DNA of 59,630 nt from Flavobacteriales bacterium (GTDB lineage Bacteria > Bacteroidota > Bacteroidia > Flavobacteriales > UBA1820): contig JAGAUI010000011.1 in assembly GCA_017620815.1 (NCBI GenBank), positions 1 through 59,630 on the forward strand, given 5' to 3'. The translations under genes and the position numbers were made by a program. Below the pieces are notes generated by a model. The model saw nothing but the letters and a program-made list of their open reading frames with translations, had not been told where the DNA came from and ran no database searches. Below, piece by piece: positions 1 through 59,630 of this stretch (position 1 is its first letter; each line of letters opens with the position of its first letter).

Positions 1-285
1 ACTTCTTGCTACCAAATAAGGAGGAGTTATTCCTCTTATAGGTGCTTCGACATAATATGCCGTATCACTGCGATGAATAATTGCTTCATCCCATAATACG
101 TCATAACTTGCTTCGGGATATTCTGTCCCGTGCCATGCTTTAGCTTTTATGACAGCCATCTGCATGGAGATATGTTGAGGGGCATCATTTGTTTTGTCAA
201 AAAATGAATCCCTCGTGCATGCACCAATAACGATTATTGTCGTTATTGATAACAAAAATAGAATTCTTTTGTTTAAAAGAGGCAT
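1..285 (-). CDS. Lipoprotein of unknown function, 3' part outside the window
   Basis: I translated this by hand: 95 codons stay open from an ATG at 285 down to base 1, so the gene continues beyond the left edge. The N-terminus has two basic residues, a hydrophobic stretch and a lipobox ending VIGAC with the acylated cysteine at residue 23, so it is a predicted outer-membrane lipoprotein. The mature part is polar and I do not recognise the family. It is divergent from the next lipoprotein gene, with about 230 bp between them. No good TAnnTTTG promoter box is visible for it. Confidence 0.75.
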   Translation of the reverse strand, partial: MPLLNKRILFLLSITTIIVIGACTRDSFFDKTNDAPQHISMQMAVIKAKAWHGTEYPEASYDVLWDEAIIHRSDTAYYVEAPIRGITPPYLVARS

Positions 286-516
286 CTTTGAATAGATTTT
301 AATATAAAAAAACACACATTTGTTTTATCTGTGCAAATAAAGCTACAAATTGCAATATATGTAAATAAAAATTATATATACAATAGTTAAACTTTAAGGA
401 ATTTTCACGTATATAAAAACAAAACAACCAAATGTTGCCTTATTTTTTCACAGTTACACATTTGTATCAGAAAAAAAAATGCTTACTTTGCAAAAGCAAA
501 CAAAATCATCACTATA

Positions 517-981
517 ATGAAAAACATAATAACAATTCTAGCTCTTATCTCCATACTCATAGCGGGGTGTAGTAGCACAGGAACACACGACATTTTGGAA
601 AAGAGCGGAAAGGGCATAGACTGCACCTCACATTATAACAAAGAAAAAATAATTTCACTATGGGGAGAACCTTCCAGCTATGAATCTAATGATTCGGAAT
701 TTGGGAAAGATGAACGCTACGAGTATAACGGCAACCTCATAACATTTGAAAAGGGTGGTATTTTAAGCGGTTTTGATGTAGAAAACACAGATTTCACCGT
801 CATATGGGGCGGGGTTTCAATGCGTGTGGGAGATGATATTTCCACGTTGCAGAACATACAAAATGCCACCATCCAAAACACACATGATGGATATTTTAAG
901 GTGTGGATAGGCGATGAGTTTATAGGTGTAAGTTCATCTGGTGGGAAGATAAGCACTATCACTTATAGCTACTCCAACTAA
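517..981 (+). CDS. Small lipoprotein, possibly BamE/SmpA-like
   Basis: The protein has 154 residues. It starts with a lipoprotein signal ending LIAGC, cysteine at residue 18. The mature part contains the run KIISLWGEPSSYE followed by short alternating strands. This resembles the 'hinge, then LG.P..Y' pattern of BamE/SmpA-type small lipoproteins, but that is a pattern impression, not a demonstrated homology. A weak -7-like box (7 of 8 matches to TAnnTTTG) lies near 483-490. The gene is monocistronic and ends at a bidirectional terminator shared with the convergent DUF4491 gene. Confidence 0.7.
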   Translation: MKNIITILALISILIAGCSSTGTHDILEKSGKGIDCTSHYNKEKIISLWGEPSSYESNDSEFGKDERYEYNGNLITFEKGGILSGFDVENTDFTVIWGGVSMRVGDDISTLQNIQNATIQNTHDGYFKVWIGDEFIGVSSSGGKISTITYSYSN

Positions 982-991
982 CGCTCATAAT

Positions 992-1021
992 AAAAATCCC
1001 CGCACTGCGTGCGGGGATTTT
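992..1021. terminator. Bidirectional intrinsic terminator
   Basis: A perfect 9-bp stem with outer CCCCGC/GCGGGG pairs and a TGC loop is flanked by A and T runs, so it can work on both strands. It lies between the convergent genes ending at 981 and 1029. Confidence 0.9.
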
Positions 1022-1028
1022 CATATCG

Positions 1029-1316
1029 TCAGAACGGATACTTACGGCGAGGGTTCTTTGGAAACCAACCTTTGCGTACACGTTCGCGTTGTTCAAAAAC
1101 TTCGTGTATGCTCCATAGCGAAGAGAATGACAGCACTCCCCACACCGCCTGCCACAGCACACTATCGGCTATAACAGCCAGAGCCATAGCCACTATTCCA
1201 GCAGCGAGAAAAGCCCACCATATCTTCACTCCACAATAGTATTCGCCTTTTATAACCAGAGGATGAAATGCTCCTATTATGACAAATGTTATAAGTCCTA
1301 TCAGTAATCCGTACAT
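1029..1316 (-). CDS. DUF4491 family small membrane protein
   Basis: The 95-residue protein has two or three hydrophobic segments (about residues 3-20, 32-50 and 52-68) and ends in a basic tail. The arrangement GLIIGL-type start, F.P.VIK.EY, WW.FL.AGI, SLWSIHEVFEQR..V.KGWFP.NP matches the DUF4491 family as I know it from Bacteroidota. Its function is unknown. It has its own -7 box 35 bp upstream and a terminator at each end, so it is monocistronic. Confidence 0.8.
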   Translation of the reverse strand: MYGLLIGLITFVIIGAFHPLVIKGEYYCGVKIWWAFLAAGIVAMALAVIADSVLWQAVWGVLSFSSLWSIHEVFEQRERVRKGWFPKNPRRKYPF

Positions 1317-1350
1317 TTTCTTATCTTCTTTTGGTATGATTTTAATAGTG

Positions 1351-1358
1351 CAAATATA
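1351..1358 (-). promoter_or_regulatory. -7 promoter element (TATATTTG) for the DUF4491 gene
   Basis: The minus strand reads TATATTTG, an exact match to the Bacteroidota TAnnTTTG box, 35 bp before the start codon at 1316. I see no clear TTG partner about 20 bp upstream. Confidence 0.65.
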
Positions 1359-1374
1359 GGCAATTATTTAAAAC

Positions 1375-1402
1375 TAAAACCCCGCCCTTACGGGCGGGGT
1401 TT
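1375..1402 (-). terminator. Terminator of the DUF4293 gene
   Basis: A stem ACCCCGCCC/GGGCGGGGT with a four-base loop is followed on the minus strand by a T run. It lies 30 bp past the stop codon of the DUF4293 gene. Confidence 0.85.
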
Positions 1403-1433
1403 GACGCATTTATAAACTAAGTATTGCGTGTAC

Positions 1434-1829
1434 TTATCGTAACCTTCCTGCCGATTTTACAAGCGATAGGTCTTTTTTAACACCTCGGCGAGCTACAACA
1501 GCCATCACCAGTGCCAAAAACAACGATAAAAGTCCCCACCACTCAATACCCTTCTCGGGAGATATTTCTCCTCCGGATAAATTGAACAGGTCATATATGA
1601 TAAGCACATAGACAATCGCTACCAAAACCTGCACTGCACTAGCCAAAAATGCTTGTACAGGCAGCCTCTTAAAGAAAAATATAGCAACAAACGCTACCAC
1701 CGCTGCCGCTATCGTCAGCAGCACTTCCATACTCCATACCACTTCCTGCCCCATAAAACGAATCACTGCCGCAGCACACAGCCCTGCACAGAGTAGAAAG
1801 TATAGATTTTGTGGACGTTGTATTATCAT
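1434..1829 (-). CDS. DUF4293 family membrane protein
   Basis: The 131-residue protein begins MIIQRPQNLYFLL and has four predicted transmembrane helices (about 8-28, 33-53, 58-80 and 97-113). It ends with a cytoplasmic basic tail RRGVKKDLSLVKSAGRLR. The start IQR.Q..YLL and the tail KKDE.LVRSA.RLR are the hallmarks of DUF4293, a Bacteroidota family of unknown role that is often encoded near alaS. It has its own promoter 24 bp upstream and reads in the same direction as alaS. Confidence 0.8.
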   Translation of the reverse strand: MIIQRPQNLYFLLCAGLCAAAVIRFMGQEVVWSMEVLLTIAAAVVAFVAIFFFKRLPVQAFLASAVQVLVAIVYVLIIYDLFNLSGGEISPEKGIEWWGLLSLFLALVMAVVARRGVKKDLSLVKSAGRLR

Positions 1830-1852
1830 TTTTCTTTCCTTATAAGCGAGAG

Positions 1853-1860
1853 CAAAGGTA
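1853..1860 (-). promoter_or_regulatory. -7 promoter element (TACCTTTG) for the DUF4293 gene
   Basis: The minus strand reads TACCTTTG, the most common -7 box in this window, 24 bp before the start codon at 1829. Confidence 0.7.
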
Positions 1861-1896
1861 ATAAATTTTTATATATACTCCCTCTTTTAATTATAT

Positions 1897-4530
1897 TTAT
1901 TCTGCTTCTCCAGTGATAATCTTTTCGGCCATGATGTATGCCTCCTGCAATCCATCGGCAATTTTACCGCCTGCAGTAGCATAGAACTCTTGTCCACCAC
2001 CATTACCACCTATGCACACAGCCAACTGTTTCACTATCTTACCAGCATGCCAACCTTTTGCCTGTGCCAATTCCTTGGATATATAGACCGAAATGCTCAC
2101 TTTATAGTTGTTTTCCTTGTTACCTACCACTATAAATTGATTGGCTTTATCTTTACCCAATTCAAACATAAGGTTCTTGACAAATATAGGGTCTAGCTCT
2201 ACTGTGCGATACATAAATGTAACATCGCCTATGCTTTGTGCAGAACGCAACATATCTTCTTTTATACCCTGTATCTTCTGTATCATAAACGTCTCCAGTT
2301 CCTTTTTAAGTTTATCATTTTCAAACACCATAGCCATAGCAGCTTTTTCTACATCACGGTTACCCTTAAATATATCGCGAATGACCTGAAGTTCTATTTC
2401 TTTCTTTTTATAGTACTCCAATGCTTTTTCTCCTGTTACAGCTTCTATACGGCGTATGCCCGCTGCTATACCCCCCTCAGAAAGGATTTTAAACAGACGT
2501 ACACGCATAGTGTTATCCACGTGTGTACCTCCACACAGCTCATGACTATCCCCAAATTTTATAGTACGCACAGCATCACCATACTTCTCTCCAAAGAGAG
2601 CCATAGCTCCTTCCTTGACAGCATCTTCATACTTCATTGCACGGTTTTCCACCAGCGGATACCCTTCTACTATATCTTTATTTACTAGGTCTTCTACCCT
2701 TTGGATTTCCTCTGGAGTCATCTTGGAGAAATGAGAGAAGTCAAAACGCAAACCTTCGGGACCTACACTAGAACCTTTCTGCTCCACGTGTGTACCCAGA
2801 ACCTCTCTCAAAGCCTTCTGCAATAGGTGTGTAGCCGAATGGTTGGCAGTAGTGGCTGCTCGGCGAGCTTTATCTACACAGGCATGGAACACTCCTGTGA
2901 GGTTTACACCTTCGGGGAGTTTCTTTATGATATGCAGTGGCAGATTATTTTCCTTGACCGTATTTATAATCTCCACCTTTACACCATTTTCTGCCTCCAG
3001 ATAACCTGTATCCCCCACTTGCCCTCCGCTTTCGGCATAGAAAGGAGTTACAGGGAATACTAGCTGATAGAACGTACCCTTTTTATTTTCTACTCGGCGG
3101 TATTTGGATATTTTAACATCACACTCCAGCGTATCATAACCTATAAAACGACAAGTAGCGTCTTCGCTTAATATCTCCCAGTCATCTACTTGTGATGCCG
3201 CAGCACGACGTGCACGTTCTTTCTGTGCCGCCATATGCTCCTCAAATCCCTTCACATCTATCTCCCTTCCTGCCTCACGAGCTAGCAGGCTGGTAAGGTC
3301 CAGTGGGAATCCATAGGTATCATATAGTTCAAACACCTTATCACCATTTATCATTCCACCTTCTGCTACGTCCTGTAGTATCTGTGAAAGACGTACAAGA
3401 CCTTTTTCCAACGTATTGAGGAATGATAGTTCTTCTTCTCTTATCACATTTTCTATAAGATGACGCGAAGCACGTATTTCTGGATAAGAATCACCCATTT
3501 CCTTGTCTAGCACTTCTACCAAACGATACATGAATGGTTCTCTCATGTCTAGGAATGAGTATCCATAACGCACAGCACGACGCAATATGCGGCGTATCAC
3601 ATACCCTGCACCGCCATTTGAAGGCATCTGACCATCTGCCACAGCAAATGCCACAGCTCTTACGTGGTCGGCCACTACTCTTATGGCTATGTCTATCTTT
3701 TCATCTTCGCCATATTTCTTACCAGACATCACTTCTAGGGCAGATATATATGGAGTAAATATATCTGTATCATAGTTTGATGTCTTACCAGATAGCACAC
3801 GACATAGACGTTCAAATCCCATACCTGTATCCACGTGGTGTGATGGCAGGTTTTCAAGCGAACCATCGGCACGGCGGTTATACTGCATGAACACTAGGTT
3901 CCATATTTCTATAACCTGAGGATGGTCCTTATTTACTAGACTCGCACCACTTATAGCTGCACGTTCGCTCTCGCTACGCAAGTCCACATGTATTTCAGAT
4001 GAAGGTCCGCAAGGTCCTTGGTCGCCCATCTCCCAGAAATTATCCTTTTTATTTCCACGTATGATACGGTCCTGCCCTACATACTGTTTCCATATATCAT
4101 AAGACTCACTATCAACTCCCAATCCTTCTTTCTCATCTCCCTCAAATACCGTTACATAAAGAATATCTGGGCTTATCTTATAAACCTCTGTAAGTAGCTC
4201 CCACGCCCATGCGATAGCTTCTTTCTTAAAATAATCTCCAAAAGACCAGTTGCCTAGCATCTCAAACATAGTATGGTGGTATGTATCTACACCCACCTCG
4301 TCTAGGTCGTTATGCTTACCAGATACGCGTAAACACTTCTGGGTATCGGCCACACGAGGATATTTTACAGCGGCATGACCTAGGAATATATCCTTAAACT
4401 GGTTCATACCAGCATTGGTAAACATAAGTGTAGGGTCATCTTTAAGCACTATGGGTGCAGACTGAGCTATGTGATGTGCTTTGGAAGCAAAAAAATCTAG
4501 AAATTTCTGTCTTACCTCTTGAGATTTCAT
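1897..4530 (-). CDS. alaS: Alanyl-tRNA synthetase
   Basis: Cytoplasmic class II synthetase that charges tRNA-Ala. At 877 residues it is full length for a bacterial AlaRS. The aminoacylation domain holds [10 protein letters not shown] (about residues 37-46) and a class II motif 3-type [18 protein letters not shown] region. The editing domain has the zinc ligands NHSATH (about 560) and CGGTH (about 663). The C-terminal DHHA1-like part has the glycine-rich GGNGGGQ.FA.AGG motif that helps bind tRNA. The ATG at 4530 gives the normal N-terminus [14 protein letters not shown]. It is divergent from the M23 peptidase gene. Confidence 0.97.
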
Positions 4531-4602
4531 ATTGCGAATGTGTATTTTTCTATTATTCTATGTGTGGAGCCTGTTTTTGGGCTATCCTTTTATACCGAGG
4601 GA

Positions 4603-4610
4603 CAAAAATA
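4603..4610 (-). promoter_or_regulatory. -7 promoter element (TATTTTTG) for alaS
   Basis: The minus strand reads TATTTTTG, 73 bp before the alaS start. The intervening leader contains no obvious T-box; T-boxes are not expected in this phylum. Confidence 0.55.
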
Positions 4611-4674
4611 CTAAATTTTTGCTAAATAGCTATCCTTAGAGTTACATTAAGAGACTTACTACCAATTTTTTTCA

Positions 4675-4682
4675 TACCTTTG
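4675..4682 (+). promoter_or_regulatory. -7 promoter element (TACCTTTG) for the M23-merR operon
   Basis: An exact TACCTTTG box ends 43 bp before the ATG at 4726. It is back to back with the alaS promoter. Confidence 0.7.
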
Positions 4683-4725
4683 CCACTATCCTACTTACAC
4701 ACAATACAGAACACCACATAACCAT

Positions 4726-5703
4726 ATGGCAAAAAACGACAAATACTATTTTGACCCCAAAACCCTTTCATATAAAAAGGTTCGCACGGGTATTAAAGTA
4801 TATATACGCCGTGCCTTTTTCTGGTTTATGACCACTGGTGCTGTATGGGTGGGGATATATTTTCTTATCACTCATTTCATACCTACGCCTCGTGAGATAA
4901 CTCTCATGCAGGAACTGGAAAATATGACTGTCAACTATGAGATACTATCCCGCTCCCTTACCGAAAACGAAAAAAGACTATCAGAAATAGAGAATCGTGA
5001 TGACAACCTATACCGTGTAATCTTTGAGAGTTCACCATATCCATCATCTGCACGCGAAGGCACTATCCACCCCGATAGTTATTTTGATTCTCTTAAAAAG
5101 AACAATTATTCGTCTATCATCATAGAGGCTACCCGCCGCACAGAAGAACTATCTCGCCGTATCTATGCCGAAAGCCGTTCGCTGGATGAAGTAGCCGACC
5201 TTGCCCTTAAGAAAGAAGACATGTTGCGACATCTCCCTGCCATACCTCCAGTAGAGATAGAAGTCATGAAACGTGCCAATCTTTCTTCTTATGGCATGCG
5301 TATCCACCCTATAACCAAGGTACGCACCATGCACGAAGGTATGGACTTTTCGGCTCGTACAGGCACACCTATCTATGCCACAGGAGATGGACGTGTGACA
5401 TTTGCAGGTAGAGATAATTCTGGCTATGGTATGTATGTCATCATAGACCACGGCTATGGATATAAAACACTCTATGGACACATGTCCAAAATCCTCACAC
5501 GTCGCGGTCGTAAAGTAGAACGAGGCGAGATAATAGGTCATGTGGGTAACACAGGGCGTTCTAGTGGCCCTCACCTACACTATGAGGTAATAGTACGCGG
5601 ACGCAAGGTAAACCCTATAGGCTATTACTATAAAAACCTCACCCCCGCCCAATACAATGAACTAATAGAACGAGCCGAAATGCAAACCTCCCCTATGGAC
5701 TAA
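4726..5703 (+). CDS. M23 family zinc endopeptidase, membrane anchored
   Basis: The 325-residue protein has a basic cytoplasmic N-terminus, one transmembrane helix (about 32-52), a coiled-coil stretch (about 60-100) and a C-terminal LytM/M23 domain (about 185-310). The zinc ligands are present: HEGMD supplies the His and Asp, and HLH supplies the final His, with the typical GRVTFAGRDNSGYGMYVIIDHG strand pattern. It is expected to cleave peptidoglycan cross-bridges in the periplasm. alaS, M23 peptidase and MerR regulator form a conserved Bacteroidales neighbourhood. The merR gene follows after 12 bp and is probably co-transcribed. Confidence 0.9.
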   Translation: MAKNDKYYFDPKTLSYKKVRTGIKVYIRRAFFWFMTTGAVWVGIYFLITHFIPTPREITLMQELENMTVNYEILSRSLTENEKRLSEIENRDDNLYRVIFESSPYPSSAREGTIHPDSYFDSLKKNNYSSIIIEATRRTEELSRRIYAESRSLDEVADLALKKEDMLRHLPAIPPVEIEVMKRANLSSYGMRIHPITKVRTMHEGMDFSARTGTPIYATGDGRVTFAGRDNSGYGMYVIIDHGYGYKTLYGHMSKILTRRGRKVERGEIIGHVGNTGRSSGPHLHYEVIVRGRKVNPIGYYYKNLTPAQYNELIERAEMQTSPMD

Positions 5704-5715
5704 TACCTCTCCATT

Positions 5716-6054
5716 ATGAAAGAAAACAGCAAACTACCTGAAGGCAAATTTTACTATTCTATAAGCGAAGTAAGTGATTATTTTGGTGTTACACACGCTA
5801 CATTAAGACATTGGGAGGCATCATTTGATATTATATCCCCTCGCAAGACCTCTCGCGGAGACCGTCTTTATTCTGCCAACGACATAGAAGACATTCGCCT
5901 TATACATCACCTACTCAAAGAACAGAAATACACCATAAAAGGAGCTCAAGAATACCTCAAGACTTCTCGTCGTAGCCTTACCAATCGTCTTTCTGCTCTT
6001 AACACCCTACGAGCCGTACGCAACGAACTAGAAAAACTCAAAAAAAGCCTTTAA
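5716..6054 (+). CDS. MerR family transcriptional regulator
   Basis: The protein has 112 residues, the usual size for the short MerR proteins of Bacteroidota. The N-terminal winged helix (about 13-80) shows YSISEVSDYFGVTHATLRHWE followed by PRKTSRGDRLYSANDIEDI, the classic helix-turn-helix and wing. The C-terminus is a short dimerisation helix with no cysteine cluster, so a metal sensor role is unlikely. It lies 12 bp after the M23 gene. Its targets are unknown. Confidence 0.88.
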   Translation: MKENSKLPEGKFYYSISEVSDYFGVTHATLRHWEASFDIISPRKTSRGDRLYSANDIEDIRLIHHLLKEQKYTIKGAQEYLKTSRRSLTNRLSALNTLRAVRNELEKLKKSL

Positions 6055-6061
6055 TCCCCAT

Positions 6062-6604
6062 TTAATAATCATACCCTCTATGTAGCAGGTATTGGCGTTC
6101 TGCACGTAATGTATCATTGCGTCTGTTCTTTTTTTTACCCATAGAGGAAACTATCGCACTATCACTTATAATTTTTTCTATATCATTTCTTTTCACTTTG
6201 TTCCACGATAGTGTATCTCCCAGCGAAAAGTTCACAAGAGGACGTGATTTCTTTATATCATATATCATATAAGTCATACGGTTTTCCCCATAGTAACCAT
6301 CATCGGCATATTTAATCATACGGCAACGCTTACCGTCATACATCACATAAGAATAATACGCATCATCATAACGCAATGCAGGAGAGAGTCTTTTTACATA
6401 CATCTTGCATGAGTCTGAATAATAGATATATTCTTCGGCACCTATTATAAAACGTGCATCACTGGCATATTTTTCTTTGTCTATAAACACGTTTTTCAAC
6501 GTATCATAGTCTGCATACCTTTCCACATCATACACCCTGTATGCAGGAGCACAAGAGAAGACGTAACACACGAGAATCCCTACTATAAAAAAACATTTTT
6601 TCAT
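6062..6604 (-). CDS. Lipoprotein of unknown function
   Basis: The protein has 180 residues with a lipoprotein signal ending VFSC, cysteine at residue 18. The mature part is rich in Tyr, Asp and Lys, with short repeated strand patterns such as YVMYDGKRCRMIKYADDG. It ends in a basic segment (about 155-180). I do not recognise a family. It is convergent with merR, only 7 bp apart, and no hairpin terminator is visible between them. Confidence 0.65.
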   Translation of the reverse strand: MKKCFFIVGILVCYVFSCAPAYRVYDVERYADYDTLKNVFIDKEKYASDARFIIGAEEYIYYSDSCKMYVKRLSPALRYDDAYYSYVMYDGKRCRMIKYADDGYYGENRMTYMIYDIKKSRPLVNFSLGDTLSWNKVKRNDIEKIISDSAIVSSMGKKKNRRNDTLRAERQYLLHRGYDY

Positions 6605-6716
6605 ACATAACGGGGTTTTACATTGGGAGTATGAAAGATAGGTTATTTTGTGCTATTGGGGTATATTTGTTTAATTAAAATTAGCTCACATTCTATCTAT
6701 TTATAGTCTTTTTTGT

Positions 6717-6724
6717 TACCTTTG
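6717..6724 (+). promoter_or_regulatory. -7 promoter element (TACCTTTG) for ruvB-queG
   Basis: An exact TACCTTTG box ends 36 bp before the ruvB ATG at 6761. Confidence 0.72.
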
Positions 6725-6760
6725 TATGATAGATATACACCATAGATAGACTAGTATTAT

Positions 6761-7780
6761 ATGTCAGATATTTTCCGCAACCCGATGGACTCTCCCGAAG
6801 AGCGTGAATATGAAAAGGCTCTCCGCCCCTTATCTTTTAACGATTTTGCAGGGCAGGAGCAGGTTCTATCCAACCTCGAAGTGTTTGTCCGTGCCGCCAA
6901 CCAACGCACCGAAGCTCTGGACCACGTCCTACTACATGGACCTCCGGGTCTAGGTAAAACCACACTAGCAGGTATCATCGCTGCCGAACTTGGAGTGAAC
7001 ATCCGTACCACATCTGGCCCTGTGATAGACAAACCCGGCGATTTGGCTGGATTACTCACCTCACTAGAAGAGAGAGATGTTCTATTTATAGACGAAATCC
7101 ATCGTCTATCCCCCGTAGTAGAGGAATACCTATACAGTGCTATGGAGGACTACAAGATAGACATAATGCTAGAAAGCGGCCCCAATGCCCGCAGCGTACA
7201 GATAAACCTCGCTCCATTTACACTCATAGGAGCAACCACACGTTCGGGACTGCTTACAGCTCCTATGCGAGCACGTTTTGGCATAAACTGCCGTCTGGAA
7301 TACTATAACGCCGAACTTTTATCTACTATCATAGAACGTTCGGCATCTATCATGCGTATCCCCATCACCCCCGAGGCTGCGATAGAGATAGCACGCCGTA
7401 GCCGTGGCACCCCTCGTATAGCCAACGCTCTATTGCGTCGTGTACGTGATTTTGCCCAGATAAAAGGCAGCGGAACTATAGACATTCGCATAGCCGAAAT
7501 GGGACTTACAGCATTGGCAGTGGATAGTTATGGCCTAGACGAGATGGACAACCGCCTGCTTTCTACCATCATAGATAAATTTGCAGGTGGGCCTGTAGGC
7601 ATAACCACTCTAGCCACCGCCGTAGGCGAAAACGCTGGAACACTGGAAGAAGTATATGAACCATACCTTATACAGGAAGGCTTTATAATACGTACTCCCC
7701 GCGGACGCATAGTTACAGACAAAGCCTACATACACATGGGAAAGACTCCACCTGCCAAAAACCCATACACCATTGATTAA
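6761..7780 (+). CDS. ruvB: Holliday junction branch migration helicase RuvB
   Basis: AAA+ motor that forms hexameric rings on DNA and drives branch migration with RuvA, ahead of RuvC. At 339 residues it is standard length. Walker A is GPPGLGKTT (60-68), Walker B and sensor are LFIDEIHRL (about 108-116), and the arginine-finger region and C-terminal winged helix (FIIRTPRGR) are intact. The start [14 protein letters not shown] is typical for Bacteroidota. The partner gene ruvA lies at 30108-30704, so the two subunits are not in one operon. The queG reading frame overlaps its last 8 bases. Confidence 0.97.
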
Positions 7781-8708
7781 AAAACAGCTCTCGCCCAGCG
7801 AATTATCCTCACTTGTCAAACGCCTTGCCCTAGAGGCAGGATTTGATGCATGTGGGGTATCTCGTGTATGCCATTTAGATGAAAGCGAAACTCATCTTAC
7901 GGATTGGCTAGAAAAAGGAAAGATGGCATCTATGGGATACATGGCTAGGAATATAGACAAACGTCTAGACCCTTCGCTACTAGTGGAAGGCTCTCGCAGT
8001 GTAATATCCTTGTTATGTAATTATTACCCATCTATACGTCAAGAGGAAGGAACTCCCACATTTGCCTCATACTCATATGGGAAAGACTATCACTCTGTCC
8101 TTAAAGACCGTATGCACACCATATGCTCACGTCTTAAAGAAGAGATAGGAGATTTTTCATACCGCATTTTTACAGATTCTGCTCCAGTACTGGAACGCGA
8201 ATGGGCTCGTCGCTCTGGACTGGGAGTGATAGGCAAAAGCGGCATGCTTATAGTCCCCGGCAAAGGTTCTTATTTCTTTATAAGTGAAATAATATGTAAC
8301 CTAGAACTAGAATATGACTCTCCCCTACCCACACAAGACATCTGCAAAGGCTGTCGCCGCTGTCAAATGGCGTGTCCCACAGGAGCGATAGATGGTTCTA
8401 GAACTATAGACGCACGTCGTTGCATATCATTTCACACCATAGAATCCAGCGAAGATGTGCCAGAAGACATAGCCGCTCAGCTATCTGGCAGGGTATATGG
8501 TTGTGATGCTTGTCTGGAAGCATGTCCTTGGAATAGTTTATCTAGCCCCACACACATAGAGGAATTTTCCATTAACGAGGCTCTACGAGTGATGAAAAAA
8601 GAAGATTGGGAGAAGATGGAGGAAGAAGAATTTGACAAAACATTTAAAGATTCTTCAATATGCAGAGCTGGATTAAAAAAAATACAACGCACATTAAAAG
8701 AAATTTAA
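7773..8708 (+). CDS. queG: Epoxyqueuosine reductase
   Basis: Catalyses the last step of queuosine synthesis on tRNA, reducing epoxyqueuosine with a cobalamin and two [4Fe-4S] clusters. The 311 residues include the conserved [22 protein letters not shown] (about 128-150), which carries the catalytic Asp, and two ferredoxin-type clusters: [12 protein letters not shown] (from about 191) and [10 protein letters not shown] (from about 244). The start is TTG at 7773, overlapping ruvB by 8 bases, which suggests translational coupling; no ATG lies upstream in frame. The queA gene for the preceding step is at 51206-52252. The cobalamin requirement fits the B12 uptake locus in this window. Confidence 0.93.
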
Positions 8709-8719
8709 TCACATTTGAT

Positions 8720-8749
8720 TTGTAGGTATAGAAATTTTTTATACTTTTG
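8720..8749 (+). promoter_or_regulatory. Promoter of tRNA-Gln (TTG-N19-TACTTTTG)
   Basis: TTG at 8720-8722 and TACTTTTG at 8742-8749 are spaced 19 bp apart, a textbook Bacteroidota promoter. It sits 20 bp before the tRNA gene. Confidence 0.85.
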
Positions 8750-8768
8750 CACACGGATTTATCCATAG

Positions 8769-8839
8769 AGCCTTATGGTGTAATGGTAGCACATGTGATT
8801 TTGGTTCATTCAGTCTAGGTTCGAGTCCTGGTAAGGCTA
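8769..8839 (+). tRNA. tRNA-Gln (UUG)
   Basis: The 71-nt cloverleaf has a perfect 7-bp acceptor stem AGCCTTA/TAAGGCT, discriminator A and a TTCGAGT T-loop. The anticodon loop TTTTGGT gives UUG. The anticodon stem is weak: one U-U mismatch at 27-43 and a G-U pair at 28-42. CCA is not encoded. It has its own promoter and terminator. Confidence 0.93.
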
Positions 8840-8840
8840 C

Positions 8841-8870
8841 AAAAAAGAGCGACAGCAGTCGCTCTTTTTT
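8841..8870 (+). terminator. Terminator of tRNA-Gln
   Basis: A 13-bp stem AAAAAAGAGCGAC/GTCGCTCTTTTTT begins 2 bases after the tRNA. It is symmetric enough to serve the convergent DUF6515 gene as well. Confidence 0.92.
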
Positions 8871-8888
8871 GTTTTTAAACTATACTTT

Positions 8889-9638
8889 TTATTTACCTAC
8901 CTTTCCATCTACACGATACATACGCACACCCTCATGGATTACAGGAGTGTAACGACACCCATCTACCATAAAGAAAATTTCGCCATTTTTCACCACTCTA
9001 TCACTTCCAGAAGGCAACATCTCAACCAATGCCCCTACAGGAGCACTCACCACGCAATAATTACGCGTAGGGTCCATCACATAAAAAACACCGTCCTTAT
9101 AGTGATATTTAGGGTAACGCACATAAACACCAGCGGGAACTATCACAGCATCTAGTTCTTCAAGCATAACAGCTGCTATCACCACCCCTATCGGCGGACG
9201 TGAAACCACCCATTCGCCTTTGACATAAGGTTTATAATATACCCCCTTGTAATAGCGGTATCCCACACCAGAATGATACACCATGCGGGATTTGGAAGGA
9301 GGAGTACTCTTGCGACCATAGCCGTATTCATTGCGATATATTTTTTCCATTCGCTCCATACGAGGCATATCTGCATCGGGACGTTCTGGGCGGTCTATCC
9401 TTCCCTCTCTATCTGGTCTTACATTACGCTCGCCATCTCCTCGTTCTTCCCTTTCGCGAGTAGCCATACGCAATGGTCTATCTTTCTCTTCCTTTACCTT
9501 TTCATCACGGGGCTTTTCGGTCTTTGGTTCTTTTATTTTTTCTTGACGTTCTTTGGGCATGCTAGCTCCTTTGGGCACATTTTGTCCCCAGAAAACCATG
9601 CTGACACACAGCATAAAAATAACATATGCTACTTTCAT
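8889..9638 (-). CDS. Secreted DUF6515-like protein with a charged linker
   Basis: The 249-residue protein has a signal peptide (about 1-19). Next comes an extremely charged low-complexity segment (about 24-105) rich in Lys, Glu, Arg, Asp and Pro. The C-terminal domain (about 115-245) holds Tyr-rich repeats such as YRYYKGVYYKPY, PPIGVV and YVVSAPVGALVEMLP-like strands, matching the DUF6515 pattern of Bacteroidota envelope proteins. The function is not known; the linker may span peptidoglycan or bind it by charge. It is 14 bp downstream of the cytidylate-kinase-like gene and probably co-transcribed. Confidence 0.7.
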   Translation of the reverse strand: MKVAYVIFMLCVSMVFWGQNVPKGASMPKERQEKIKEPKTEKPRDEKVKEEKDRPLRMATREREERGDGERNVRPDREGRIDRPERPDADMPRMERMEKIYRNEYGYGRKSTPPSKSRMVYHSGVGYRYYKGVYYKPYVKGEWVVSRPPIGVVIAAVMLEELDAVIVPAGVYVRYPKYHYKDGVFYVMDPTRNYCVVSAPVGALVEMLPSGSDRVVKNGEIFFMVDGCRYTPVIHEGVRMYRVDGKVGK

Positions 9639-9652
9639 AACGTTTCTACTTA

Positions 9653-10279
9653 TTATTTATCTTCCAATGCCCTCAACACAAAATCTCTTATAAAACAAGC
9701 CGTTTGTTCTTCTCCCAGTATAGAAGTATCTATGAGTAGATTATATGACGAGGCATCCCCCCAAGATTTATCGGTATAGTAATTATAATACGAACGTCTT
9801 AATTTATCCATCTTACGGGCTTTTTCTTCGGCATGGCGAGCATCCAGACCTTCGCGGGACATTATGCGGCTTACCCTTTGTTGCATAGGAGATGACACAA
9901 ATACCGATATCACATTTTCCATATCTCTCAAGATATAGTCTGCACATCGTCCCACTATGATACACGAACCTTTTTCTGCCAAATCACGTATCACAGCTGC
10001 TTGATGCATAAAGATATTGTCATTTGATAGGCTGTTATTACATGGGAACGTTCCTCCTACAGAAAAAAGCGAAGTGGACAAAAGATGAGAGAGACTTCCG
10101 GGAGCTTTTTCATCTGCACGCTCAAAATGACAAGTCTTTATGCCGCTTTGCTGTGAAGCTGCTTCTATTATTTCCTTGTCATAATAATCTATACCCAACA
10201 TATCTGAAAGGTATTTGCCTACTTTATGCCCTCCCGAACCATATTGGCGACCCAGACAGATAATATATTTTTCACTCAT
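9653..10279 (-). CDS. Cytidylate kinase-like protein
   Basis: The 208-residue protein begins IICLGRQYGSGGHKVGKYLSDMLGI, a P-loop variant (GRQYGSGGHKVG) typical of the cytidylate-kinase-like family found in Bacteroidota and Clostridia. The conserved IVGRCADYIL and ARKMDKLRRSYYNYYT motifs (about 105-175) follow. The family is usually a second, shorter protein beside a true Cmk, and its substrate is unproven. The gene heads a two-gene unit with the DUF6515 gene. I see no perfect -7 box upstream of it. Confidence 0.8.
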   Translation of the reverse strand: MSEKYIICLGRQYGSGGHKVGKYLSDMLGIDYYDKEIIEAASQQSGIKTCHFERADEKAPGSLSHLLSTSLFSVGGTFPCNNSLSNDNIFMHQAAVIRDLAEKGSCIIVGRCADYILRDMENVISVFVSSPMQQRVSRIMSREGLDARHAEEKARKMDKLRRSYYNYYTDKSWGDASSYNLLIDTSILGEEQTACFIRDFVLRALEDK

Positions 10280-10408
10280 ACTTACTTATAGTCTATAATT
10301 CAACGAGTAAAAATAATATTTTTTCCTCATACAAACGTTATTTCCCTTCCAATACTTTTCCATCTAGAAAATATTTTTTATTTTCATTATATTTTTTGGA
10401 ACAAATCT

Positions 10409-10440
10409 TTGTTTTTTATAAGAAAAATAACTTAACTTTG
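10409..10440 (+). promoter_or_regulatory. Promoter of ompA (TTG-N21-TAACTTTG)
   Basis: TTG at 10409-10411 and TAACTTTG at 10433-10440 are spaced 21 bp apart. They drive a leader of roughly 120 nt before the ompA ATG. Confidence 0.85.
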
Positions 10441-10446
10441 TTCTTT

Positions 10447-10566
10447 GAAAAACTAGCTAAATCTATACTGTAAACAGTACATAAAGATTACGCTAGATGC
10501 GTGTCAAAATCAATTAATAACAACCTCCTTGGAAAGAAAAAAAAAGGAACTTAAATTTTTAATAAA
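10447..10566 (+). promoter_or_regulatory. Structured 5' leader of ompA with an anti-SD-like tract
   Basis: The leader can fold: CTAGC near 10453 pairs with GCTAG near 10492, enclosing a TACTG/CAGTA hairpin (10466-10479). Further down, ACCTCCTT at 10523-10530 copies the 3' tail of 16S rRNA. Long, stable leaders are common on abundant outer-membrane protein mRNAs, so mRNA stabilisation is the simplest reading. The role of the CCTCC tract is unknown. Confidence 0.5.
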
Positions 10567-11739
10567 ATGAAAAACATTCTGAGAAAAACTCTTTTTGTTG
10601 CAGTTGCAATGATGGCTTCTGCAGCTGTTTTCGCCCAGACTGAAAAGAAAGGTGGTCCTTATGTAACCAATGGTTTCTGGGATAACTGGTTTATTTCACT
10701 AGGCGGCGGTGTATCTGCTTATGTAGGTGAGAATTTTGACGATGCTGGACTAGGTGACCGTATCGTTCCTACTGCAGAAATAGCATTTGGTAAATGGATT
10801 ACTCCTATCTATGGTGTACGCCTTCAGGTAGCTGGTGCCAAATATCAAGCATACAACCTTCAACCAACTCCATGGAATGCTGGTAGAGAGGCTGGTCTTT
10901 ATAAATCAAAAATCAGCTCACTTCACTACCACGCAGACTTCATGTTGAACCTTTCTGCTGCTATAGGTGGCTATAAAGCAGACCGCGTATATGAATTTGT
11001 TCCATACGTAGGTTTCGGAGGTCTTTCAGCTCTTAAACACGAGTCTAGCAACAAACTTGCATTTAACGCTGGTCTTCTTAACAAATTCCGCGTTTCAAAA
11101 GCTCTTGATATCATTGTTGACGTGAAAGGAGCTGTCTTCTCTTCTCAATACGACTACTACGGAAATGGCTTTAACGGTATAGGTAGCGTAACAGCTGGTC
11201 TTGTTTACCGTTTCAAAGACAGAGAATTCAAACGCGTTTCTGATATAGAAGCTGAACTAGCTGCTCCATACATCGCTAAAGCTAAAAAAGCTGAAGGTGA
11301 CGCTGCTGCTGCTAAAGCTGCTGCCGATAAAGCTGCTCAGGAATTGGCTGCTGCACAGGCTGCTAATAAGAAACTTGCAGACGAACTAGCTGCTGAAAAA
11401 GCTAAACCAGCTGCTAAAATCGCTCCTCTATCTACATTCTTTGTAATAGGAACTGCCAAACTTACAGACAAAGACAAAGCAAACCTAGACGCTGTTGCTG
11501 AAACTATCAAAGCTGACGGCAACAAATACATCATCGAAGGTTATGCCGATAAACAGACTGGTAGCAAATCTTGGAACACAAAACTTGCACAGAAACGTGC
11601 AGACGTAGTTAAAAACTACCTAGTTTCTAAAGGTGTTGAAGCCGACCGTCTTACTGCTGTTGGTAAATTCCCAGAAGTTGCTCTTCCAGCTTGGAAACTA
11701 GCTTCTATGAACCGCGTAGCTATCGTTAAAGCTGAATAG
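10567..11739 (+). CDS. OmpA family outer-membrane protein
   Basis: The 390-residue protein has a signal peptide ending VFAQ (about residue 24). An N-terminal eight-stranded-type beta-barrel follows (about 35-225), then a long Ala/Lys-rich helical or coiled-coil linker (about 235-285). The C-terminal OmpA peptidoglycan-binding domain (about 288-388) has IIEGYADKQTGS, NTKLAQKRADVVKNYL and GVEADRLTAVG. The layout resembles the abundant OmpA-like proteins of Porphyromonas. Codon use is visibly more optimised than in neighbouring genes (GCT, CTT, GGT, AAA), which fits high expression. It is flanked by its own strong promoter and terminator. Confidence 0.92.
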   Translation: MKNILRKTLFVAVAMMASAAVFAQTEKKGGPYVTNGFWDNWFISLGGGVSAYVGENFDDAGLGDRIVPTAEIAFGKWITPIYGVRLQVAGAKYQAYNLQPTPWNAGREAGLYKSKISSLHYHADFMLNLSAAIGGYKADRVYEFVPYVGFGGLSALKHESSNKLAFNAGLLNKFRVSKALDIIVDVKGAVFSSQYDYYGNGFNGIGSVTAGLVYRFKDREFKRVSDIEAELAAPYIAKAKKAEGDAAAAKAAADKAAQELAAAQAANKKLADELAAEKAKPAAKIAPLSTFFVIGTAKLTDKDKANLDAVAETIKADGNKYIIEGYADKQTGSKSWNTKLAQKRADVVKNYLVSKGVEADRLTAVGKFPEVALPAWKLASMNRVAIVKAE

Positions 11740-11759
11740 TAATACACTATTATAACCGC

Positions 11760-11796
11760 AAAATGCGGCGGCTCTTTTGAGCCGCCGCATTTTTTA
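11760..11796. terminator. Terminator of ompA, bidirectional
   Basis: A 12-bp perfect stem, ATGCGGCGGCTC with its complement and a TTTT loop, is flanked by A and T runs. It separates ompA from the convergent phage-tail-like gene. Confidence 0.93.
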
Positions 11797-11819
11797 TACC
11801 AAATACTTATCTATGATTA

Positions 11820-12251
11820 TCACAAGTGCGGTTCTATTTCTTCCATTTTAAGGGTAAATGTAGCCACCACTTCTCCCTGCTTAAACACACTAGATACATC
11901 GGTAAATTCTGTAAATAACACCTCATAGGAGAGAGATTTATCCCCTATTGATACTTGCAGCGTACGTAATCCAGACTTGTAAAATAAGCCCGCAAAATCC
12001 CTTATACGCAAACTAGCATCCTCGCTGGAGGGAGCACACATAAAACACCTCAACACTATACTTCTAGCCTCCCACACCAGCGGGGCATCACCATCCACAC
12101 TATACCCATTCTCATCCTCCCAAGAGACCGTAAGAGGTGCTTTTACCCTAAGCGAACCCAATAGACCACTAGAAGAAGAAACATACACCCCATAGTCCTT
12201 AAAGTTCACTCCATCTATACTATAATTCATTTCCATAATACAATCTGTCAT
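11820..12251 (-). CDS. Solitary phage-tail-component-like protein
   Basis: The 143-residue protein has no signal peptide. The opening NYSIDGVNFKDYGVYVSSSSGLLG, then a PL.W...R.I.L.CF segment, RDFAGLFYKSGLRTL and a final VVATFTLKMEEIEP, match the pattern I associate with distal-tail or tail-tip-like proteins in Bacteroides prophages and related elements. No other phage gene lies nearby, so this is either a remnant or a domesticated protein. The first ATG is at 12251, but the ATG at 12233 (MEMNYSIDG) looks the more natural start. I recognise no promoter. Function is not assigned with certainty. Confidence 0.55.
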   Translation of the reverse strand: MTDCIMEMNYSIDGVNFKDYGVYVSSSSGLLGSLRVKAPLTVSWEDENGYSVDGDAPLVWEARSIVLRCFMCAPSSEDASLRIRDFAGLFYKSGLRTLQVSIGDKSLSYEVLFTEFTDVSSVFKQGEVVATFTLKMEEIEPHL

Positions 12252-12393
12252 TTATAATTACCTTTCTAATATAATCAAAAAAGCAATCATTTCCAAGCAA
12301 AAGACTCTATTTCTTTGCTACAAGATAGATTGAGTAAATCCTCATCGTGGAATATGAACTTAAAGAAAAGAGATACCACATTAAAAACAGCAT

Positions 12394-12426
12394 AAAAAAA
12401 GTGCCTCGCTCTTTTGAGCGAGGCAC
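12394..12426 (-). terminator. Terminator of the susC-susD operon
   Basis: The 11-bp perfect stem GTGCCTCGCTC/GAGCGAGGCAC with a TTTT loop is followed on the minus strand by seven T. It lies 25 bp past the susD stop. Confidence 0.92.
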
Positions 12427-12450
12427 TATATTTATAGAATCTACTATTTA

Positions 12451-13926
12451 TTATAGTGGGTTCTGGTCTTCATCGTTGATGTTAGGGTTAAGCTCTATTT
12501 CACCAGATAGAGGTATCTGGAAAGTAAAGTCTTTACCAGCTGGAACAGTTTTCATAACTGTGTGGTTCTGTGAAGAAGAACGGTCAACACCTATATTCAA
12601 ACGTTTGTTGTCATAGAATTCAAGACCTTCACCCCACATTTCTATACGTTTGTGAAGCATGATTTCATCTACGAGAGCCTGACCAGATTTGGTAGATTTA
12701 GTGTAAGATGTATCACGAGTAGAAACGATGTTGTAAAGTGTCTGAGCTGCATCACCTGTAGATTTAGCTTCTGCTTCTGCTTTGATGAAGTAAGCTTCAG
12801 CTGCACGCATATACACCTCGTCACACTCATAAGAAACAGAGTTGAATTTCTTGTTGGTGTAAGCAGGAGCTTCTTTAGAAGCGTAAGAAGCATAAGATAT
12901 TACAGTAGGAGCAGCATAGTACAACTCTTTACGCCAGTCGCTAGCAGCGATTTTGTTATATAGACGTTCGTCTATGATTTTGAAACCACCGCCAGAGCCA
13001 CCGTAACCACCGTTACAGTTAGCAGAGATGTGAGAAGAGAAAGAGTTGTTTTGAAGGCTTGTAGAAAGCACCCACTGATAACCCCATATAGCTTCTGGGC
13101 TAGACAATTTCTGGAAACCATTGTCCATAGCTTGGTCTTTTGACATAAGTGAGAATCCTTTGATGACTTCACCTGCAGCACTAGCAGCTAGGCTATACTG
13201 ACCCATAGTAAGAGCTAGACGAGCCTGTACCATATAAGCTACATAGATAGAGATATCTTCTTTTGAAGAAGGAGCCATACCAGATTCTTTGAACAGAGCG
13301 ATAGCTTCTGTAATGTCAACCATTATGCTATCATATACGTCTTTGGCATTACCACGACCTTTAGCTTCTTCGTCACTACGAACGTAGTAAGGAATACCGG
13401 CTTTGTCTTTACCACCGTGCAAGTAAGCATCTTGGAAAAGAGTTATAAGGTGATAGTAGTTAAATGCACGGAAAGTCTTTGCCTGAGCCTTGATAAGTTT
13501 TGCAAGAGCAGGGTTAGACGCTGTGCTAAGGTCTGCTGGAAGGAATTCCATAGCTTGGTTTGCCTGGAATATGTTTTTATAATAGTTGCTCCACTGTGAA
13601 GATGGGCGGCTATCTGTCTGTGTACGATAGTACATCATCTGGTAGTCGTTGTAGTGCCAACCAGAGTGACCAGAAACAGGCATAATCATGTCATTACCCA
13701 TAAGGTCCATAGCCATTTGCTGTACTTTATAAGAAGTATAGTCTGTACCAGAACCCATAGTGTGCATACGCAATACAGCGTTTGATAGAAGTGGTCCAGC
13801 CTGCTGAGCAGGGTCAACCTTTTCCATGTCTTCGGTAGGGAAAACATCGGTAGGACTCTGGTCTAGGTTCTGTGAACAAGAAGCCAATAGTCCCAATGCT
13901 ATTATTGATAATATAACTTTTTTCAT
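12451..13926 (-). CDS. SusD/RagB family surface lipoprotein
   Basis: Ligand-binding lid protein for the SusC-type transporter encoded just upstream. The 491 residues start with a lipoprotein signal ending LLASC (cysteine at 17). The N-terminal SusD domain contains TPR-like helices, with NYYKNIFQANQAMEFLP and KAQAKTFRAFNYYHLITLFQDAYLHGG (about 110-170), and the C-terminal part ends with MWGEGLEFYDNKRLNIG. These are standard SusD signatures. The substrate cannot be read from the sequence: no glycosidase, peptidase or sulfatase is adjacent. It is 16 bp downstream of susC and shares the same transcript. Confidence 0.93.
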   Translation of the reverse strand: MKKVILSIIALGLLASCSQNLDQSPTDVFPTEDMEKVDPAQQAGPLLSNAVLRMHTMGSGTDYTSYKVQQMAMDLMGNDMIMPVSGHSGWHYNDYQMMYYRTQTDSRPSSQWSNYYKNIFQANQAMEFLPADLSTASNPALAKLIKAQAKTFRAFNYYHLITLFQDAYLHGGKDKAGIPYYVRSDEEAKGRGNAKDVYDSIMVDITEAIALFKESGMAPSSKEDISIYVAYMVQARLALTMGQYSLAASAAGEVIKGFSLMSKDQAMDNGFQKLSSPEAIWGYQWVLSTSLQNNSFSSHISANCNGGYGGSGGGFKIIDERLYNKIAASDWRKELYYAAPTVISYASYASKEAPAYTNKKFNSVSYECDEVYMRAAEAYFIKAEAEAKSTGDAAQTLYNIVSTRDTSYTKSTKSGQALVDEIMLHKRIEMWGEGLEFYDNKRLNIGVDRSSSQNHTVMKTVPAGKDFTFQIPLSGEIELNPNINDEDQNPL

Positions 13927-13942
13927 TTCTTTACTCTGGGTT

Positions 13943-16900
13943 TTAGAAGTTAACGTTCAGACCAAATGTAACGGTACGCATCTGTGAATAACCTGCAAAG
14001 TTACTGCTTGAAGATGGAGTGATAGAAGTACGTGGGTCAAAACCTTTACGAGCTGAAATAAACCAAGGGTTCTCGCAGCTAGCAAATACACGTAGAGTAC
14101 TCATACCTATCTTGTTTGTAACACTAGCAGGAACAGTGTATCCCACAGTTATGTTCTTGATGTTGAAGTATGATTTTGAAATGAACTGTGTGCTGAAATC
14201 CTGACCTGGCTGAGAGTCTACACCATAAGAAAGGAATGGCATAGAAGCGTCTTTGTTGTCTGGAGTCCAAGAGTCAAGAAGGTCTTTGTGAAGGTTCCAA
14301 CCACGTGGCACAAAACCATACCAAGTGTAGTTCAAGTATGAGCTATCCTGTGCATAACCACCCAATGAGAATGTTGTAGCGATAGAAAGGTCAAATCCTG
14401 CATAACGGAATGTAGTATTGAAACCACCCTGGAAGTCAGGAAGAGATGAACCCTGCTCATATTTTGTCTGTTTTGAGTAGTCAGATGTACGTTTTGTAAC
14501 GCCATCTACTGGGTCTTCATACCAGTAAGTAAGGTAACCAGTTTCTGGGTCGATACCAGCACCAGAACCATAGTAGATGTTGTACTGGTCTTTACCTATC
14601 TTCCATAGGTAAGAACCGTTGATGTAACCAGTACCTTCAGCAGCAGTCATAAGGTAATCTGGCAATTCAAGTATCTGTTGCTTGTTGTGAGCACCGTTGA
14701 AGTTAACAGACCAGTAAAGTTTCTGAGTATTGAAGATATCATAGTTAAGGTCTATTTCAACACCAGAGTTACGCAATTTACCAGTGTTTTCATAACGAGA
14801 TGAACGACCTGTAGATGCAGCCTGTTTAACAGGGAAGATAAGGTCGTTTGTATCACGACGATAGTAGTCGATGCTACCGTGGAATTTGTTCCATAGACGG
14901 AAGTCAAGACCAGCGTCTATAGTGAACACGCTTTCCCAAGTAAGAGCTGGGTTACCAGTCTGAGCCTGAGCGATAGCAAATTTACCATTGTTGTTGGATA
15001 CGCTCCAAAGGTCTGTGTAAGGATAGTTTGAGAATACTTCCTGGTTACCACTTGTACCTACGCTGGCACGAACTTTAAGTTCGTTAACCCATTCAGCACC
15101 TTTCATCCAGTTTTCTTCTGCTATACGCCAGCTAGCACCTACGCTCCAGAATGTACCCCATTTGTCATATTTGAATTTAGAAGTACCGTCTGTACGTATA
15201 GAAGCACTTACATAGTATTTGTTATCAAAGTTATACTGTGCACGACCGAAATATGATTCAAGTGCTATAGCATTTGTATATGATGTAGGTTCACCATCAG
15301 GAGTGATGAAGTTTGAGAATTCTGTGATGCCAGGGATAAGCATGTTAATCATACCAGCACCTAGAGCAGAACTCTTGGCATAGTAGTACTCGTGACCTGC
15401 TAGAACGTCAACGTGGTGTTTACCAAATTCACGAGACCAAGTAAGAGTCTGGTTGGCGTTAAGAGTAAGAGTTTCTGAAGATTGTTTATATAGATAACCG
15501 TTAATTGATGGCTGTGCACCTATACCTTCCTCGTTGTTTTGGAAAGACATAGATTTACCCTGAACGTTGTTCATGTCAAAAGTAGCCTTGAAAGTGAAGT
15601 CTCTCAAGAATTTAGCTTCTGCATAAACGTTGGCGTTGATGTTATCATATACATCTTCATATTTGTCTCTTGTCATGTATGTCAATGGGTTGTAACCAGC
15701 CCATACTGGACGACCACCTACACAGATAGCACGGTCTGTCTGACCAGTACCATAGTCATACATCTTGTTACCGTCTTTGTCATATTTGATGTTACCATCT
15801 GCATCAAGTGCATACACTGGATAAATAGTAGAGAACATCTTAGCAAATGCAAATAGGTTGTTGGAAGAAAGACCTTTGTCCTTACCGTAAGGAGGGTAGT
15901 TTGATACGCGGTGAGTATAAGAGAAACCACCACCAGCTTTCAACCATTTTGTAACGTATGTGTCAACAGTCAAACGTGCAGAGAAACGTTCAAATGAAGA
16001 GTTTACTACATATGATGGGTCTGAAAGGTATCCCAATGACATATAGTAAGAAGTCTTGTCACCACCACCGCGTATAGATACGTTGTAGTCATGACGTACG
16101 TTACGAGAGTAAAGCTCATCACGCCAGTTTGTGCTATAAAGCTGCTGTGCACCTTCTACTATTTTACCAGTAGTTGGGTCAACTAGATATTGAGCTCCTG
16201 TAGGAAGTTTGAATGCGTTATAACCCAAAATACCTAGAAGGTTCTGTGATGCAAATCTTCCAGCTGTAGCGTTCCACTGTCCTGTGTTAAGGTAGTAGTA
16301 CATCTTAAGAGCCTGCCATGTAATCTCATACTGCTGTGCAGGGTTGTCTATCACATCATAGAACTGGTCACCAGCTTCGTTCCAACCTGTACGTGCAGTG
16401 AAAGAAATCTGGCTCTTGGCAGCTGTACGACCTCTTTTGGTAGTAACGGCAACGATACCGTTTGCAGCACGAGAACCGTAAAGAGCTGTAGAAGCAGCGT
16501 CTTTAAGAACTGTTACAGACTCGATATCGTCTGGGTTAATAGTAGAGAGGTTTGATGGATAAGGCACACCGTCCAAAAGGATAAGAGCTGTGTCGTCAGA
16601 ATACATAGAACCTACACCACGTAGACGGATAGTAGCATCTGTACCAGGCTGACCTGTTGAGCTGGTTACAGTAAGACCTGCCACTTGACCTTCCAGTGTA
16701 CGAGTAACTGTAGATACCTGACGGTTCTCGATGTCTTTTGATGTAACGGTAGTGATAGCACCTGTCAAGTCTTTTTTCTTGGCAGTACCATAAGCTACGA
16801 TAACCACATCTTCAAGCATAGCAGAATCTTCTTCTAGCTGGATGTTAAGAGTGGTAACATCACCCAATGTTACATCTTTATCTTTATAACCTACAAATGA

Positions 16901-17122
16901 GAACTGTAGTTTCTGCCCTTTTTCAGCAGAAATGGTAAAATTACCATCAAAATCAGCAGAAGTACCTTTTGCTGTTCCGACTACTTTTACGTTCACTCCG
17001 GGAAGAGCAGTGCCATCGGCACCCACAACTGTACCGGAGTAAGTTTTTACCTGTGCAAAGGCAAAAACCGCCGAGAATAATACTAACGCGATGGTTAGCA
17101 GTTGTTTTACATTTCCTTTCAT
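13943..17122 (-). CDS. SusC/RagA family TonB-dependent transporter
   Basis: Outer-membrane 22-stranded importer paired with SusD. From the ATG at 17122 the protein has 1059 residues. A signal peptide ends AFAQ, a carboxypeptidase-regulatory-like domain (about 25-105) includes YSGTVVGADGTALPGVNV, a TonB-box region reads DVVIVAYGTAKKKDLTGAI, a plug has IRLRGVGSM and DGVPYPSNL, and the barrel ends in an aromatic residue (NVNF). An upstream TTG at 17155 extends the frame by 11 codons, but it lies inside the promoter -7 box and is therefore not the start. No regulator (ECF sigma/anti-sigma or hybrid two-component) is adjacent. Confidence 0.94.
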   Translation of the reverse strand: MKGNVKQLLTIALVLFSAVFAFAQVKTYSGTVVGADGTALPGVNVKVVGTAKGTSADFDGNFTISAEKGQKLQFSFVGYKDKDVTLGDVTTLNIQLEEDSAMLEDVVIVAYGTAKKKDLTGAITTVTSKDIENRQVSTVTRTLEGQVAGLTVTSSTGQPGTDATIRLRGVGSMYSDDTALILLDGVPYPSNLSTINPDDIESVTVLKDAASTALYGSRAANGIVAVTTKRGRTAAKSQISFTARTGWNEAGDQFYDVIDNPAQQYEITWQALKMYYYLNTGQWNATAGRFASQNLLGILGYNAFKLPTGAQYLVDPTTGKIVEGAQQLYSTNWRDELYSRNVRHDYNVSIRGGGDKTSYYMSLGYLSDPSYVVNSSFERFSARLTVDTYVTKWLKAGGGFSYTHRVSNYPPYGKDKGLSSNNLFAFAKMFSTIYPVYALDADGNIKYDKDGNKMYDYGTGQTDRAICVGGRPVWAGYNPLTYMTRDKYEDVYDNINANVYAEAKFLRDFTFKATFDMNNVQGKSMSFQNNEEGIGAQPSINGYLYKQSSETLTLNANQTLTWSREFGKHHVDVLAGHEYYYAKSSALGAGMINMLIPGITEFSNFITPDGEPTSYTNAIALESYFGRAQYNFDNKYYVSASIRTDGTSKFKYDKWGTFWSVGASWRIAEENWMKGAEWVNELKVRASVGTSGNQEVFSNYPYTDLWSVSNNNGKFAIAQAQTGNPALTWESVFTIDAGLDFRLWNKFHGSIDYYRRDTNDLIFPVKQAASTGRSSRYENTGKLRNSGVEIDLNYDIFNTQKLYWSVNFNGAHNKQQILELPDYLMTAAEGTGYINGSYLWKIGKDQYNIYYGSGAGIDPETGYLTYWYEDPVDGVTKRTSDYSKQTKYEQGSSLPDFQGGFNTTFRYAGFDLSIATTFSLGGYAQDSSYLNYTWYGFVPRGWNLHKDLLDSWTPDNKDASMPFLSYGVDSQPGQDFSTQFISKSYFNIKNITVGYTVPASVTNKIGMSTLRVFASCENPWFISARKGFDPRTSITPSSSSNFAGYSQMRTVTFGLNVNF

Positions 17123-17152
17123 TTTATAAACATATTTTGTTATTCGGAACTG

Positions 17153-17181
17153 CAAAAATACTAAAAAATCGTTAAAACCAA
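17153..17181 (-). promoter_or_regulatory. Promoter of the susC-susD operon (TTG-N18-TATTTTTG)
   Basis: On the minus strand TTG (17179-17181) precedes TATTTTTG (17153-17160) by 18 bp. The -7 box ends 30 bp before the susC ATG at 17122, which rules out the upstream TTG as a start codon. Confidence 0.8.
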
Positions 17182-17452
17182 TTTTAACCTTTAACTTTTA
17201 TGTCATAAAAATAGTTTTTTGTGATACTTTTTTCTGTAAAAGCCCATCTTTTCATTACATTTTATTCACTAATTATGTTAAAAAACACAATTCTATTCAT
17301 CAGCAATCTCATTTTTACCCCTTTTTGCTATCATTTTATCAAATCTTCAAAAAACACATTTTTTAACAAAAATCACTCGCTTTATCTTAAAATTTATTCA
17401 AATTTGACACATTTTCCCATCCTTTTAACGACTTTTACTTCTTTGTATTCAT
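17182..17452. other. AT-rich intergenic stretch with no gene
   Basis: This stretch lies between the susC promoter and the peroxiredoxin terminator. It is very AT-rich with T- and A-runs. An open frame of 77 codons exists here but is low-complexity (Phe, Leu, Ser, Thr), has no promoter box and I do not count it as a gene. I see no further structure. Confidence 0.6.
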
Positions 17453-17491
17453 AAAAAACGAGGCAAAACCTGCGGGTTTTGCCTCGTTTTT
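17453..17491 (-). terminator. Terminator of the peroxiredoxin gene
   Basis: A long stem AACGAGGCAAAACC/GGTTTTGCCTCGTT carries a C(TGCG)G loop, which is a UNCG-type tetraloop in RNA. It is flanked by A and T runs and lies 17 bp past the stop codon at 17508. Confidence 0.93.
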
Positions 17492-17507
17492 CACACTTAA
17501 ATCACGT

Positions 17508-18284
17508 CTATGCCTTTTCTTTATCATTTGGAGCATCGGGAGTGTCCTCCCTTGAACTGCCACCTATCTCTTTTAAGAACTTATCTATCTCATCTTTAAG
17601 CAGTTCCCTAGTACAGAAAAACCAATCGTGACATTTGACACCATGAGGAGTATCTTCTACTCTTTCTCTTGCAGCAGACGGCGTGGGGTCGGTAGGGACT
17701 AGGACGTCTTCGCCGGGCTGCCAGTCGGCAGGAGTTGCCACACCAAACCTATCAGACGTCTGTAGAGCAGTAAGCACTCGCAATATCTCGCCTATGCTCC
17801 GTCCTATGTTACTAGGATAAAAAATCATCGCCCTTATTATGCCTTTGGGGTCTATAAAGAAAAGCGAACGTATAGCTTTGCTCTCACTTTGTGATGGCTG
17901 TATCATACCATAAAGTTTTGCAAGTTTTCCATGGGAGTCATCTATGACAGGGAACGTGATGTCTATGGACTTCATCCCCCTCCACGAGATATTTTCCCTT
18001 ATAGCCCTTATCCAAGCTATATGACTATAAAGTCCATCTACCGAAAGAGCCAGCAGACGAGTATTGAGAGCCTCAAACTGTGGAGTCATCTGTGCAAACA
18101 TCATAAATTCAGACGTGCATACAGGAGTAAAGTCTGAAGGGTGAGAGAAGAAAACGACCCATTTACCCTCATAGTCTTGAGGGAAATGCAACTCACCCTG
18201 TGTGGTCATTGCAGTAAAAGAAGGTGCGGGGAGTCCCACCTGTGGGGAGGTTCCTTGATAGGATTTTGGAGAATCTTCGTTCAT
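17508..18284 (-). CDS. Peroxiredoxin, AhpC/TSA superfamily (Prx6-like)
   Basis: Thiol peroxidase that reduces H2O2 and organic hydroperoxides. The 258 residues hold the peroxidatic site HPSDFTPVCTSEF with Cys56, followed by LSVDGLYSHIAWI, which is the Prx6-subfamily signature. The long C-terminal extension (about 190-258) has a second cysteine pair (KCHDWFFC, about 225-231), as in the archaeal and bacterial Prx6-type enzymes that form a C-terminal disulfide. The last 25 residues are acidic and probably disordered. The gene is monocistronic with a strong terminator. Confidence 0.9.
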   Translation of the reverse strand: MNEDSPKSYQGTSPQVGLPAPSFTAMTTQGELHFPQDYEGKWVVFFSHPSDFTPVCTSEFMMFAQMTPQFEALNTRLLALSVDGLYSHIAWIRAIRENISWRGMKSIDITFPVIDDSHGKLAKLYGMIQPSQSESKAIRSLFFIDPKGIIRAMIFYPSNIGRSIGEILRVLTALQTSDRFGVATPADWQPGEDVLVPTDPTPSAARERVEDTPHGVKCHDWFFCTRELLKDEIDKFLKEIGGSSREDTPDAPNDKEKA

Positions 18285-18318
18285 AGTTCTAGAGTTTTAG
18301 TTTTTTTTCAGTTCTATT

Positions 18319-18365
18319 ATATATATAGGAGTAGAGAAAATCAATCTATGTTCCCCTATATATAT
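18319..18365 (-). repeat. Imperfect AT-rich inverted repeat upstream of the peroxiredoxin
   Basis: Arms ATATATATAGG (18319-18329) and its complement (18355-18365) are separated by 25 bp, 35-81 bp before the peroxiredoxin start. It could be an operator or a leader hairpin, or simply low-complexity DNA. Confidence 0.35.
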
Positions 18366-18507
18366 TAAGGTGTATATATTTTTACATCGTCATCATATCA
18401 CCACCTATTAAATATAATAACATTTCCACAAATGATTGTTACAGAATATATTAAAACAAAATAACTATTTTTTCGGAAAAAATTTTTCATTTTTTTTATT
18501 ACAGCTC

Positions 18508-18538
18508 TTGCGGGAAAGAGAAAAATGTTCTACATTTG
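18508..18538 (+). promoter_or_regulatory. Promoter of the tRNA-Glu pair and rpsT (TTG-N20-TACATTTG)
   Basis: TTG at 18508-18510 and TACATTTG at 18531-18538 are spaced 20 bp apart. A small AACCGC/GCGGTT hairpin (18559-18574) sits in the leader before the first tRNA. Confidence 0.87.
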
Positions 18539-18585
18539 CACTCGCAATGATGGGCATAACCGCAAGAGCGGTTCTATCGAGGCAA

Positions 18586-18657
18586 GGTCCGTTCGTCTAG
18601 GGGTTAGGACGCAAGATTTTCATTCTTGTAACAGGGGTTCGATTCCCCTACGGACTA
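18586..18657 (+). tRNA. tRNA-Glu (UUC)
   Basis: The 72-nt cloverleaf GGTCCGT...ACGGACT has a G1-U72 wobble typical of this tRNA in Bacteroidota. The anticodon stem CAAGA/TCTTG encloses the loop TTTTCAT, giving UUC. CCA is not encoded. Confidence 0.95.
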
Positions 18658-18677
18658 CAAAATACACCAAGACACAA

Positions 18678-18749
18678 GGTCTGTTCGTCTAGGGGTTAGG
18701 ACGCAAGATTCTCATTCTTGAAACAGGGGTTCGATTCCCCTACGGACTA
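18678..18749 (+). tRNA. tRNA-Glu (CUC)
   Basis: Same length as the first copy and differing at three positions: the acceptor stem (C to T, giving a G-U pair), the anticodon wobble base (TTC to CTC) and the base after the anticodon stem. It is 20 bp downstream of the first tRNA and processed from the same transcript. Confidence 0.94.
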
Positions 18750-18821
18750 CCACTTAGACATTTTTATTTAGTAAAAGATTTAAAACGGATAAACCGTCAA
18801 TAAAAACAATAACAAAAAGAA

Positions 18822-19076
18822 ATGGCAAACCATAAATCATCTATCAAACGCATACGTGCCAACGAGAAAAAACGTCTACGTAACCGTTATTATCACAAAA
18901 CAACTCGCAACGCTATTAAAAAATTGCGTCTGCTTACAGATAAGAACGAAGCCGTATCTATGTTGCCAAAAGTAGTGTCTATGATAGACCGTTTGGCAAA
19001 AAAAGACGTTATCCACAAAAACAAAGCTGCAAACCTTAAGAGCAAGCTTTCAAAACACGTTGCCGCTATAGCATAA
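18822..19076 (+). CDS. rpsT: 30S ribosomal protein bS20
   Basis: Small-subunit protein that binds 16S rRNA helices early in assembly. At 84 residues it is normal length and very basic, with the standard start [21 protein letters not shown] and the three-helix bundle pattern. It follows the tRNA-Glu pair by 72 bp with no promoter box between, so it is probably on the same transcript. The mRNA leader lacks a Shine-Dalgarno sequence. Confidence 0.97.
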
Positions 19077-19105
19077 TCCGCCAAAAAGGTGACTAGATAA
19101 TTTAT

Positions 19106-19137
19106 GCTCCATATCCCAAAGATATGGAGCTAATTGT
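19106..19137 (+). terminator. Probable terminator of rpsT
   Basis: A 10-bp stem GCTCCATATC/GATATGGAGC is followed by TAATTGTTTT. The T-tract is interrupted, so termination may be partial and allow expression of the HD gene downstream. Confidence 0.6.
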
Positions 19138-19166
19138 TTTAATTATAAACCATAATACATCAAACT

Positions 19167-19697
19167 ATGAAAACAGAAACACTCCTACCACAAGCCATCG
19201 CCTACGCCGCCAAAGCACACGAGGCTACATGCCAACGCTATGATGATGCACCATACACCCTGCATCTAGCACTAGTTGCTCACTATGCAGAAAGATATAT
19301 ACACCTTATCCCTAGTCAAGATAGAGAAAAAGTCCTATGTGCCGTATGGTTGCACGACACCCTCGAAGACTGCCGCCTCACATACAACGACCTTAAAAAA
19401 GTATTTGGAGTAGAGATAACAGAAATAGTATATGCCGTAACCAATCTACGTGGTCGCACACGCGAGGAACGTGCAGGCGAAGAGTACTACCTCGGGATAA
19501 GAGAGACTCCTTATGCCACATTTGTAAAAATATGTGACCGTATGGCAAACTACTCTTATTCTGTATCAAAAGGCAATAGTCGCATGAAAGAAGTATATGA
19601 AAACGAAATGGCAGCCTTTATAAAAAAGGTAATACCCACCTCGTCTGTCATTGATTACAGCATAATGATTGATGACTTAACATCTATCATGAAATAG
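19167..19697 (+). CDS. HD-domain hydrolase, SpoT/MESH1-like
   Basis: The 176-residue, all-helical protein has PYTLHLALVAHYAERY (His ligand), HDTLED (63-68, the HD metal pair and acid) and KICDRMANYSYS (about 120). These are the spacing and motifs of stand-alone (p)ppGpp hydrolase-like HD domains. There is no synthetase or regulatory domain. Activity on (p)ppGpp is inferred from the motif pattern only; other nucleotide substrates are possible. It has no clear promoter of its own and may depend on read-through from rpsT. Confidence 0.75.
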   Translation: MKTETLLPQAIAYAAKAHEATCQRYDDAPYTLHLALVAHYAERYIHLIPSQDREKVLCAVWLHDTLEDCRLTYNDLKKVFGVEITEIVYAVTNLRGRTREERAGEEYYLGIRETPYATFVKICDRMANYSYSVSKGNSRMKEVYENEMAAFIKKVIPTSSVIDYSIMIDDLTSIMK

Positions 19698-19698
19698 C

Positions 19699-19739
19699 GA
19701 TGAAAAAAGCGGCTCCCTGCGGGAGCCGCTTTTTTCATC
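19699..19739. terminator. Bidirectional terminator between the HD gene and btuG
   Basis: A perfect 19-bp inverted repeat with a TGC loop. The stem core is GCGGCTCCC/GGGAGCCGC with AAAAAA/TTTTTT flanks, so it serves both convergent genes. Confidence 0.95.
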
Positions 19740-19749
19740 GCCGAGTCCA

Positions 19750-20805
19750 TCATTTTTTCTTAAAGCAGAATGCTCCGGGAATAATATCGGCAGTAAAGCT
19801 ATCTATCTTTTCTCCAGATTTTGAGTATCGCAATACTTTTCCTTTCTGCATATAATCCACAGCATCGGTAATATACACATCTCCGCTACTAGGCTCCACT
19901 CCTATCCCGTAATACATCTGCCCTGCATCGGCCGCTACAAATGGAGTCACTGGGAGCACACCATCATCAATACCCATAGCATAGACATTATATGATACAT
20001 AATAAAGCTTGTCCCCAGCCCCATTTATACGCAGGTTATAAGGAGAGTCATTAATCGAAGGAAATGTAAGGACTTTTTCCACCTGCATAGTAGAAAGATT
20101 TATCCTGCTTATAGCAGCCACCTCCTGTCCCAACGGCGAACCATAGTATCCCCCATCACTTAGCACCCAGAGTTTTTTGTTTTTATCCACGACTATACTA
20201 TTGGGAGAGAGAGTTACAGGTGTACTTGCCACCAATTTGTCATTTGACGCATCTATCTTACACACCACGCATGGGCTAGCACTAGCACACACATACACAT
20301 ATCCATCTACGCGCACCATAGCTCCAGCATCTTGAACAGGAAGACTTATCTCCCCTATGAGTGATAGCGTAGCCTCATCCACCACTTTTATGCTAGGCGA
20401 ATAGTATTCTGTAACATACAGTTTTCCACTGCCTGTCCCCATTATAAACCTAGGAGATGTAAGACCGCTTATCTTACCCAGATACTTAAACGTGATAGGG
20501 TCTATGACATACACCACTCCCGAATTATTTACCACCACATAGCCTCGTCCGTTTATTATCTCCATAGACTGACACACGTCTCCCAATGGAAAATTATTGG
20601 CATTGTAGAATATCTGGTTCTCCACCTCTTTGCTAGATGGGTCATAGTATGTAAGAGCAGCATTACCATACATAAAATTACCTTCATTGCATACAAACAC
20701 TCCGCTTTCTGGATAGTAATACTGACGTCCCCCTGTCATTAGGTCGTCACCACAGGCACTTACAAGTAGTGCCAACAATATATAAATCACACTTTTTTTC
20801 ATCAT
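19750..20805 (-). CDS. btuG: BtuG-like surface lipoprotein, beta-propeller B12 binder
   Basis: The 351-residue lipoprotein has a signal ending LVSAC (cysteine at 18) followed by GDD, an acidic stretch like the surface-export signals of Bacteroidota lipoproteins. The rest is a seven-bladed-type beta-propeller with recurring patterns such as GRGYVVVNNSGVVYVIDP, GKLYVTEYYSPSIKVVD and DGYVYVCASASPCVV. In Bacteroides, BtuG caps BtuB and captures B12 with very high affinity. The assignment rests on fold pattern, lipoprotein nature, the 5-bp spacing behind btuB and the shared cobalamin riboswitch. A generic DUF5074-type propeller is the alternative. Confidence 0.8.
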   Translation of the reverse strand: MMKKSVIYILLALLVSACGDDLMTGGRQYYYPESGVFVCNEGNFMYGNAALTYYDPSSKEVENQIFYNANNFPLGDVCQSMEIINGRGYVVVNNSGVVYVIDPITFKYLGKISGLTSPRFIMGTGSGKLYVTEYYSPSIKVVDEATLSLIGEISLPVQDAGAMVRVDGYVYVCASASPCVVCKIDASNDKLVASTPVTLSPNSIVVDKNKKLWVLSDGGYYGSPLGQEVAAISRINLSTMQVEKVLTFPSINDSPYNLRINGAGDKLYYVSYNVYAMGIDDGVLPVTPFVAADAGQMYYGIGVEPSSGDVYITDAVDYMQKGKVLRYSKSGEKIDSFTADIIPGAFCFKKK

Positions 20806-20810
20806 CTTTA

Positions 20811-22742
20811 CTATTTATATGAAAATTTAAGAGAGAACATATAGTTTCTACCCGGCATAGCTCGCCACAATATAGACTGATATTTACGGTCTCCCACGTT
20901 ATTTATCTTTATGGAAGTATCTATAGCACACACTTTACTCACATTCCACTTTTTACCCAGTGTTACATCGTGTAGGTCATACCCACGCAACGTATGACGT
21001 GTAGCTTCTGTACTTTCTGTGGTATAACGCTCACTTACAGCACTCCACACATAGTAGAGATAAAACCCACGATAATCCACATCGGCTTTTATGCTACCCT
21101 TGTGCTCTGGTATATATATAAGCTGACGTCCATATCCTTCAGAGGTAGAGTCTTCGTTGGTGGTGCGGGTGTATGCATAGTTTCCTCCCACCGTAGCCTT
21201 GACACCTCCATATGAAAGCGTAGAAGAAGCCGTTAGTTCCACACCACGAGAGAGTACCGTACGCACATTTTCGGCCGTCCAATAACGGAACTCACTAGGT
21301 CGCCACATTATCCAGTCTTCAATATCAGATACATATCCTGTAACATTGGCATTAAAAGAAAAAGCCCCCACACGCCTATCATAAGCAAGGCTCACATCTC
21401 CAGTATAACCTTTTTCTGGACGTAGGTCTGGATTACCCCCTGGAGACCAATACATATCATTAAGCGAAGGCTGATGGTAGTTACGAGCCACATTTGCCTT
21501 AACAGAAAACCCAGCAAAAGAGCCAAACTCTACACCCAATGATGGCATTAGCGGAGTCCAACGCTCCTCACACACATCCTCTCTCAATAGAGCAAAACCC
21601 GAAAACCAGTCTGTAAATTTCCTATGAGCAGAAAGACTCAATCCAGCCTCCACCCTATCGTGAGCATAGCCACTAGATTGTTTACGGTCATAGACATCTA
21701 CCTTATGATATGCTACATTTCCTAGCAGACGATATGTAGTACGTTCCGATGGCGAATATTCCAAACTGTATTTTCCCTGCAAACTTTTAACCTCACTACG
21801 GCTATCATTATTTACATAAGAAGATGTAAGACCAGTAACATTTGACAGGAAATAATCCATTCTGGTAGCCGAAAAAGACGCAGTAAGCTCACTACGGAAT
21901 TTTCCCCAGTATTTATTCCATTTAAACACACTGCGGAAATCTGTATCTTCTTGAGTTTCTGTACGTCCTGCACCTTGGTAGGACATGATTGTAGGCAGAT
22001 TTCTATCGGCATGCACCGCCCATAGGTTAAGCGAAAGGAAATTACCTCTTCCTGCGTTATAATTCACATCTATCACTCCGCCATGCTTTTTATAGTCTGC
22101 ATTTTCCTGCCGCACCACCTCAAAGGGAGGTATAGCACGGTTAAGATACTCAAAATCATTTTCTGCCTCATCATACATGTAACGGAACCTCATCTGCCAT
22201 TTGCGGCTACCTCCTCCCACATCCAGAAAAGTCTGATGAAGCCCAAAACTACCTATATTCTGCATCACAGCACCATAGAACTTTTTACTCCAGTCCACGC
22301 TACTACCCATACTCACCGTTCCACCTAGGGCTCCGCTACCTTCCTGAAGGGAACTACCTCCGCTATAAACAGATGTCTTATCCACAAACCACACCGGTAT
22401 AAGCGAAAAATCCACCTGTCCCAGCATAGGATTGTTTACATTTATACCATTCCACTCCACCTGCGTGTGTGAAGCCGCCGTACCACGGAAAGACACCGTA
22501 GCTGTAGAACCACCACCGTATGTTTTTACATAGATGGTAGAGTGTTTGGATAAAAGTTCTGCAAATGTTTCTGATGATGTTTCCTTCATCATCATACTGT
22601 CTATGTGAGTAATAGTTGTCGCCATTTGTTTTACAGGTTTTTGTCCCACTATTACTACTTCTTGAAGTTCTCCACCCGTTATCTGCCCCATTAGTTGAAC
22701 AGACGCAAAGAGAGAGATAAAAAACCAAAATGATTTACTCAT
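20811..22742 (-). CDS. btuB: TonB-dependent vitamin B12 receptor, BtuB-like
   Basis: Outer-membrane cobalamin importer powered by TonB. The 643 residues comprise a signal peptide ending LMGQ (about 20), a TonB-box region ELQEVVIVGQKP, a plug domain (about 40-150, with VSFRGTAASHTQVEWNGINVNNPMLGQVD), and a barrel with YHQPSLNDMYWSPGGNPDLRPEKG and the final aromatic-rich strand NYMFSLKFSYK. It lacks the N-terminal carboxypeptidase-like domain of SusC proteins. The B12 assignment comes mainly from the riboswitch upstream and the BtuG-like partner downstream. Confidence 0.88.
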   Translation of the reverse strand: MSKSFWFFISLFASVQLMGQITGGELQEVVIVGQKPVKQMATTITHIDSMMMKETSSETFAELLSKHSTIYVKTYGGGSTATVSFRGTAASHTQVEWNGINVNNPMLGQVDFSLIPVWFVDKTSVYSGGSSLQEGSGALGGTVSMGSSVDWSKKFYGAVMQNIGSFGLHQTFLDVGGGSRKWQMRFRYMYDEAENDFEYLNRAIPPFEVVRQENADYKKHGGVIDVNYNAGRGNFLSLNLWAVHADRNLPTIMSYQGAGRTETQEDTDFRSVFKWNKYWGKFRSELTASFSATRMDYFLSNVTGLTSSYVNNDSRSEVKSLQGKYSLEYSPSERTTYRLLGNVAYHKVDVYDRKQSSGYAHDRVEAGLSLSAHRKFTDWFSGFALLREDVCEERWTPLMPSLGVEFGSFAGFSVKANVARNYHQPSLNDMYWSPGGNPDLRPEKGYTGDVSLAYDRRVGAFSFNANVTGYVSDIEDWIMWRPSEFRYWTAENVRTVLSRGVELTASSTLSYGGVKATVGGNYAYTRTTNEDSTSEGYGRQLIYIPEHKGSIKADVDYRGFYLYYVWSAVSERYTTESTEATRHTLRGYDLHDVTLGKKWNVSKVCAIDTSIKINNVGDRKYQSILWRAMPGRNYMFSLKFSYK

Positions 22743-23060
22743 TTCATTTGATGTTAAAATTAATTATTCCTTGTCGTGGACTTAATCCACATACAAGACA
22801 GGAAGTAGGACTTATGGTAGCACATCACAATGGAAAAGAAGCAATCATATAATCAACGATGAGAAAAATCACTACATACTCACCATCCTTTGTCTGTAGC
22901 ACACAGAAATCCCACCATCCTATCCTGCATGACTTTGAACATCAAGGGGGAAATAAATAATGCCACTATGTGTCATCTTAAAAATGGCAATGTAATTGCT
23001 TAAACCATTACCAGGAAAAGCCACACTATGACACGCCCATTCTCCGCAGGCTGCAAAATC
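22743..23060 (-). promoter_or_regulatory. Long structured leader between the aptamer and btuB
   Basis: This 318-nt segment has no convincing open frame. On the transcribed strand GUGUCAU (23028-23034) can pair with AUGACAC (22970-22976), enclosing UGGUAAUG (23006-23013) paired with CAUUGCCA (22985-22992) through a U-G wobble that works only on this strand. A second hairpin, CTTGT..GTGGA/TCCAC..ACAAG (22770-22797), ends 28 nt before the btuB ATG. It is probably the riboswitch expression platform or an added regulatory element. Confidence 0.5.
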
Positions 23061-23071
23061 ATTTATAACTC

Positions 23072-23262
23072 AAAGGCAGGTCTTCTGACTCGCTCCATTT
23101 TTGATGCCTTCCCATGTGGAACAAAGAATCATCACACAGTGACATTTTATCAAAAATCTTTTTCCAGCCCTTACAGACTAGAGGAGCATACAGCAGCGGG
23201 AACTGTTGCCGAATCTCACGGCATTCCCTTTTCATCTCCACTATGATGGAGAACCTCGGTTA
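23072..23262 (-). promoter_or_regulatory. Cobalamin riboswitch
   Basis: On the minus strand the conserved blocks appear in the right order: AGGTTCTCC, then GGGAATGCCGTGAGATTCGG and ACAGTTCCCGCTGCTGTA (the core and its loop), TGTCACTGTG (the GCCACTG-like block), GGGAAGGC, and finally AGTCAGAAGACCTGCC, the 3' B12-box. High cobalamin should fold it and reduce btuB-btuG expression. No intrinsic terminator follows, so control is probably at translation. Confidence 0.93.
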
Positions 23263-23270
23263 TCTCACCA

Positions 23271-23278
23271 CAAATGTA
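23271..23278 (-). promoter_or_regulatory. -7 promoter element (TACATTTG) of the btuB-btuG operon
   Basis: The minus strand reads TACATTTG with a possible TTG 21 bp upstream (23300-23302). Transcription would start just before the riboswitch. Confidence 0.78.
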
Positions 23279-23370
23279 TGAACACTTTTTTCTTCAAAAC
23301 AAAGATTTTTTCACATTTAACACTAGCACAGGCTCACCTTTCTATATCACAACACTTTACACCTCTATAT

Positions 23371-23408
23371 AAAAAATCTCACCCTCCTTTTTTTAAGAGA
23401 GGATGAGA
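23371..23408 (-). terminator. Terminator of gcvH
   Basis: On the minus strand AGTCTCATCCTCT-type sequence pairs with GGAGGGTGAGA (11 bp including two G-U pairs) and is followed by six T. It lies about 33 bp after the gcvH stop. Confidence 0.75.
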
Positions 23409-23440
23409 CAAAATCTAAACTAATTATGAAAAATAAATTC

Positions 23441-23824
23441 TTACGCACCTATCATTTCGCCGTACTGTGCAGCAGAAAGTAGAGAATCTAGTTCCTCAGG
23501 AGCAGAAAGTTTAACCTTTATAATCCATCCAGCTCCATATGGGTCTTTGTTTACTAGTTCTGGGTCGGCATCCAGTTCTGGGTTAAGTTCTAGAACCTCT
23601 CCCGATGCAGGCATGAAAATATCTGATACTGTTTTTACAGCCTCTATGCTACCAAACACCTCTTCTTGTGAAAGAGTTTCACCTGCTGTTTCTACATCTA
23701 CATAGACTATATCACCTAGTTCGCTTTGTGCATAATCTGTAATACCTACAGTTGCTATACCATCGGCATCTACACGTATCCATTCGTGGTCTTTTGTGTA
23801 TTTAAGATTTTCTGGAATGTTCAT
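23441..23824 (-). CDS. gcvH: Glycine cleavage system H protein
   Basis: Lipoyl carrier that shuttles the aminomethyl group between the P and T proteins of glycine cleavage. At 127 residues it is normal length. The lipoylation motif is [11 protein letters not shown] with Lys64, and the N-terminal [11 protein letters not shown] and IVYVDVE strands are canonical. The gcvP and gcvT genes are not in the window. It has its own -7 box, lies 70 bp downstream of sprA, and the sprA-gcvH order recurs in Bacteroidota. Confidence 0.96.
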
Positions 23825-23859
23825 TTCTTTTTACTTATTTTCAAGGTTTAACATTGCTC

Positions 23860-23867
23860 CAAAAGTA
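23860..23867 (-). promoter_or_regulatory. -7 promoter element (TACTTTTG) of gcvH
   Basis: The minus strand reads TACTTTTG in the sprA-gcvH gap, 36 bp before the gcvH ATG, so gcvH can be expressed independently of sprA. Confidence 0.68.
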
Positions 23868-23894
23868 GAAATTTTTTTTCACAATACAAAAAAA

Positions 23895-26800
23895 TCATCT
23901 ACCAATATCATATTTTACCTGAAAAGCTACCGTAGAACGGAATCTAGACGGGATATGCACCAGCATATATGACTGCATAACAGCCGTGGCATTAAGCCCT
24001 ATTTTAAGATTTTGTCCTAAATCATAATCCACCCCCAGACGCATAGAGAGATATCTCTCCCCACTACTCGTTTGGGAAGAGTCGTCTATTACGTTATAGA
24101 GAGAGACATAGTTCTTACGCAATGCAGCACTAGCAGAGAGTTTCCATTTTTTCCATAGACGACATATGAGTTTTATATCCACATTACGTCCTATGGTCTC
24201 ACTCACTATCCCGCTAGCGGTGGAGAGCGACACCATTCTATCCCTATCATACTCCACATTCACATCAAGCCCACACCTTAGATTAAACTCTACTCCCAAT
24301 AGCGGAGAGAAAGATTCGCTCATTCGTATCGTTGATAGGACATACTGTGAAGGATATCCTACCGACACCGTATCTAGATTATCATTTACCATATAATCCC
24401 CCACACTATAACGTGATACATACCTAGAATAGAGTCTAGCAGTCGTAAACACCCGTTTGAAACATGGAATATGACCTAGTCCTTCATAAGAGAGACTTAT
24501 CTCTGGCAGAGGGAACGAACGCAAGACATCCAGCGGAGCATCGACACCTCCACCCAGATATGCCCCTAGAAAAGAATATGCCAATACCTCTGTATGAGAA
24601 AGCGGAAGTGAAGGAGCAGATTGTGGGATATGAGGATACTCTAGACGATATTTTTCTGTAAGACGTTCTGCCATTATGGGCATTATCGTCTTCATACGGG
24701 ACACCGTTGCACTAGAAGAAGGACTCACCTTGTCAAATGCAGATGCAAACGCCCAAGTACTCATACTGAACATACCTCTAGTTCTCACGTCCCACCTATT
24801 GAGGAGATAATCCCCACTGTTTACACCTCTTTCCACATCAAAGCGTTCGCTGCGAGAAAATTTCATAGTCTTATCTCCCTTTAACGAGAGTGTAAGATAA
24901 GGTGCAGGACGCATATTTATCACATAAGAATAATTTTTTTCATCGGCGGTAGCATAAGCATTGGTAGATGAAAATGCAGATGAAGAAAGTCTCCCTTCCA
25001 CAAACGCCCTATGAAGGACATCTACTTGATTTCCCATTAGAAACCCCATCCCCAATGTATTAAGCACCCTTATAGCTGCAAATCCAGAGACATCGGTATA
25101 TCCCGGGAGAATAGTGGAAGAACGTCTATTATATGAGAAACTAAAGTCGCTTAAAATATCTCTCACTCCCCATTTTTCATCTTTATCTACCCACACAGAA
25201 AGAAATCTACTCACATCTGCCTTCATATCCACCTTCCACAGTCTTTCATTCTGTACTATATGTGAAGCCATTTCACTTGTAGTAGAATTATTTCCCACCC
25301 TCCATAGGAAAGAGGCATTATAACCCACCCTCATTGAGAGCCAATCTGAGTATCGGCTCTCATGGAAAGGGATGTTCCATTTCACACCTAATCGGTGAGA
25401 ATACAGTTTTGGAGTATTCCAACCTATAAGAGCAGAAAAAAATCCCCTTTCTTCCCCTTCATAACCCATGTGTTTATAGTCTGCACTCTCCCCTAGACAA
25501 GAGTATGACATCTCTATCATTTTTATAGGGTTTATATCCAGTGCTATATGGTATGAAGAGTGATTTTCTCTCATACCTGTAATGGGAGCCTGTCCCACAT
25601 CTGAAAGGAGTCTATCCATATACTCATATGACATAGAACGTGCCTCCCAGCCGAAAGAAAGACGTGCAGGGAGATAGCCGGGAGCTATATACTTTAACCA
25701 TTTGTTTTTTATTTTCATATAACGGGATTCCCCCGCATATGTGTAATCCACATTAAGGGAAGTATTCTCACGGGTATTCATCTGCTTAAAATAGTCTGTC
25801 TTTTCATTTTTATCCCACATAAACGACCAAGACACATTTTCCACATCCCACAAACGCGGTTTTTTCCCTATCTTACGTTCACGAGATACGTCTTTTATAT
25901 TGAGACACATATAAGAATCTCTATCGGGATAAAAGGCACTGTCTTTACTCGCCAAGTAATCGGCATAGAGATATTTATGAATCTTGATGTTCTGTGTAGC
26001 GATAAACTCTATCGGGATATTGAGTCGAGCCACATCTGGAAGTAATTTTCCCAGTTGCATACGGGCATCTACCGTCCACGAAGACATAGAATAAAGTCCC
26101 TCATTCATACCACTAGACATATAATCCACCTCCCCCTCTACCTCCAATAGTGAGGAGAGATTAAAAGACATCATCGCATTAAGTGCATAGGAGGACATAG
26201 ATTCTGCTCGCCCCATACGCAATTCGTTGAACCACATACACACATCGGTCGTTATATCGCTTGCATTCTCTACTCCTAGACCTACCACTCTTACAGCACT
26301 TATAGACGGGTTTCCACACACCTCTACCACATATTCCCCATAGTTTATGGCGTACGGGACATCACAAGAGGTATGAGTACCATCTCTTACAGCCTTATCA
26401 CGAGCATATTTGGTTTTTGGGAGGAGAGATAGGGTTATGTGGATTTTATTTTCATCGGGCCATATATCGGATGGAGATTTTGCTCCCCAAGGAGTAAATA
26501 CACATTTTTTCTTTACCAAGTAATAATTTTTATCTATATCACTTCCCAATAGCAACACAGTATTTACATCACCTCCACCACCTACCCTAGAGAGGCTTTC
26601 GCTGTGGATAAAAGCTCTTATATCCTCGCCCAAGAGCATATTCCACACTCCTCGTTTATAAACCATCGCCTTTTTACCTCCCTTCAAATCCCTCACCACA
26701 ACACTCATAGACCCCTCGTCTTTACTATATGAGGTCATTCCCACCTTGTATCTTTCTCTCTCTACCCCATCGGGCATAACATAAGGTATAGGCTTACGCA

Positions 26801-29800
26801 TAGAAGCCGATACAACGCTCACCCTCTCTATATGCACATCTGGATTATCCTGCTTTTCCTCTTTATGCACGAGCTCCCAATCTCCTTTTTCAAGTCCAAA
26901 TTCTGCCAGACGCAAAACCAATTTGTTTTCTACGCCATAGAGCCATACTCTCATAGAGCTAGCACCACTCATGTCCAATCCCCCACCCACACTATATTCA
27001 GCAGAGGAAAGCGGAATCCTCACCTGTATCCAACGCACACTATCACTACTACCATCGGGAAGAGTTATATGACTAGTCACTATGGCAGAAACATGGTTAT
27101 GTCCCACACACAGCAAAGAGTCTGGATTGAGAGATACACGATAAGCCGAATAACTCTCTAGAGATGAAAGTACACCATCGGCATTGTAATCCATTGCATC
27201 TGGACGCCCCGTAGAACGCATAGAAAAATCTCCACTGCCTGTAGCATTGCCTTCGCTGTGGCGATAATTAGTATAACGCATGGGTATAGACACAGTCCCT
27301 TTATCCCAACATTTATCCATGTATGAGACATAGTTATCCCCTGCTGGGTCTTTCCCCACAACACTTTCTATATCATAATAATCTGCAACACCATATTTTA
27401 CACGCTCGGTTTCATCATCTATACCATTGAGTCCTAAATCCTGTCTTTCCATCACATCCCTAGAAGAAGAAAACACTCTTAACGCAGGTGTTTTAAGCGG
27501 AACATAACCCATAGCAGTCTCTTTTTTCTCCATAGGCAGCACCTTAGTATCACTCTCATCAAATTTTTCTTTCAGTGCATACACATCTTCAGATATATGC
27601 CCCACATCTATCACCATATATCCATATTCGCGTGATTTATCTACCTTCTCATCATAAGGATACATTATCCACATACTTATATTCTGAATACCTTCTCCTT
27701 TCATATCTTCCACTGGCAGATTTCTCATTATCCCCGCCCAATTCTCTACCGCACTATTTTTAATTCTCCCATCACCATCTATCACATCATAGCATATATT
27801 ATACTCTCCTCTGCATGAGGGGCGGTAGTAAATATCCAGTGTGGGCATATCTTTTTTCTGTCCATCTACTATGTCTTCGGTAGGATAGATTTCTCTTCTG
27901 TACACCCTTCTAGAACAAGGAGCCGATATAAGAGACTCATCCTCCCTTACAGAGGCTGGAGTACGGCTATCTCTCCCATAGAAAACAGTGTCTATCACAT
28001 ACCAAGTAATAGCTGCTCGGTTTTTGTTAAAAAGTACGGGCGATGAGTCATCGGCATTGAGATATGGCGAACCCATAGGAGTAGATGCCGCCACCCAATC
28101 ATCGGCAGCAGAAAGAGAGAACATCTTATTCTCATCGTCAAAATCATCTATACACATACTATTTTCCCGTTTCATAGACCCTCCATAGAGCCATTTGTCT
28201 TTTTCATACACCCCATGGATTCCCAGTTTTACATATGAGGGCATTGTAGCCTTCTCTCCTATGATAGACCTAGATACTCCATCTAGAAAATCAGATTTAT
28301 CACCAAATACATAACCCATAGCTATCTGTGATTTTTTTATGGACAATGAAGAGATAATCCCCTCATTATCACCCATAGAGCTATATGAAGATAGCATTGA
28401 GATATATGCCTTCATAGCATTGCGGGGTCTGTATGATAGTTCTCCTCCTAGAAGCGTAGTATTATACCCATCATAAGGTTTTAAGAAAGAATAATTACTA
28501 TAAGATAAATAATTATCGGGCGTACCATGGTTTATAGATTGTTCTGTCTTTATGACATAACGGTCTTTATCACTCATCTTTCTAGCTATAGAAGGATTAT
28601 GGTAGTATAGTTCCTTAAAGTCGTATTTGGATATTTCATCTTCCTCCACATTAAACGGCATAAGACGAGGCAATACCATCACCCCCACATCGCCATAATA
28701 AGTGAGTCCCTCCACCATATCTATATATCCATCTCCTCCCTCCAATCCCTCTCCCATCTCATCACATCTATCCAATCCCAACAAATACGACAGATATTCC
28801 CCATTTGCACTTTCTGTATCATAGGCTTTGTCTGTAATGATAGCTCTTTTTACATCATCATATAACAATCTCACCTTATCCCCACCTACTTTATACACGT
28901 TTTTCATCATCAGTTGCCACTGGGAGACTTCTGGTGTAAGATGCAATGGACATATCATTTTAAGACGAATGGGACGGGAGGCATCTGCACGCGAGTCATA
29001 TAATTCGCCTTCGGTGTATGAGCCTCCATCCATAGTATAAGAATATGAGACAGCCATCACATCTCCATCTTTAAGCGGAGCATGCAAAATAACATATCCC
29101 AAATCCTCCTGTAGGGTATATTCTGTAGATGAGAGCAGCCTCATGCCATCTATCAGTATGATATTATTTTCATCTTCTTCATCATACAGGTATGCACTTT
29201 GTGAATCTTGATTGCTGCCGCCACTTACCCATACATCTACACGCGTGATATGCACATCGGTTTTTACTATGGGGAAACTGGACATTAGCTCATCATAGCG
29301 GTCTGCATATCTAGAAGAGAGAAAAAAAGCCTGTTTGTATAGGTAGGAAGAACTTTTGATGGTCAATGATTGAGAGATATCATCATATGAATATGTATTG
29401 CTATCATCCAATGCCATATCCTTTACTCTCATAGCATATAAATCCAACCAAAAACGTCCCATACGCATGGACGCACTCGCTCCTATGCCTTCGCCTCTTA
29501 CATCTTGAAACGGAGAAGTAAAATTAACTCCTACCCCGCCCATAGTAAGGCTTTGGAGGAATTCATAAGGTTCGCCCGTGTATGAGATAGAAAAGCTATC
29601 CCCTGCCATAGCAGAATTTTCTCCCATAGCAGCCTTAAAAGTCACACGAGAGCCCGCCGTTCCCCTTATCATAAAGTTTACATCTTGGGAGGATTCTACA
29701 CCTATGTGCGTACGCGAACGTATCCCTAAGTGTGGATTATCTGTACGCTCATAAGAGAGTCCCAATGATGCTCCCACATCTATAGAAGGATAAATCTCTA

Positions 29801-30104
29801 TCACACTCCCTCCCATCATACGGGACAGAAAGCCTCCATCTAGCTTTATCCCCCATCTAGATAGTGGCTGTGAAGTATCCTCTCTAGTGCGATTAAAAGA
29901 AAACGTATCAATAGCTGTAAGGTAGTTATCCCGCCATAGGTGGCGAGCAAACGTCCTCGCCAGAGGCGAGGACGTTTGCTCGCTGTAGGCATCATATAGA
30001 GGCACATAGTCTATCTTTCCGGGAGCATTTTGTGCTTCCGATAGATTATAAAACACTGTAAATGATGCTAAGTACAGGATACTTCTTTTAAAGTATCTCG
30101 ACAA
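23895..30104 (-). CDS. sprA: SprA/Sov, outer-membrane translocon of the type IX secretion system
   Basis: Forms the giant (36-strand in Flavobacterium) beta-barrel through which T9SS cargo crosses the outer membrane. The 2069 residues begin with a signal peptide (MSRYFKRSILYLASF...SEAQ). Family-type features include GASLGLSYERTDNP, GEGIGASASMRMGRFWLDLYA, the long alternating hydrophobic strands and a barrel-like C-terminus (VAFQVKYDIGR). The protein is shorter than the roughly 2400-2500 residues of Sov and F. johnsoniae SprA. The start is TTG at 30104, three bases after ruvA, so translation is probably coupled. A perfect 19-bp inverted repeat lies at codons 41-54. Confidence 0.92.
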   Translation of the reverse strand: MSRYFKRSILYLASFTVFYNLSEAQNAPGKIDYVPLYDAYSEQTSSPLARTFARHLWRDNYLTAIDTFSFNRTREDTSQPLSRWGIKLDGGFLSRMMGGSVIEIYPSIDVGASLGLSYERTDNPHLGIRSRTHIGVESSQDVNFMIRGTAGSRVTFKAAMGENSAMAGDSFSISYTGEPYEFLQSLTMGGVGVNFTSPFQDVRGEGIGASASMRMGRFWLDLYAMRVKDMALDDSNTYSYDDISQSLTIKSSSYLYKQAFFLSSRYADRYDELMSSFPIVKTDVHITRVDVWVSGGSNQDSQSAYLYDEEDENNIILIDGMRLLSSTEYTLQEDLGYVILHAPLKDGDVMAVSYSYTMDGGSYTEGELYDSRADASRPIRLKMICPLHLTPEVSQWQLMMKNVYKVGGDKVRLLYDDVKRAIITDKAYDTESANGEYLSYLLGLDRCDEMGEGLEGGDGYIDMVEGLTYYGDVGVMVLPRLMPFNVEEDEISKYDFKELYYHNPSIARKMSDKDRYVIKTEQSINHGTPDNYLSYSNYSFLKPYDGYNTTLLGGELSYRPRNAMKAYISMLSSYSSMGDNEGIISSLSIKKSQIAMGYVFGDKSDFLDGVSRSIIGEKATMPSYVKLGIHGVYEKDKWLYGGSMKRENSMCIDDFDDENKMFSLSAADDWVAASTPMGSPYLNADDSSPVLFNKNRAAITWYVIDTVFYGRDSRTPASVREDESLISAPCSRRVYRREIYPTEDIVDGQKKDMPTLDIYYRPSCRGEYNICYDVIDGDGRIKNSAVENWAGIMRNLPVEDMKGEGIQNISMWIMYPYDEKVDKSREYGYMVIDVGHISEDVYALKEKFDESDTKVLPMEKKETAMGYVPLKTPALRVFSSSRDVMERQDLGLNGIDDETERVKYGVADYYDIESVVGKDPAGDNYVSYMDKCWDKGTVSIPMRYTNYRHSEGNATGSGDFSMRSTGRPDAMDYNADGVLSSLESYSAYRVSLNPDSLLCVGHNHVSAIVTSHITLPDGSSDSVRWIQVRIPLSSAEYSVGGGLDMSGASSMRVWLYGVENKLVLRLAEFGLEKGDWELVHKEEKQDNPDVHIERVSVVSASMRKPIPYVMPDGVERERYKVGMTSYSKDEGSMSVVVRDLKGGKKAMVYKRGVWNMLLGEDIRAFIHSESLSRVGGGGDVNTVLLLGSDIDKNYYLVKKKCVFTPWGAKSPSDIWPDENKIHITLSLLPKTKYARDKAVRDGTHTSCDVPYAINYGEYVVEVCGNPSISAVRVVGLGVENASDITTDVCMWFNELRMGRAESMSSYALNAMMSFNLSSLLEVEGEVDYMSSGMNEGLYSMSSWTVDARMQLGKLLPDVARLNIPIEFIATQNIKIHKYLYADYLASKDSAFYPDRDSYMCLNIKDVSRERKIGKKPRLWDVENVSWSFMWDKNEKTDYFKQMNTRENTSLNVDYTYAGESRYMKIKNKWLKYIAPGYLPARLSFGWEARSMSYEYMDRLLSDVGQAPITGMRENHSSYHIALDINPIKMIEMSYSCLGESADYKHMGYEGEERGFFSALIGWNTPKLYSHRLGVKWNIPFHESRYSDWLSMRVGYNASFLWRVGNNSTTSEMASHIVQNERLWKVDMKADVSRFLSVWVDKDEKWGVRDILSDFSFSYNRRSSTILPGYTDVSGFAAIRVLNTLGMGFLMGNQVDVLHRAFVEGRLSSSAFSSTNAYATADEKNYSYVINMRPAPYLTLSLKGDKTMKFSRSERFDVERGVNSGDYLLNRWDVRTRGMFSMSTWAFASAFDKVSPSSSATVSRMKTIMPIMAERLTEKYRLEYPHIPQSAPSLPLSHTEVLAYSFLGAYLGGGVDAPLDVLRSFPLPEISLSYEGLGHIPCFKRVFTTARLYSRYVSRYSVGDYMVNDNLDTVSVGYPSQYVLSTIRMSESFSPLLGVEFNLRCGLDVNVEYDRDRMVSLSTASGIVSETIGRNVDIKLICRLWKKWKLSASAALRKNYVSLYNVIDDSSQTSSGERYLSMRLGVDYDLGQNLKIGLNATAVMQSYMLVHIPSRFRSTVAFQVKYDIGR
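29943..29983 (-). repeat. Perfect 19-bp inverted repeat inside the sprA reading frame
   Basis: Arms 29943-29961 and 29965-29983 are exact reverse complements with a 3-base loop. The sequence is GC-rich (GCGAGCAAACGTCC on the left arm) compared with its surroundings. It encodes SEQTSSPLARTFARH in SprA and in mRNA would form a very stable hairpin about 120 nt after the start codon. Confidence 0.95.
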
Positions 30105-30107
30105 ATG

Positions 30108-30704
30108 TTACATAGCTTTTAGGGTCATTTTGATGAGGTTTTCTACCGTTGTGGCAGGGAACTTCTGGAGGATTTCATCCACATAACGTTCACAGTTTTT
30201 GCGTACAAATCCCAATATCTCCAGTGCGTCAAGAGCCTCGGTGCGTAATGCGGCAGTAGCTTCATATGGATTAAGTCCCGGCAATTCTGCATCACCCATC
30301 CCGAAATCCAGTTTTCCTTTAAGGTCTAGAATGATACGTTGTGCTGTTTTCAATCCTATGCCTTTGACATTTTTAAAGGAAGACACATCGCCTCCGCTTA
30401 CTGCTCTTATCACGTCTTGTGGGTCCATAGACGAGAGTATGGTGCGTGCAGTACCTGCACCTACACCCGAAACAGCTATCAATTTACGGAAAATTTCTCT
30501 CTCCTCTCGTGTAAAAAAACCGAAAAGTTGGTGGGCATCTTCACGAATGACCGTATGTATATAAAGTTTAATAGATTCTGTGTCTTTAATCTTGGATGAT
30601 GTGCATAGCGATACGTTTATCATGTATGCCACTCCGCTAGCACTTTCTACCACCACATCGGTAGGATTTTTTTCTACCAATCGTCCTTTTATGTACTCTA
30701 TCAT
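30108..30704 (-). CDS. ruvA: Holliday junction branch migration protein RuvA
   Basis: Tetrameric junction-binding partner of RuvB. At 198 residues it is standard length. The N-terminal OB fold starts MIEYIKGRLVEKNPTDVVVE. Two helix-hairpin-helix motifs follow in IAVSGVGAGTARTIL and FKNVKGIGLKTAQRIILDLKGKL (about 70-135), and a short C-terminal domain III (about 150-198) contacts RuvB. It is the first gene of the ruvA-sprA unit. The adjacency of ruvA and sprA recurs in Bacteroidota. Confidence 0.96.
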   Translation of the reverse strand: MIEYIKGRLVEKNPTDVVVESASGVAYMINVSLCTSSKIKDTESIKLYIHTVIREDAHQLFGFFTREEREIFRKLIAVSGVGAGTARTILSSMDPQDVIRAVSGGDVSSFKNVKGIGLKTAQRIILDLKGKLDFGMGDAELPGLNPYEATAALRTEALDALEILGFVRKNCERYVDEILQKFPATTVENLIKMTLKAM

Positions 30705-30729
30705 ATCCTTCTACGCTATAATTTTGTCC

Positions 30730-30737
30730 CAAAGGTA
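30730..30737 (-). promoter_or_regulatory. -7 promoter element (TACCTTTG) for ruvA-sprA
   Basis: The minus strand reads TACCTTTG, 26 bp before the ruvA ATG. No internal box is visible in front of sprA. Confidence 0.7.
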
Positions 30738-30877
30738 ATAAAATTTCTCATAGACTGTAACACAAATGCTTCCACAATTATTTATTTGCCATAGTACATA
30801 TCATAAAACTATCTTAAAGTTCCGCTAGAGGACAACAAAAAGATTTTTTAAGACAAAACGACATCACTGCAAATCAT

Positions 30878-30885
30878 TACCTTTG
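30878..30885 (+). promoter_or_regulatory. -7 promoter element (TACCTTTG) for the RND efflux operon
   Basis: An exact TACCTTTG box ends 47 bp before the ATG at 30933. No TetR-type operator palindrome or regulator gene is visible next to it. Confidence 0.7.
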
Positions 30886-30932
30886 CAACTCACATAACTC
30901 TAATGAAAAAACATTAATAATCATATCAAAAG

Positions 30933-32063
30933 ATGAACAAATCACTTGTAAAAACCTTAATTATTACGGTAGGAGTTGCCATGGTAACTGCCTGCTCTTC
31001 TGGCCAAGGTAATGCTGGTATGGCTCCTGCGGCTCAACAACTAGCCACTATAACTCTGAAAGCTGGAGATGCCAGCGTTTACAACCAATTTCCTGCCACA
31101 CTTAAAGGTGAAAAAGACGCCGAAATCCGTCCAAAAGTAGGAGGATACATAGAGGAAATACGTGCAGATGAAGGTAGCGTGGTTAAAAAAGGACAAGTTC
31201 TTTTCACAATAGACCGCGTTGCATATCAGCAGGCTGTTTCTGCCGCCAAAGCAGCTGTTCTAGCAGCACAGGCTAGCTATGGTTCTGCTCAACTCGTAGC
31301 CAAAAACAAGAAAGAAATGTATGAACGTGGCATCATAAGCCAGTCTGAATACCAGACAGCTCTTTATGCAGAACAAGCACAGAAAGCATCACTAGAAAGT
31401 GCCAAAGCTCAACTTACCAAGGCTCAGAATGACTTGAGTTTCACTATGGTAGCTGCACCATTTGACGGTGTGGTAGGTACATATAACTACCGTGTAGGCT
31501 CACTTGTTTCTGGACAGGGAGCTCTTCCTATCACCACTCTTGCCGATGTTTCAAAAATGTATGCATACTTCAGCATCGCAGCATCAGAACTTAAAGATTT
31601 GGTAAATACCGATAGCGTTTTCACCAAAACTTCAGACATCATTGCTCACCTTCCAGAAGTAGAACTAGTAATGGGTGATGGTAGCACATTTGCTACAAAA
31701 GGTAAAGTAGAGACTATGAGTGCCATAGTTAACCCTTCTACAGGAGCTATCTCTCTACGTGCTATATTTGACAACCCAGACCAGAGCCTACGCAGTGGTA
31801 CATTTGTAAATGTACGCATACCTTCTGTTCTTAAAAACGTCCTAACTATTCCACAGAGTGCTACCTATGAACAGCAGGGCAAGAAATTTGCTTATGTAGT
31901 TCAGGGAGACAACACTGTAAAAGCAGTAGCTGTAAAATACATTGAAGATAATGCTGGTGCTGTTTACTACATCACAGGTGGTCTTAAAGCTGGCGACAAA
32001 GTAGTAGTAGAAGGAATCTCTCGCCTACGCGATGGTATGACCATAGTTCCAGTAGAAAAATAA
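30933..32063 (+). CDS. RND efflux periplasmic adaptor (AcrA/MexA type)
   Basis: Membrane fusion protein that links the inner-membrane RND pump to the outer-membrane channel. The 376-residue lipoprotein has its acylated cysteine at 21 (VTAC). A barrel-sandwich/lipoyl domain is split by a helical hairpin: RPKVGGYIEEIRADEGSVVKKGQVLFTID (about 67-95), a coiled coil (about 100-170) and PFDGVVGTYNYRVGSLV. A beta-barrel and membrane-proximal domain follow (about 200-376). It is first in a three-gene operon, 36 bp before the pump. Confidence 0.93.
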   Translation: MNKSLVKTLIITVGVAMVTACSSGQGNAGMAPAAQQLATITLKAGDASVYNQFPATLKGEKDAEIRPKVGGYIEEIRADEGSVVKKGQVLFTIDRVAYQQAVSAAKAAVLAAQASYGSAQLVAKNKKEMYERGIISQSEYQTALYAEQAQKASLESAKAQLTKAQNDLSFTMVAAPFDGVVGTYNYRVGSLVSGQGALPITTLADVSKMYAYFSIAASELKDLVNTDSVFTKTSDIIAHLPEVELVMGDGSTFATKGKVETMSAIVNPSTGAISLRAIFDNPDQSLRSGTFVNVRIPSVLKNVLTIPQSATYEQQGKKFAYVVQGDNTVKAVAVKYIEDNAGAVYYITGGLKAGDKVVVEGISRLRDGMTIVPVEK

Positions 32064-32099
32064 TACTATCTCATATAGAGTAAAACTTAACACAAGAAT

Positions 32100-35000
32100 A
32101 TGAATTTAAAAACCTTTATAACCAGACCCGTTCTATCTACCGTTATATCCATTATATTGGTTATACTGGGTCTTTTGGGTCTTAAAGCACTGCCTGTGTT
32201 GCAGTACCCAGACGTTGCACCTCCTACTGTGATGGTAATGACCACATATCAGGGTGCCAACGCCGAGACTGTACTTAATTCTGTGGTAACACCACTGGAA
32301 GAACAGATAAACGGTGTAGAAGGTATGACATATATGACTTCTACATCTTCAAACGACGGTTCTGCTACCATATATGTTTACTTCAAACTAGGTACAGACC
32401 CAGACATGGCTGCCGTTAACGTACAGAACCGTGTAGCCCTAGCCTCCAACCTTCTTCCTGCCGAAGTTACCAAAGTGGGTGTAACCACTCTTAAACGTAA
32501 CACCTCTATGCTTATGGTGTTCACGCTTTATAGTGAGAATCCAGACTTTGACGAAGCTTTTGTACAGAACTACGCCAAAATCAATATCGTACCTGCCATT
32601 AAACGTGTACAGGGTGTGGGTGATGCCATGGCTTGGGGTTCCAAAGACTACTCCATGCGTATATGGCTTAAACCAGATATCATGACTCGTTATAACATCA
32701 CCCCTACCGATGTAGTAGGTATTATAGGCGAACAGAACATCGAGGCGGCTCCCGGTAAACTGGGCGAGAACGTAAACGCTACGTTCCAGTATCCTCTTAA
32801 ATGGAGAGGTCGTCTTAAAGATGCCGAAGAATTTGGGGACATAGTTATAAAAGCCGATGCCAACGGTAACATCCTACGTCTTAAAGATATAGCCCGCATA
32901 GAGCTGGGAGGTCTAGATTATAGTATGACTTCTTCTTCACAGGGTTATCCTGCTGTAGCCTGTGCCGTGTTCCAGACCCCCGGTTCCAACGCCACCGAAA
33001 TCGTAGCCGAGATTAAAAAAGTGCTTGAAGAAGCAGAAAAAGACTTCCCTGCTGGTATAAAATATGCTACCGTAATGGATACCACCGACTTCCTATATGC
33101 CTCTATCGACAAAGTGATAGAGACCATCATAGAAGCATTTATACTGGTGTTCATCGTGGTATATGTCTTCCTTCAGGACTTCCGTTCTACTCTTATCCCA
33201 GCCATAGCGGTTGTGGTATCACTGGTAGGTACGTTCTTCTTCTTGAATCTAGCGGGATTCTCTCTTAACCTGCTTACACTGTTTGCATTGGTGCTAGCCA
33301 TTGCCATTGTGGTGGACGACGCCATTGTGGTCGTCGAGGCCGTCCATGCCAAACTGGACCAAGGTTATAAATCTCCTACCAAGGCCTCTATAGACGCTAT
33401 GAGCGAGATAGCAGGAGCTATCGTTTCTATCACGCTGGTGATGTCGGCGGTGTTTATCCCCGTAACATTTGTAGGAGGAACTACTGGTGTGTTCTACACC
33501 CAGTTTGGTCTTACATTGGCTATCTCTATTCTTATTTCGGCCGTTAACGCTCTTACACTTTCTCCTGCATTATGTGCTTTGTTCCTTTCTGCCAAAGAAG
33601 GACACGGAAAGGGCAATTCGTTTGCTTCTCGTTTCCACAAAGCGTTCAATACTGCATTTGAAACATCTACCAAAAAATACCAGAAAGGAGTATCCCGCCT
33701 TATCAAGCACAAATGGCTTACAGCTGGTGCAGCGGCTATATTCATAGCCATACTATTCTACTTGATGAAAGTTACACCTACTGGATTTGTACCTAACGAA
33801 GACAACGGATTCCTTATGGTGGACATAGCTATGGCTCCTGGTACTACAATGGAAAGAACCAACGAAGTGCTAGAAGAAATGGACTCTATATTCCGCCTAG
33901 ACCCTGCGGTAGAAGTAACTACCAAAATCACAGGTATGGGTCTTATATCTGGTAATGGTACAGCTTATGGCACATTCTTTTTACGTCTTAAACACTGGGA
34001 TGAACGTACAGAAAAAGGCATGGACCTCAACTCTACCATAGGTCGTCTTACTATGATGACATCCCACATTAAAAACGCACAGATAACCATCATACCACCT
34101 CCATCGGTGGCAGGTTTTGGTGTATCGGGTGGTTTTGAACTTTCACTACAGGACCGTACAGGTGGCGATTTGGGACGTTTCTTCCAGATATATCAGCAGT
34201 TTGCAGGTGCTCTTATGGCTCGTCCAGAGATACGTTATGCCATGTCATCATTTAACCCATCATTCCCTCAGTATGAACTAGAGATAGACATAAACAAAGC
34301 CAAGATGGCTGGCACATCTCCTAGTGCATTGCTTACTACTCTACAAGGTTACTATGGTGGTATGTATGCATCAAACTACAACCAGTTTGGTAAACTTTAC
34401 CGTGTGATGGTACAGAGTGATTTCCCTTATCGTGCCAACCCAGAATCACTCAATAGCATATATGTACGCCTTAACAGCGGCGAGATGGCTCCTATATCAA
34501 ACTTTGTATCACTCAAACGCGTATATGGCCCAGAAAACATCAACCGTTTCAACCTCTTTACTTCTATAAGCATAAGTGGTGCGCTTAACCCAGGTTATTC
34601 TACTGGTGACGCCATAGCAGTTATACAGGAAGTAGCAGACCAGATTCTTCCTACTGGTTACAGCTATGAGTTTTCGGGTCTTACTCGTGAGCAGCAGAGT
34701 GCATCCAACCAGTTGGGTGGTATCCTAGGACTATGTCTTCTATTTGTGTACTTTATCCTTTGTGCACAGTATGAGAGCTATATCCTTCCTATCGCCGTTA
34801 TCCTTTCTATACCACTAGGTCTATCGGGTTCGTTCATATTTGCCAATATCATGGGTGTGGACAACGACATTTACCTACAGATAGCCGTGATAATGCTTAT
34901 AGGTCTGCTAGCCAAAAACGCGATACTTATAGTTCAGTTTGCTCTTGCTCGCCGTCAAGCGGGAGAAAGTATAGTTCAGGCCGCCATAGATGGTGCTACT

Positions 35001-35234
35001 GCACGTTTGCGTCCTATCTTGATGACTTCTCTGGCTATGGTCATAGGTCTTCTTCCACTTATGTTTGCCACAGGTGTGGGTGCCAATGGTAACTCTACCA
35101 TAGGTACTGGTGCCGTAGGTGGTATGCTAGTGGGTACCATATTGCAGATATTCATTGTACCTGCTCTATTTGTGATATTCCAGTCACTTCAAGAAAGATT
35201 CAAAAAACACGACACAGAAGCAGAACAGCTATAA
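32100..35234 (+). CDS. RND multidrug efflux pump, inner-membrane subunit (AcrB/MexB type, HAE1)
   Basis: Proton-driven trimeric exporter of the HAE1 family. At 1044 residues with 12 predicted transmembrane helices it is full length. The start has FITRPVLSTVISIILVILGLLGL. The proton-relay Asp pair is in AIVVDDAIVVVE (about 404-415) of TM4, and PxxPP-like and GFVPNEDNGF motifs lie in the porter domain. The C-terminal half repeats the fold with AILIVQFA and RLRPILMTSLAMVIGLLPL. The drugs exported cannot be deduced; bile salts, dyes and antibiotics are typical for the family. Confidence 0.95.
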   Translation: MNLKTFITRPVLSTVISIILVILGLLGLKALPVLQYPDVAPPTVMVMTTYQGANAETVLNSVVTPLEEQINGVEGMTYMTSTSSNDGSATIYVYFKLGTDPDMAAVNVQNRVALASNLLPAEVTKVGVTTLKRNTSMLMVFTLYSENPDFDEAFVQNYAKINIVPAIKRVQGVGDAMAWGSKDYSMRIWLKPDIMTRYNITPTDVVGIIGEQNIEAAPGKLGENVNATFQYPLKWRGRLKDAEEFGDIVIKADANGNILRLKDIARIELGGLDYSMTSSSQGYPAVACAVFQTPGSNATEIVAEIKKVLEEAEKDFPAGIKYATVMDTTDFLYASIDKVIETIIEAFILVFIVVYVFLQDFRSTLIPAIAVVVSLVGTFFFLNLAGFSLNLLTLFALVLAIAIVVDDAIVVVEAVHAKLDQGYKSPTKASIDAMSEIAGAIVSITLVMSAVFIPVTFVGGTTGVFYTQFGLTLAISILISAVNALTLSPALCALFLSAKEGHGKGNSFASRFHKAFNTAFETSTKKYQKGVSRLIKHKWLTAGAAAIFIAILFYLMKVTPTGFVPNEDNGFLMVDIAMAPGTTMERTNEVLEEMDSIFRLDPAVEVTTKITGMGLISGNGTAYGTFFLRLKHWDERTEKGMDLNSTIGRLTMMTSHIKNAQITIIPPPSVAGFGVSGGFELSLQDRTGGDLGRFFQIYQQFAGALMARPEIRYAMSSFNPSFPQYELEIDINKAKMAGTSPSALLTTLQGYYGGMYASNYNQFGKLYRVMVQSDFPYRANPESLNSIYVRLNSGEMAPISNFVSLKRVYGPENINRFNLFTSISISGALNPGYSTGDAIAVIQEVADQILPTGYSYEFSGLTREQQSASNQLGGILGLCLLFVYFILCAQYESYILPIAVILSIPLGLSGSFIFANIMGVDNDIYLQIAVIMLIGLLAKNAILIVQFALARRQAGESIVQAAIDGATARLRPILMTSLAMVIGLLPLMFATGVGANGNSTIGTGAVGGMLVGTILQIFIVPALFVIFQSLQERFKKHDTEAEQL

Positions 35235-35253
35235 TTTTATACCGTAAAAACAG

Positions 35254-36642
35254 ATGAAGACATATAACATTAAATACTCATTGATTATCGTTCTGTCTGT
35301 AATATTGTTCTCTTCGTGCAATATATACAAACCATACAAGACCCCAGAGGTTAAGACAGACGACCTGTATCGCACCACTGAAAGTGCCGATACTACCAAT
35401 ATAGCCGATATTCCTTGGCAGGAGATATTTACAGACCCACATCTACGTTCGCTTATAGATTCTGCCTTGACCAATAATTTTGACTATCGTACAGTGATGC
35501 TCAAAGTCAAAGAAGCCGAAGCAACACTAGCCCGTAGCACGGCTGCTTTCTTCCCTTCTTTTAACCTTGCCGCAAGCGAGGACATCGCCAAAGTTCAAGG
35601 TCTTAAACACACCGAGGCTTACTCTTTTACAGGTAATGCTTCATGGACGATAGACATATTTGGAGGAATACAGAATGCCCGTAAAGGTGCCAAAGCAGCT
35701 CTTATGCAGTCTGTGGCATATAAACGTGCAGTAGAGACACAGCTAGTATCTGGTGTGGCTATAAGCTACTACACACTACTAGCTCTTGACCGTCAATTGG
35801 AGATTTCACTTGAAAACGAAATCATCTTCAAACAGACAGTTAAGACTATGGAAGGCATGTTTGAGATAGGAACATCACGTGCTGCCATAGAACAGGCTCG
35901 TGCTTCGCTATACAGCCTACAAGCCTCCATAGAGGGCATACGCAAGGCTATACGCGAGACAGAAAACGCTATATGCCTACTTACAGCTCGTCCAGCAGGT
36001 GTTATAGAACGCGGTGTTTTTGCCGACCAGAAACTAGACTTCATCATGGCGATAGGTGTACCTTCACAGCTACTATCCAATCGTCCAGACGTGATGCAAG
36101 CCGAGGCTGCTCTACGTTATTCATATGCCGCTACCAATGTAGCTCGTTCTGCCTTCTATCCTAAATTTACCATCACAGGTACTGGAGGTTATACAAACGG
36201 TGCTGTGGTAGGCTACACTCCACGTTGGTTTGCAGATTTTGTAGGAGGTCTTACTATGCCTCTGCTTAATATGGGTGCCAATCGTGCCAATTTGCGTATA
36301 GCAAAAGCAGAACAAGAGGTAGCTTTGCTTGCATTCCGCAAATCTCTTATCAATGCTGGCATAGAAGTTTCAAATGCTCTGTATGGTTACACGACTACAG
36401 GAAAGAAACTGGAAGCTCGTAAAAAACAAGTGGCATCTATGAAACAGGCTGCCGATGATACAAATTTTGCATACACTCGTATGGGAGCTTCATACCTAGA
36501 AGTACTTACAGCTCAACAGGGTTATCTAGCTGCTCAACTAGACCTAGTAAACGACCAGCTATCTCAACTTACAAATGTCGTTAACCTATACCAATCATTA
36601 GGTGGTGGATGGGAACGTCCTATAGTTGAAGAAAAGAAATAG
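35254..36642 (+). CDS. Outer-membrane efflux channel (TolC/OprM type)
   Basis: Third component of the pump. The 462-residue lipoprotein (LFSSC, cysteine at 22) has two OEP repeats of alternating long helices and short strands: PWQEIFTDPHLRSLIDSALTNNFDYRTV (about 55-82) and LLSNRPDVMQAEAALRYSYAATNVARSAFYPKFTITGTGGY. These are standard NodT/OprM motifs. It lies 19 bp after the pump gene, so all three are co-transcribed, ending at the terminator at 36677. Confidence 0.93.
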   Translation: MKTYNIKYSLIIVLSVILFSSCNIYKPYKTPEVKTDDLYRTTESADTTNIADIPWQEIFTDPHLRSLIDSALTNNFDYRTVMLKVKEAEATLARSTAAFFPSFNLAASEDIAKVQGLKHTEAYSFTGNASWTIDIFGGIQNARKGAKAALMQSVAYKRAVETQLVSGVAISYYTLLALDRQLEISLENEIIFKQTVKTMEGMFEIGTSRAAIEQARASLYSLQASIEGIRKAIRETENAICLLTARPAGVIERGVFADQKLDFIMAIGVPSQLLSNRPDVMQAEAALRYSYAATNVARSAFYPKFTITGTGGYTNGAVVGYTPRWFADFVGGLTMPLLNMGANRANLRIAKAEQEVALLAFRKSLINAGIEVSNALYGYTTTGKKLEARKKQVASMKQAADDTNFAYTRMGASYLEVLTAQQGYLAAQLDLVNDQLSQLTNVVNLYQSLGGGWERPIVEEKK

Positions 36643-36676
36643 AATCACTTTCTAAATTATATTTTATAAAACCCTT

Positions 36677-36716
36677 GCCCCGCCTCTTACCTTAGGGAAA
36701 GAGGCGGGGCTTTTTT
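36677..36716 (+). terminator. Terminator of the efflux operon
   Basis: The stem GCCCCGCCTCTT/AAGAGGCGGGGC, with a loop of about 10 bases, is followed by six T. Confidence 0.92.
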
Positions 36717-36723
36717 ATGTGAT

Positions 36724-36731
36724 TATTTTTG
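36724..36731 (+). promoter_or_regulatory. -7 promoter element (TATTTTTG), candidate for glgB
   Basis: An exact TAnnTTTG match immediately follows the efflux terminator and ends 79 bp before the glgB ATG. No TTG partner is visible. Confidence 0.45.
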
Positions 36732-36810
36732 GATATTTAGTTAAAAGTTCGTTACTTTATCTCTTGTAATAGCTATCTACTATTTATCTATACAAATACA
36801 CACTCTACCT

Positions 36811-38847
36811 ATGGATAACCAGACACAGAACTTAAAACTCGTAGAGCAAGACCCTTGGCTCGCCCCTTATGAGGACTACCTCAAAAACCGTCTTTCGTGG
36901 TACACTATGCACTGCCGTTACATAGATGAAAAGTGCAATTCGTTGGGATATTTTTCATCGGCACATCACTATTTCGGCTTTAACTATGATAGTGAAAAGA
37001 AAGGTTGGTGGTTCAGGGAATATGCTCCTGCCGCCCAAAGAGTGAGCCTAGTGGGAGATTTCAATCTATGGAATGGAGACGAAAACCCACTTACAAGACT
37101 AGATACAGGGACTTGGGAGATATTTCTAGATGATGAGACCTATAAAGACCGTCTCACTCCTTTCTCTCGCGTGAAATTACGCATCACCTCTACCAACGGC
37201 ACTCTAGACCGCATACCCGCCTTTATACAAATGTCCATCCAAGACAAAGAGACCTATGATTATTCGGGGGTATTTGTTCCTAAAAACGTTTACAAGTGGA
37301 AAAATAAATTCAGCCTACCCAAAAAATTCACTCCATTTATCTATGAAGCTCATCCGGGCATGGCAACCCAAGACGGGCATGTAGGTAGTTGGATAGAATT
37401 TGCAGATAACGTACTGCCTAGAGTTAAGGCATTGGGATATAATACTGTACAGCTTATGGCTGTTCAGGAGCACCCTTACTACGGTTCGTTTGGCTATCAC
37501 GTATCCAATTTCTATGCTCCATCGTCCCGTTTTGGAAAACCAGACGATTTGCGTTACCTCATAGACAAGGCTCACGGTATGGGACTAGCAGTGGTAATGG
37601 ACCTAGTACACTCCCACGCAGTTAAAAATATAGCCGAAGGATTGAGTCATTTTGATGGCAATGGAGAACTTTATTTCATAGAGGGGCCTTCGGGAATACA
37701 CCCGGGTTGGGACAGCAAACTATTTGACTATGGAAAGATGTATGTCCAGCAGTTCTTACTATCCAACGTAAGATATTGGCTGGAAGAATTCCACTTTGAT
37801 GGATTCCGTTTTGATGGAGTTACCTCTATGCTGTACTACCATCATGGGAACGTAGCTTTTACTTCATATGATACTTATTTCGGTAAAGACACCAATAATT
37901 CGGCGGTGCTTTACCTGCAAATGGCCAATACCCTTATACACTCTCTATATCCCACCGCCCTTTCCATAGCCGAAGACATGAGCGGTATGCCGGGAGCTTG
38001 TCGTCCCATAGAGGAAGGCGGACTAGGTTTTACACATCGTCTTGCAATGGGACTTCCAGACTACTGGATAAAATTATTGCGTGATGTAAGAGACGAGGAT
38101 TGGGATATGGCACAGATGTATTACAGTCTGCTTAATCGTCGTGCAGGAGAGGCCAATATAGCATATGCCGAAAGCCACGACCAAGCATTGGTAGGAGATA
38201 AGACCATAGCCTTCTGGCTCATGGACAAGGAGATGTACACAGGAATGAGCGTCTTTACTCCAAGCAACATAGTAGATAGAGGTATAGCCCTGCACAAACT
38301 CATTCGCTTTATAACACTATCATTGGGAGGAGAAGGATACCTCAACTTTATGGGTAACGAATTTGGACACCCAGAATGGATAGACTTCCCTCGCGAGGGT
38401 AACAACTGGAGTGCTCACTATGCTCGTCGTCAGTGGGACCTCCCAGACACAGACCACCTCAAATACAAATACCTCCAGTCATTTGACCAGAAGATGATAG
38501 AGTTCTCTCGTGGCATAAAGCTACAGTCTCTGCCTGCACCACAACTTCTCAATACAGATGACTATAACAAGGTTATCATATTCTCTCGTGGCGAATATGT
38601 GTTTATATTCTCATTCTCTCCACGGGATTCGGTAAAAGGATATGAGTTCTACGTCCCCAAAAAAGGCAATTACGAGATAGTATTCTCTTCTGATGATAAA
38701 GAAGAAGGCGGATTCTCCCGCGTAAAAGAAGGCTACACATTCTCTTCCTTCAAAAAAGGCAAAGATTCTTTCCTCAAGATATACCTCCCTACCCGTATGT
38801 GTATGGTTCTCAAACGAATACCTTCACCACGAGGAAAGAAAAAATAA
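36811..38847 (+). CDS. glgB: 1,4-alpha-glucan branching enzyme (GH13)
   Basis: Introduces alpha-1,6 branches into glycogen. The 678 residues hold a CBM48 domain (about 60-165, WWFREYAPAAQRVSLVGDFNLW) and a GH13 barrel. The barrel has YGSFGYHVSNFYAPSSRFG, MDLVHSHA, the nucleophile in DGFRFDGVTSML (about 329-340), the acid in AEDMSG (about 387) and the third carboxylate in ESHDQ (about 453). A C-terminal all-beta domain closes it. The length and motif style resemble the eukaryote-like branching enzymes seen in Bacteroidota rather than E. coli GlgB. No other glycogen gene is adjacent. Confidence 0.94.
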   Translation: MDNQTQNLKLVEQDPWLAPYEDYLKNRLSWYTMHCRYIDEKCNSLGYFSSAHHYFGFNYDSEKKGWWFREYAPAAQRVSLVGDFNLWNGDENPLTRLDTGTWEIFLDDETYKDRLTPFSRVKLRITSTNGTLDRIPAFIQMSIQDKETYDYSGVFVPKNVYKWKNKFSLPKKFTPFIYEAHPGMATQDGHVGSWIEFADNVLPRVKALGYNTVQLMAVQEHPYYGSFGYHVSNFYAPSSRFGKPDDLRYLIDKAHGMGLAVVMDLVHSHAVKNIAEGLSHFDGNGELYFIEGPSGIHPGWDSKLFDYGKMYVQQFLLSNVRYWLEEFHFDGFRFDGVTSMLYYHHGNVAFTSYDTYFGKDTNNSAVLYLQMANTLIHSLYPTALSIAEDMSGMPGACRPIEEGGLGFTHRLAMGLPDYWIKLLRDVRDEDWDMAQMYYSLLNRRAGEANIAYAESHDQALVGDKTIAFWLMDKEMYTGMSVFTPSNIVDRGIALHKLIRFITLSLGGEGYLNFMGNEFGHPEWIDFPREGNNWSAHYARRQWDLPDTDHLKYKYLQSFDQKMIEFSRGIKLQSLPAPQLLNTDDYNKVIIFSRGEYVFIFSFSPRDSVKGYEFYVPKKGNYEIVFSSDDKEEGGFSRVKEGYTFSSFKKGKDSFLKIYLPTRMCMVLKRIPSPRGKKK

Positions 38848-38876
38848 AAAGATTAAGCATATGACATTTCATCCAT

Positions 38877-38908
38877 AAAAAAGCCCCGCCTTTCAGGCGG
38901 GGCTTTTT
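38877..38908. terminator. Bidirectional terminator between glgB and rpsU
   Basis: A perfect stem GCCCCGCCT/AGGCGGGGC with a TTC loop is flanked by A and T runs. It ends both convergent transcripts. Confidence 0.94.
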
Positions 38909-38932
38909 CACGAGTTCTAGCTCATCGATAAA

Positions 38933-39127
38933 CTATTCGTTTTCTTTTTCACGAAGAGACTGTACATATACAGCTTTAGCGTGTTCTTTACGTTTAATTA
39001 CAGATGGTTTGTTGAACTGCTGACGTGCACGCAATTGTTTCATCACACCTGTTTTGTCAAATTTACGTTTGAAACGTTTAAGAGCTCTTTCTATAGCCTC
39101 TCCTTCTTTTACTGGTATTATAAGCAT
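38933..39127 (-). CDS. rpsU: 30S ribosomal protein bS21
   Basis: The small basic protein sits near the 3' end of 16S rRNA. It has 64 residues with the standard pattern MLIIPVKEGEAIERALKRFKRKFDKTGVMKQLRAR. In Bacteroidota ribosomes bS21, with bS6 and bS18, helps hold the anti-Shine-Dalgarno tail in a pocket, which explains why SD sequences are little used. The gene has a leader of about 180 nt with a perfect SD-like sequence far upstream of the start. It may also receive read-through from the long operon upstream, because no terminator follows the nitroreductase gene. Confidence 0.96.
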   Translation of the reverse strand: MLIIPVKEGEAIERALKRFKRKFDKTGVMKQLRARQQFNKPSVIKRKEHAKAVYVQSLREKENE

Positions 39128-39308
39128 TGTTTTGTGTTTTAATGGTTTTTAAATCTTGATTTTCATTTATTAAAAGGCTCATTATGACAGTCTCACACAC
39201 ACTGTGTGAATCATTTCTGTCCATAAAAATTCATAATTCCTTAAAACAAACGACCTCCTTTAAAAACCTATTTATCTAGTTATTACCTGTGTTTATTCTT
39301 CTTTTTTA
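39128..39308 (-). promoter_or_regulatory. Leader of rpsU with a remote perfect Shine-Dalgarno sequence and a hairpin
   Basis: On the minus strand AAAGGAGGT occurs at 39253-39261, about 125 nt before the rpsU ATG. A hairpin with TCACACA/TGTGTGA and GACAG/CTGTC (39186-39221) lies between it and the ATG. A minimal open frame of 7 codons starts about 20 nt after the SD (MNFYGQK). Nothing SD-like is adjacent to the rpsU start itself. Confidence 0.6.
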
Positions 39309-39315
39309 CGAGTGG

Positions 39316-39323
39316 CAAAGATA
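39316..39323 (-). promoter_or_regulatory. -7 promoter element (TATCTTTG) for rpsU
   Basis: The minus strand reads TATCTTTG between the nitroreductase stop (39359) and rpsU, giving a leader of about 180 nt. Confidence 0.7.
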
Positions 39324-39358
39324 TAAAAATTTTACCACATATAGACACAAAATAATTT

Positions 39359-39880
39359 TTAAAATTTATCTCTGTGGATTTTATCGGTTACGTATTTATC
39401 TCGAGGGTTGTACTCTTTGGCAGGATAGCCCACAGGTATCACACATAGAGATACTACGCCTTCTGGAAGGCAGCATACGTCTTTTACCACCTGCATACGT
39501 TCAGGGTATGGATATGTAGCTGTCCATACTGCTCCTAGCCCTAGTGCTTCGGCGGCGAGCAGGATATTTTCTGTAACAGCACTGCAATCCACATACCAGT
39601 AATCACATTTTTCTTCTACTGCACACACTACAATAGCAGCCTTTGCATCGGCAAGCATTTTGGCATAGGGCAAACCCTCTCCCATAGCATCCAGCATAGC
39701 TCTATCCTTGACCAATACAAGCTCCCAAGGCTGGACATTCTTTCCCGAAGGTGCAGCCATACCACAACGAAGCAGTACTTCTAGTTTTTCGTCTTCTACT
39801 TCGGCAGGGGAATACTTGCGTACACTCTTACGAGACAGAATGTTTTTAATGACTGGGTGTTCCAGATAATTGTTTTCCAT
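39359..39880 (-). CDS. Nitroreductase family flavoprotein
   Basis: FMN-dependent NAD(P)H oxidoreductase of 173 residues, the short form of the family. RKSVRKYSPAEV (about 14-25) and AAPSGKNVQPWELVLV bind the FMN phosphate and the ribityl chain. LGLGAVWTATYP and the C-terminal VIPVGYPAKE complete the fold. Its natural substrate is unknown. It is the last gene of the 11-gene unit, 14 bp after the HhH gene. Confidence 0.9.
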   Translation of the reverse strand: MENNYLEHPVIKNILSRKSVRKYSPAEVEDEKLEVLLRCGMAAPSGKNVQPWELVLVKDRAMLDAMGEGLPYAKMLADAKAAIVVCAVEEKCDYWYVDCSAVTENILLAAEALGLGAVWTATYPYPERMQVVKDVCCLPEGVVSLCVIPVGYPAKEYNPRDKYVTDKIHRDKF

Positions 39881-39894
39881 ATAGTCGTTAAAAT

Positions 39895-40539
39895 TTAGTT
39901 TTCCAATGAGAAATGTTCTCTTTTTTCAAAATTAATATATTGTTCTAGATATTCGGCTTTGCTACGTGGAAAATATTTTATTTTTTTCATCGTAGCATAA
40001 TCCTCTATAAATCCTACCCTCTGACGATACTCTATGATACTCCTAGCAAATGGACGTGAGATATAAGGATGCTCACACAACATGTCTTCGTCATCTATGT
40101 TTATATCATAACGCACTATTTTACTAGCATCATATAGCATATAAGGAAACAGTCTATGTATCTTTTCATCATCTGGGAAAATGTCTTCCATTTGACGAGC
40201 ATTTAGAAAGCCTCCATAACGCACTCGTGCCCTGAATAGCTTTTCTGCTAGCGTATCCCGTACCAAAGGGTGAGAGGCTAATTCTTTTTGGCTTATGACA
40301 TTGATATCTATAAGGAATGTATCGCTTCTTACGGGAGTAGGGATTATTTGCAGGGAATCCATTTGGGAGAGTTCTACATGCAGCCTATTTACCCTTATCT
40401 CACGTACGGCAATACTAGCTACACATAGCAAGCCTATGAGAACCCCCACAGCCAATGTAGCCTTATTCTGTGAGGCACTCATATCCCAAAAATCCTTCTT
40501 ACCAGTCTTACTACTCATTCCCCCTATGGTCTTATCCAT
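39895..40539 (-). CDS. Membrane-anchored helix-hairpin-helix protein (ComEA-like)
   Basis: The 214-residue protein has one transmembrane helix (about 28-46). Two tandem HhH-type repeats follow: SQKELASHPLVRDTLAEKLFRARVRYGGF (about 85-115) and MLCEHPYISRPFARSIIEYRQRVGFIEDY (about 150-180). HhH units of this kind bind DNA non-specifically in ComEA proteins, and the anchor would present them in the periplasm. A role in DNA uptake is an inference only. Its ATG directly abuts the mpl stop codon, so translation is probably coupled. Confidence 0.75.
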   Translation of the reverse strand: MDKTIGGMSSKTGKKDFWDMSASQNKATLAVGVLIGLLCVASIAVREIRVNRLHVELSQMDSLQIIPTPVRSDTFLIDINVISQKELASHPLVRDTLAEKLFRARVRYGGFLNARQMEDIFPDDEKIHRLFPYMLYDASKIVRYDINIDDEDMLCEHPYISRPFARSIIEYRQRVGFIEDYATMKKIKYFPRSKAEYLEQYINFEKREHFSLEN

Positions 40540-41907
40540 TTATTTAAGACCTAGTTCAGACAACCAATCTGTTCCATCCCAACTTCCCGAACTCATAAAG
40601 AGGAACACCGTATCTTTCACAGGTATCTTTTTCACTTCTTCACGCAATTCTTCTATCTCGGTAACGGCTTTTACGGCAGGGTGATGAAATTCGCCCTCCA
40701 CCCAACGTGGGTCTAATGGTGGCATTCGTTTTATCTGCATAGCATGGTGTGAATAAAAGACAAATGCTGCATCGGCTCCATCGGCGGCACCAGAATACTG
40801 TGGGATAAAATCCTTGTTAAGGCTGGAATATGTATGCAGTTCCATTACTGCTACGACTCTTTTATCGGCAAATACTTCTTTTACTGCCGCTACCGTAGCA
40901 CGTACTTTACTAGGAGCATGTGCAAAATCCTTAAATACTACCGTAGAGCCATCGTCATAGGTACGTTCTAGGCGGTTTTTGGCTCCTTTGAAATCTGCAA
41001 GGCTTTCATAGAATTTTTCTTTATCAACGCCAGCACATTCTGCTGCACGCCATGCAGCGTCTAGGTTTGACATATTGTGGCGTCCAAAAAGAGTAAGCGG
41101 ATATTTCTTTTCTCCATCTACTAGATTTACTTTGTTATCCACTATCTCATAAGGATGTATAGCATATGGCACACGTTTTACATCTAGGTCTGGACATTCT
41201 GTAAATGTCTCCTCTACCACACGTACCACCTCACTATCTAGACTGTTGTAGATAAGTGTTGCTCCTTTTTCCAGACTCTTTATAAAGAGAGAGAAAGTTT
41301 CTGTATAGCTTTCATAGGTCTTAAATACATTCATATGGTCCCAAGCTATACCTGTGATGATAGCCACATGAGGACGATAATGAAGGAACTTACTACGCAT
41401 GTCCAGCGGCGAAGACAGATATTCATCACCTTCTATGACTATGTATGGAGCATCGGCAGATAGTTCCACCATTCTATCAAAACCCTCGATAGAGGCTCCT
41501 ACTAGATAGTCTGTCTTGACACCCGCCCTGTGCATAGCGTGGAGTATCATAGAGGTAGTTGTTGTCTTACCGTGAGAGCCTGCTACTACTATTCGTTTTT
41601 TGTTTTCAGATTCACGATAGATGAATTCCGGGAACGAATATATAGGGATGTTAAGTTCGCGAGCACGTATGAGTTCTGGGTTGTCCATTCGTGCGTGCAT
41701 ACCTAGTATGATAGCATCTACATCGGGAGTGATTTTTTCTGCATACCAACCCTCGGCATCGGGAAGTATTCCTGCCTCGGCAAGACGTGTGCGTGATGGT
41801 TCATATATAACGTCATCGCTACCGCTTACAACGTGTCCCTTTTTCTGCAATGTAAGTGCCAGATTGTGCATCACAGCACCTCCTATGGCTATAAAATGTA
41901 CTCTCAT
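40540..41907 (-). CDS. mpl: UDP-N-acetylmuramate:L-alanyl-gamma-D-glutamyl-meso-diaminopimelate ligase
   Basis: Peptidoglycan-recycling ligase that joins recovered tripeptide to UDP-MurNAc. The 455 residues have an N-terminal Rossmann domain (HFIAIGGAVMHNLALTLQKKGH), the Mur-ligase P-loop GSHGKTTTT (about 109-117), FGRHNMSNLDAAW and FAHAPSKVRATV. The GGxxMxxLA opening and the lack of the MurC-specific pattern favour Mpl over MurC. It implies a meso-DAP cell wall. It lies 15 bp after the HAD gene and abuts the HhH gene. Confidence 0.9.
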   Translation of the reverse strand: MRVHFIAIGGAVMHNLALTLQKKGHVVSGSDDVIYEPSRTRLAEAGILPDAEGWYAEKITPDVDAIILGMHARMDNPELIRARELNIPIYSFPEFIYRESENKKRIVVAGSHGKTTTTSMILHAMHRAGVKTDYLVGASIEGFDRMVELSADAPYIVIEGDEYLSSPLDMRSKFLHYRPHVAIITGIAWDHMNVFKTYESYTETFSLFIKSLEKGATLIYNSLDSEVVRVVEETFTECPDLDVKRVPYAIHPYEIVDNKVNLVDGEKKYPLTLFGRHNMSNLDAAWRAAECAGVDKEKFYESLADFKGAKNRLERTYDDGSTVVFKDFAHAPSKVRATVAAVKEVFADKRVVAVMELHTYSSLNKDFIPQYSGAADGADAAFVFYSHHAMQIKRMPPLDPRWVEGEFHHPAVKAVTEIEELREEVKKIPVKDTVFLFMSSGSWDGTDWLSELGLK

Positions 41908-41922
41908 AATTGTTTCCTGTTT

Positions 41923-42630
41923 TTATGATATTATTTCTAGTATTTCTGCTAATGTGTGTATCTCTATAATTCTATCGTCCCATATATCACGGTTTTTCCC
42001 CGTAGGATTAAACCATATCCCCCGTGCAAATCCTGCATTAAGAGCAGCTATAACGTCATTGTCAAGGTCATCTCCTATCATTATACTTTCACTAGGAGTG
42101 GCATTTACCTCACGCATAGCATATTCAAATATAACAGGCGATGGTTTTTTGGCTCCAGCCTCTTCAGATGTTATAGTACGGCGTATATATGGAGAGAGCC
42201 CATCGTTATTCATCTTAATGGATTGAACTTCAGAAAAACCATTGGTAATGATGTATTGAGGATATTTTCTAGATAGTTTTTCTAGCACCTCGCTTGCATA
42301 TGGAAAGAGATTTTTTTTGCGAGGACATATATCCAGATACATAGATGCAAATCTCTCCCCTAGCCCTTCTTCTCTTATCCCGTATAATCCCAATGCCTCG
42401 TCAAAACGCCTTGCACGCAGGTCTTCTTTCTCTATAAGACCTCGGCGATACTCGTCCCACATACGGTCATTGATAACGTGATAACGCTCTATGAAATCTT
42501 CTACTTCCAGCCCATTTCTTCCCACTAGGTCTAGGCCGTAGAGCGTCTCTCGCAATGCCTCTCCGCTATTGCGTTCAAAGTCCCATAACGTATGGTCCAA
42601 ATCCCAAAATATGGTCTTAATTTCCTCCAT
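41923..42630 (-). CDS. HAD-superfamily phosphatase, YjjG-like
   Basis: The 235-residue protein has the HAD motif I DLDHTLWDFERNS (about 11-23, with both catalytic Asp), motif II ITNGFSEVQ, Lys in EEAGAKKPSPVIFEYA and motif IV GDDLDNDVIAALNAG. YjjG-type enzymes dephosphorylate non-canonical and other pyrimidine nucleotides. The gene overlaps dut by one base (TAATG), which fits a joint role in cleaning the nucleotide pool. The substrate is inferred. Confidence 0.88.
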   Translation of the reverse strand: MEEIKTIFWDLDHTLWDFERNSGEALRETLYGLDLVGRNGLEVEDFIERYHVINDRMWDEYRRGLIEKEDLRARRFDEALGLYGIREEGLGERFASMYLDICPRKKNLFPYASEVLEKLSRKYPQYIITNGFSEVQSIKMNNDGLSPYIRRTITSEEAGAKKPSPVIFEYAMREVNATPSESIMIGDDLDNDVIAALNAGFARGIWFNPTGKNRDIWDDRIIEIHTLAEILEIIS

Positions 42631-43073
42631 TATAATCCTTTACTTCCTCCTGTAGAACCAAAACCTCCAGCACCTCGTTCTGTTTCATCCAGAACATCAC
42701 ACTCTACCCATTCGGCACGTTCATGACGAGCGATGACCATCTGTGCTATGCGGTCTCCATCACACACGGTAAAGTCTTCGTTGGACATATTGGCTAGTAT
42801 GACACCTATCTCTCCACGGTAGTCTGCATCTATCGTTCCGGGACTGTTAAGGCAAGTTATACCTTTCTTTATAGCAAGACCGCTACGAGGGCGTATCTGG
42901 GCTTCATAGCCTTCTGGCAGAGCTATAAAAAGCCCTGTCTTGATAAGGGCACGTCCTAGAGGTGGCAGTACCACCGGTTCATCAACATTGGCTCTTATAT
43001 CCATACCCGCCGCCTGCAGACTCTCATATGAAGGCAATGCGTGACGTGAACGATTTATGATTTTTATCTCCAT
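42630..43073 (-). CDS. dut: dUTP diphosphatase
   Basis: Trimeric enzyme that hydrolyses dUTP to dUMP and PPi, keeping uracil out of DNA and supplying thymidylate synthesis. At 147 residues it is standard length. All five motifs are present, including [48 protein letters not shown] and the C-terminal GAGGFGSTG arm that closes over the active site. It overlaps the HAD gene by one base and follows the methyltransferase by 12 bp. Confidence 0.97.
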
Positions 43074-43085
43074 AGATTTATATGT

Positions 43086-44051
43086 TTACTTGTTATTATT
43101 ATTTTTTATCTGTTCCTCTTTACTGTTTCGCTCCCAGAAAACTCCTCCCACATAGCCTTGTATAGAAGAGTCCATAGCAGCATTTTTTATACGTTTGGCA
43201 GCATATAGACAGTAGTTTTCATCTATCTCTATCCCACAATAATGCCTACCCAATTTTCTAGCCACCACAGCAGATGTTCCACTTCCCGCAAACGGGTCAA
43301 AGACTATATCTCCTTTACGAGAGGATGCCAATATAAGTTTGGCATATAGTTTTTCTGGTTTTTGTGTAGGGTGAGGGGTATTCTCCTTCATAGACCAGAA
43401 CGGGATACTTATATCATCCCAGAAATTGGATGGGTGAGTGTTACGGAATTTGCCTCCATCACATTCTTCCCAATCTTTGGCCTGCCCATTCTCACGATAG
43501 GGCGCTAGCACCTTACGTCTCATCATTACCGCTTCCACATCATAATGATAATTCTTTTCATCTCGCACAGCATACCATATATCCTCCATAGAATTCTTCC
43601 AATTTGCCTTGGTTCCGCGTCCTTTTTCTCTCTGCCAAGTGATACGATTGATGACTTTAAGGTATCTAGCTATCACACGTTGCATAGATGATGTACACTT
43701 CCAGTCCCCACACATATACAGACTGCCTTTTGGAGATAGTTTACGACACACCTCTGGAAACCAACTCATGAGATACTCCTCATACACATCTTCCTTCATC
43801 GCCTCAAATTTCACCGTACCAAAGTTCCTAGATAGGTTATAAGGAGGGTCTATGATGATAAGGTCTGCAAAACCATCGGGAAGGCAGGACAAGACATTGA
43901 TAACATCATCACATATAATCTTATCCTTATAGTCCATACCCTCTTTTACCTCATCATAATAGACTATTTCTTGCCTTAGAGACAGGATTTCGTTTTCCTC
44001 TATGGTAAGAGTCTTATTTCTACTCGCTTTTCCTTTGGCTTCCATAGTCAT
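43086..44051 (-). CDS. DNA methyltransferase, beta-class N6-adenine or N4-cytosine
   Basis: The 321-residue enzyme transfers methyl from SAM to a DNA base. The catalytic motif DPPYNLSRNF (about 66-75) precedes the SAM-binding FDPFAGSGTSAVVARKLGR (about 245-263), which is the beta-class order. HPTQKPEKLYAKLIL lies between. The recognition sequence cannot be read. No restriction endonuclease is nearby and the gene is embedded in a housekeeping operon (2 bp after the flippase, 12 bp before dut), so it looks like an orphan methyltransferase. The C-terminal tail is a short Asn/Lys-rich run. Confidence 0.9.
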   Translation of the reverse strand: MTMEAKGKASRNKTLTIEENEILSLRQEIVYYDEVKEGMDYKDKIICDDVINVLSCLPDGFADLIIIDPPYNLSRNFGTVKFEAMKEDVYEEYLMSWFPEVCRKLSPKGSLYMCGDWKCTSSMQRVIARYLKVINRITWQREKGRGTKANWKNSMEDIWYAVRDEKNYHYDVEAVMMRRKVLAPYRENGQAKDWEECDGGKFRNTHPSNFWDDISIPFWSMKENTPHPTQKPEKLYAKLILASSRKGDIVFDPFAGSGTSAVVARKLGRHYCGIEIDENYCLYAAKRIKNAAMDSSIQGYVGGVFWERNSKEEQIKNNNNK

Positions 44052-44053
44052 AA

Positions 44054-45484
44054 CTATCTTTTATGCAGTATGGACATTATCTTTTTTCTTTCCACACCTA
44101 ACACCATCATACAATACAACACAAAAAATCCATTGCCTACCCATATATTTCCTCCCATCATATTCCACGAAACATATCCCATAGCTCCTGCTACGGCGAC
44201 ATATAACAACACCTTGCCTACATTATATGGTATAGGATAAAATTTCTGACCTAAAACGTATGATAGTATCATCATAGTAGCATAAGTGGATAGATGTGCC
44301 CAAGCTGCCGCTATATACCCCCATCGTGGCACTCCATAGAATATAACTATTATGGTTACCACTGCTCCTATTATAGACAGATACGCTCCCCATAGCGTAC
44401 GGTCTGTGAGTTTGTACCACATAGACAGATTATAGTATAATCCTAAACACACATTGGCCATAAGGATTATGGGAACAATATCCATACCTACCCTATACTC
44501 TTCCCCTACAAAATACTGTAACCATGACAAATTTCCCATCACCGCTACATACATAGCTCCTATCACCATTGTGTAGTATAAGGTTACTCTGGCATATACC
44601 TTCTGGGCATCATCATCTCTCATACGAGAGAAGAAAAATGGCTCTCCTGCCATACGGAATGCTTGGGTAAAGAGAGCGATGAATATCCCCATCTTGAAAC
44701 AGTTTCCATACACTCCTAGATAGTACTCTCTGCTATCCACGGGCAATAGTTCCCTTAAAAACACTCTATCCATCGTCTCGTTTACTATCCCCGCCGTACC
44801 TGCTATGAGTATAGGTAACCCATATGCCAACATCTTAGCCCATAGTTTTACATCTATCTGCAAACGGAAACCTCTTACCTTCCACAAGAGAAGCAACAAT
44901 ACCACTAGGCTAGATATGACATTGGACAGGAAGATATTATCTACATTGACAGCTATAATACCCGCCTTTGGCAGCAGGTAGATAAACAACACATTGAGCA
45001 CTATCCCTACCAATATACCCGCTATGCGTATCACAGCATATAGTTTGGCTTTGCCTTCCTGCCTCAACCTAGCAAATGGTATTATAGCATAAGCATCGGC
45101 TGCGATGATGATTATAAAGTATAATACACATATACTGCGATGGGAATAGTCTATCCACGCTGCTATATCTTTATAGAGCAGCAAGCCTATGACAGCCATC
45201 ATAGTGGTGGTCATAAAGATAGATGTAAATGCCGTATTTCTTACCTTTTCTATTCCATTATCACTATCATTTGAATAGCGGAAGAAAGCCGTTTCCATAC
45301 CATAGGATAGAAAGACATTGAAAAGAGCAGCCAGAGCATAGAGGTATGTAACTATGCCCATCTGTGAGGGGTCCACTATCACATAAGTATATAATGGCAC
45401 CAGTAGGTAGTTAAGCAATCGCCCTACCACCGATGACAGCCCATAGTATGCCGTCTGACTACCCAATTTTTTTACTATACCCAT
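44054..45484 (-). CDS. Flippase of the polysaccharide transporter (Wzx/MATE-like) family
   Basis: The 476-residue protein has 12-14 predicted transmembrane helices. It starts MGIVKKLGSQTAYYGLSSVVGRLLNYLLVPLY, the typical N-terminus of the oligosaccharide flippase family. It contains MGIVTYLYALAALFNVFLSYGMETAFFRY and AGEPFFFSRMRD. It probably flips an undecaprenyl-linked or other lipid-linked sugar across the inner membrane. No glycosyltransferase cluster is adjacent. This flippase is typically found in the same conserved Bacteroidales block as the dut and TPR genes. Confidence 0.88.
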   Translation of the reverse strand: MGIVKKLGSQTAYYGLSSVVGRLLNYLLVPLYTYVIVDPSQMGIVTYLYALAALFNVFLSYGMETAFFRYSNDSDNGIEKVRNTAFTSIFMTTTMMAVIGLLLYKDIAAWIDYSHRSICVLYFIIIIAADAYAIIPFARLRQEGKAKLYAVIRIAGILVGIVLNVLFIYLLPKAGIIAVNVDNIFLSNVISSLVVLLLLLWKVRGFRLQIDVKLWAKMLAYGLPILIAGTAGIVNETMDRVFLRELLPVDSREYYLGVYGNCFKMGIFIALFTQAFRMAGEPFFFSRMRDDDAQKVYARVTLYYTMVIGAMYVAVMGNLSWLQYFVGEEYRVGMDIVPIILMANVCLGLYYNLSMWYKLTDRTLWGAYLSIIGAVVTIIVIFYGVPRWGYIAAAWAHLSTYATMMILSYVLGQKFYPIPYNVGKVLLYVAVAGAMGYVSWNMMGGNIWVGNGFFVLYCMMVLGVERKKIMSILHKR

Positions 45485-45507
45485 GTTTATATTTCTTTAT
45501 CTATCCT

Positions 45508-46467
45508 CTATTCAAATGTCCACATACTCATAACAGCCACTATAGCCAATGCCCACATATATATCGTCCTCCACCATCTAGAGAGTGTTTCGCTGGTAAT
45601 GTGTCGTCCTACCACCAATGCAAATGGCAATGATGAAAACACCACCATGTATCTGGCAGAAGGCACACATAACGCCATCACTACACACACCAGCATAAGA
45701 GCTGTTATAATCATTGCTTGTTTTTTCTCCTGTTGAGTGCCTCGCGATGCCTCACTCACATATCTCATATATGATATAGCAGTAAATAATGCCAATACCC
45801 CCACATAAAAGTACATATTAAGCCCAGCAAACACCTTTTCTGTATATGGCATAGAGAAAATACCCTCTATATCATAGCACGATGGTAGAACAATCCTTCC
45901 TTCTATCATAGAGGCATATGTAATTCCCATCACACATACCGAAATCAAACCCACTATTGGTATTAGCCAGTTACGGGTATCTTGTGGGGAGAGGATAAAT
46001 ACCCCGGCATAGATAAAGAGCATATACATCACCACAGCAGGTGTCCACCACATAGCTACCCCCACCACAAATGAAGATAGGAAAAGATACACCGCATCAT
46101 TTCTCCCTCCCAAATGCCATACAGCATACACCACTACACACATCAGAAAAGAGGCATAGAGATAATCCTTAAAAAACATACTGGTAGGGAGTGCTGCATA
46201 AAACACAGCATACACCACCACTACAGCCCATAGCCTTCTCACAGGCACCATATCTTTGGCTATAAGGGCTGTTACCATAGCCCCTGCTGTTATACTCGCT
46301 ATATTTTTTACAGCATCTACATAAGGAGCATCTGTCATATTGCACCACTCTACCCATCTGAATGTATAGCCCACATTACACAACACTACAACCCCCACCA
46401 CCGAAAGCAGTACGAGTGTCATATTGGCTCCTGAAAGAGTAGAAGATGTCGATATATCCCTCACCAT
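45508..46467 (-). CDS. Polytopic membrane protein, DUF6427-like
   Basis: The 319-residue protein has about nine or ten predicted transmembrane helices and no catalytic motif that I can see. The helices are rich in Val, Ala, Met and Tyr. Its position directly before a flippase and after an EnvC-like gene resembles the DUF6427 genes of other Bacteroidota, but the sequence match is only an impression. It lies 11 bp after the EnvC-like gene. Function unknown. Confidence 0.65.
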   Translation of the reverse strand: MVRDISTSSTLSGANMTLVLLSVVGVVVLCNVGYTFRWVEWCNMTDAPYVDAVKNIASITAGAMVTALIAKDMVPVRRLWAVVVVYAVFYAALPTSMFFKDYLYASFLMCVVVYAVWHLGGRNDAVYLFLSSFVVGVAMWWTPAVVMYMLFIYAGVFILSPQDTRNWLIPIVGLISVCVMGITYASMIEGRIVLPSCYDIEGIFSMPYTEKVFAGLNMYFYVGVLALFTAISYMRYVSEASRGTQQEKKQAMIITALMLVCVVMALCVPSARYMVVFSSLPFALVVGRHITSETLSRWWRTIYMWALAIVAVMSMWTFE

Positions 46468-46478
46468 TATGTTTTACA

Positions 46479-47699
46479 TTATCTAGCTAACCAGAGTTCT
46501 GGATTTTGTTTTTGGTTGTTATAGTACAGGCTGAAATTAAGTATAGTTTTATTTTCAAATTTATCTGTATTGATACGTCCTATGGTCTGTTTGGTAGTAA
46601 CTTTATCGCCTTTTTTCACGTTCACACTCACTAGGTCCACATACACAGTAAAGTAGTTACCATGCTGTACAAATACCATATAAAGCCCATCAGATTTAAC
46701 CTGTACACGTATCACCTCACCCGAGAACACCGCACGTGCCATAGCTCCCTGTGTAGTAGCTATAAGCACACCGGGCACATCTACATATGCAGTAGTACCG
46801 GGATATTGCTGACGACCGTGGTGCATAAAGATAGTACCTCTCTCTACCGGCCAGGGAAGTTTCCCCTTGTTCTGTGCAAAACTAGCTGCCAATGCCTTGG
46901 CTTCTGGGGTAAGAGCTATCTGAGTGGAAGATGCTGTTTTCTTTCCTCCTCCTGCTTTTTTATTCTGTGCCTCTATCTCTCGACGAATGATATCGTTTAT
47001 CTCTTTCTGTATGCGTGCAGCTGTATTACGGGCATTTTTCATATCCCTATCCAACTGTTTGCGGTTCTTTTTAAGCGAAGCCTGTATGCGTTCTATACGT
47101 TTTTGGTCTGATGAAAGGGAACTCATCTCCTTTTTCTGTTCAGAAAGCAACGTATTTTTTTCTCCTCTTAATTTTTCAAGCCGAGAGATAGACTCCTGTG
47201 TCTCAGCGTTTTTATTACGCACCTCTTCTCCACGACGACGTATGGCTGCGGTGTATTCCTTTATGTACTGGCTACGAGCATAGGCTTGTGATAGACTATT
47301 TGAAGATAGTATGTACATCAATCGCAACCCTTCCGATTTATTGTTATAATAATTCACACACATACGAGCATATGACGCACGCAATGTATCCAATTCTTTT
47401 TCCAGTTGAGAGACTTTCAAACGCCCTGCTTCTATATCACTATCCAGATGTGATATATCACGATTTATATTATTTATTATCCCTTGGCGTATTTTGACTT
47501 TCTGACGCAATGACTGGAGTTGGACAGTATTGGCTGTTTGTTTCTTTTTATTGGAAGCTATGGCAGCATCTATCTTTGATATCTGTTTTTGGAGGTCTTT
47601 TTTCTGTTTTTCCAATGCACTACGCGACTGACCTTGCATCACTAGGACACAAGATAGTATTAACACTCCACACAATATAGCTCTTATATTTATCCTCAT
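46479..47699 (-). CDS. EnvC-like murein hydrolase activator with a degenerate M23 domain
   Basis: The 406-residue protein has a signal peptide (about 1-24), a long coiled coil (about 27-250) and a C-terminal LytM-fold domain (about 285-405). In active M23 enzymes the zinc ligands come from HxxxD and HxH. Here the first region reads MHHGRQQYPGTTAYVDVPG and the final HxH is replaced by ILNFSL, so it should not be catalytic. Like EnvC, it probably activates an amidase at the division site. It is 18 bp downstream of the DUF4292 gene. Confidence 0.85.
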   Translation of the reverse strand: MRINIRAILCGVLILSCVLVMQGQSRSALEKQKKDLQKQISKIDAAIASNKKKQTANTVQLQSLRQKVKIRQGIINNINRDISHLDSDIEAGRLKVSQLEKELDTLRASYARMCVNYYNNKSEGLRLMYILSSNSLSQAYARSQYIKEYTAAIRRRGEEVRNKNAETQESISRLEKLRGEKNTLLSEQKKEMSSLSSDQKRIERIQASLKKNRKQLDRDMKNARNTAARIQKEINDIIRREIEAQNKKAGGGKKTASSTQIALTPEAKALAASFAQNKGKLPWPVERGTIFMHHGRQQYPGTTAYVDVPGVLIATTQGAMARAVFSGEVIRVQVKSDGLYMVFVQHGNYFTVYVDLVSVNVKKGDKVTTKQTIGRINTDKFENKTILNFSLYYNNQKQNPELWLAR

Positions 47700-47717
47700 A
47701 TTTATATCTATTCTATT

Positions 47718-48542
47718 TTATTTGACATCTACCCCTATCTCCAGCAGCATCTCTCTTACATTCATAAACCCAGACGGCATCTTAAATGGCATAGAGCCTA
47801 CCGTCTCTCGTTCTGCTCCATAGGTAAATCTAGCAGCTATATAATTGGCAGCACTCACATTAAAAAGAGCCTCTTTCAGTCTGCCATCACCATCATAAAC
47901 ATATTCTGCCATATATGACACCGCACCATCTACCGCTACGACTTCCTGTGATATTATCCTATGAGATAGTTCGTCTATGGTTATCTTATAGTCAAAACCT
48001 TTTTTGGGATGTTGAGATACAAATGTCATTCTACCGTTTTCTCTTTCAGATAGTTCACGCCTGTTAAACTTATACACAGGTCTTGCAAACATCATACTCT
48101 CCACCATATGATAATCCACCACAGCCAAAGCTCCGTGCACCCTATGCAAATCCTCCCACGTCCCTTCAAACGAAGTCTTGCGTAAACGTTCGTAATACAT
48201 AAGAGAGTCTTCTGTAAACATTGCCCTAGCAAATGTTATCCCCAGCAGCGAAACATTTATCCATACTCTATCACCAGCTACCATTCTCACCTCTCCTGCT
48301 ACGTTATGTGAACCCACCTGCATATTTACACGACGTGATACTTGGTATGGGGAAGGCGAGATAATAGACAGTGTAGTATCTATCCATCTCTCTAGAGTGG
48401 CATTACTCATATCCATAGTCTGTTCCACAGCATGCTCCTCGCTAGCTTGAGACGATTTTTTATGGCGAGGTTTACATGCCGTAAATATAGACAGCAGCAA
48501 TACAACTACCAGTAAAGATGTTACTACTCTATATCTATTCAT
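47718..48542 (-). CDS. DUF4292 lipoprotein
   Basis: The 274-residue lipoprotein (FTAC, cysteine at 23) has a LolA/LppX-like beta-rich fold pattern. LSIISPSPYQVSRRVNMQVGSHNVAGEVRMVAGDRVWINVSLLGITFARAMFTEDS-type alternating strands fill about 60-130. The order TPR protein, DUF4292, EnvC-like is conserved in Bacteroidota. A role in handling lipid or lipoprotein in the periplasm is suggested only by the fold. Its start overlaps the TPR gene by 8 bases. Confidence 0.85.
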   Translation of the reverse strand: MNRYRVVTSLLVVVLLLSIFTACKPRHKKSSQASEEHAVEQTMDMSNATLERWIDTTLSIISPSPYQVSRRVNMQVGSHNVAGEVRMVAGDRVWINVSLLGITFARAMFTEDSLMYYERLRKTSFEGTWEDLHRVHGALAVVDYHMVESMMFARPVYKFNRRELSERENGRMTFVSQHPKKGFDYKITIDELSHRIISQEVVAVDGAVSYMAEYVYDGDGRLKEALFNVSAANYIAARFTYGAERETVGSMPFKMPSGFMNVREMLLEIGVDVK

Positions 48543-50223
48543 CTAGTTTTTCTGTTGGAGGATTTGTGTTTTTTGTGTTATCTATCTGTTTCTGTACCTG
48601 TTGAGCCTCATCTTTTTTCCCACAAGCATCCAATATATCCCTATAATGCTCCATCACCTCCACCGAAGGCTCACTCTCTATCTCATATATCTTTTTCATC
48701 ACCTGCAAAGCTTCTAGGTTTTTGCCCCTCAAGTGTAATATATAAGCATAAGTATCTAGAAACGAAGTATTATCTCTTTCCTTCATTATAGCCCTCCCAC
48801 TCATCATAAGGGCTCGGTCTAGGTCTTTTTTCCTCAATGCTAGATAATAAGCATAGTTGTTAAGCGTAGAAGCATCATCTGGAATTATAGATAGAGCTCG
48901 TTCAAAATACTCATCACTCTTATCATCATTTCCTGCATCTTTATATAGTGTGCCAAGCATGGACATTAGCTGACCATACCTCTCCATACTAATGCTTTCT
49001 GTCATGCTGGCAGCTTTTTCTATAGCAGCAATCGCCTCTCCTACAAGACCTTTTTCATATGCCGCTAGACCTAGTTGAACATAGACATCAGCATTATTAA
49101 GTCCAGATGCTATCATCAGCTGAGTATCTGTGTAGATGGCTTCATAGTCCTCATTGAGACTTTCTATATAGAGTAGTTTTTGCATCATTTCTTCATCGGC
49201 TTGACCACTATGTAGAGCTGTGCGGAAGTATTTGAAAGCCTGTGGCATATTCTGCTGAGCAAAATAATAATCCCCTATAAATCTATAGGCATCCATATAA
49301 CCATCTACCGCACTTATAGCCAACGCATTGAGAGCCTTTTCATAAGGAGCACGGTATGCAGTATCTTTGGCTATGATGGGATATATGAGTTCCATGACTT
49401 TGATACGTGATTTGGTGGACATTGTGGTATCTGCTGCCACTACTTCACTTATAGACACTATGGAGTTATAGTCTTGCAACTCATTATAGCGGGACATCAT
49501 AGTATAGGCCGCACGTCCATCACTAGGGTGAGCAGAATAATACTCTTCAAATTCCTTCCAAGCCTTGTCCACCTTACCCATACTGTGCATAGAAAGCAAT
49601 TTATAACGTGCCACATCTGTATCATCGGGGTGGGTACGCATATAGTCATTGGATTTCTTTATGATGGTCTTATAATCTCCTTTTTTCATATATGCCTCCA
49701 TCATACAGTGGAACTCTCTAGAGGTAAGAGGAGTCATTTTTTCACGTTCTTCAAGCGTTAAAAGCACATCATTCCAATGCTCATTTATCACATACAGTTC
49801 CAGTAATTCGTCTAGAAAAGCATCATCACGTTCATATCTTTTTTTCATTACCTCTTCGGCCTCTTCATATTTCTTATACTGCAGAGATATAGACAGAAGA
49901 TATTCTTCCCACCATAGGTTGGAAGGGGAGAGGTTATAAGCCTTACGAGCATAATACACTGCCTGTGTCCCGTCCTGCAGGCGGTCATACATACGAGCTA
50001 ATTCATAGTACAGCGAAGCCTCCTCTGGACGCATCTTGATACATTCCTTGAGGTAGAATATAGCCGAAGGAACATTGGCTGCTGCTATTTTTTCCATTGC
50101 TTGGTGGTGGTTAGAGGCATATATACTATCGGCAGCAGCATTAGTCTCATTCTGGGCAGAAAGACATATACCACTAGATAATATCACCACTATAGCTATT
50201 ATGACATTCTTCATTTTTATCAT
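48535..50223 (-). CDS. Tetratricopeptide-repeat protein, exported
   Basis: The 562-residue protein has a signal peptide (about 1-23) and a mature part built almost wholly of TPR units. Clear ones include ASLYYELARMYDRLQDGTQAVYYARKAYNL (about 73-102) and AGNDDKSDEYFERALSIIPDDASTLNNYAYYLALR. Such proteins are scaffolds, here presumably for envelope proteins encoded downstream. Starts at 50223 (MIKMKN) or 50214 (MKN) are both possible. It is the first gene of the 11-gene unit and has its own promoter box. Confidence 0.87.
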   Translation of the reverse strand: MIKMKNVIIAIVVILSSGICLSAQNETNAAADSIYASNHHQAMEKIAAANVPSAIFYLKECIKMRPEEASLYYELARMYDRLQDGTQAVYYARKAYNLSPSNLWWEEYLLSISLQYKKYEEAEEVMKKRYERDDAFLDELLELYVINEHWNDVLLTLEEREKMTPLTSREFHCMMEAYMKKGDYKTIIKKSNDYMRTHPDDTDVARYKLLSMHSMGKVDKAWKEFEEYYSAHPSDGRAAYTMMSRYNELQDYNSIVSISEVVAADTTMSTKSRIKVMELIYPIIAKDTAYRAPYEKALNALAISAVDGYMDAYRFIGDYYFAQQNMPQAFKYFRTALHSGQADEEMMQKLLYIESLNEDYEAIYTDTQLMIASGLNNADVYVQLGLAAYEKGLVGEAIAAIEKAASMTESISMERYGQLMSMLGTLYKDAGNDDKSDEYFERALSIIPDDASTLNNYAYYLALRKKDLDRALMMSGRAIMKERDNTSFLDTYAYILHLRGKNLEALQVMKKIYEIESEPSVEVMEHYRDILDACGKKDEAQQVQKQIDNTKNTNPPTEKLDE

Positions 50224-50259
50224 CTGTTATCGTTTCAAATGGGCATTTTTCTCCACATA

Positions 50260-50267
50260 CAAAGATA
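50260..50267 (-). promoter_or_regulatory. -7 promoter element (TATCTTTG) of the 11-gene operon
   Basis: The minus strand reads TATCTTTG, 37-46 bp before the two candidate starts of the TPR gene. It is the only TAnnTTTG box I found for the block 39359-50223. Confidence 0.68.
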
Positions 50268-50322
50268 ATCAACGCAAATGGTTTTTAAGAGGATTGGCAC
50301 ATATTTTTTCATCCAAATAACG

Positions 50323-50330
50323 TATATTTG
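50323..50330 (+). promoter_or_regulatory. -7 promoter element (TATATTTG) of the Bax1-I gene
   Basis: An exact match ends 46 bp before the ATG at 50377. It is divergent from the operon promoter. Confidence 0.65.
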
Positions 50331-50376
50331 TCCTATCATAGATTTCTAGAAAAAACACATTAAAAATAATAACATT

Positions 50377-51129
50377 ATGTTCAAATCATCCAACCCTGCA
50401 TTGAGTGAAAACACTCTTAAAAACATAACTTATGTATCATCTAGCGAGATGATGACAATATCTGGCACTACCAATAAAACCCTGCTAGGTATCCTACTTA
50501 CATTTATAGCTGGAGCATATTCTGTTTACAGCATAGTAAACAATCCTTCTACTGCTGGAGCACTTACTCTTACCGGTAGTATAGGAGGATTTATAGCCGC
50601 TATGGTAACCATATTCAAACCTTCCATAGCACGCTACTCCATGCCTATATATGCCATACTGGAAGGAGTATTTCTAGGAGCTGCATCTATCTATATCCCA
50701 GCAGCATTTGGTGCACCTATAAGCGTAGTATTCCAAGCCGTTGCTGCCACAGCCGTAACATTTGCAGTGATGCTCCTACTCTACCGCACAGGCGTAATAA
50801 AAGTAACCGAAAAATTCCGCAGTATAATCATTGCCGCAACGATAGGTATCGCAATAGTATATTTTGTGCTGATGATAATGAGTTTTTTTGGCAATGTGAG
50901 CTTTATGATGGGAACATCGGGACTATCTATAGGAGTAACAGCTTTTGCAGCAGTGATAGCAGCTCTTAATCTGGCTCTGGATTTTGATATGGTAACACGT
51001 CTATCACAAAGCGGAGCTCCCAAATACATGGAATGGTACGGAGCATTCAGCATACTGGTAACACTGGTATGGTTGTATCTGGAGCTATTACGTCTATTTG
51101 CCAAACTAGCCGCATCAAATAGAGAATAA
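50377..51129 (+). CDS. Bax inhibitor-1/YccA family membrane protein
   Basis: The 250-residue protein has seven predicted transmembrane helices after a cytoplasmic N-terminus of about 40 residues. The core GGFIAAMVTIFKPSIARYSMPIYAILEGVFLGA and the C-terminal AALNLALDFDMV..........YMEWYGAFSILVTLVWLYLELLRLF match the Bax1-I family of pH-sensitive calcium-leak proteins. Its role in bacteria is unclear. It is monocistronic with a terminator 22 bp downstream. Confidence 0.88.
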   Translation: MFKSSNPALSENTLKNITYVSSSEMMTISGTTNKTLLGILLTFIAGAYSVYSIVNNPSTAGALTLTGSIGGFIAAMVTIFKPSIARYSMPIYAILEGVFLGAASIYIPAAFGAPISVVFQAVAATAVTFAVMLLLYRTGVIKVTEKFRSIIIAATIGIAIVYFVLMIMSFFGNVSFMMGTSGLSIGVTAFAAVIAALNLALDFDMVTRLSQSGAPKYMEWYGAFSILVTLVWLYLELLRLFAKLAASNRE

Positions 51130-51150
51130 ATCTCCTCTATTTAAAACTTA

Positions 51151-51186
51151 AAAAGCGACCTACCGAAAGGGCAGGTCGCTTTTTTA
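51151..51186. terminator. Bidirectional terminator between the Bax1-I gene and queA
   Basis: The stem AAAAGCGACCT/AGGTCGCTTTT with a GAAA-containing loop ends both convergent genes. Confidence 0.88.
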
Positions 51187-51205
51187 TAATCATCAATTCC
51201 TTTTA

Positions 51206-52252
51206 TTACAATATAAGCATCGCATCGCCATAAGAATAGAATTTGTATTTTTCTTTTATGGCCTGCTCGTATGCTTCCATCATCAATTCGTGTCCCATAA
51301 ATGCCGATATCATCATCAGGAGGGTAGAGCGTGGTGTATGGAAATTGGTTACCATGCAGTTGGCTATTGAGAAATCATATGGAGGGAATATAAATTTATT
51401 GGTCCAAGCATTATATGGATTAAGACGCTTTTCCGATGAGATAGAACTCTCTATAGCTCTCATACATGTAGTACCTATAGCACATACTTTTTTCTTCTGG
51501 TCTATCGTCTCATTAACTATCTGGCAGGCTTCGGGAGAGATGATAACCTGTTCAGAATCCATTTTATGTTTGGATAGGTCTTCTACCTCCACAGGATTAA
51601 ATGTACCTAGACCTACATGTAGTGTTATCTCTGGAAATCTCACACCTTTTATCTCCAGACGTTTCATAAGCTGTTTTGAAAAGTGAAGACCTGCTGTAGG
51701 AGCAGCCACTGCACCTTCGTTTTTGGCATAGATAGTCTGGTAGTACTCTTGGTCCATAGGTTCTTCGGCACGTTTGATGTATTTGGGTAGCGGAGTATGT
51801 CCTAGTGCAAGGAGTTTGGCACGGAACTCTTCATAACTACCATCAAAAAGAAAACGCAACGTACGACCACGAGAAGTAGTATTGTCTATCACTTCGGCTA
51901 CTAGGTCATCATCTCCAAAGAACAGTTTATTTCCTATACGTATCTTACGTGCAGGGTCCACTATCACGTCCCACAGACGCTGTTCTGCATTAAGCTCACG
52001 CAAAAGGAATACCTCTATGGTAGCACCTGTTTTTTCCTTGTTACCATACATACGTGCTGGGAAGACCTTGGTATTGTTTATAATCATACAGTCCCCATCA
52101 TCAAAATAGTCTATCAGGTCTTTAAAAAGACGGTGTTCTATCTTACCGCTATCACGGTGAATGACCATAAGACGAGCTTCATCGCGATTTTCCGAAGGGT
52201 ATTCAGCTAGCAGTTCTGGTGGAAGCTTAAAATCAAAATTTGATAATTTCAT
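51206..52252 (-). CDS. queA: S-adenosylmethionine:tRNA ribosyltransferase-isomerase
   Basis: Moves the ribosyl group of SAM onto preQ1 in tRNA, forming epoxyqueuosine. At 348 residues it is standard length. The start [30 protein letters not shown], the central [13 protein letters not shown] and the final [11 protein letters not shown] are diagnostic. The product is the substrate of QueG (7773-8708), so the last two steps of queuosine synthesis are both in the window but not linked. The gene is monocistronic. Confidence 0.97.
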
Positions 52253-52296
52253 TTTATATATTTTTTACCTTGATTATCTCTTTTTATTTTGTGGTG

Positions 52297-52304
52297 CAAA
52301 GATA
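52297..52304 (-). promoter_or_regulatory. -7 promoter element (TATCTTTG) of queA
   Basis: The minus strand reads TATCTTTG, 45 bp before the queA ATG. Confidence 0.68.
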
Positions 52305-52359
52305 CTTTCATTAACATAGGGATAGCAAGTAAAAAAACAGAAAAGTCATCATTTGTTCT

Positions 52360-52367
52360 TAATTTTG
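52360..52367 (+). promoter_or_regulatory. -7 promoter element (TAATTTTG) immediately before the phosphoesterase start
   Basis: An exact TAnnTTTG match ends only 4 bases before the ATG at 52372, so the transcript would be leaderless or nearly so. No TTG lies at the right distance, which lowers confidence. Confidence 0.45.
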
Positions 52368-52371
52368 CCTT

Positions 52372-52869
52372 ATGAAAAGGATTTTATTACTTTCAGACAC
52401 CCATGGCGTGATAGATGAGTCCATACTCAAATACGTACGCACAGCAGACCAGATATGGCATGCTGGGGATATAGGCTCTATGGATGTAGTGAGAGAATTA
52501 GAAAAAATAGCTCCACTGCGTGCCGTGTATGGCAATATAGATGGTTGGGATATAAGAGCTTCTTTCCCAGAAAGGCTACGCTTTACAGAAGAAGGTGTAG
52601 ATGTGCTTATCAAACACATAGGCGGTTATCCTCCGCGTTATGACCGTAGCGTGATAGAAGAAATATATGCTGCCCCTCCTCAACTCTTTATAAGCGGGCA
52701 CTCCCATATCCTCAAAGTAATGATGGACAAACCCCGCAAAGTGATGCACTTTAACCCCGGAGCAGCAGGCACTTATGGATTTCATAAGGTACGCACTATG
52801 TTGCGTTTTACTCTGGAGGACAGCACGATAAAAGACCTCGAAGCGATAGAATTGGGAGGGAGGACATAA
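52372..52869 (+). CDS. YfcE/MJ0936-like metallophosphoesterase
   Basis: The 165-residue protein has the full calcineurin-like metal-site set: SDTHG (8-12), a HAGDIGSMD block (about 31-39), GNID (about 56) and GHSH (about 104), then HFNPGAAG. Small enzymes of this family hydrolyse phosphodiesters such as bis-pNPP in vitro; the physiological substrate is unknown. The start MKRILLLSDTHG is the natural N-terminus, which makes the very close promoter box notable. Confidence 0.88.
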   Translation: MKRILLLSDTHGVIDESILKYVRTADQIWHAGDIGSMDVVRELEKIAPLRAVYGNIDGWDIRASFPERLRFTEEGVDVLIKHIGGYPPRYDRSVIEEIYAAPPQLFISGHSHILKVMMDKPRKVMHFNPGAAGTYGFHKVRTMLRFTLEDSTIKDLEAIELGGRT

Positions 52870-52930
52870 AAGATAAAACCCCCACTATCTGCACTATTTT
52901 TTCCTCTTTGCTTATTTTTCCAGTCCCTTT

Positions 52931-55327
52931 CTACCTGAAATCATTGTTTGGGATAGGGACATTGAGTCGTACATCTCGAAGTACCCATACTATGCGTCCC
53001 GTATCATCACGCACTTCCATCACAAACGGGAATTTTATACCCTCTACTTCCTTATAAGCAGAAAAATCTGTACATGATGTTATCTTTTCTGGTGTGTATG
53101 CAGTTACTTTTCCAGTCTTCTCATCGGTCTTTTTCACCTCAAAAGCACTCACCTCCTCTATTCTCAAAGGCACTCCTTCAGAGACCGATATATAATGGTT
53201 TTCCTTACGCCCCGATGCCAATGTAACATTCATCTTATAGGCATAATGACCTCTTACCGGCACTATACTATCCAGTTCTACTTTTACTTTTTCCTTGCCA
53301 TAATCCAGAAGAGGGAATATAGAACGGTCTTCACGTCGTTTTTCCACCACATCGGCTTTAAGGTCGGTACGCATGCGTTCCACCTTGGTATATCCCATGT
53401 TACCATTATATGTTTTTTTAAGGTAAACCACGCCATCCCACAGAAGCATATCTTGAGAGTAGAAAGGCAGTTTTGCCATACTCTGTGCTTCAAACACACG
53501 ATTACCTATCGTTACCTTGTATGTATATTTAACCGTAGAGAGAGTTTCCATTTTTTCTCTGCCACCCATAGCCTTGTAATACGCATCCATGACACCCTCT
53601 ACTGTAATCCCCTCTGGCACAGGGAATGAAAGCGAAGGTCGTCCGACTCTTTCCGCAAATTCATTATAAAACTTGATGTCATAACCCGCCAGCTCCAACG
53701 AAGGTATCACTTCCCTAGCATCACCCTGCACTACTATGCGGAACTGTGTAGGCTTGATATATTTCTGTGCTACACGCATTATGTCTTCGGCTGTTACGTT
53801 GTTTATCTCCTTGAGGACCTCTTCTAGGAATCCCTGTCGTACCATGCCATTTTCTATCGCTACTCCATAAGCACCACGAGCTACTCTATCTTCAAAGGTA
53901 AGAGCTATTTTACCTATCAGGTAGTTTTTCATCTTCTGTAGTTCCTCCTCGTCTAGCATAGAGGTACGCACATCATGTAACAAAGCTGTTTTTTCGGCAA
54001 TAGTTTTTACCACATCGGCAGCATCTACACTCACCCTCAGGCACATATACCCTCCCGTAGCATCTGGATAGAGAGAAAATGGTTCATCACGACGAGTATC
54101 CACTATGTTTAGTTTGGCTCGTATATTTTCCAGCAAGTCCCCACCGAAGATATGGTTTATAAATATAGCAGGATAAACATCGGGAGAATTATAGTCAAAA
54201 TCGGCAATGTTTGAAATGATAATATCGGCTCGGCGGCGTTCTGGGACATTGAGGAAGTTAATTTCTGTAGAAGGGACATCACTGGCAGTAGAGATATCAT
54301 GTGTAGGGATTTCGCCCTTATCCCATGTACGGAACCGTCTATTTACCAGCGTAGATAATTGCGAAGGTGTTATATCTCCCATCACCAGTAGCACAGCGTT
54401 ATTTGGTCGCCAATATGTGTTATAGTAATTCACACAGTCATCTGGCGTTATGGACTCTATGGTAGATGGGCTTATAATCTCTCCTTCGGGAGATTTCCCT
54501 GCAAATGCCAATGCTTTATACACTCTCTCCAGCACCGAACGTTCGTTTTTTTCATTGGTACGGCAAGCCTCTATAGCCGCTCTTTTGGCAGAATAGAATT
54601 CCTGTAGAGGAAACGAGGGTCGCAATATCACATCGGCAAAAAGTTGGAAAGAAGTCGTTGCATATTTGCTTAATGATGACACATAAAAACTGGATTCTGT
54701 CATACGGTACATGCTACCCATCCCCGCTAGAGAATCCACTATCTGGTCTTTGGTACGGTTCTCCACTCCCGACAGCAGCAACATACTAGTGAGCTGACCT
54801 ATACCTTTTTTTCCCTTTTCAAACACCTTCCCTGCCGAATTAAGCCCCATATAAAAACTAACGATAGGCATACTATGGTCCTCATAATGCAATACCGTAA
54901 GCCCATTTTTAAGGACGGTCTTCACAGGAGTACCTATATGTACCAGCGGAGCTTGGGTGGGACGAGGCATACTGTCATATATATGCACCACCTCTATCTC
55001 ATTCAAGGTAAGTGGTATAGGAGATAGTATCATACTATCTTTATGGATGTATGGTTGTCCTCCTACGAGTTCTCCCACCACTCTCATCATAGACGTATCT
55101 TTCTCTACTCTGAATGTATCTTCCTCCACTATCATAGTAGTATCGGTTACTATCATCGTATCCATCTCTACAATCTGTGTCTCTAGAGGAGTTACATTTT
55201 CCATAGTGGATATATTTTCCACCAACAGACTATCACATGATAAAACAGGCATATAGCTATGCTCTGCCCTTAGAGATATACAGGACAGCACACACAATAG
55301 CCATATGTAAACTACGCGTCTTATCAT
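52931..55327 (-). CDS. M16 (pitrilysin) family protein without the zinc motif, with a LolA-like C-terminal domain
   Basis: The 798-residue protein has a signal peptide (about 1-20), an acidic Thr/Asp/Glu-rich low-complexity segment (about 40-110), M16 N- and C-domains (about 140-540) and a C-terminal beta-rich domain of about 220 residues starting near VEGVMDAYYKAMGG, which resembles lipoprotein-carrier (LolA-like) folds. The catalytic HxxEH should sit in the helix that reads GIGQLTSMLLLSG; all three ligands are missing. It is therefore probably the non-catalytic partner. It lies 2 bp after the other M16 gene. Confidence 0.87.
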   Translation of the reverse strand: MIRRVVYIWLLCVLSCISLRAEHSYMPVLSCDSLLVENISTMENVTPLETQIVEMDTMIVTDTTMIVEEDTFRVEKDTSMMRVVGELVGGQPYIHKDSMILSPIPLTLNEIEVVHIYDSMPRPTQAPLVHIGTPVKTVLKNGLTVLHYEDHSMPIVSFYMGLNSAGKVFEKGKKGIGQLTSMLLLSGVENRTKDQIVDSLAGMGSMYRMTESSFYVSSLSKYATTSFQLFADVILRPSFPLQEFYSAKRAAIEACRTNEKNERSVLERVYKALAFAGKSPEGEIISPSTIESITPDDCVNYYNTYWRPNNAVLLVMGDITPSQLSTLVNRRFRTWDKGEIPTHDISTASDVPSTEINFLNVPERRRADIIISNIADFDYNSPDVYPAIFINHIFGGDLLENIRAKLNIVDTRRDEPFSLYPDATGGYMCLRVSVDAADVVKTIAEKTALLHDVRTSMLDEEELQKMKNYLIGKIALTFEDRVARGAYGVAIENGMVRQGFLEEVLKEINNVTAEDIMRVAQKYIKPTQFRIVVQGDAREVIPSLELAGYDIKFYNEFAERVGRPSLSFPVPEGITVEGVMDAYYKAMGGREKMETLSTVKYTYKVTIGNRVFEAQSMAKLPFYSQDMLLWDGVVYLKKTYNGNMGYTKVERMRTDLKADVVEKRREDRSIFPLLDYGKEKVKVELDSIVPVRGHYAYKMNVTLASGRKENHYISVSEGVPLRIEEVSAFEVKKTDEKTGKVTAYTPEKITSCTDFSAYKEVEGIKFPFVMEVRDDTGRIVWVLRDVRLNVPIPNNDFR

Positions 55328-55329
55328 TT

Positions 55330-56727
55330 TTATTTTTTCATACTAGAGGGTAAGATATAGAACGTCTTCATGTTATCGGCACGCAAGAACCTATGTACCA
55401 CTTCACGCACTTCATCGGCTGTGATACGGTTCATTCTATCTAGGCGTGAATTCATCACAGACGCATTACCATACATCAATTCTGCCGATGATAGGTAACG
55501 CACCATACCTTCGTTGGTAGATATGTCCTGCCACATAGCCATACTGCTGGTATTGAGAGCCTGAATGAGTTCTTCCTGTGTGATATTACGCATCTTGAGC
55601 GTTTCCATCTGTGAATTTACCTCTTGGACTATATCTGAAAGAGGTATATCATCATCGGCTGTTATCTTTATAGCAAATACCGATGCTCGGCTCATGGGCA
55701 ATCCTATGTATTCAACACCCACAGCCATATTACTTTCTTTCATAAGAGCTTCACGCAATCTACCTCCCTGTGCTGCTAGTACAGTACCTATAAAATCAAA
55801 CACTTCGGCTTGAGGGTCGGTATATGGAGGTATCTGCCAAGCCATGATGACAGAACGACGGTCTGTACGGCGATACACCGTATCCACACGATAGGAATCA
55901 TCCCTTACCGCTAGGATACCATCACCTACGCCTATCACATTTCCAGAATGTGTGATAAGACTATCCTGCGGAGCATTGTTTACCGTAAAGAACGAAGGAC
56001 GTACATCCTCACCATAGTTGGTATCTGGCAGAAAAGCAAACATCTCTTTTACCGCTTTTGCAGTAGAGTCTATATCTATCATTCCACTAATGGCAAGCAC
56101 AGCTTTATCGGGAGTAAAATATGCTCGTTCATAGTGTTGTACCACACTTAAATCAAGACCTTCGTCATATTCTGTAAATTGAGTAACGAGTCTCATATTT
56201 ACTGTCTGCACCATATCATAGAGCAGGTCAACATCGGTTTTTTCTTCTACGCCACGTTTAAGATTGCGTTTTACCTGTGTGTAGTACTTTTCAAATTCCT
56301 CCTCACTAGCCATACATTCGGCAGTTTTTTCTGCCGCCAACCATATAGCTCCGTTTAACATATTGGCAGAAAAATTATCACAGAAGAAAGTAACATCATG
56401 GCCTACGCTATACATACTATTGCCACCGTATGTTTCCAGTATATCGGCATATTCTCCATCTTCTAGATGACGTGAAGAGTTGATACGCAATAGTGCAACC
56501 ATATCATTTATCCCTTCCAGATTGCTCGGTTGGTCGTTAAGTCCGCTACGGTACATAAGCCCTACCGATACCACCGGAGCATGAGGATTACTATGCAGTA
56601 AGACTCTCACTCCACAGGGAAGTGTAAAACGGCGGAAGTCTATACCCTGAGCCATGAGAGCACCACTACCCACACATATAATGATGAGCAGTAGTATATG
56701 ACGTATGTATCTTTCCACCTGTTTCAT
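55330..56727 (-). CDS. M16 (pitrilysin) family protein without the zinc motif
   Basis: The 465-residue exported protein has a signal peptide ending ALMAQ (about 27) and two M16 lobes. The N-lobe start RVLLHSNPHAPVVSVGLMYRSGLNDQP is classic. The helix that should contain HxxEH reads GINDMVALLRI, giving Asp, Ala and Leu in place of His, Glu and His. Bacteroidota usually encode one active and one inactive M16 subunit; here both lack the motif. It lies 4 bp after the SPOR gene and 2 bp before the second M16 gene. Confidence 0.88.
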   Translation of the reverse strand: MKQVERYIRHILLLIIICVGSGALMAQGIDFRRFTLPCGVRVLLHSNPHAPVVSVGLMYRSGLNDQPSNLEGINDMVALLRINSSRHLEDGEYADILETYGGNSMYSVGHDVTFFCDNFSANMLNGAIWLAAEKTAECMASEEEFEKYYTQVKRNLKRGVEEKTDVDLLYDMVQTVNMRLVTQFTEYDEGLDLSVVQHYERAYFTPDKAVLAISGMIDIDSTAKAVKEMFAFLPDTNYGEDVRPSFFTVNNAPQDSLITHSGNVIGVGDGILAVRDDSYRVDTVYRRTDRRSVIMAWQIPPYTDPQAEVFDFIGTVLAAQGGRLREALMKESNMAVGVEYIGLPMSRASVFAIKITADDDIPLSDIVQEVNSQMETLKMRNITQEELIQALNTSSMAMWQDISTNEGMVRYLSSAELMYGNASVMNSRLDRMNRITADEVREVVHRFLRADNMKTFYILPSSMKK

Positions 56728-56731
56728 ATCT

Positions 56732-57223
56732 TTATTTCTGGTCGTATATCTTTATGTCTTTTGGGCGTATGAAGGCTCCGCTGTAGTCTGCACTGCGAGA
56801 TTTGAGGGCTGTGAGTGCAGCACGAGCTGTATTCATATCCATATATTGCCCTACAAATACTTTGTAGTCTGGTGTATCATATTCTATTTCAACTATCTCA
56901 TCGGGATATAGTTTAAGGAAGGCATCTTTCATTTCACGAGCTACTTGAAGGCGTCCATAGAATATCTGTATCACATAGCCTTGCACGGTTTTGCTCTCTA
57001 TGGCAGAATCCATATACATATTCACCAGACGGTCTATATCGGGAGAAGTAACCAATGTTACATTTTGGTTAATTTCCCATCGTGATGGTTTTTCTACTTC
57101 TACTACTGCGATAGTATCTGGCAATAGTTTTTTAAGCACCACTGCTGTATCTACCACCTGAACATTTTGTGCCATAAGCGGCATTGTGAGGCATATAATG
57201 AAAAACAAAATCGTTTTTTTCAT
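56732..57223 (-). CDS. Exported SPOR-like domain protein
   Basis: From the ATG at 57223 the protein has 163 residues, a signal peptide ending LMAQ (about 19) and a C-terminal SPOR-like fold (about 80-150). The SPOR-like part includes VQGYVIQIFYGR and YKVFVGQYMDMNTARAALTALKS, a beta-alpha-beta-alpha pattern that binds denuded glycan strands at the septum. An in-frame TTG at 57256 adds 11 codons but lies within the promoter -7 box, so I reject it as the start. It is the first gene of a three-gene operon with two M16 proteins. Confidence 0.82.
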   Translation of the reverse strand: MKKTILFFIICLTMPLMAQNVQVVDTAVVLKKLLPDTIAVVEVEKPSRWEINQNVTLVTSPDIDRLVNMYMDSAIESKTVQGYVIQIFYGRLQVAREMKDAFLKLYPDEIVEIEYDTPDYKVFVGQYMDMNTARAALTALKSRSADYSGAFIRPKDIKIYDQK

Positions 57224-57253
57224 ATAACTAATACATAATTTATGACGATAGTA

Positions 57254-57261
57254 CAAAGTTA
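57254..57261 (-). promoter_or_regulatory. -7 promoter element (TAACTTTG) of the SPOR-M16-M16 operon
   Basis: The minus strand reads TAACTTTG, 30 bp before the ATG at 57223. Confidence 0.72.
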
Positions 57262-57304
57262 GGCTTAAATAAGTTAAAAAGAAAAAATCAAATGCTAAAA
57301 AAAC

Positions 57305-57312
57305 TACCTTTG
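57305..57312 (+). promoter_or_regulatory. -7 promoter element (TACCTTTG) of the DUF3109 gene
   Basis: An exact TACCTTTG box ends 25 bp before the ATG at 57338. It is divergent from the SPOR operon promoter. Confidence 0.7.
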
Positions 57313-57337
57313 TACCTAATTAAATCATAAAAACACG

Positions 57338-57922
57338 ATGATACAGATAAAAGACACTCTCATTTCAGACGAAATCATAACAGAATGTTTTGTATGCGAC
57401 CTTTCTCGCTGCAAAGGAGAATGCTGTATAGCAGGAGATAGCGGGGCTCCTGTAGATGAAAATGAGAAAAAAACTATGGAAGAAGTACTGCCACACGTTC
57501 TGCCATATATGACTCCCGAAGGTCGCCGTACGGTAGAGGCATTAGGTGCTTGGGTGGTGGATAGTTATGACCGAAGCCCTGTCACACCTCTTATAGAAGG
57601 TAAAGAATGTGCCTACCTTATAAAAAATGACGAAGGAATCTCCCTGTGTGCCATAGAACAAGCATATAACGATGGTAAGATACGTTTTAAAAAACCTATC
57701 TCCTGCCATCTCTACCCTATACGCCTATCCCCTATAATGTCATATACAGCTCTTAACTACCACCGATGGGAAGTATGTAGTGATGCTTGCACTCTAGGGA
57801 AAAAACTAGGTGTACCCATCTACAAATTCCTGAAAGAACCCCTTACGGCTCGTTTTGGCAAGAACTGGTATGCCGAACTGGAACTCACCGCCCGTGAATA
57901 TCTCAAAATGCGTAAAAAATAA
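57338..57922 (+). CDS. DUF3109 cysteine-rich protein
   Basis: The 194-residue cytoplasmic protein has cysteine clusters at the N-terminus (CFVCDLSRCKGECC, about 18-31), then CAYL, LCAIE, KPISCHLYPIR and CSDACTLGKKLG. The pattern matches DUF3109, related to the YkgJ-type zinc/iron-cluster families. Function unknown; metal or Fe-S binding is inferred from the cysteines. No terminator is visible after it. Confidence 0.87.
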   Translation: MIQIKDTLISDEIITECFVCDLSRCKGECCIAGDSGAPVDENEKKTMEEVLPHVLPYMTPEGRRTVEALGAWVVDSYDRSPVTPLIEGKECAYLIKNDEGISLCAIEQAYNDGKIRFKKPISCHLYPIRLSPIMSYTALNYHRWEVCSDACTLGKKLGVPIYKFLKEPLTARFGKNWYAELELTAREYLKMRKK

Positions 57923-58085
57923 TTTTAATCCCATGCAACTTTTTCACCATTTTCTATGGTCTAATGTATAGAAAATCATTAGCACATTTATGTGTTAAAT
58001 GTTTTGATTTTTCACTATATATATATTAGCCGGCATATTTCACCATTACAAAATCAATAACTATTTTAATCATTATCAAGTATTT

Positions 58086-59267
58086 ATGAGAAAGTTTGCA
58101 TTGCTATTTACCCTATGTTTTACAGGGGGATTACTCTTTTCACAAGAGGGAGGAACATTTGCCGTAGATGCTCGTATCAAGGGACTGGAAAAAGGAGAGA
58201 CCATCTACATAATGTACCAAGGCGAGGACAGAGATATAGACACCATCGTTTGCAAGAAGAAAAACCGTATCTCTTATTCCAAAGCGATAGATGTAATGCA
58301 CCCTGCTGCTGTTTTTGCACTACCTGAAGGAGGGGCAATGAAGGACATAAAAGACGACAAAATCCTCTTTCTATGTGCAGGAGACTATACCCTTTCCTTA
58401 AAGGGAGATAAAAACTATTTGGAGAACACCAGCATAATGGGTGGAGTATATGACTCCCACAGAGATTATTTTGATTCGCTTAAAAAATATGCCGATGAGC
58501 GAGCCCCCATACGCAAACGTCTGGACTCACTGATGAGAGAAAAAGACATACCGATGGTATTGCGTGCAGAACACAATGCCCTTATTCGCCGTACAAATGA
58601 TAGCGTATGGGCCGTTAAACGAAAAGAGAGCCTATTCCAAGACCGCTATGTAAGCTCTCATAGCGATGACCCCTTCAGCTCATACGTCTTGTACTATGGT
58701 TGTAGTTCCAAACTCAAGAAAGAACTATACCTATCCCTTTCAGACGAAGTCAAAAAAACTCCGCTGGCACTTGCCATAAAAGAACAGATAGAGATAAGAG
58801 AGACTTTTGATGAGGGGAAAAATAACCTTAGAATTGGAATACCATTTACCGATTTTACCCTCACTTCCCACACTGGAGAGTCCATAAGACTCTCATCTTA
58901 TAAAGGCAAGTACGTACTGCTGGATTTCTGGGGCAGCTGGTGTGGACCTTGTATCAATGAGATACCACACATAAAAGAGATATGGAAACGCTATGGCTCT
59001 CGTGAAGATTTTGAACTGATAGGCATGGCACTGGAATACGACGAAAACAAATGGCGTGATGCTATAGAGAAACACTCTATGGAATGGACACACGTCAATA
59101 TGAATAGCGAGAAAGACCGCCTTAAAGCCGTCAATACCATTTACGGTATATATATGTACCCTTCGCTTATACTGCTAGACCCCGATGGCAAGATACTAGC
59201 CATACAGTTAGGAAGTAACAGCGAGAATCCCATCATAGACCGTAAGCTGAAGGAGATTTTTAAATAA
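58086..59267 (+). CDS. TlpA-like thioredoxin with an N-terminal DUF4369-like domain
   Basis: The 393-residue exported protein has a signal peptide (about 1-19). An N-terminal beta-sandwich of the DUF4369 type follows (about 22-120), then a helical middle region. The C-terminal thioredoxin domain (about 255-393) has the redox site GSWCGPC (WCGPC at 285-289). It probably reduces or exchanges disulfides in periplasmic or cell-surface proteins. No TAnnTTTG box is visible in the 160-bp gap upstream. Confidence 0.9.
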   Translation: MRKFALLFTLCFTGGLLFSQEGGTFAVDARIKGLEKGETIYIMYQGEDRDIDTIVCKKKNRISYSKAIDVMHPAAVFALPEGGAMKDIKDDKILFLCAGDYTLSLKGDKNYLENTSIMGGVYDSHRDYFDSLKKYADERAPIRKRLDSLMREKDIPMVLRAEHNALIRRTNDSVWAVKRKESLFQDRYVSSHSDDPFSSYVLYYGCSSKLKKELYLSLSDEVKKTPLALAIKEQIEIRETFDEGKNNLRIGIPFTDFTLTSHTGESIRLSSYKGKYVLLDFWGSWCGPCINEIPHIKEIWKRYGSREDFELIGMALEYDENKWRDAIEKHSMEWTHVNMNSEKDRLKAVNTIYGIYMYPSLILLDPDGKILAIQLGSNSENPIIDRKLKEIFK

Positions 59268-59285
59268 AAATACCACATCTACACT

Positions 59286-59333
59286 ATTTAAAACCAGCGG
59301 CAGTACGAGGAAGCCCTGCCGGTGGTTTTAAAT
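59286..59333. repeat. Palindromic element A (18-bp arms)
   Basis: Arms 59286-59303 and 59316-59333 are reverse complements at 17 of 18 positions (one G-G mismatch), with a 12-base loop. The arms begin ATTTAAAACC. Its loop and right arm share ACGRGGAAGCCC and GGYGGTTTTAAAT with element B 129-144 bp downstream. It may also act as a terminator for the thioredoxin gene, although the T-tract is short. Confidence 0.85.
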
Positions 59334-59433
59334 CGCCCGCAGGTACTACCAGTCCCATTGACGTTAAGAGCGTACGCAGGATAGCCATACAAAATGCTAC
59401 CAAGACTTATATTTCCTTACATTCTTTCTTTTG

Positions 59434-59477
59434 ACGGGGAAGCCCCGGTGGTGCAGCCACCACGGGCGGTTTTAAAT
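59434..59477. repeat. Palindromic element B, diverged copy of A with an extra hairpin
   Basis: ACGGGGAAGCCC (59434-59445) and GGCGGTTTTAAAT (59465-59477) match element A at 11 of 12 and 12 of 13 positions. Between them lies an extra GGTGG/CCACC hairpin (59447-59461). The left ATTTAAAACC arm of A is missing here. Confidence 0.7.
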
Positions 59478-59534
59478 ATTCTCCACGAAAGAAAAAAAGT
59501 GTCCCCTTTGTTTTTCCCGAAGAATTTGGTAAAA

Positions 59535-59598
59535 AATTGGAAAAAGAGCCGAGACTTTGCTTTGCACAGCAAAGCTGGTTTTCGAGGCTCCCAATTTT
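59535..59598. repeat. Long composite hairpin at the right edge
   Basis: Nested pairs AATTGG/CCAATT, GAGCC/GGCTC and GCTTTGC/GCAAAGC (59559-59575, three-base loop) make a long imperfect hairpin followed by a T run. It could be a terminator or part of a structured RNA whose other end is outside the window. Confidence 0.6.
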
Positions 59599-59630
59599 TT
59601 GGCAATTTCAGAGGAAATAGAAAAACAACG

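Follow-up and report, generated by a model that had tools for sequence, protein, structure and literature searches.

A conserved Shine-Dalgarno sequence more than 120 nucleotides upstream of rpsU in a genus of Flavobacteriales

The gene for ribosomal protein bS21 (rpsU) in one genus of Flavobacteriales has its only strong Shine-Dalgarno (SD) sequence far upstream of the start codon, at the foot of a likely helix that is common to the leaders of the genus. This arrangement suggests that ribosomes lacking bS21 may control rpsU in this lineage, and may do so from a distance. The analysis started from a stretch of 59,630 nt (the window; contig JAGAUI010000011.1), which belongs to a genome of 1.73 Mb in 42 contigs (G000). 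Four genomes are available for its family, all of one genus; they are MAG-type assemblies and represent about three independent lineages, as two are near-identical in the leader. The initial annotation had thought of Bacteroidales, which is probably wrong, since one genus member shares its exact leader with a MAG that was deposited as Flavobacteriales bacterium (L005). The main features of the locus are the following.

38933-39127, minus strand: rpsU, encoding a 64-aa bS21 with Tyr54 present (ORF; Pfam PF01165 match, E 9.7e-18)
38877-38903, minus strand: intrinsic terminator-like hairpin 3' of rpsU (read from the sequence)
39253-39261, minus strand: remote SD sequence AAAGGAGGT (sequence; kept in 4/4 genus members; -13.2 kcal/mol with the canonical anti-SD, ASD)
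39316-39323, minus strand: Bacteroidota-type -7 element TATCTTTG (TAnnTTTG; motif at -196 from the ATG)

The Pfam match bears out the initial naming of the gene as bS21, and the terminator-like hairpin behind it is consistent with a monocistronic transcript. rpsU begins 231 nt past the stop of an upstream ORF on the same minus strand (39359-39880), which we take to be nitroreductase-like from sequence likeness. The motif TAnnTTTG, presumably the Bacteroidota -7 box, occurs only once within the 230 nt before the rpsU ATG. This single element points to a transcript that probably starts near -183, with the SD about 35-50 nt from its 5' end. Counterparts of the element lie at -178 to -194 in the three other genus members, 40-54 nt separate element and SD in all four leaders, and across the genus transcription would start about 170-185 nt before the ATG. 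A TTG begins 22 nt before the -7 box in L003, a spacing that we assume to be close to that of Bacteroidota promoters; the spacing is less typical in the other genus leaders. Tyr54, a residue of the bS21 pocket, is retained in all four members, and rpsR has no visible SD in the three genus genomes where it was found (four searched), which makes rpsU the natural place for feedback. A scan of viral contigs also returned an IMG/VR contig (L246) encoding a bS21 61% identical to that of the window, either as a phage gene or as bacterial carry-over.

The initial annotation had described a perfect SD about 125 nt before the rpsU start, fully complementary to the 16S 3' tail. Both statements hold: the sequence ends 125 nt 5' of the ATG and pairs with the ASD over 9 bp at -13.2 kcal/mol in all four genus members (RNAduplex, canonical ASD assumed). 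No 16S 3' tail was found in any of the four genus assemblies, and the anti-SD was taken as canonical, with CCUCCUUU as the expected 3' tail. Close to the ATG, the best pairing to the ASD reaches only -0.8 to -1.3 kcal/mol, and no SD adjoins the rpsU ATG in any of the four.

SD sequences are otherwise almost absent from the window, as had been remarked: AGGAG or GGAGG is found close to the start in just 2 of the 44 window ORFs that reach 100 aa, versus 0 of 44 in a mock window, while weaker SD 4-mers near these starts number 6 versus 6. The 8-mer AAAGGAGG by itself is not unusual (2 in the window versus 1.85 expected). Its second copy (23383-23390, minus strand) makes up an arm of a hairpin that resembles a terminator and lies upstream of a cobalamin riboswitch (23058-23273). 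The 9-mer AAAGGAGGT occurs 21 times on both strands of the genome, mostly within ORFs and several times in one repeat protein gene, a rate that predicts about 0.001 occurrences per leader. It is thus the position of the remote SD and its presence at the orthologous place upstream of rpsU in 4/4 genus members, not the rarity of the 8-mer, that set it above chance; the sequence is not there by chance. Two other genes, named by their translations, carry an SD at the usual place. A RelA/SpoT-like gene has a strong SD at normal distance in both G000 (AAAGGAGGTAAGATTATG; L198, contig C7) and G001 (AAAGGAGGTAGATAATG; L220, contig C97), which is unusual for an SD-poor group, and an ftsZ-like gene of G000 (L206, contig C10) has the near SD AAAAGGAGGTAGATATG at its start.

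The first G of GGAGG lies at -131, -132, -124 and -143 in the four genus leaders (L001-L004, L001 being that of the window). These leaders are otherwise strongly diverged, and bS21 identity to the window drops to 86% in L004. In a four-way MAFFT alignment the longest invariant run is TAAAGGAGGT, and AAAGGAGGT falls within the longest string common to the leaders L001 and L003 as well as to L001 and L004. The comparison of rpsU leaders proposed in the initial annotation thus finds the SD kept throughout the genus. L004 alone has a TTG, 3 nt downstream of GGAGG, whose reading frame continues into that of rpsU and might extend the protein at its N terminus.

For comparison beyond the genus, 148 rpsU leaders were kept, four from the genus and 144 others, mostly of Flavobacteriales. 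Six duplicate loci were dropped by name, as were identical 200-nt upstream regions (5 by subtraction from 161 loci) and L060 and L147 (too short, or without a start codon). The 144 form a nonrandom set: most are best protein matches, others are among the best rows of a further search, and 40 regions were picked by hand across genera, with a few genera taken more than once. A -7 element was seen in 139 of the 144; its median distance to the ATG is 43 nt, versus 178-196 nt in the genus, and it lies more than 100 nt before the ATG in one of the 139 and at least 150 nt before it in none. A distal SD within the leader (more than 30 nt upstream of the ATG) was found in 0 of these 139, the test requiring a -7 element and so covering 139 of the 144 leaders. 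AGGAGG or GGAGGT stands within 25 nt of the ATG in 93 of the 144, a count slightly inflated by L126-L129, which came from a near-SD pattern, and one in which species with an altered anti-SD are scored as having no near SD. Most SD-bearing rpsU genes of the order have their SD at about -14. Because the 139 other leaders are short and none has a distal SD, the genus differs in two coupled ways: its leader is about four times longer and its SD lies far upstream.

Pattern scans extended this comparison. A distal-SD pattern, which demands Val6 in bS21 and an exact AAGGAGG, matched 8 of 395 genomes of the order, at rpsU only in the four genus members and in the other four elsewhere, at loci without bS21. 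Across the class it matched 4 of 296 genomes, at rpsU only in the genome of the window. A near-SD control pattern matched just 6 of 296, five at bS21 genes and one at a locus without bS21 (L125); the pattern scans are therefore low in sensitivity, and we rely on the leaders that were read directly. A literature search by title and start of abstract, in a collection with subscription journals mostly outside it, turned up no description of a remote SD at rpsU.

Next in bS21 similarity come two Ichthyobacteriaceae MAGs (L006, L007), whose rpsU leaders of roughly 80 nt have an apparent hairpin and no SD; these leaders are possibly an intermediate state. GGAGG at -175 and -184 in these two loci was considered as a distal SD and rejected, as it lies upstream of the predicted promoters (-90 and -97) and hence outside the leader. 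Another genome of the order (G013, family f11) has the 16S tail GGAACACCTCATTT with the altered anti-SD core CCTCA (L170), and its rpsU leader (L140) has neither a usual SD nor TGAGGT within 90 nt.

Folding of the window leader predicts two helices around the SD, P2 directly after it and P1 just before it, which in the window comprise the following segments.

39245-39253, minus strand: P2 helix, 5' arm UCGUUUGUU, directly after GGAGG (fold; shuffle test p 0.007)
39163-39171, minus strand: P2 helix, 3' arm AAUAAAUGA (fold; shuffle test)
39239-39242, minus strand: P2 inner extension, 5' arm AAGG (fold)
39174-39177, minus strand: P2 inner extension, 3' arm CCUU (fold)
39259-39268, minus strand: candidate P1 helix, 5' arm GGUUUUUAAA, overlapping the AAA of the SD (fold; significant only in L001/L002)
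39144-39153, minus strand: candidate P1 helix, 3' arm UUUAAAAACC (fold; shuffle test)
39193-39209, minus strand: local hairpin UCACACA-GUG-UGUGUGA within the P2 loop (sequence; fold; counterpart only in L002)
39211-39234, minus strand: mini-ORF ATG..TGA, 7 codons, MNFYGQK (sequence; judged not conserved)

In all four genus leaders, the bases straight after GGAGG are predicted to pair across about 60 nt with a downstream segment. When the 16 nt after GGAGG were paired with the rest of the leader and compared with dinucleotide shuffles (1000 each), P2 reached p 0.007, 0.019, 0.029 and 0.004 in L001-L004, values that carry no correction for having chosen the 16-nt arm once the first folds had been seen. 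Scanned along its length, every one of the four leaders pairs best in a window that begins 0-6 nt from the first G of GGAGG. For each P2 5' arm, the leader of its own species is the best or nearly the best partner, the arm of L003 giving -9.5 with its own leader versus -9.7 with that of L004. The loop between the P2 arms measures 59, 60, 58 and 65 nt, and 35, 35, 33 and 40 nt lie between P2 and the AUG. The stretch from before the SD to before the start folds with z-scores of -3.0, -3.5, -2.55 and -0.64 (L001-L004), unremarkable in L004, and folding of a longer piece of the window leader is likewise unremarkable (z -0.57). The AUG region is mostly unpaired in the predicted folds.

The reading of covariation in P2 depends on gap placement. 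Aligned without gaps, three pairs are changed on both sides (U-A/G-C, G-U/U-A, U-A/C-G); with the one-base gap that MAFFT prefers, there are fewer double changes and a paired insertion instead. RNAalifold did not recover P2 on the MAFFT alignment of the four genus leaders. A P2 covariance model trained on L001/L002 matched L003 and L004, both at the expected coordinates, with 30.3 bits (E 0.00035) in L003 and without significance in L004 (E 1.5). One set of pair counts was discarded, as 8 of its 12 aligned rows were chance matches. An RNA model from the two near-identical leaders (R1) found only those two among 196 genomes and missed G002 and G003, and therefore says little on absence elsewhere. 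Taken on these computations, P2 is a likely helix. P1 is a possible one, with p 0.012 and 0.015 in L001/L002 and 0.325 and 0.185 in L003/L004.

The initial annotation had placed a strong hairpin and a 7-codon mini-ORF between SD and ATG. Both are present in the window, and neither is conserved across the genus: the hairpin is common only to L001/L002, the structure that is conserved by prediction being the longer-range P2, and the peptide is not shared beyond L001/L002 (MNFYGQK in the window, MNFYGQKNVTR in L002, MIFTK in L003, no ATG counterpart in L004). Of the two forms of feedback that had been proposed, a stand-by site fits the leaders best, while a leader-peptide version finds no support.

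The reading that we favour, while granting it slightly less than an even chance, is that the remote SD, delivered by structure, recruits 30S subunits lacking bS21 to a standby position, as a variant of the rpsU feedback of Flavobacterium. In McNutt et al. (PMC9976891), bS21, bS18 and bS6 are described as hiding the anti-SD in Bacteroidota ribosomes, and F. johnsoniae ribosomes without bS21 favour the SD-bearing rpsU mRNA and initiate faster on it. E. coli 30S subunits can use standby sites upstream of structure and then slide (PMC3936740). In the genus studied here, a transcript from the predicted start would carry one strong SD in its 5' part. With about 86-98 nt after GGAGG folded away by P2, the SD would come to lie at the stem base, and the 33-40 nt left between it and the AUG would be A-rich and mostly unpaired. 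In most ribosomes bS21/bS18/bS6 would mask the anti-SD, and these would start on the A-rich region beside the AUG without SD pairing. A 30S subunit short of bS21, with its anti-SD free, would instead base-pair to the remote SD, pause there on standby and then move on to the nearby AUG in the mostly open start region, so that shortage of bS21 would lead to more bS21 synthesis. A standby step is favoured because the distance left after P2 is too long for an SD to position the AUG in the P site in the ordinary way. In a stronger form, which seems to us rather doubtful, the leader RNA senses ribosome composition remotely: its single SD, more than 120 nt upstream and at the base of a conserved helix, would recruit exclusively 30S subunits lacking bS21 and hand them to the start codon.

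The closest known system is the autoregulation of F. johnsoniae rpsU, which, as described by McNutt et al. (PMC9976891), shares with the present case the gene, probably the order, a strong ASD complement, Tyr54 of bS21 and an SD-poor genome. There, however, the SD lies in the initiation region (about -14) of a native leader of 25 nt, whereas here it is about 130 nt away in a leader of about 170-185 nt with a likely conserved helix. The pairing threshold of that study is -13 kcal/mol, which the -13.2 of the genus barely passes, as calculated with another program (RNAduplex) and an assumed ASD. Its survey, according to the same text, searched the initiation region, with -25 to -40 as mock window; none of the four genus members has an SD in that region, and a scan so confined is blind to a remote SD. 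Structured standby sites resemble the present leader in offering the 30S subunit an upstream, single-stranded waiting place beside a hairpin. Those described (PMC3936740), however, were designed synthetically for E. coli and have a separate site for 16S pairing close to the start, while here the only SD is the upstream one.

The rival that survives best is a split ribosome-binding site of the kind known from phage T4 genes 25 and 38, in which folding would bring the SD within working reach of the AUG, so that it places the start codon directly, with no standby. As here, SD and AUG are separated by structure that shortens the distance, in the T4 genes from 22 to 5 and from 27 to 11 nt and, as described (PMC3014915), with no link to ribosome composition. 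The 33-40 nt remaining after P2 nevertheless exceed this working range of 5-11 nt. P1 could shorten the path further in L001/L002 but is not significant in L003/L004, and the linker is predicted to be largely unpaired, which makes this explanation unlikely.

We consider it decidedly unlikely that the sequence works like a STAB-SD, with a 30S subunit at the remote SD shielding the mRNA from decay and, as only subunits without bS21 would bind, with bS21 shortage stabilising the message. The SD does sit in a long leader with no start codon at the usual distance (only TTG codons within about 4 nt after GGAGG), and strong leader SDs stabilise Bacillus mRNA even without an initiation codon (PMC3997798). 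The SD here, in contrast, would lie about 35-50 nt from the predicted 5' end and not at it. None of the four genus genomes has a match to the RNase J family TIGR00649, RNase J being the exonuclease that underlies STAB-SD stabilisation.

A cis element for a ribosomal protein or another factor, in which the SD-like motif is bound by a protein or serves the structure and does not pair with rRNA, is similarly improbable. A long structured leader before a ribosomal protein gene is typical of ribosomal protein autoregulation. The conserved block, however, is a 9-nt ASD complement plus the P2 5' arm, and no Rfam family reached its gathering score within 39128-39323, a relaxed search giving weak matches mostly to the terminator.

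Control by a leader peptide, with the SD driving a short upstream ORF, is very improbable: an ATG does follow GGAGG after 19-20 nt in three of the four leaders and the TTG frame of L004 runs into rpsU, but no peptide is common to the genus, L004 has no such ATG, the SD-ATG spacing is too long and the P2 5' arm lies between the two. Equally remote is a relic, an old SD pushed from the start by an insertion and followed by drift, which from the usual place at about -14 would be the simplest history, but AAAGGAGGT and P2 persist while the remaining leader diverges.

Specialised ribosomes are clearly exemplified by the F. johnsoniae work, whose survey took it for granted that an SD has to lie within the initiation region in order to work. 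The same SD at the same gene, about 115 nt further upstream, amounts to a natural experiment on whether the SD serves to place the start or only to capture subunits without bS21. Should feedback persist with the SD so remote, capturing subunits and placing the start codon would be functions that can be separated, and whole leaders would have to be rescanned in genomes so far scored as without the circuit. Remote sensing of ribosome composition by the leader, if true, would mean that this lineage has separated the selection of specialised ribosomes from the placement of the start codon.
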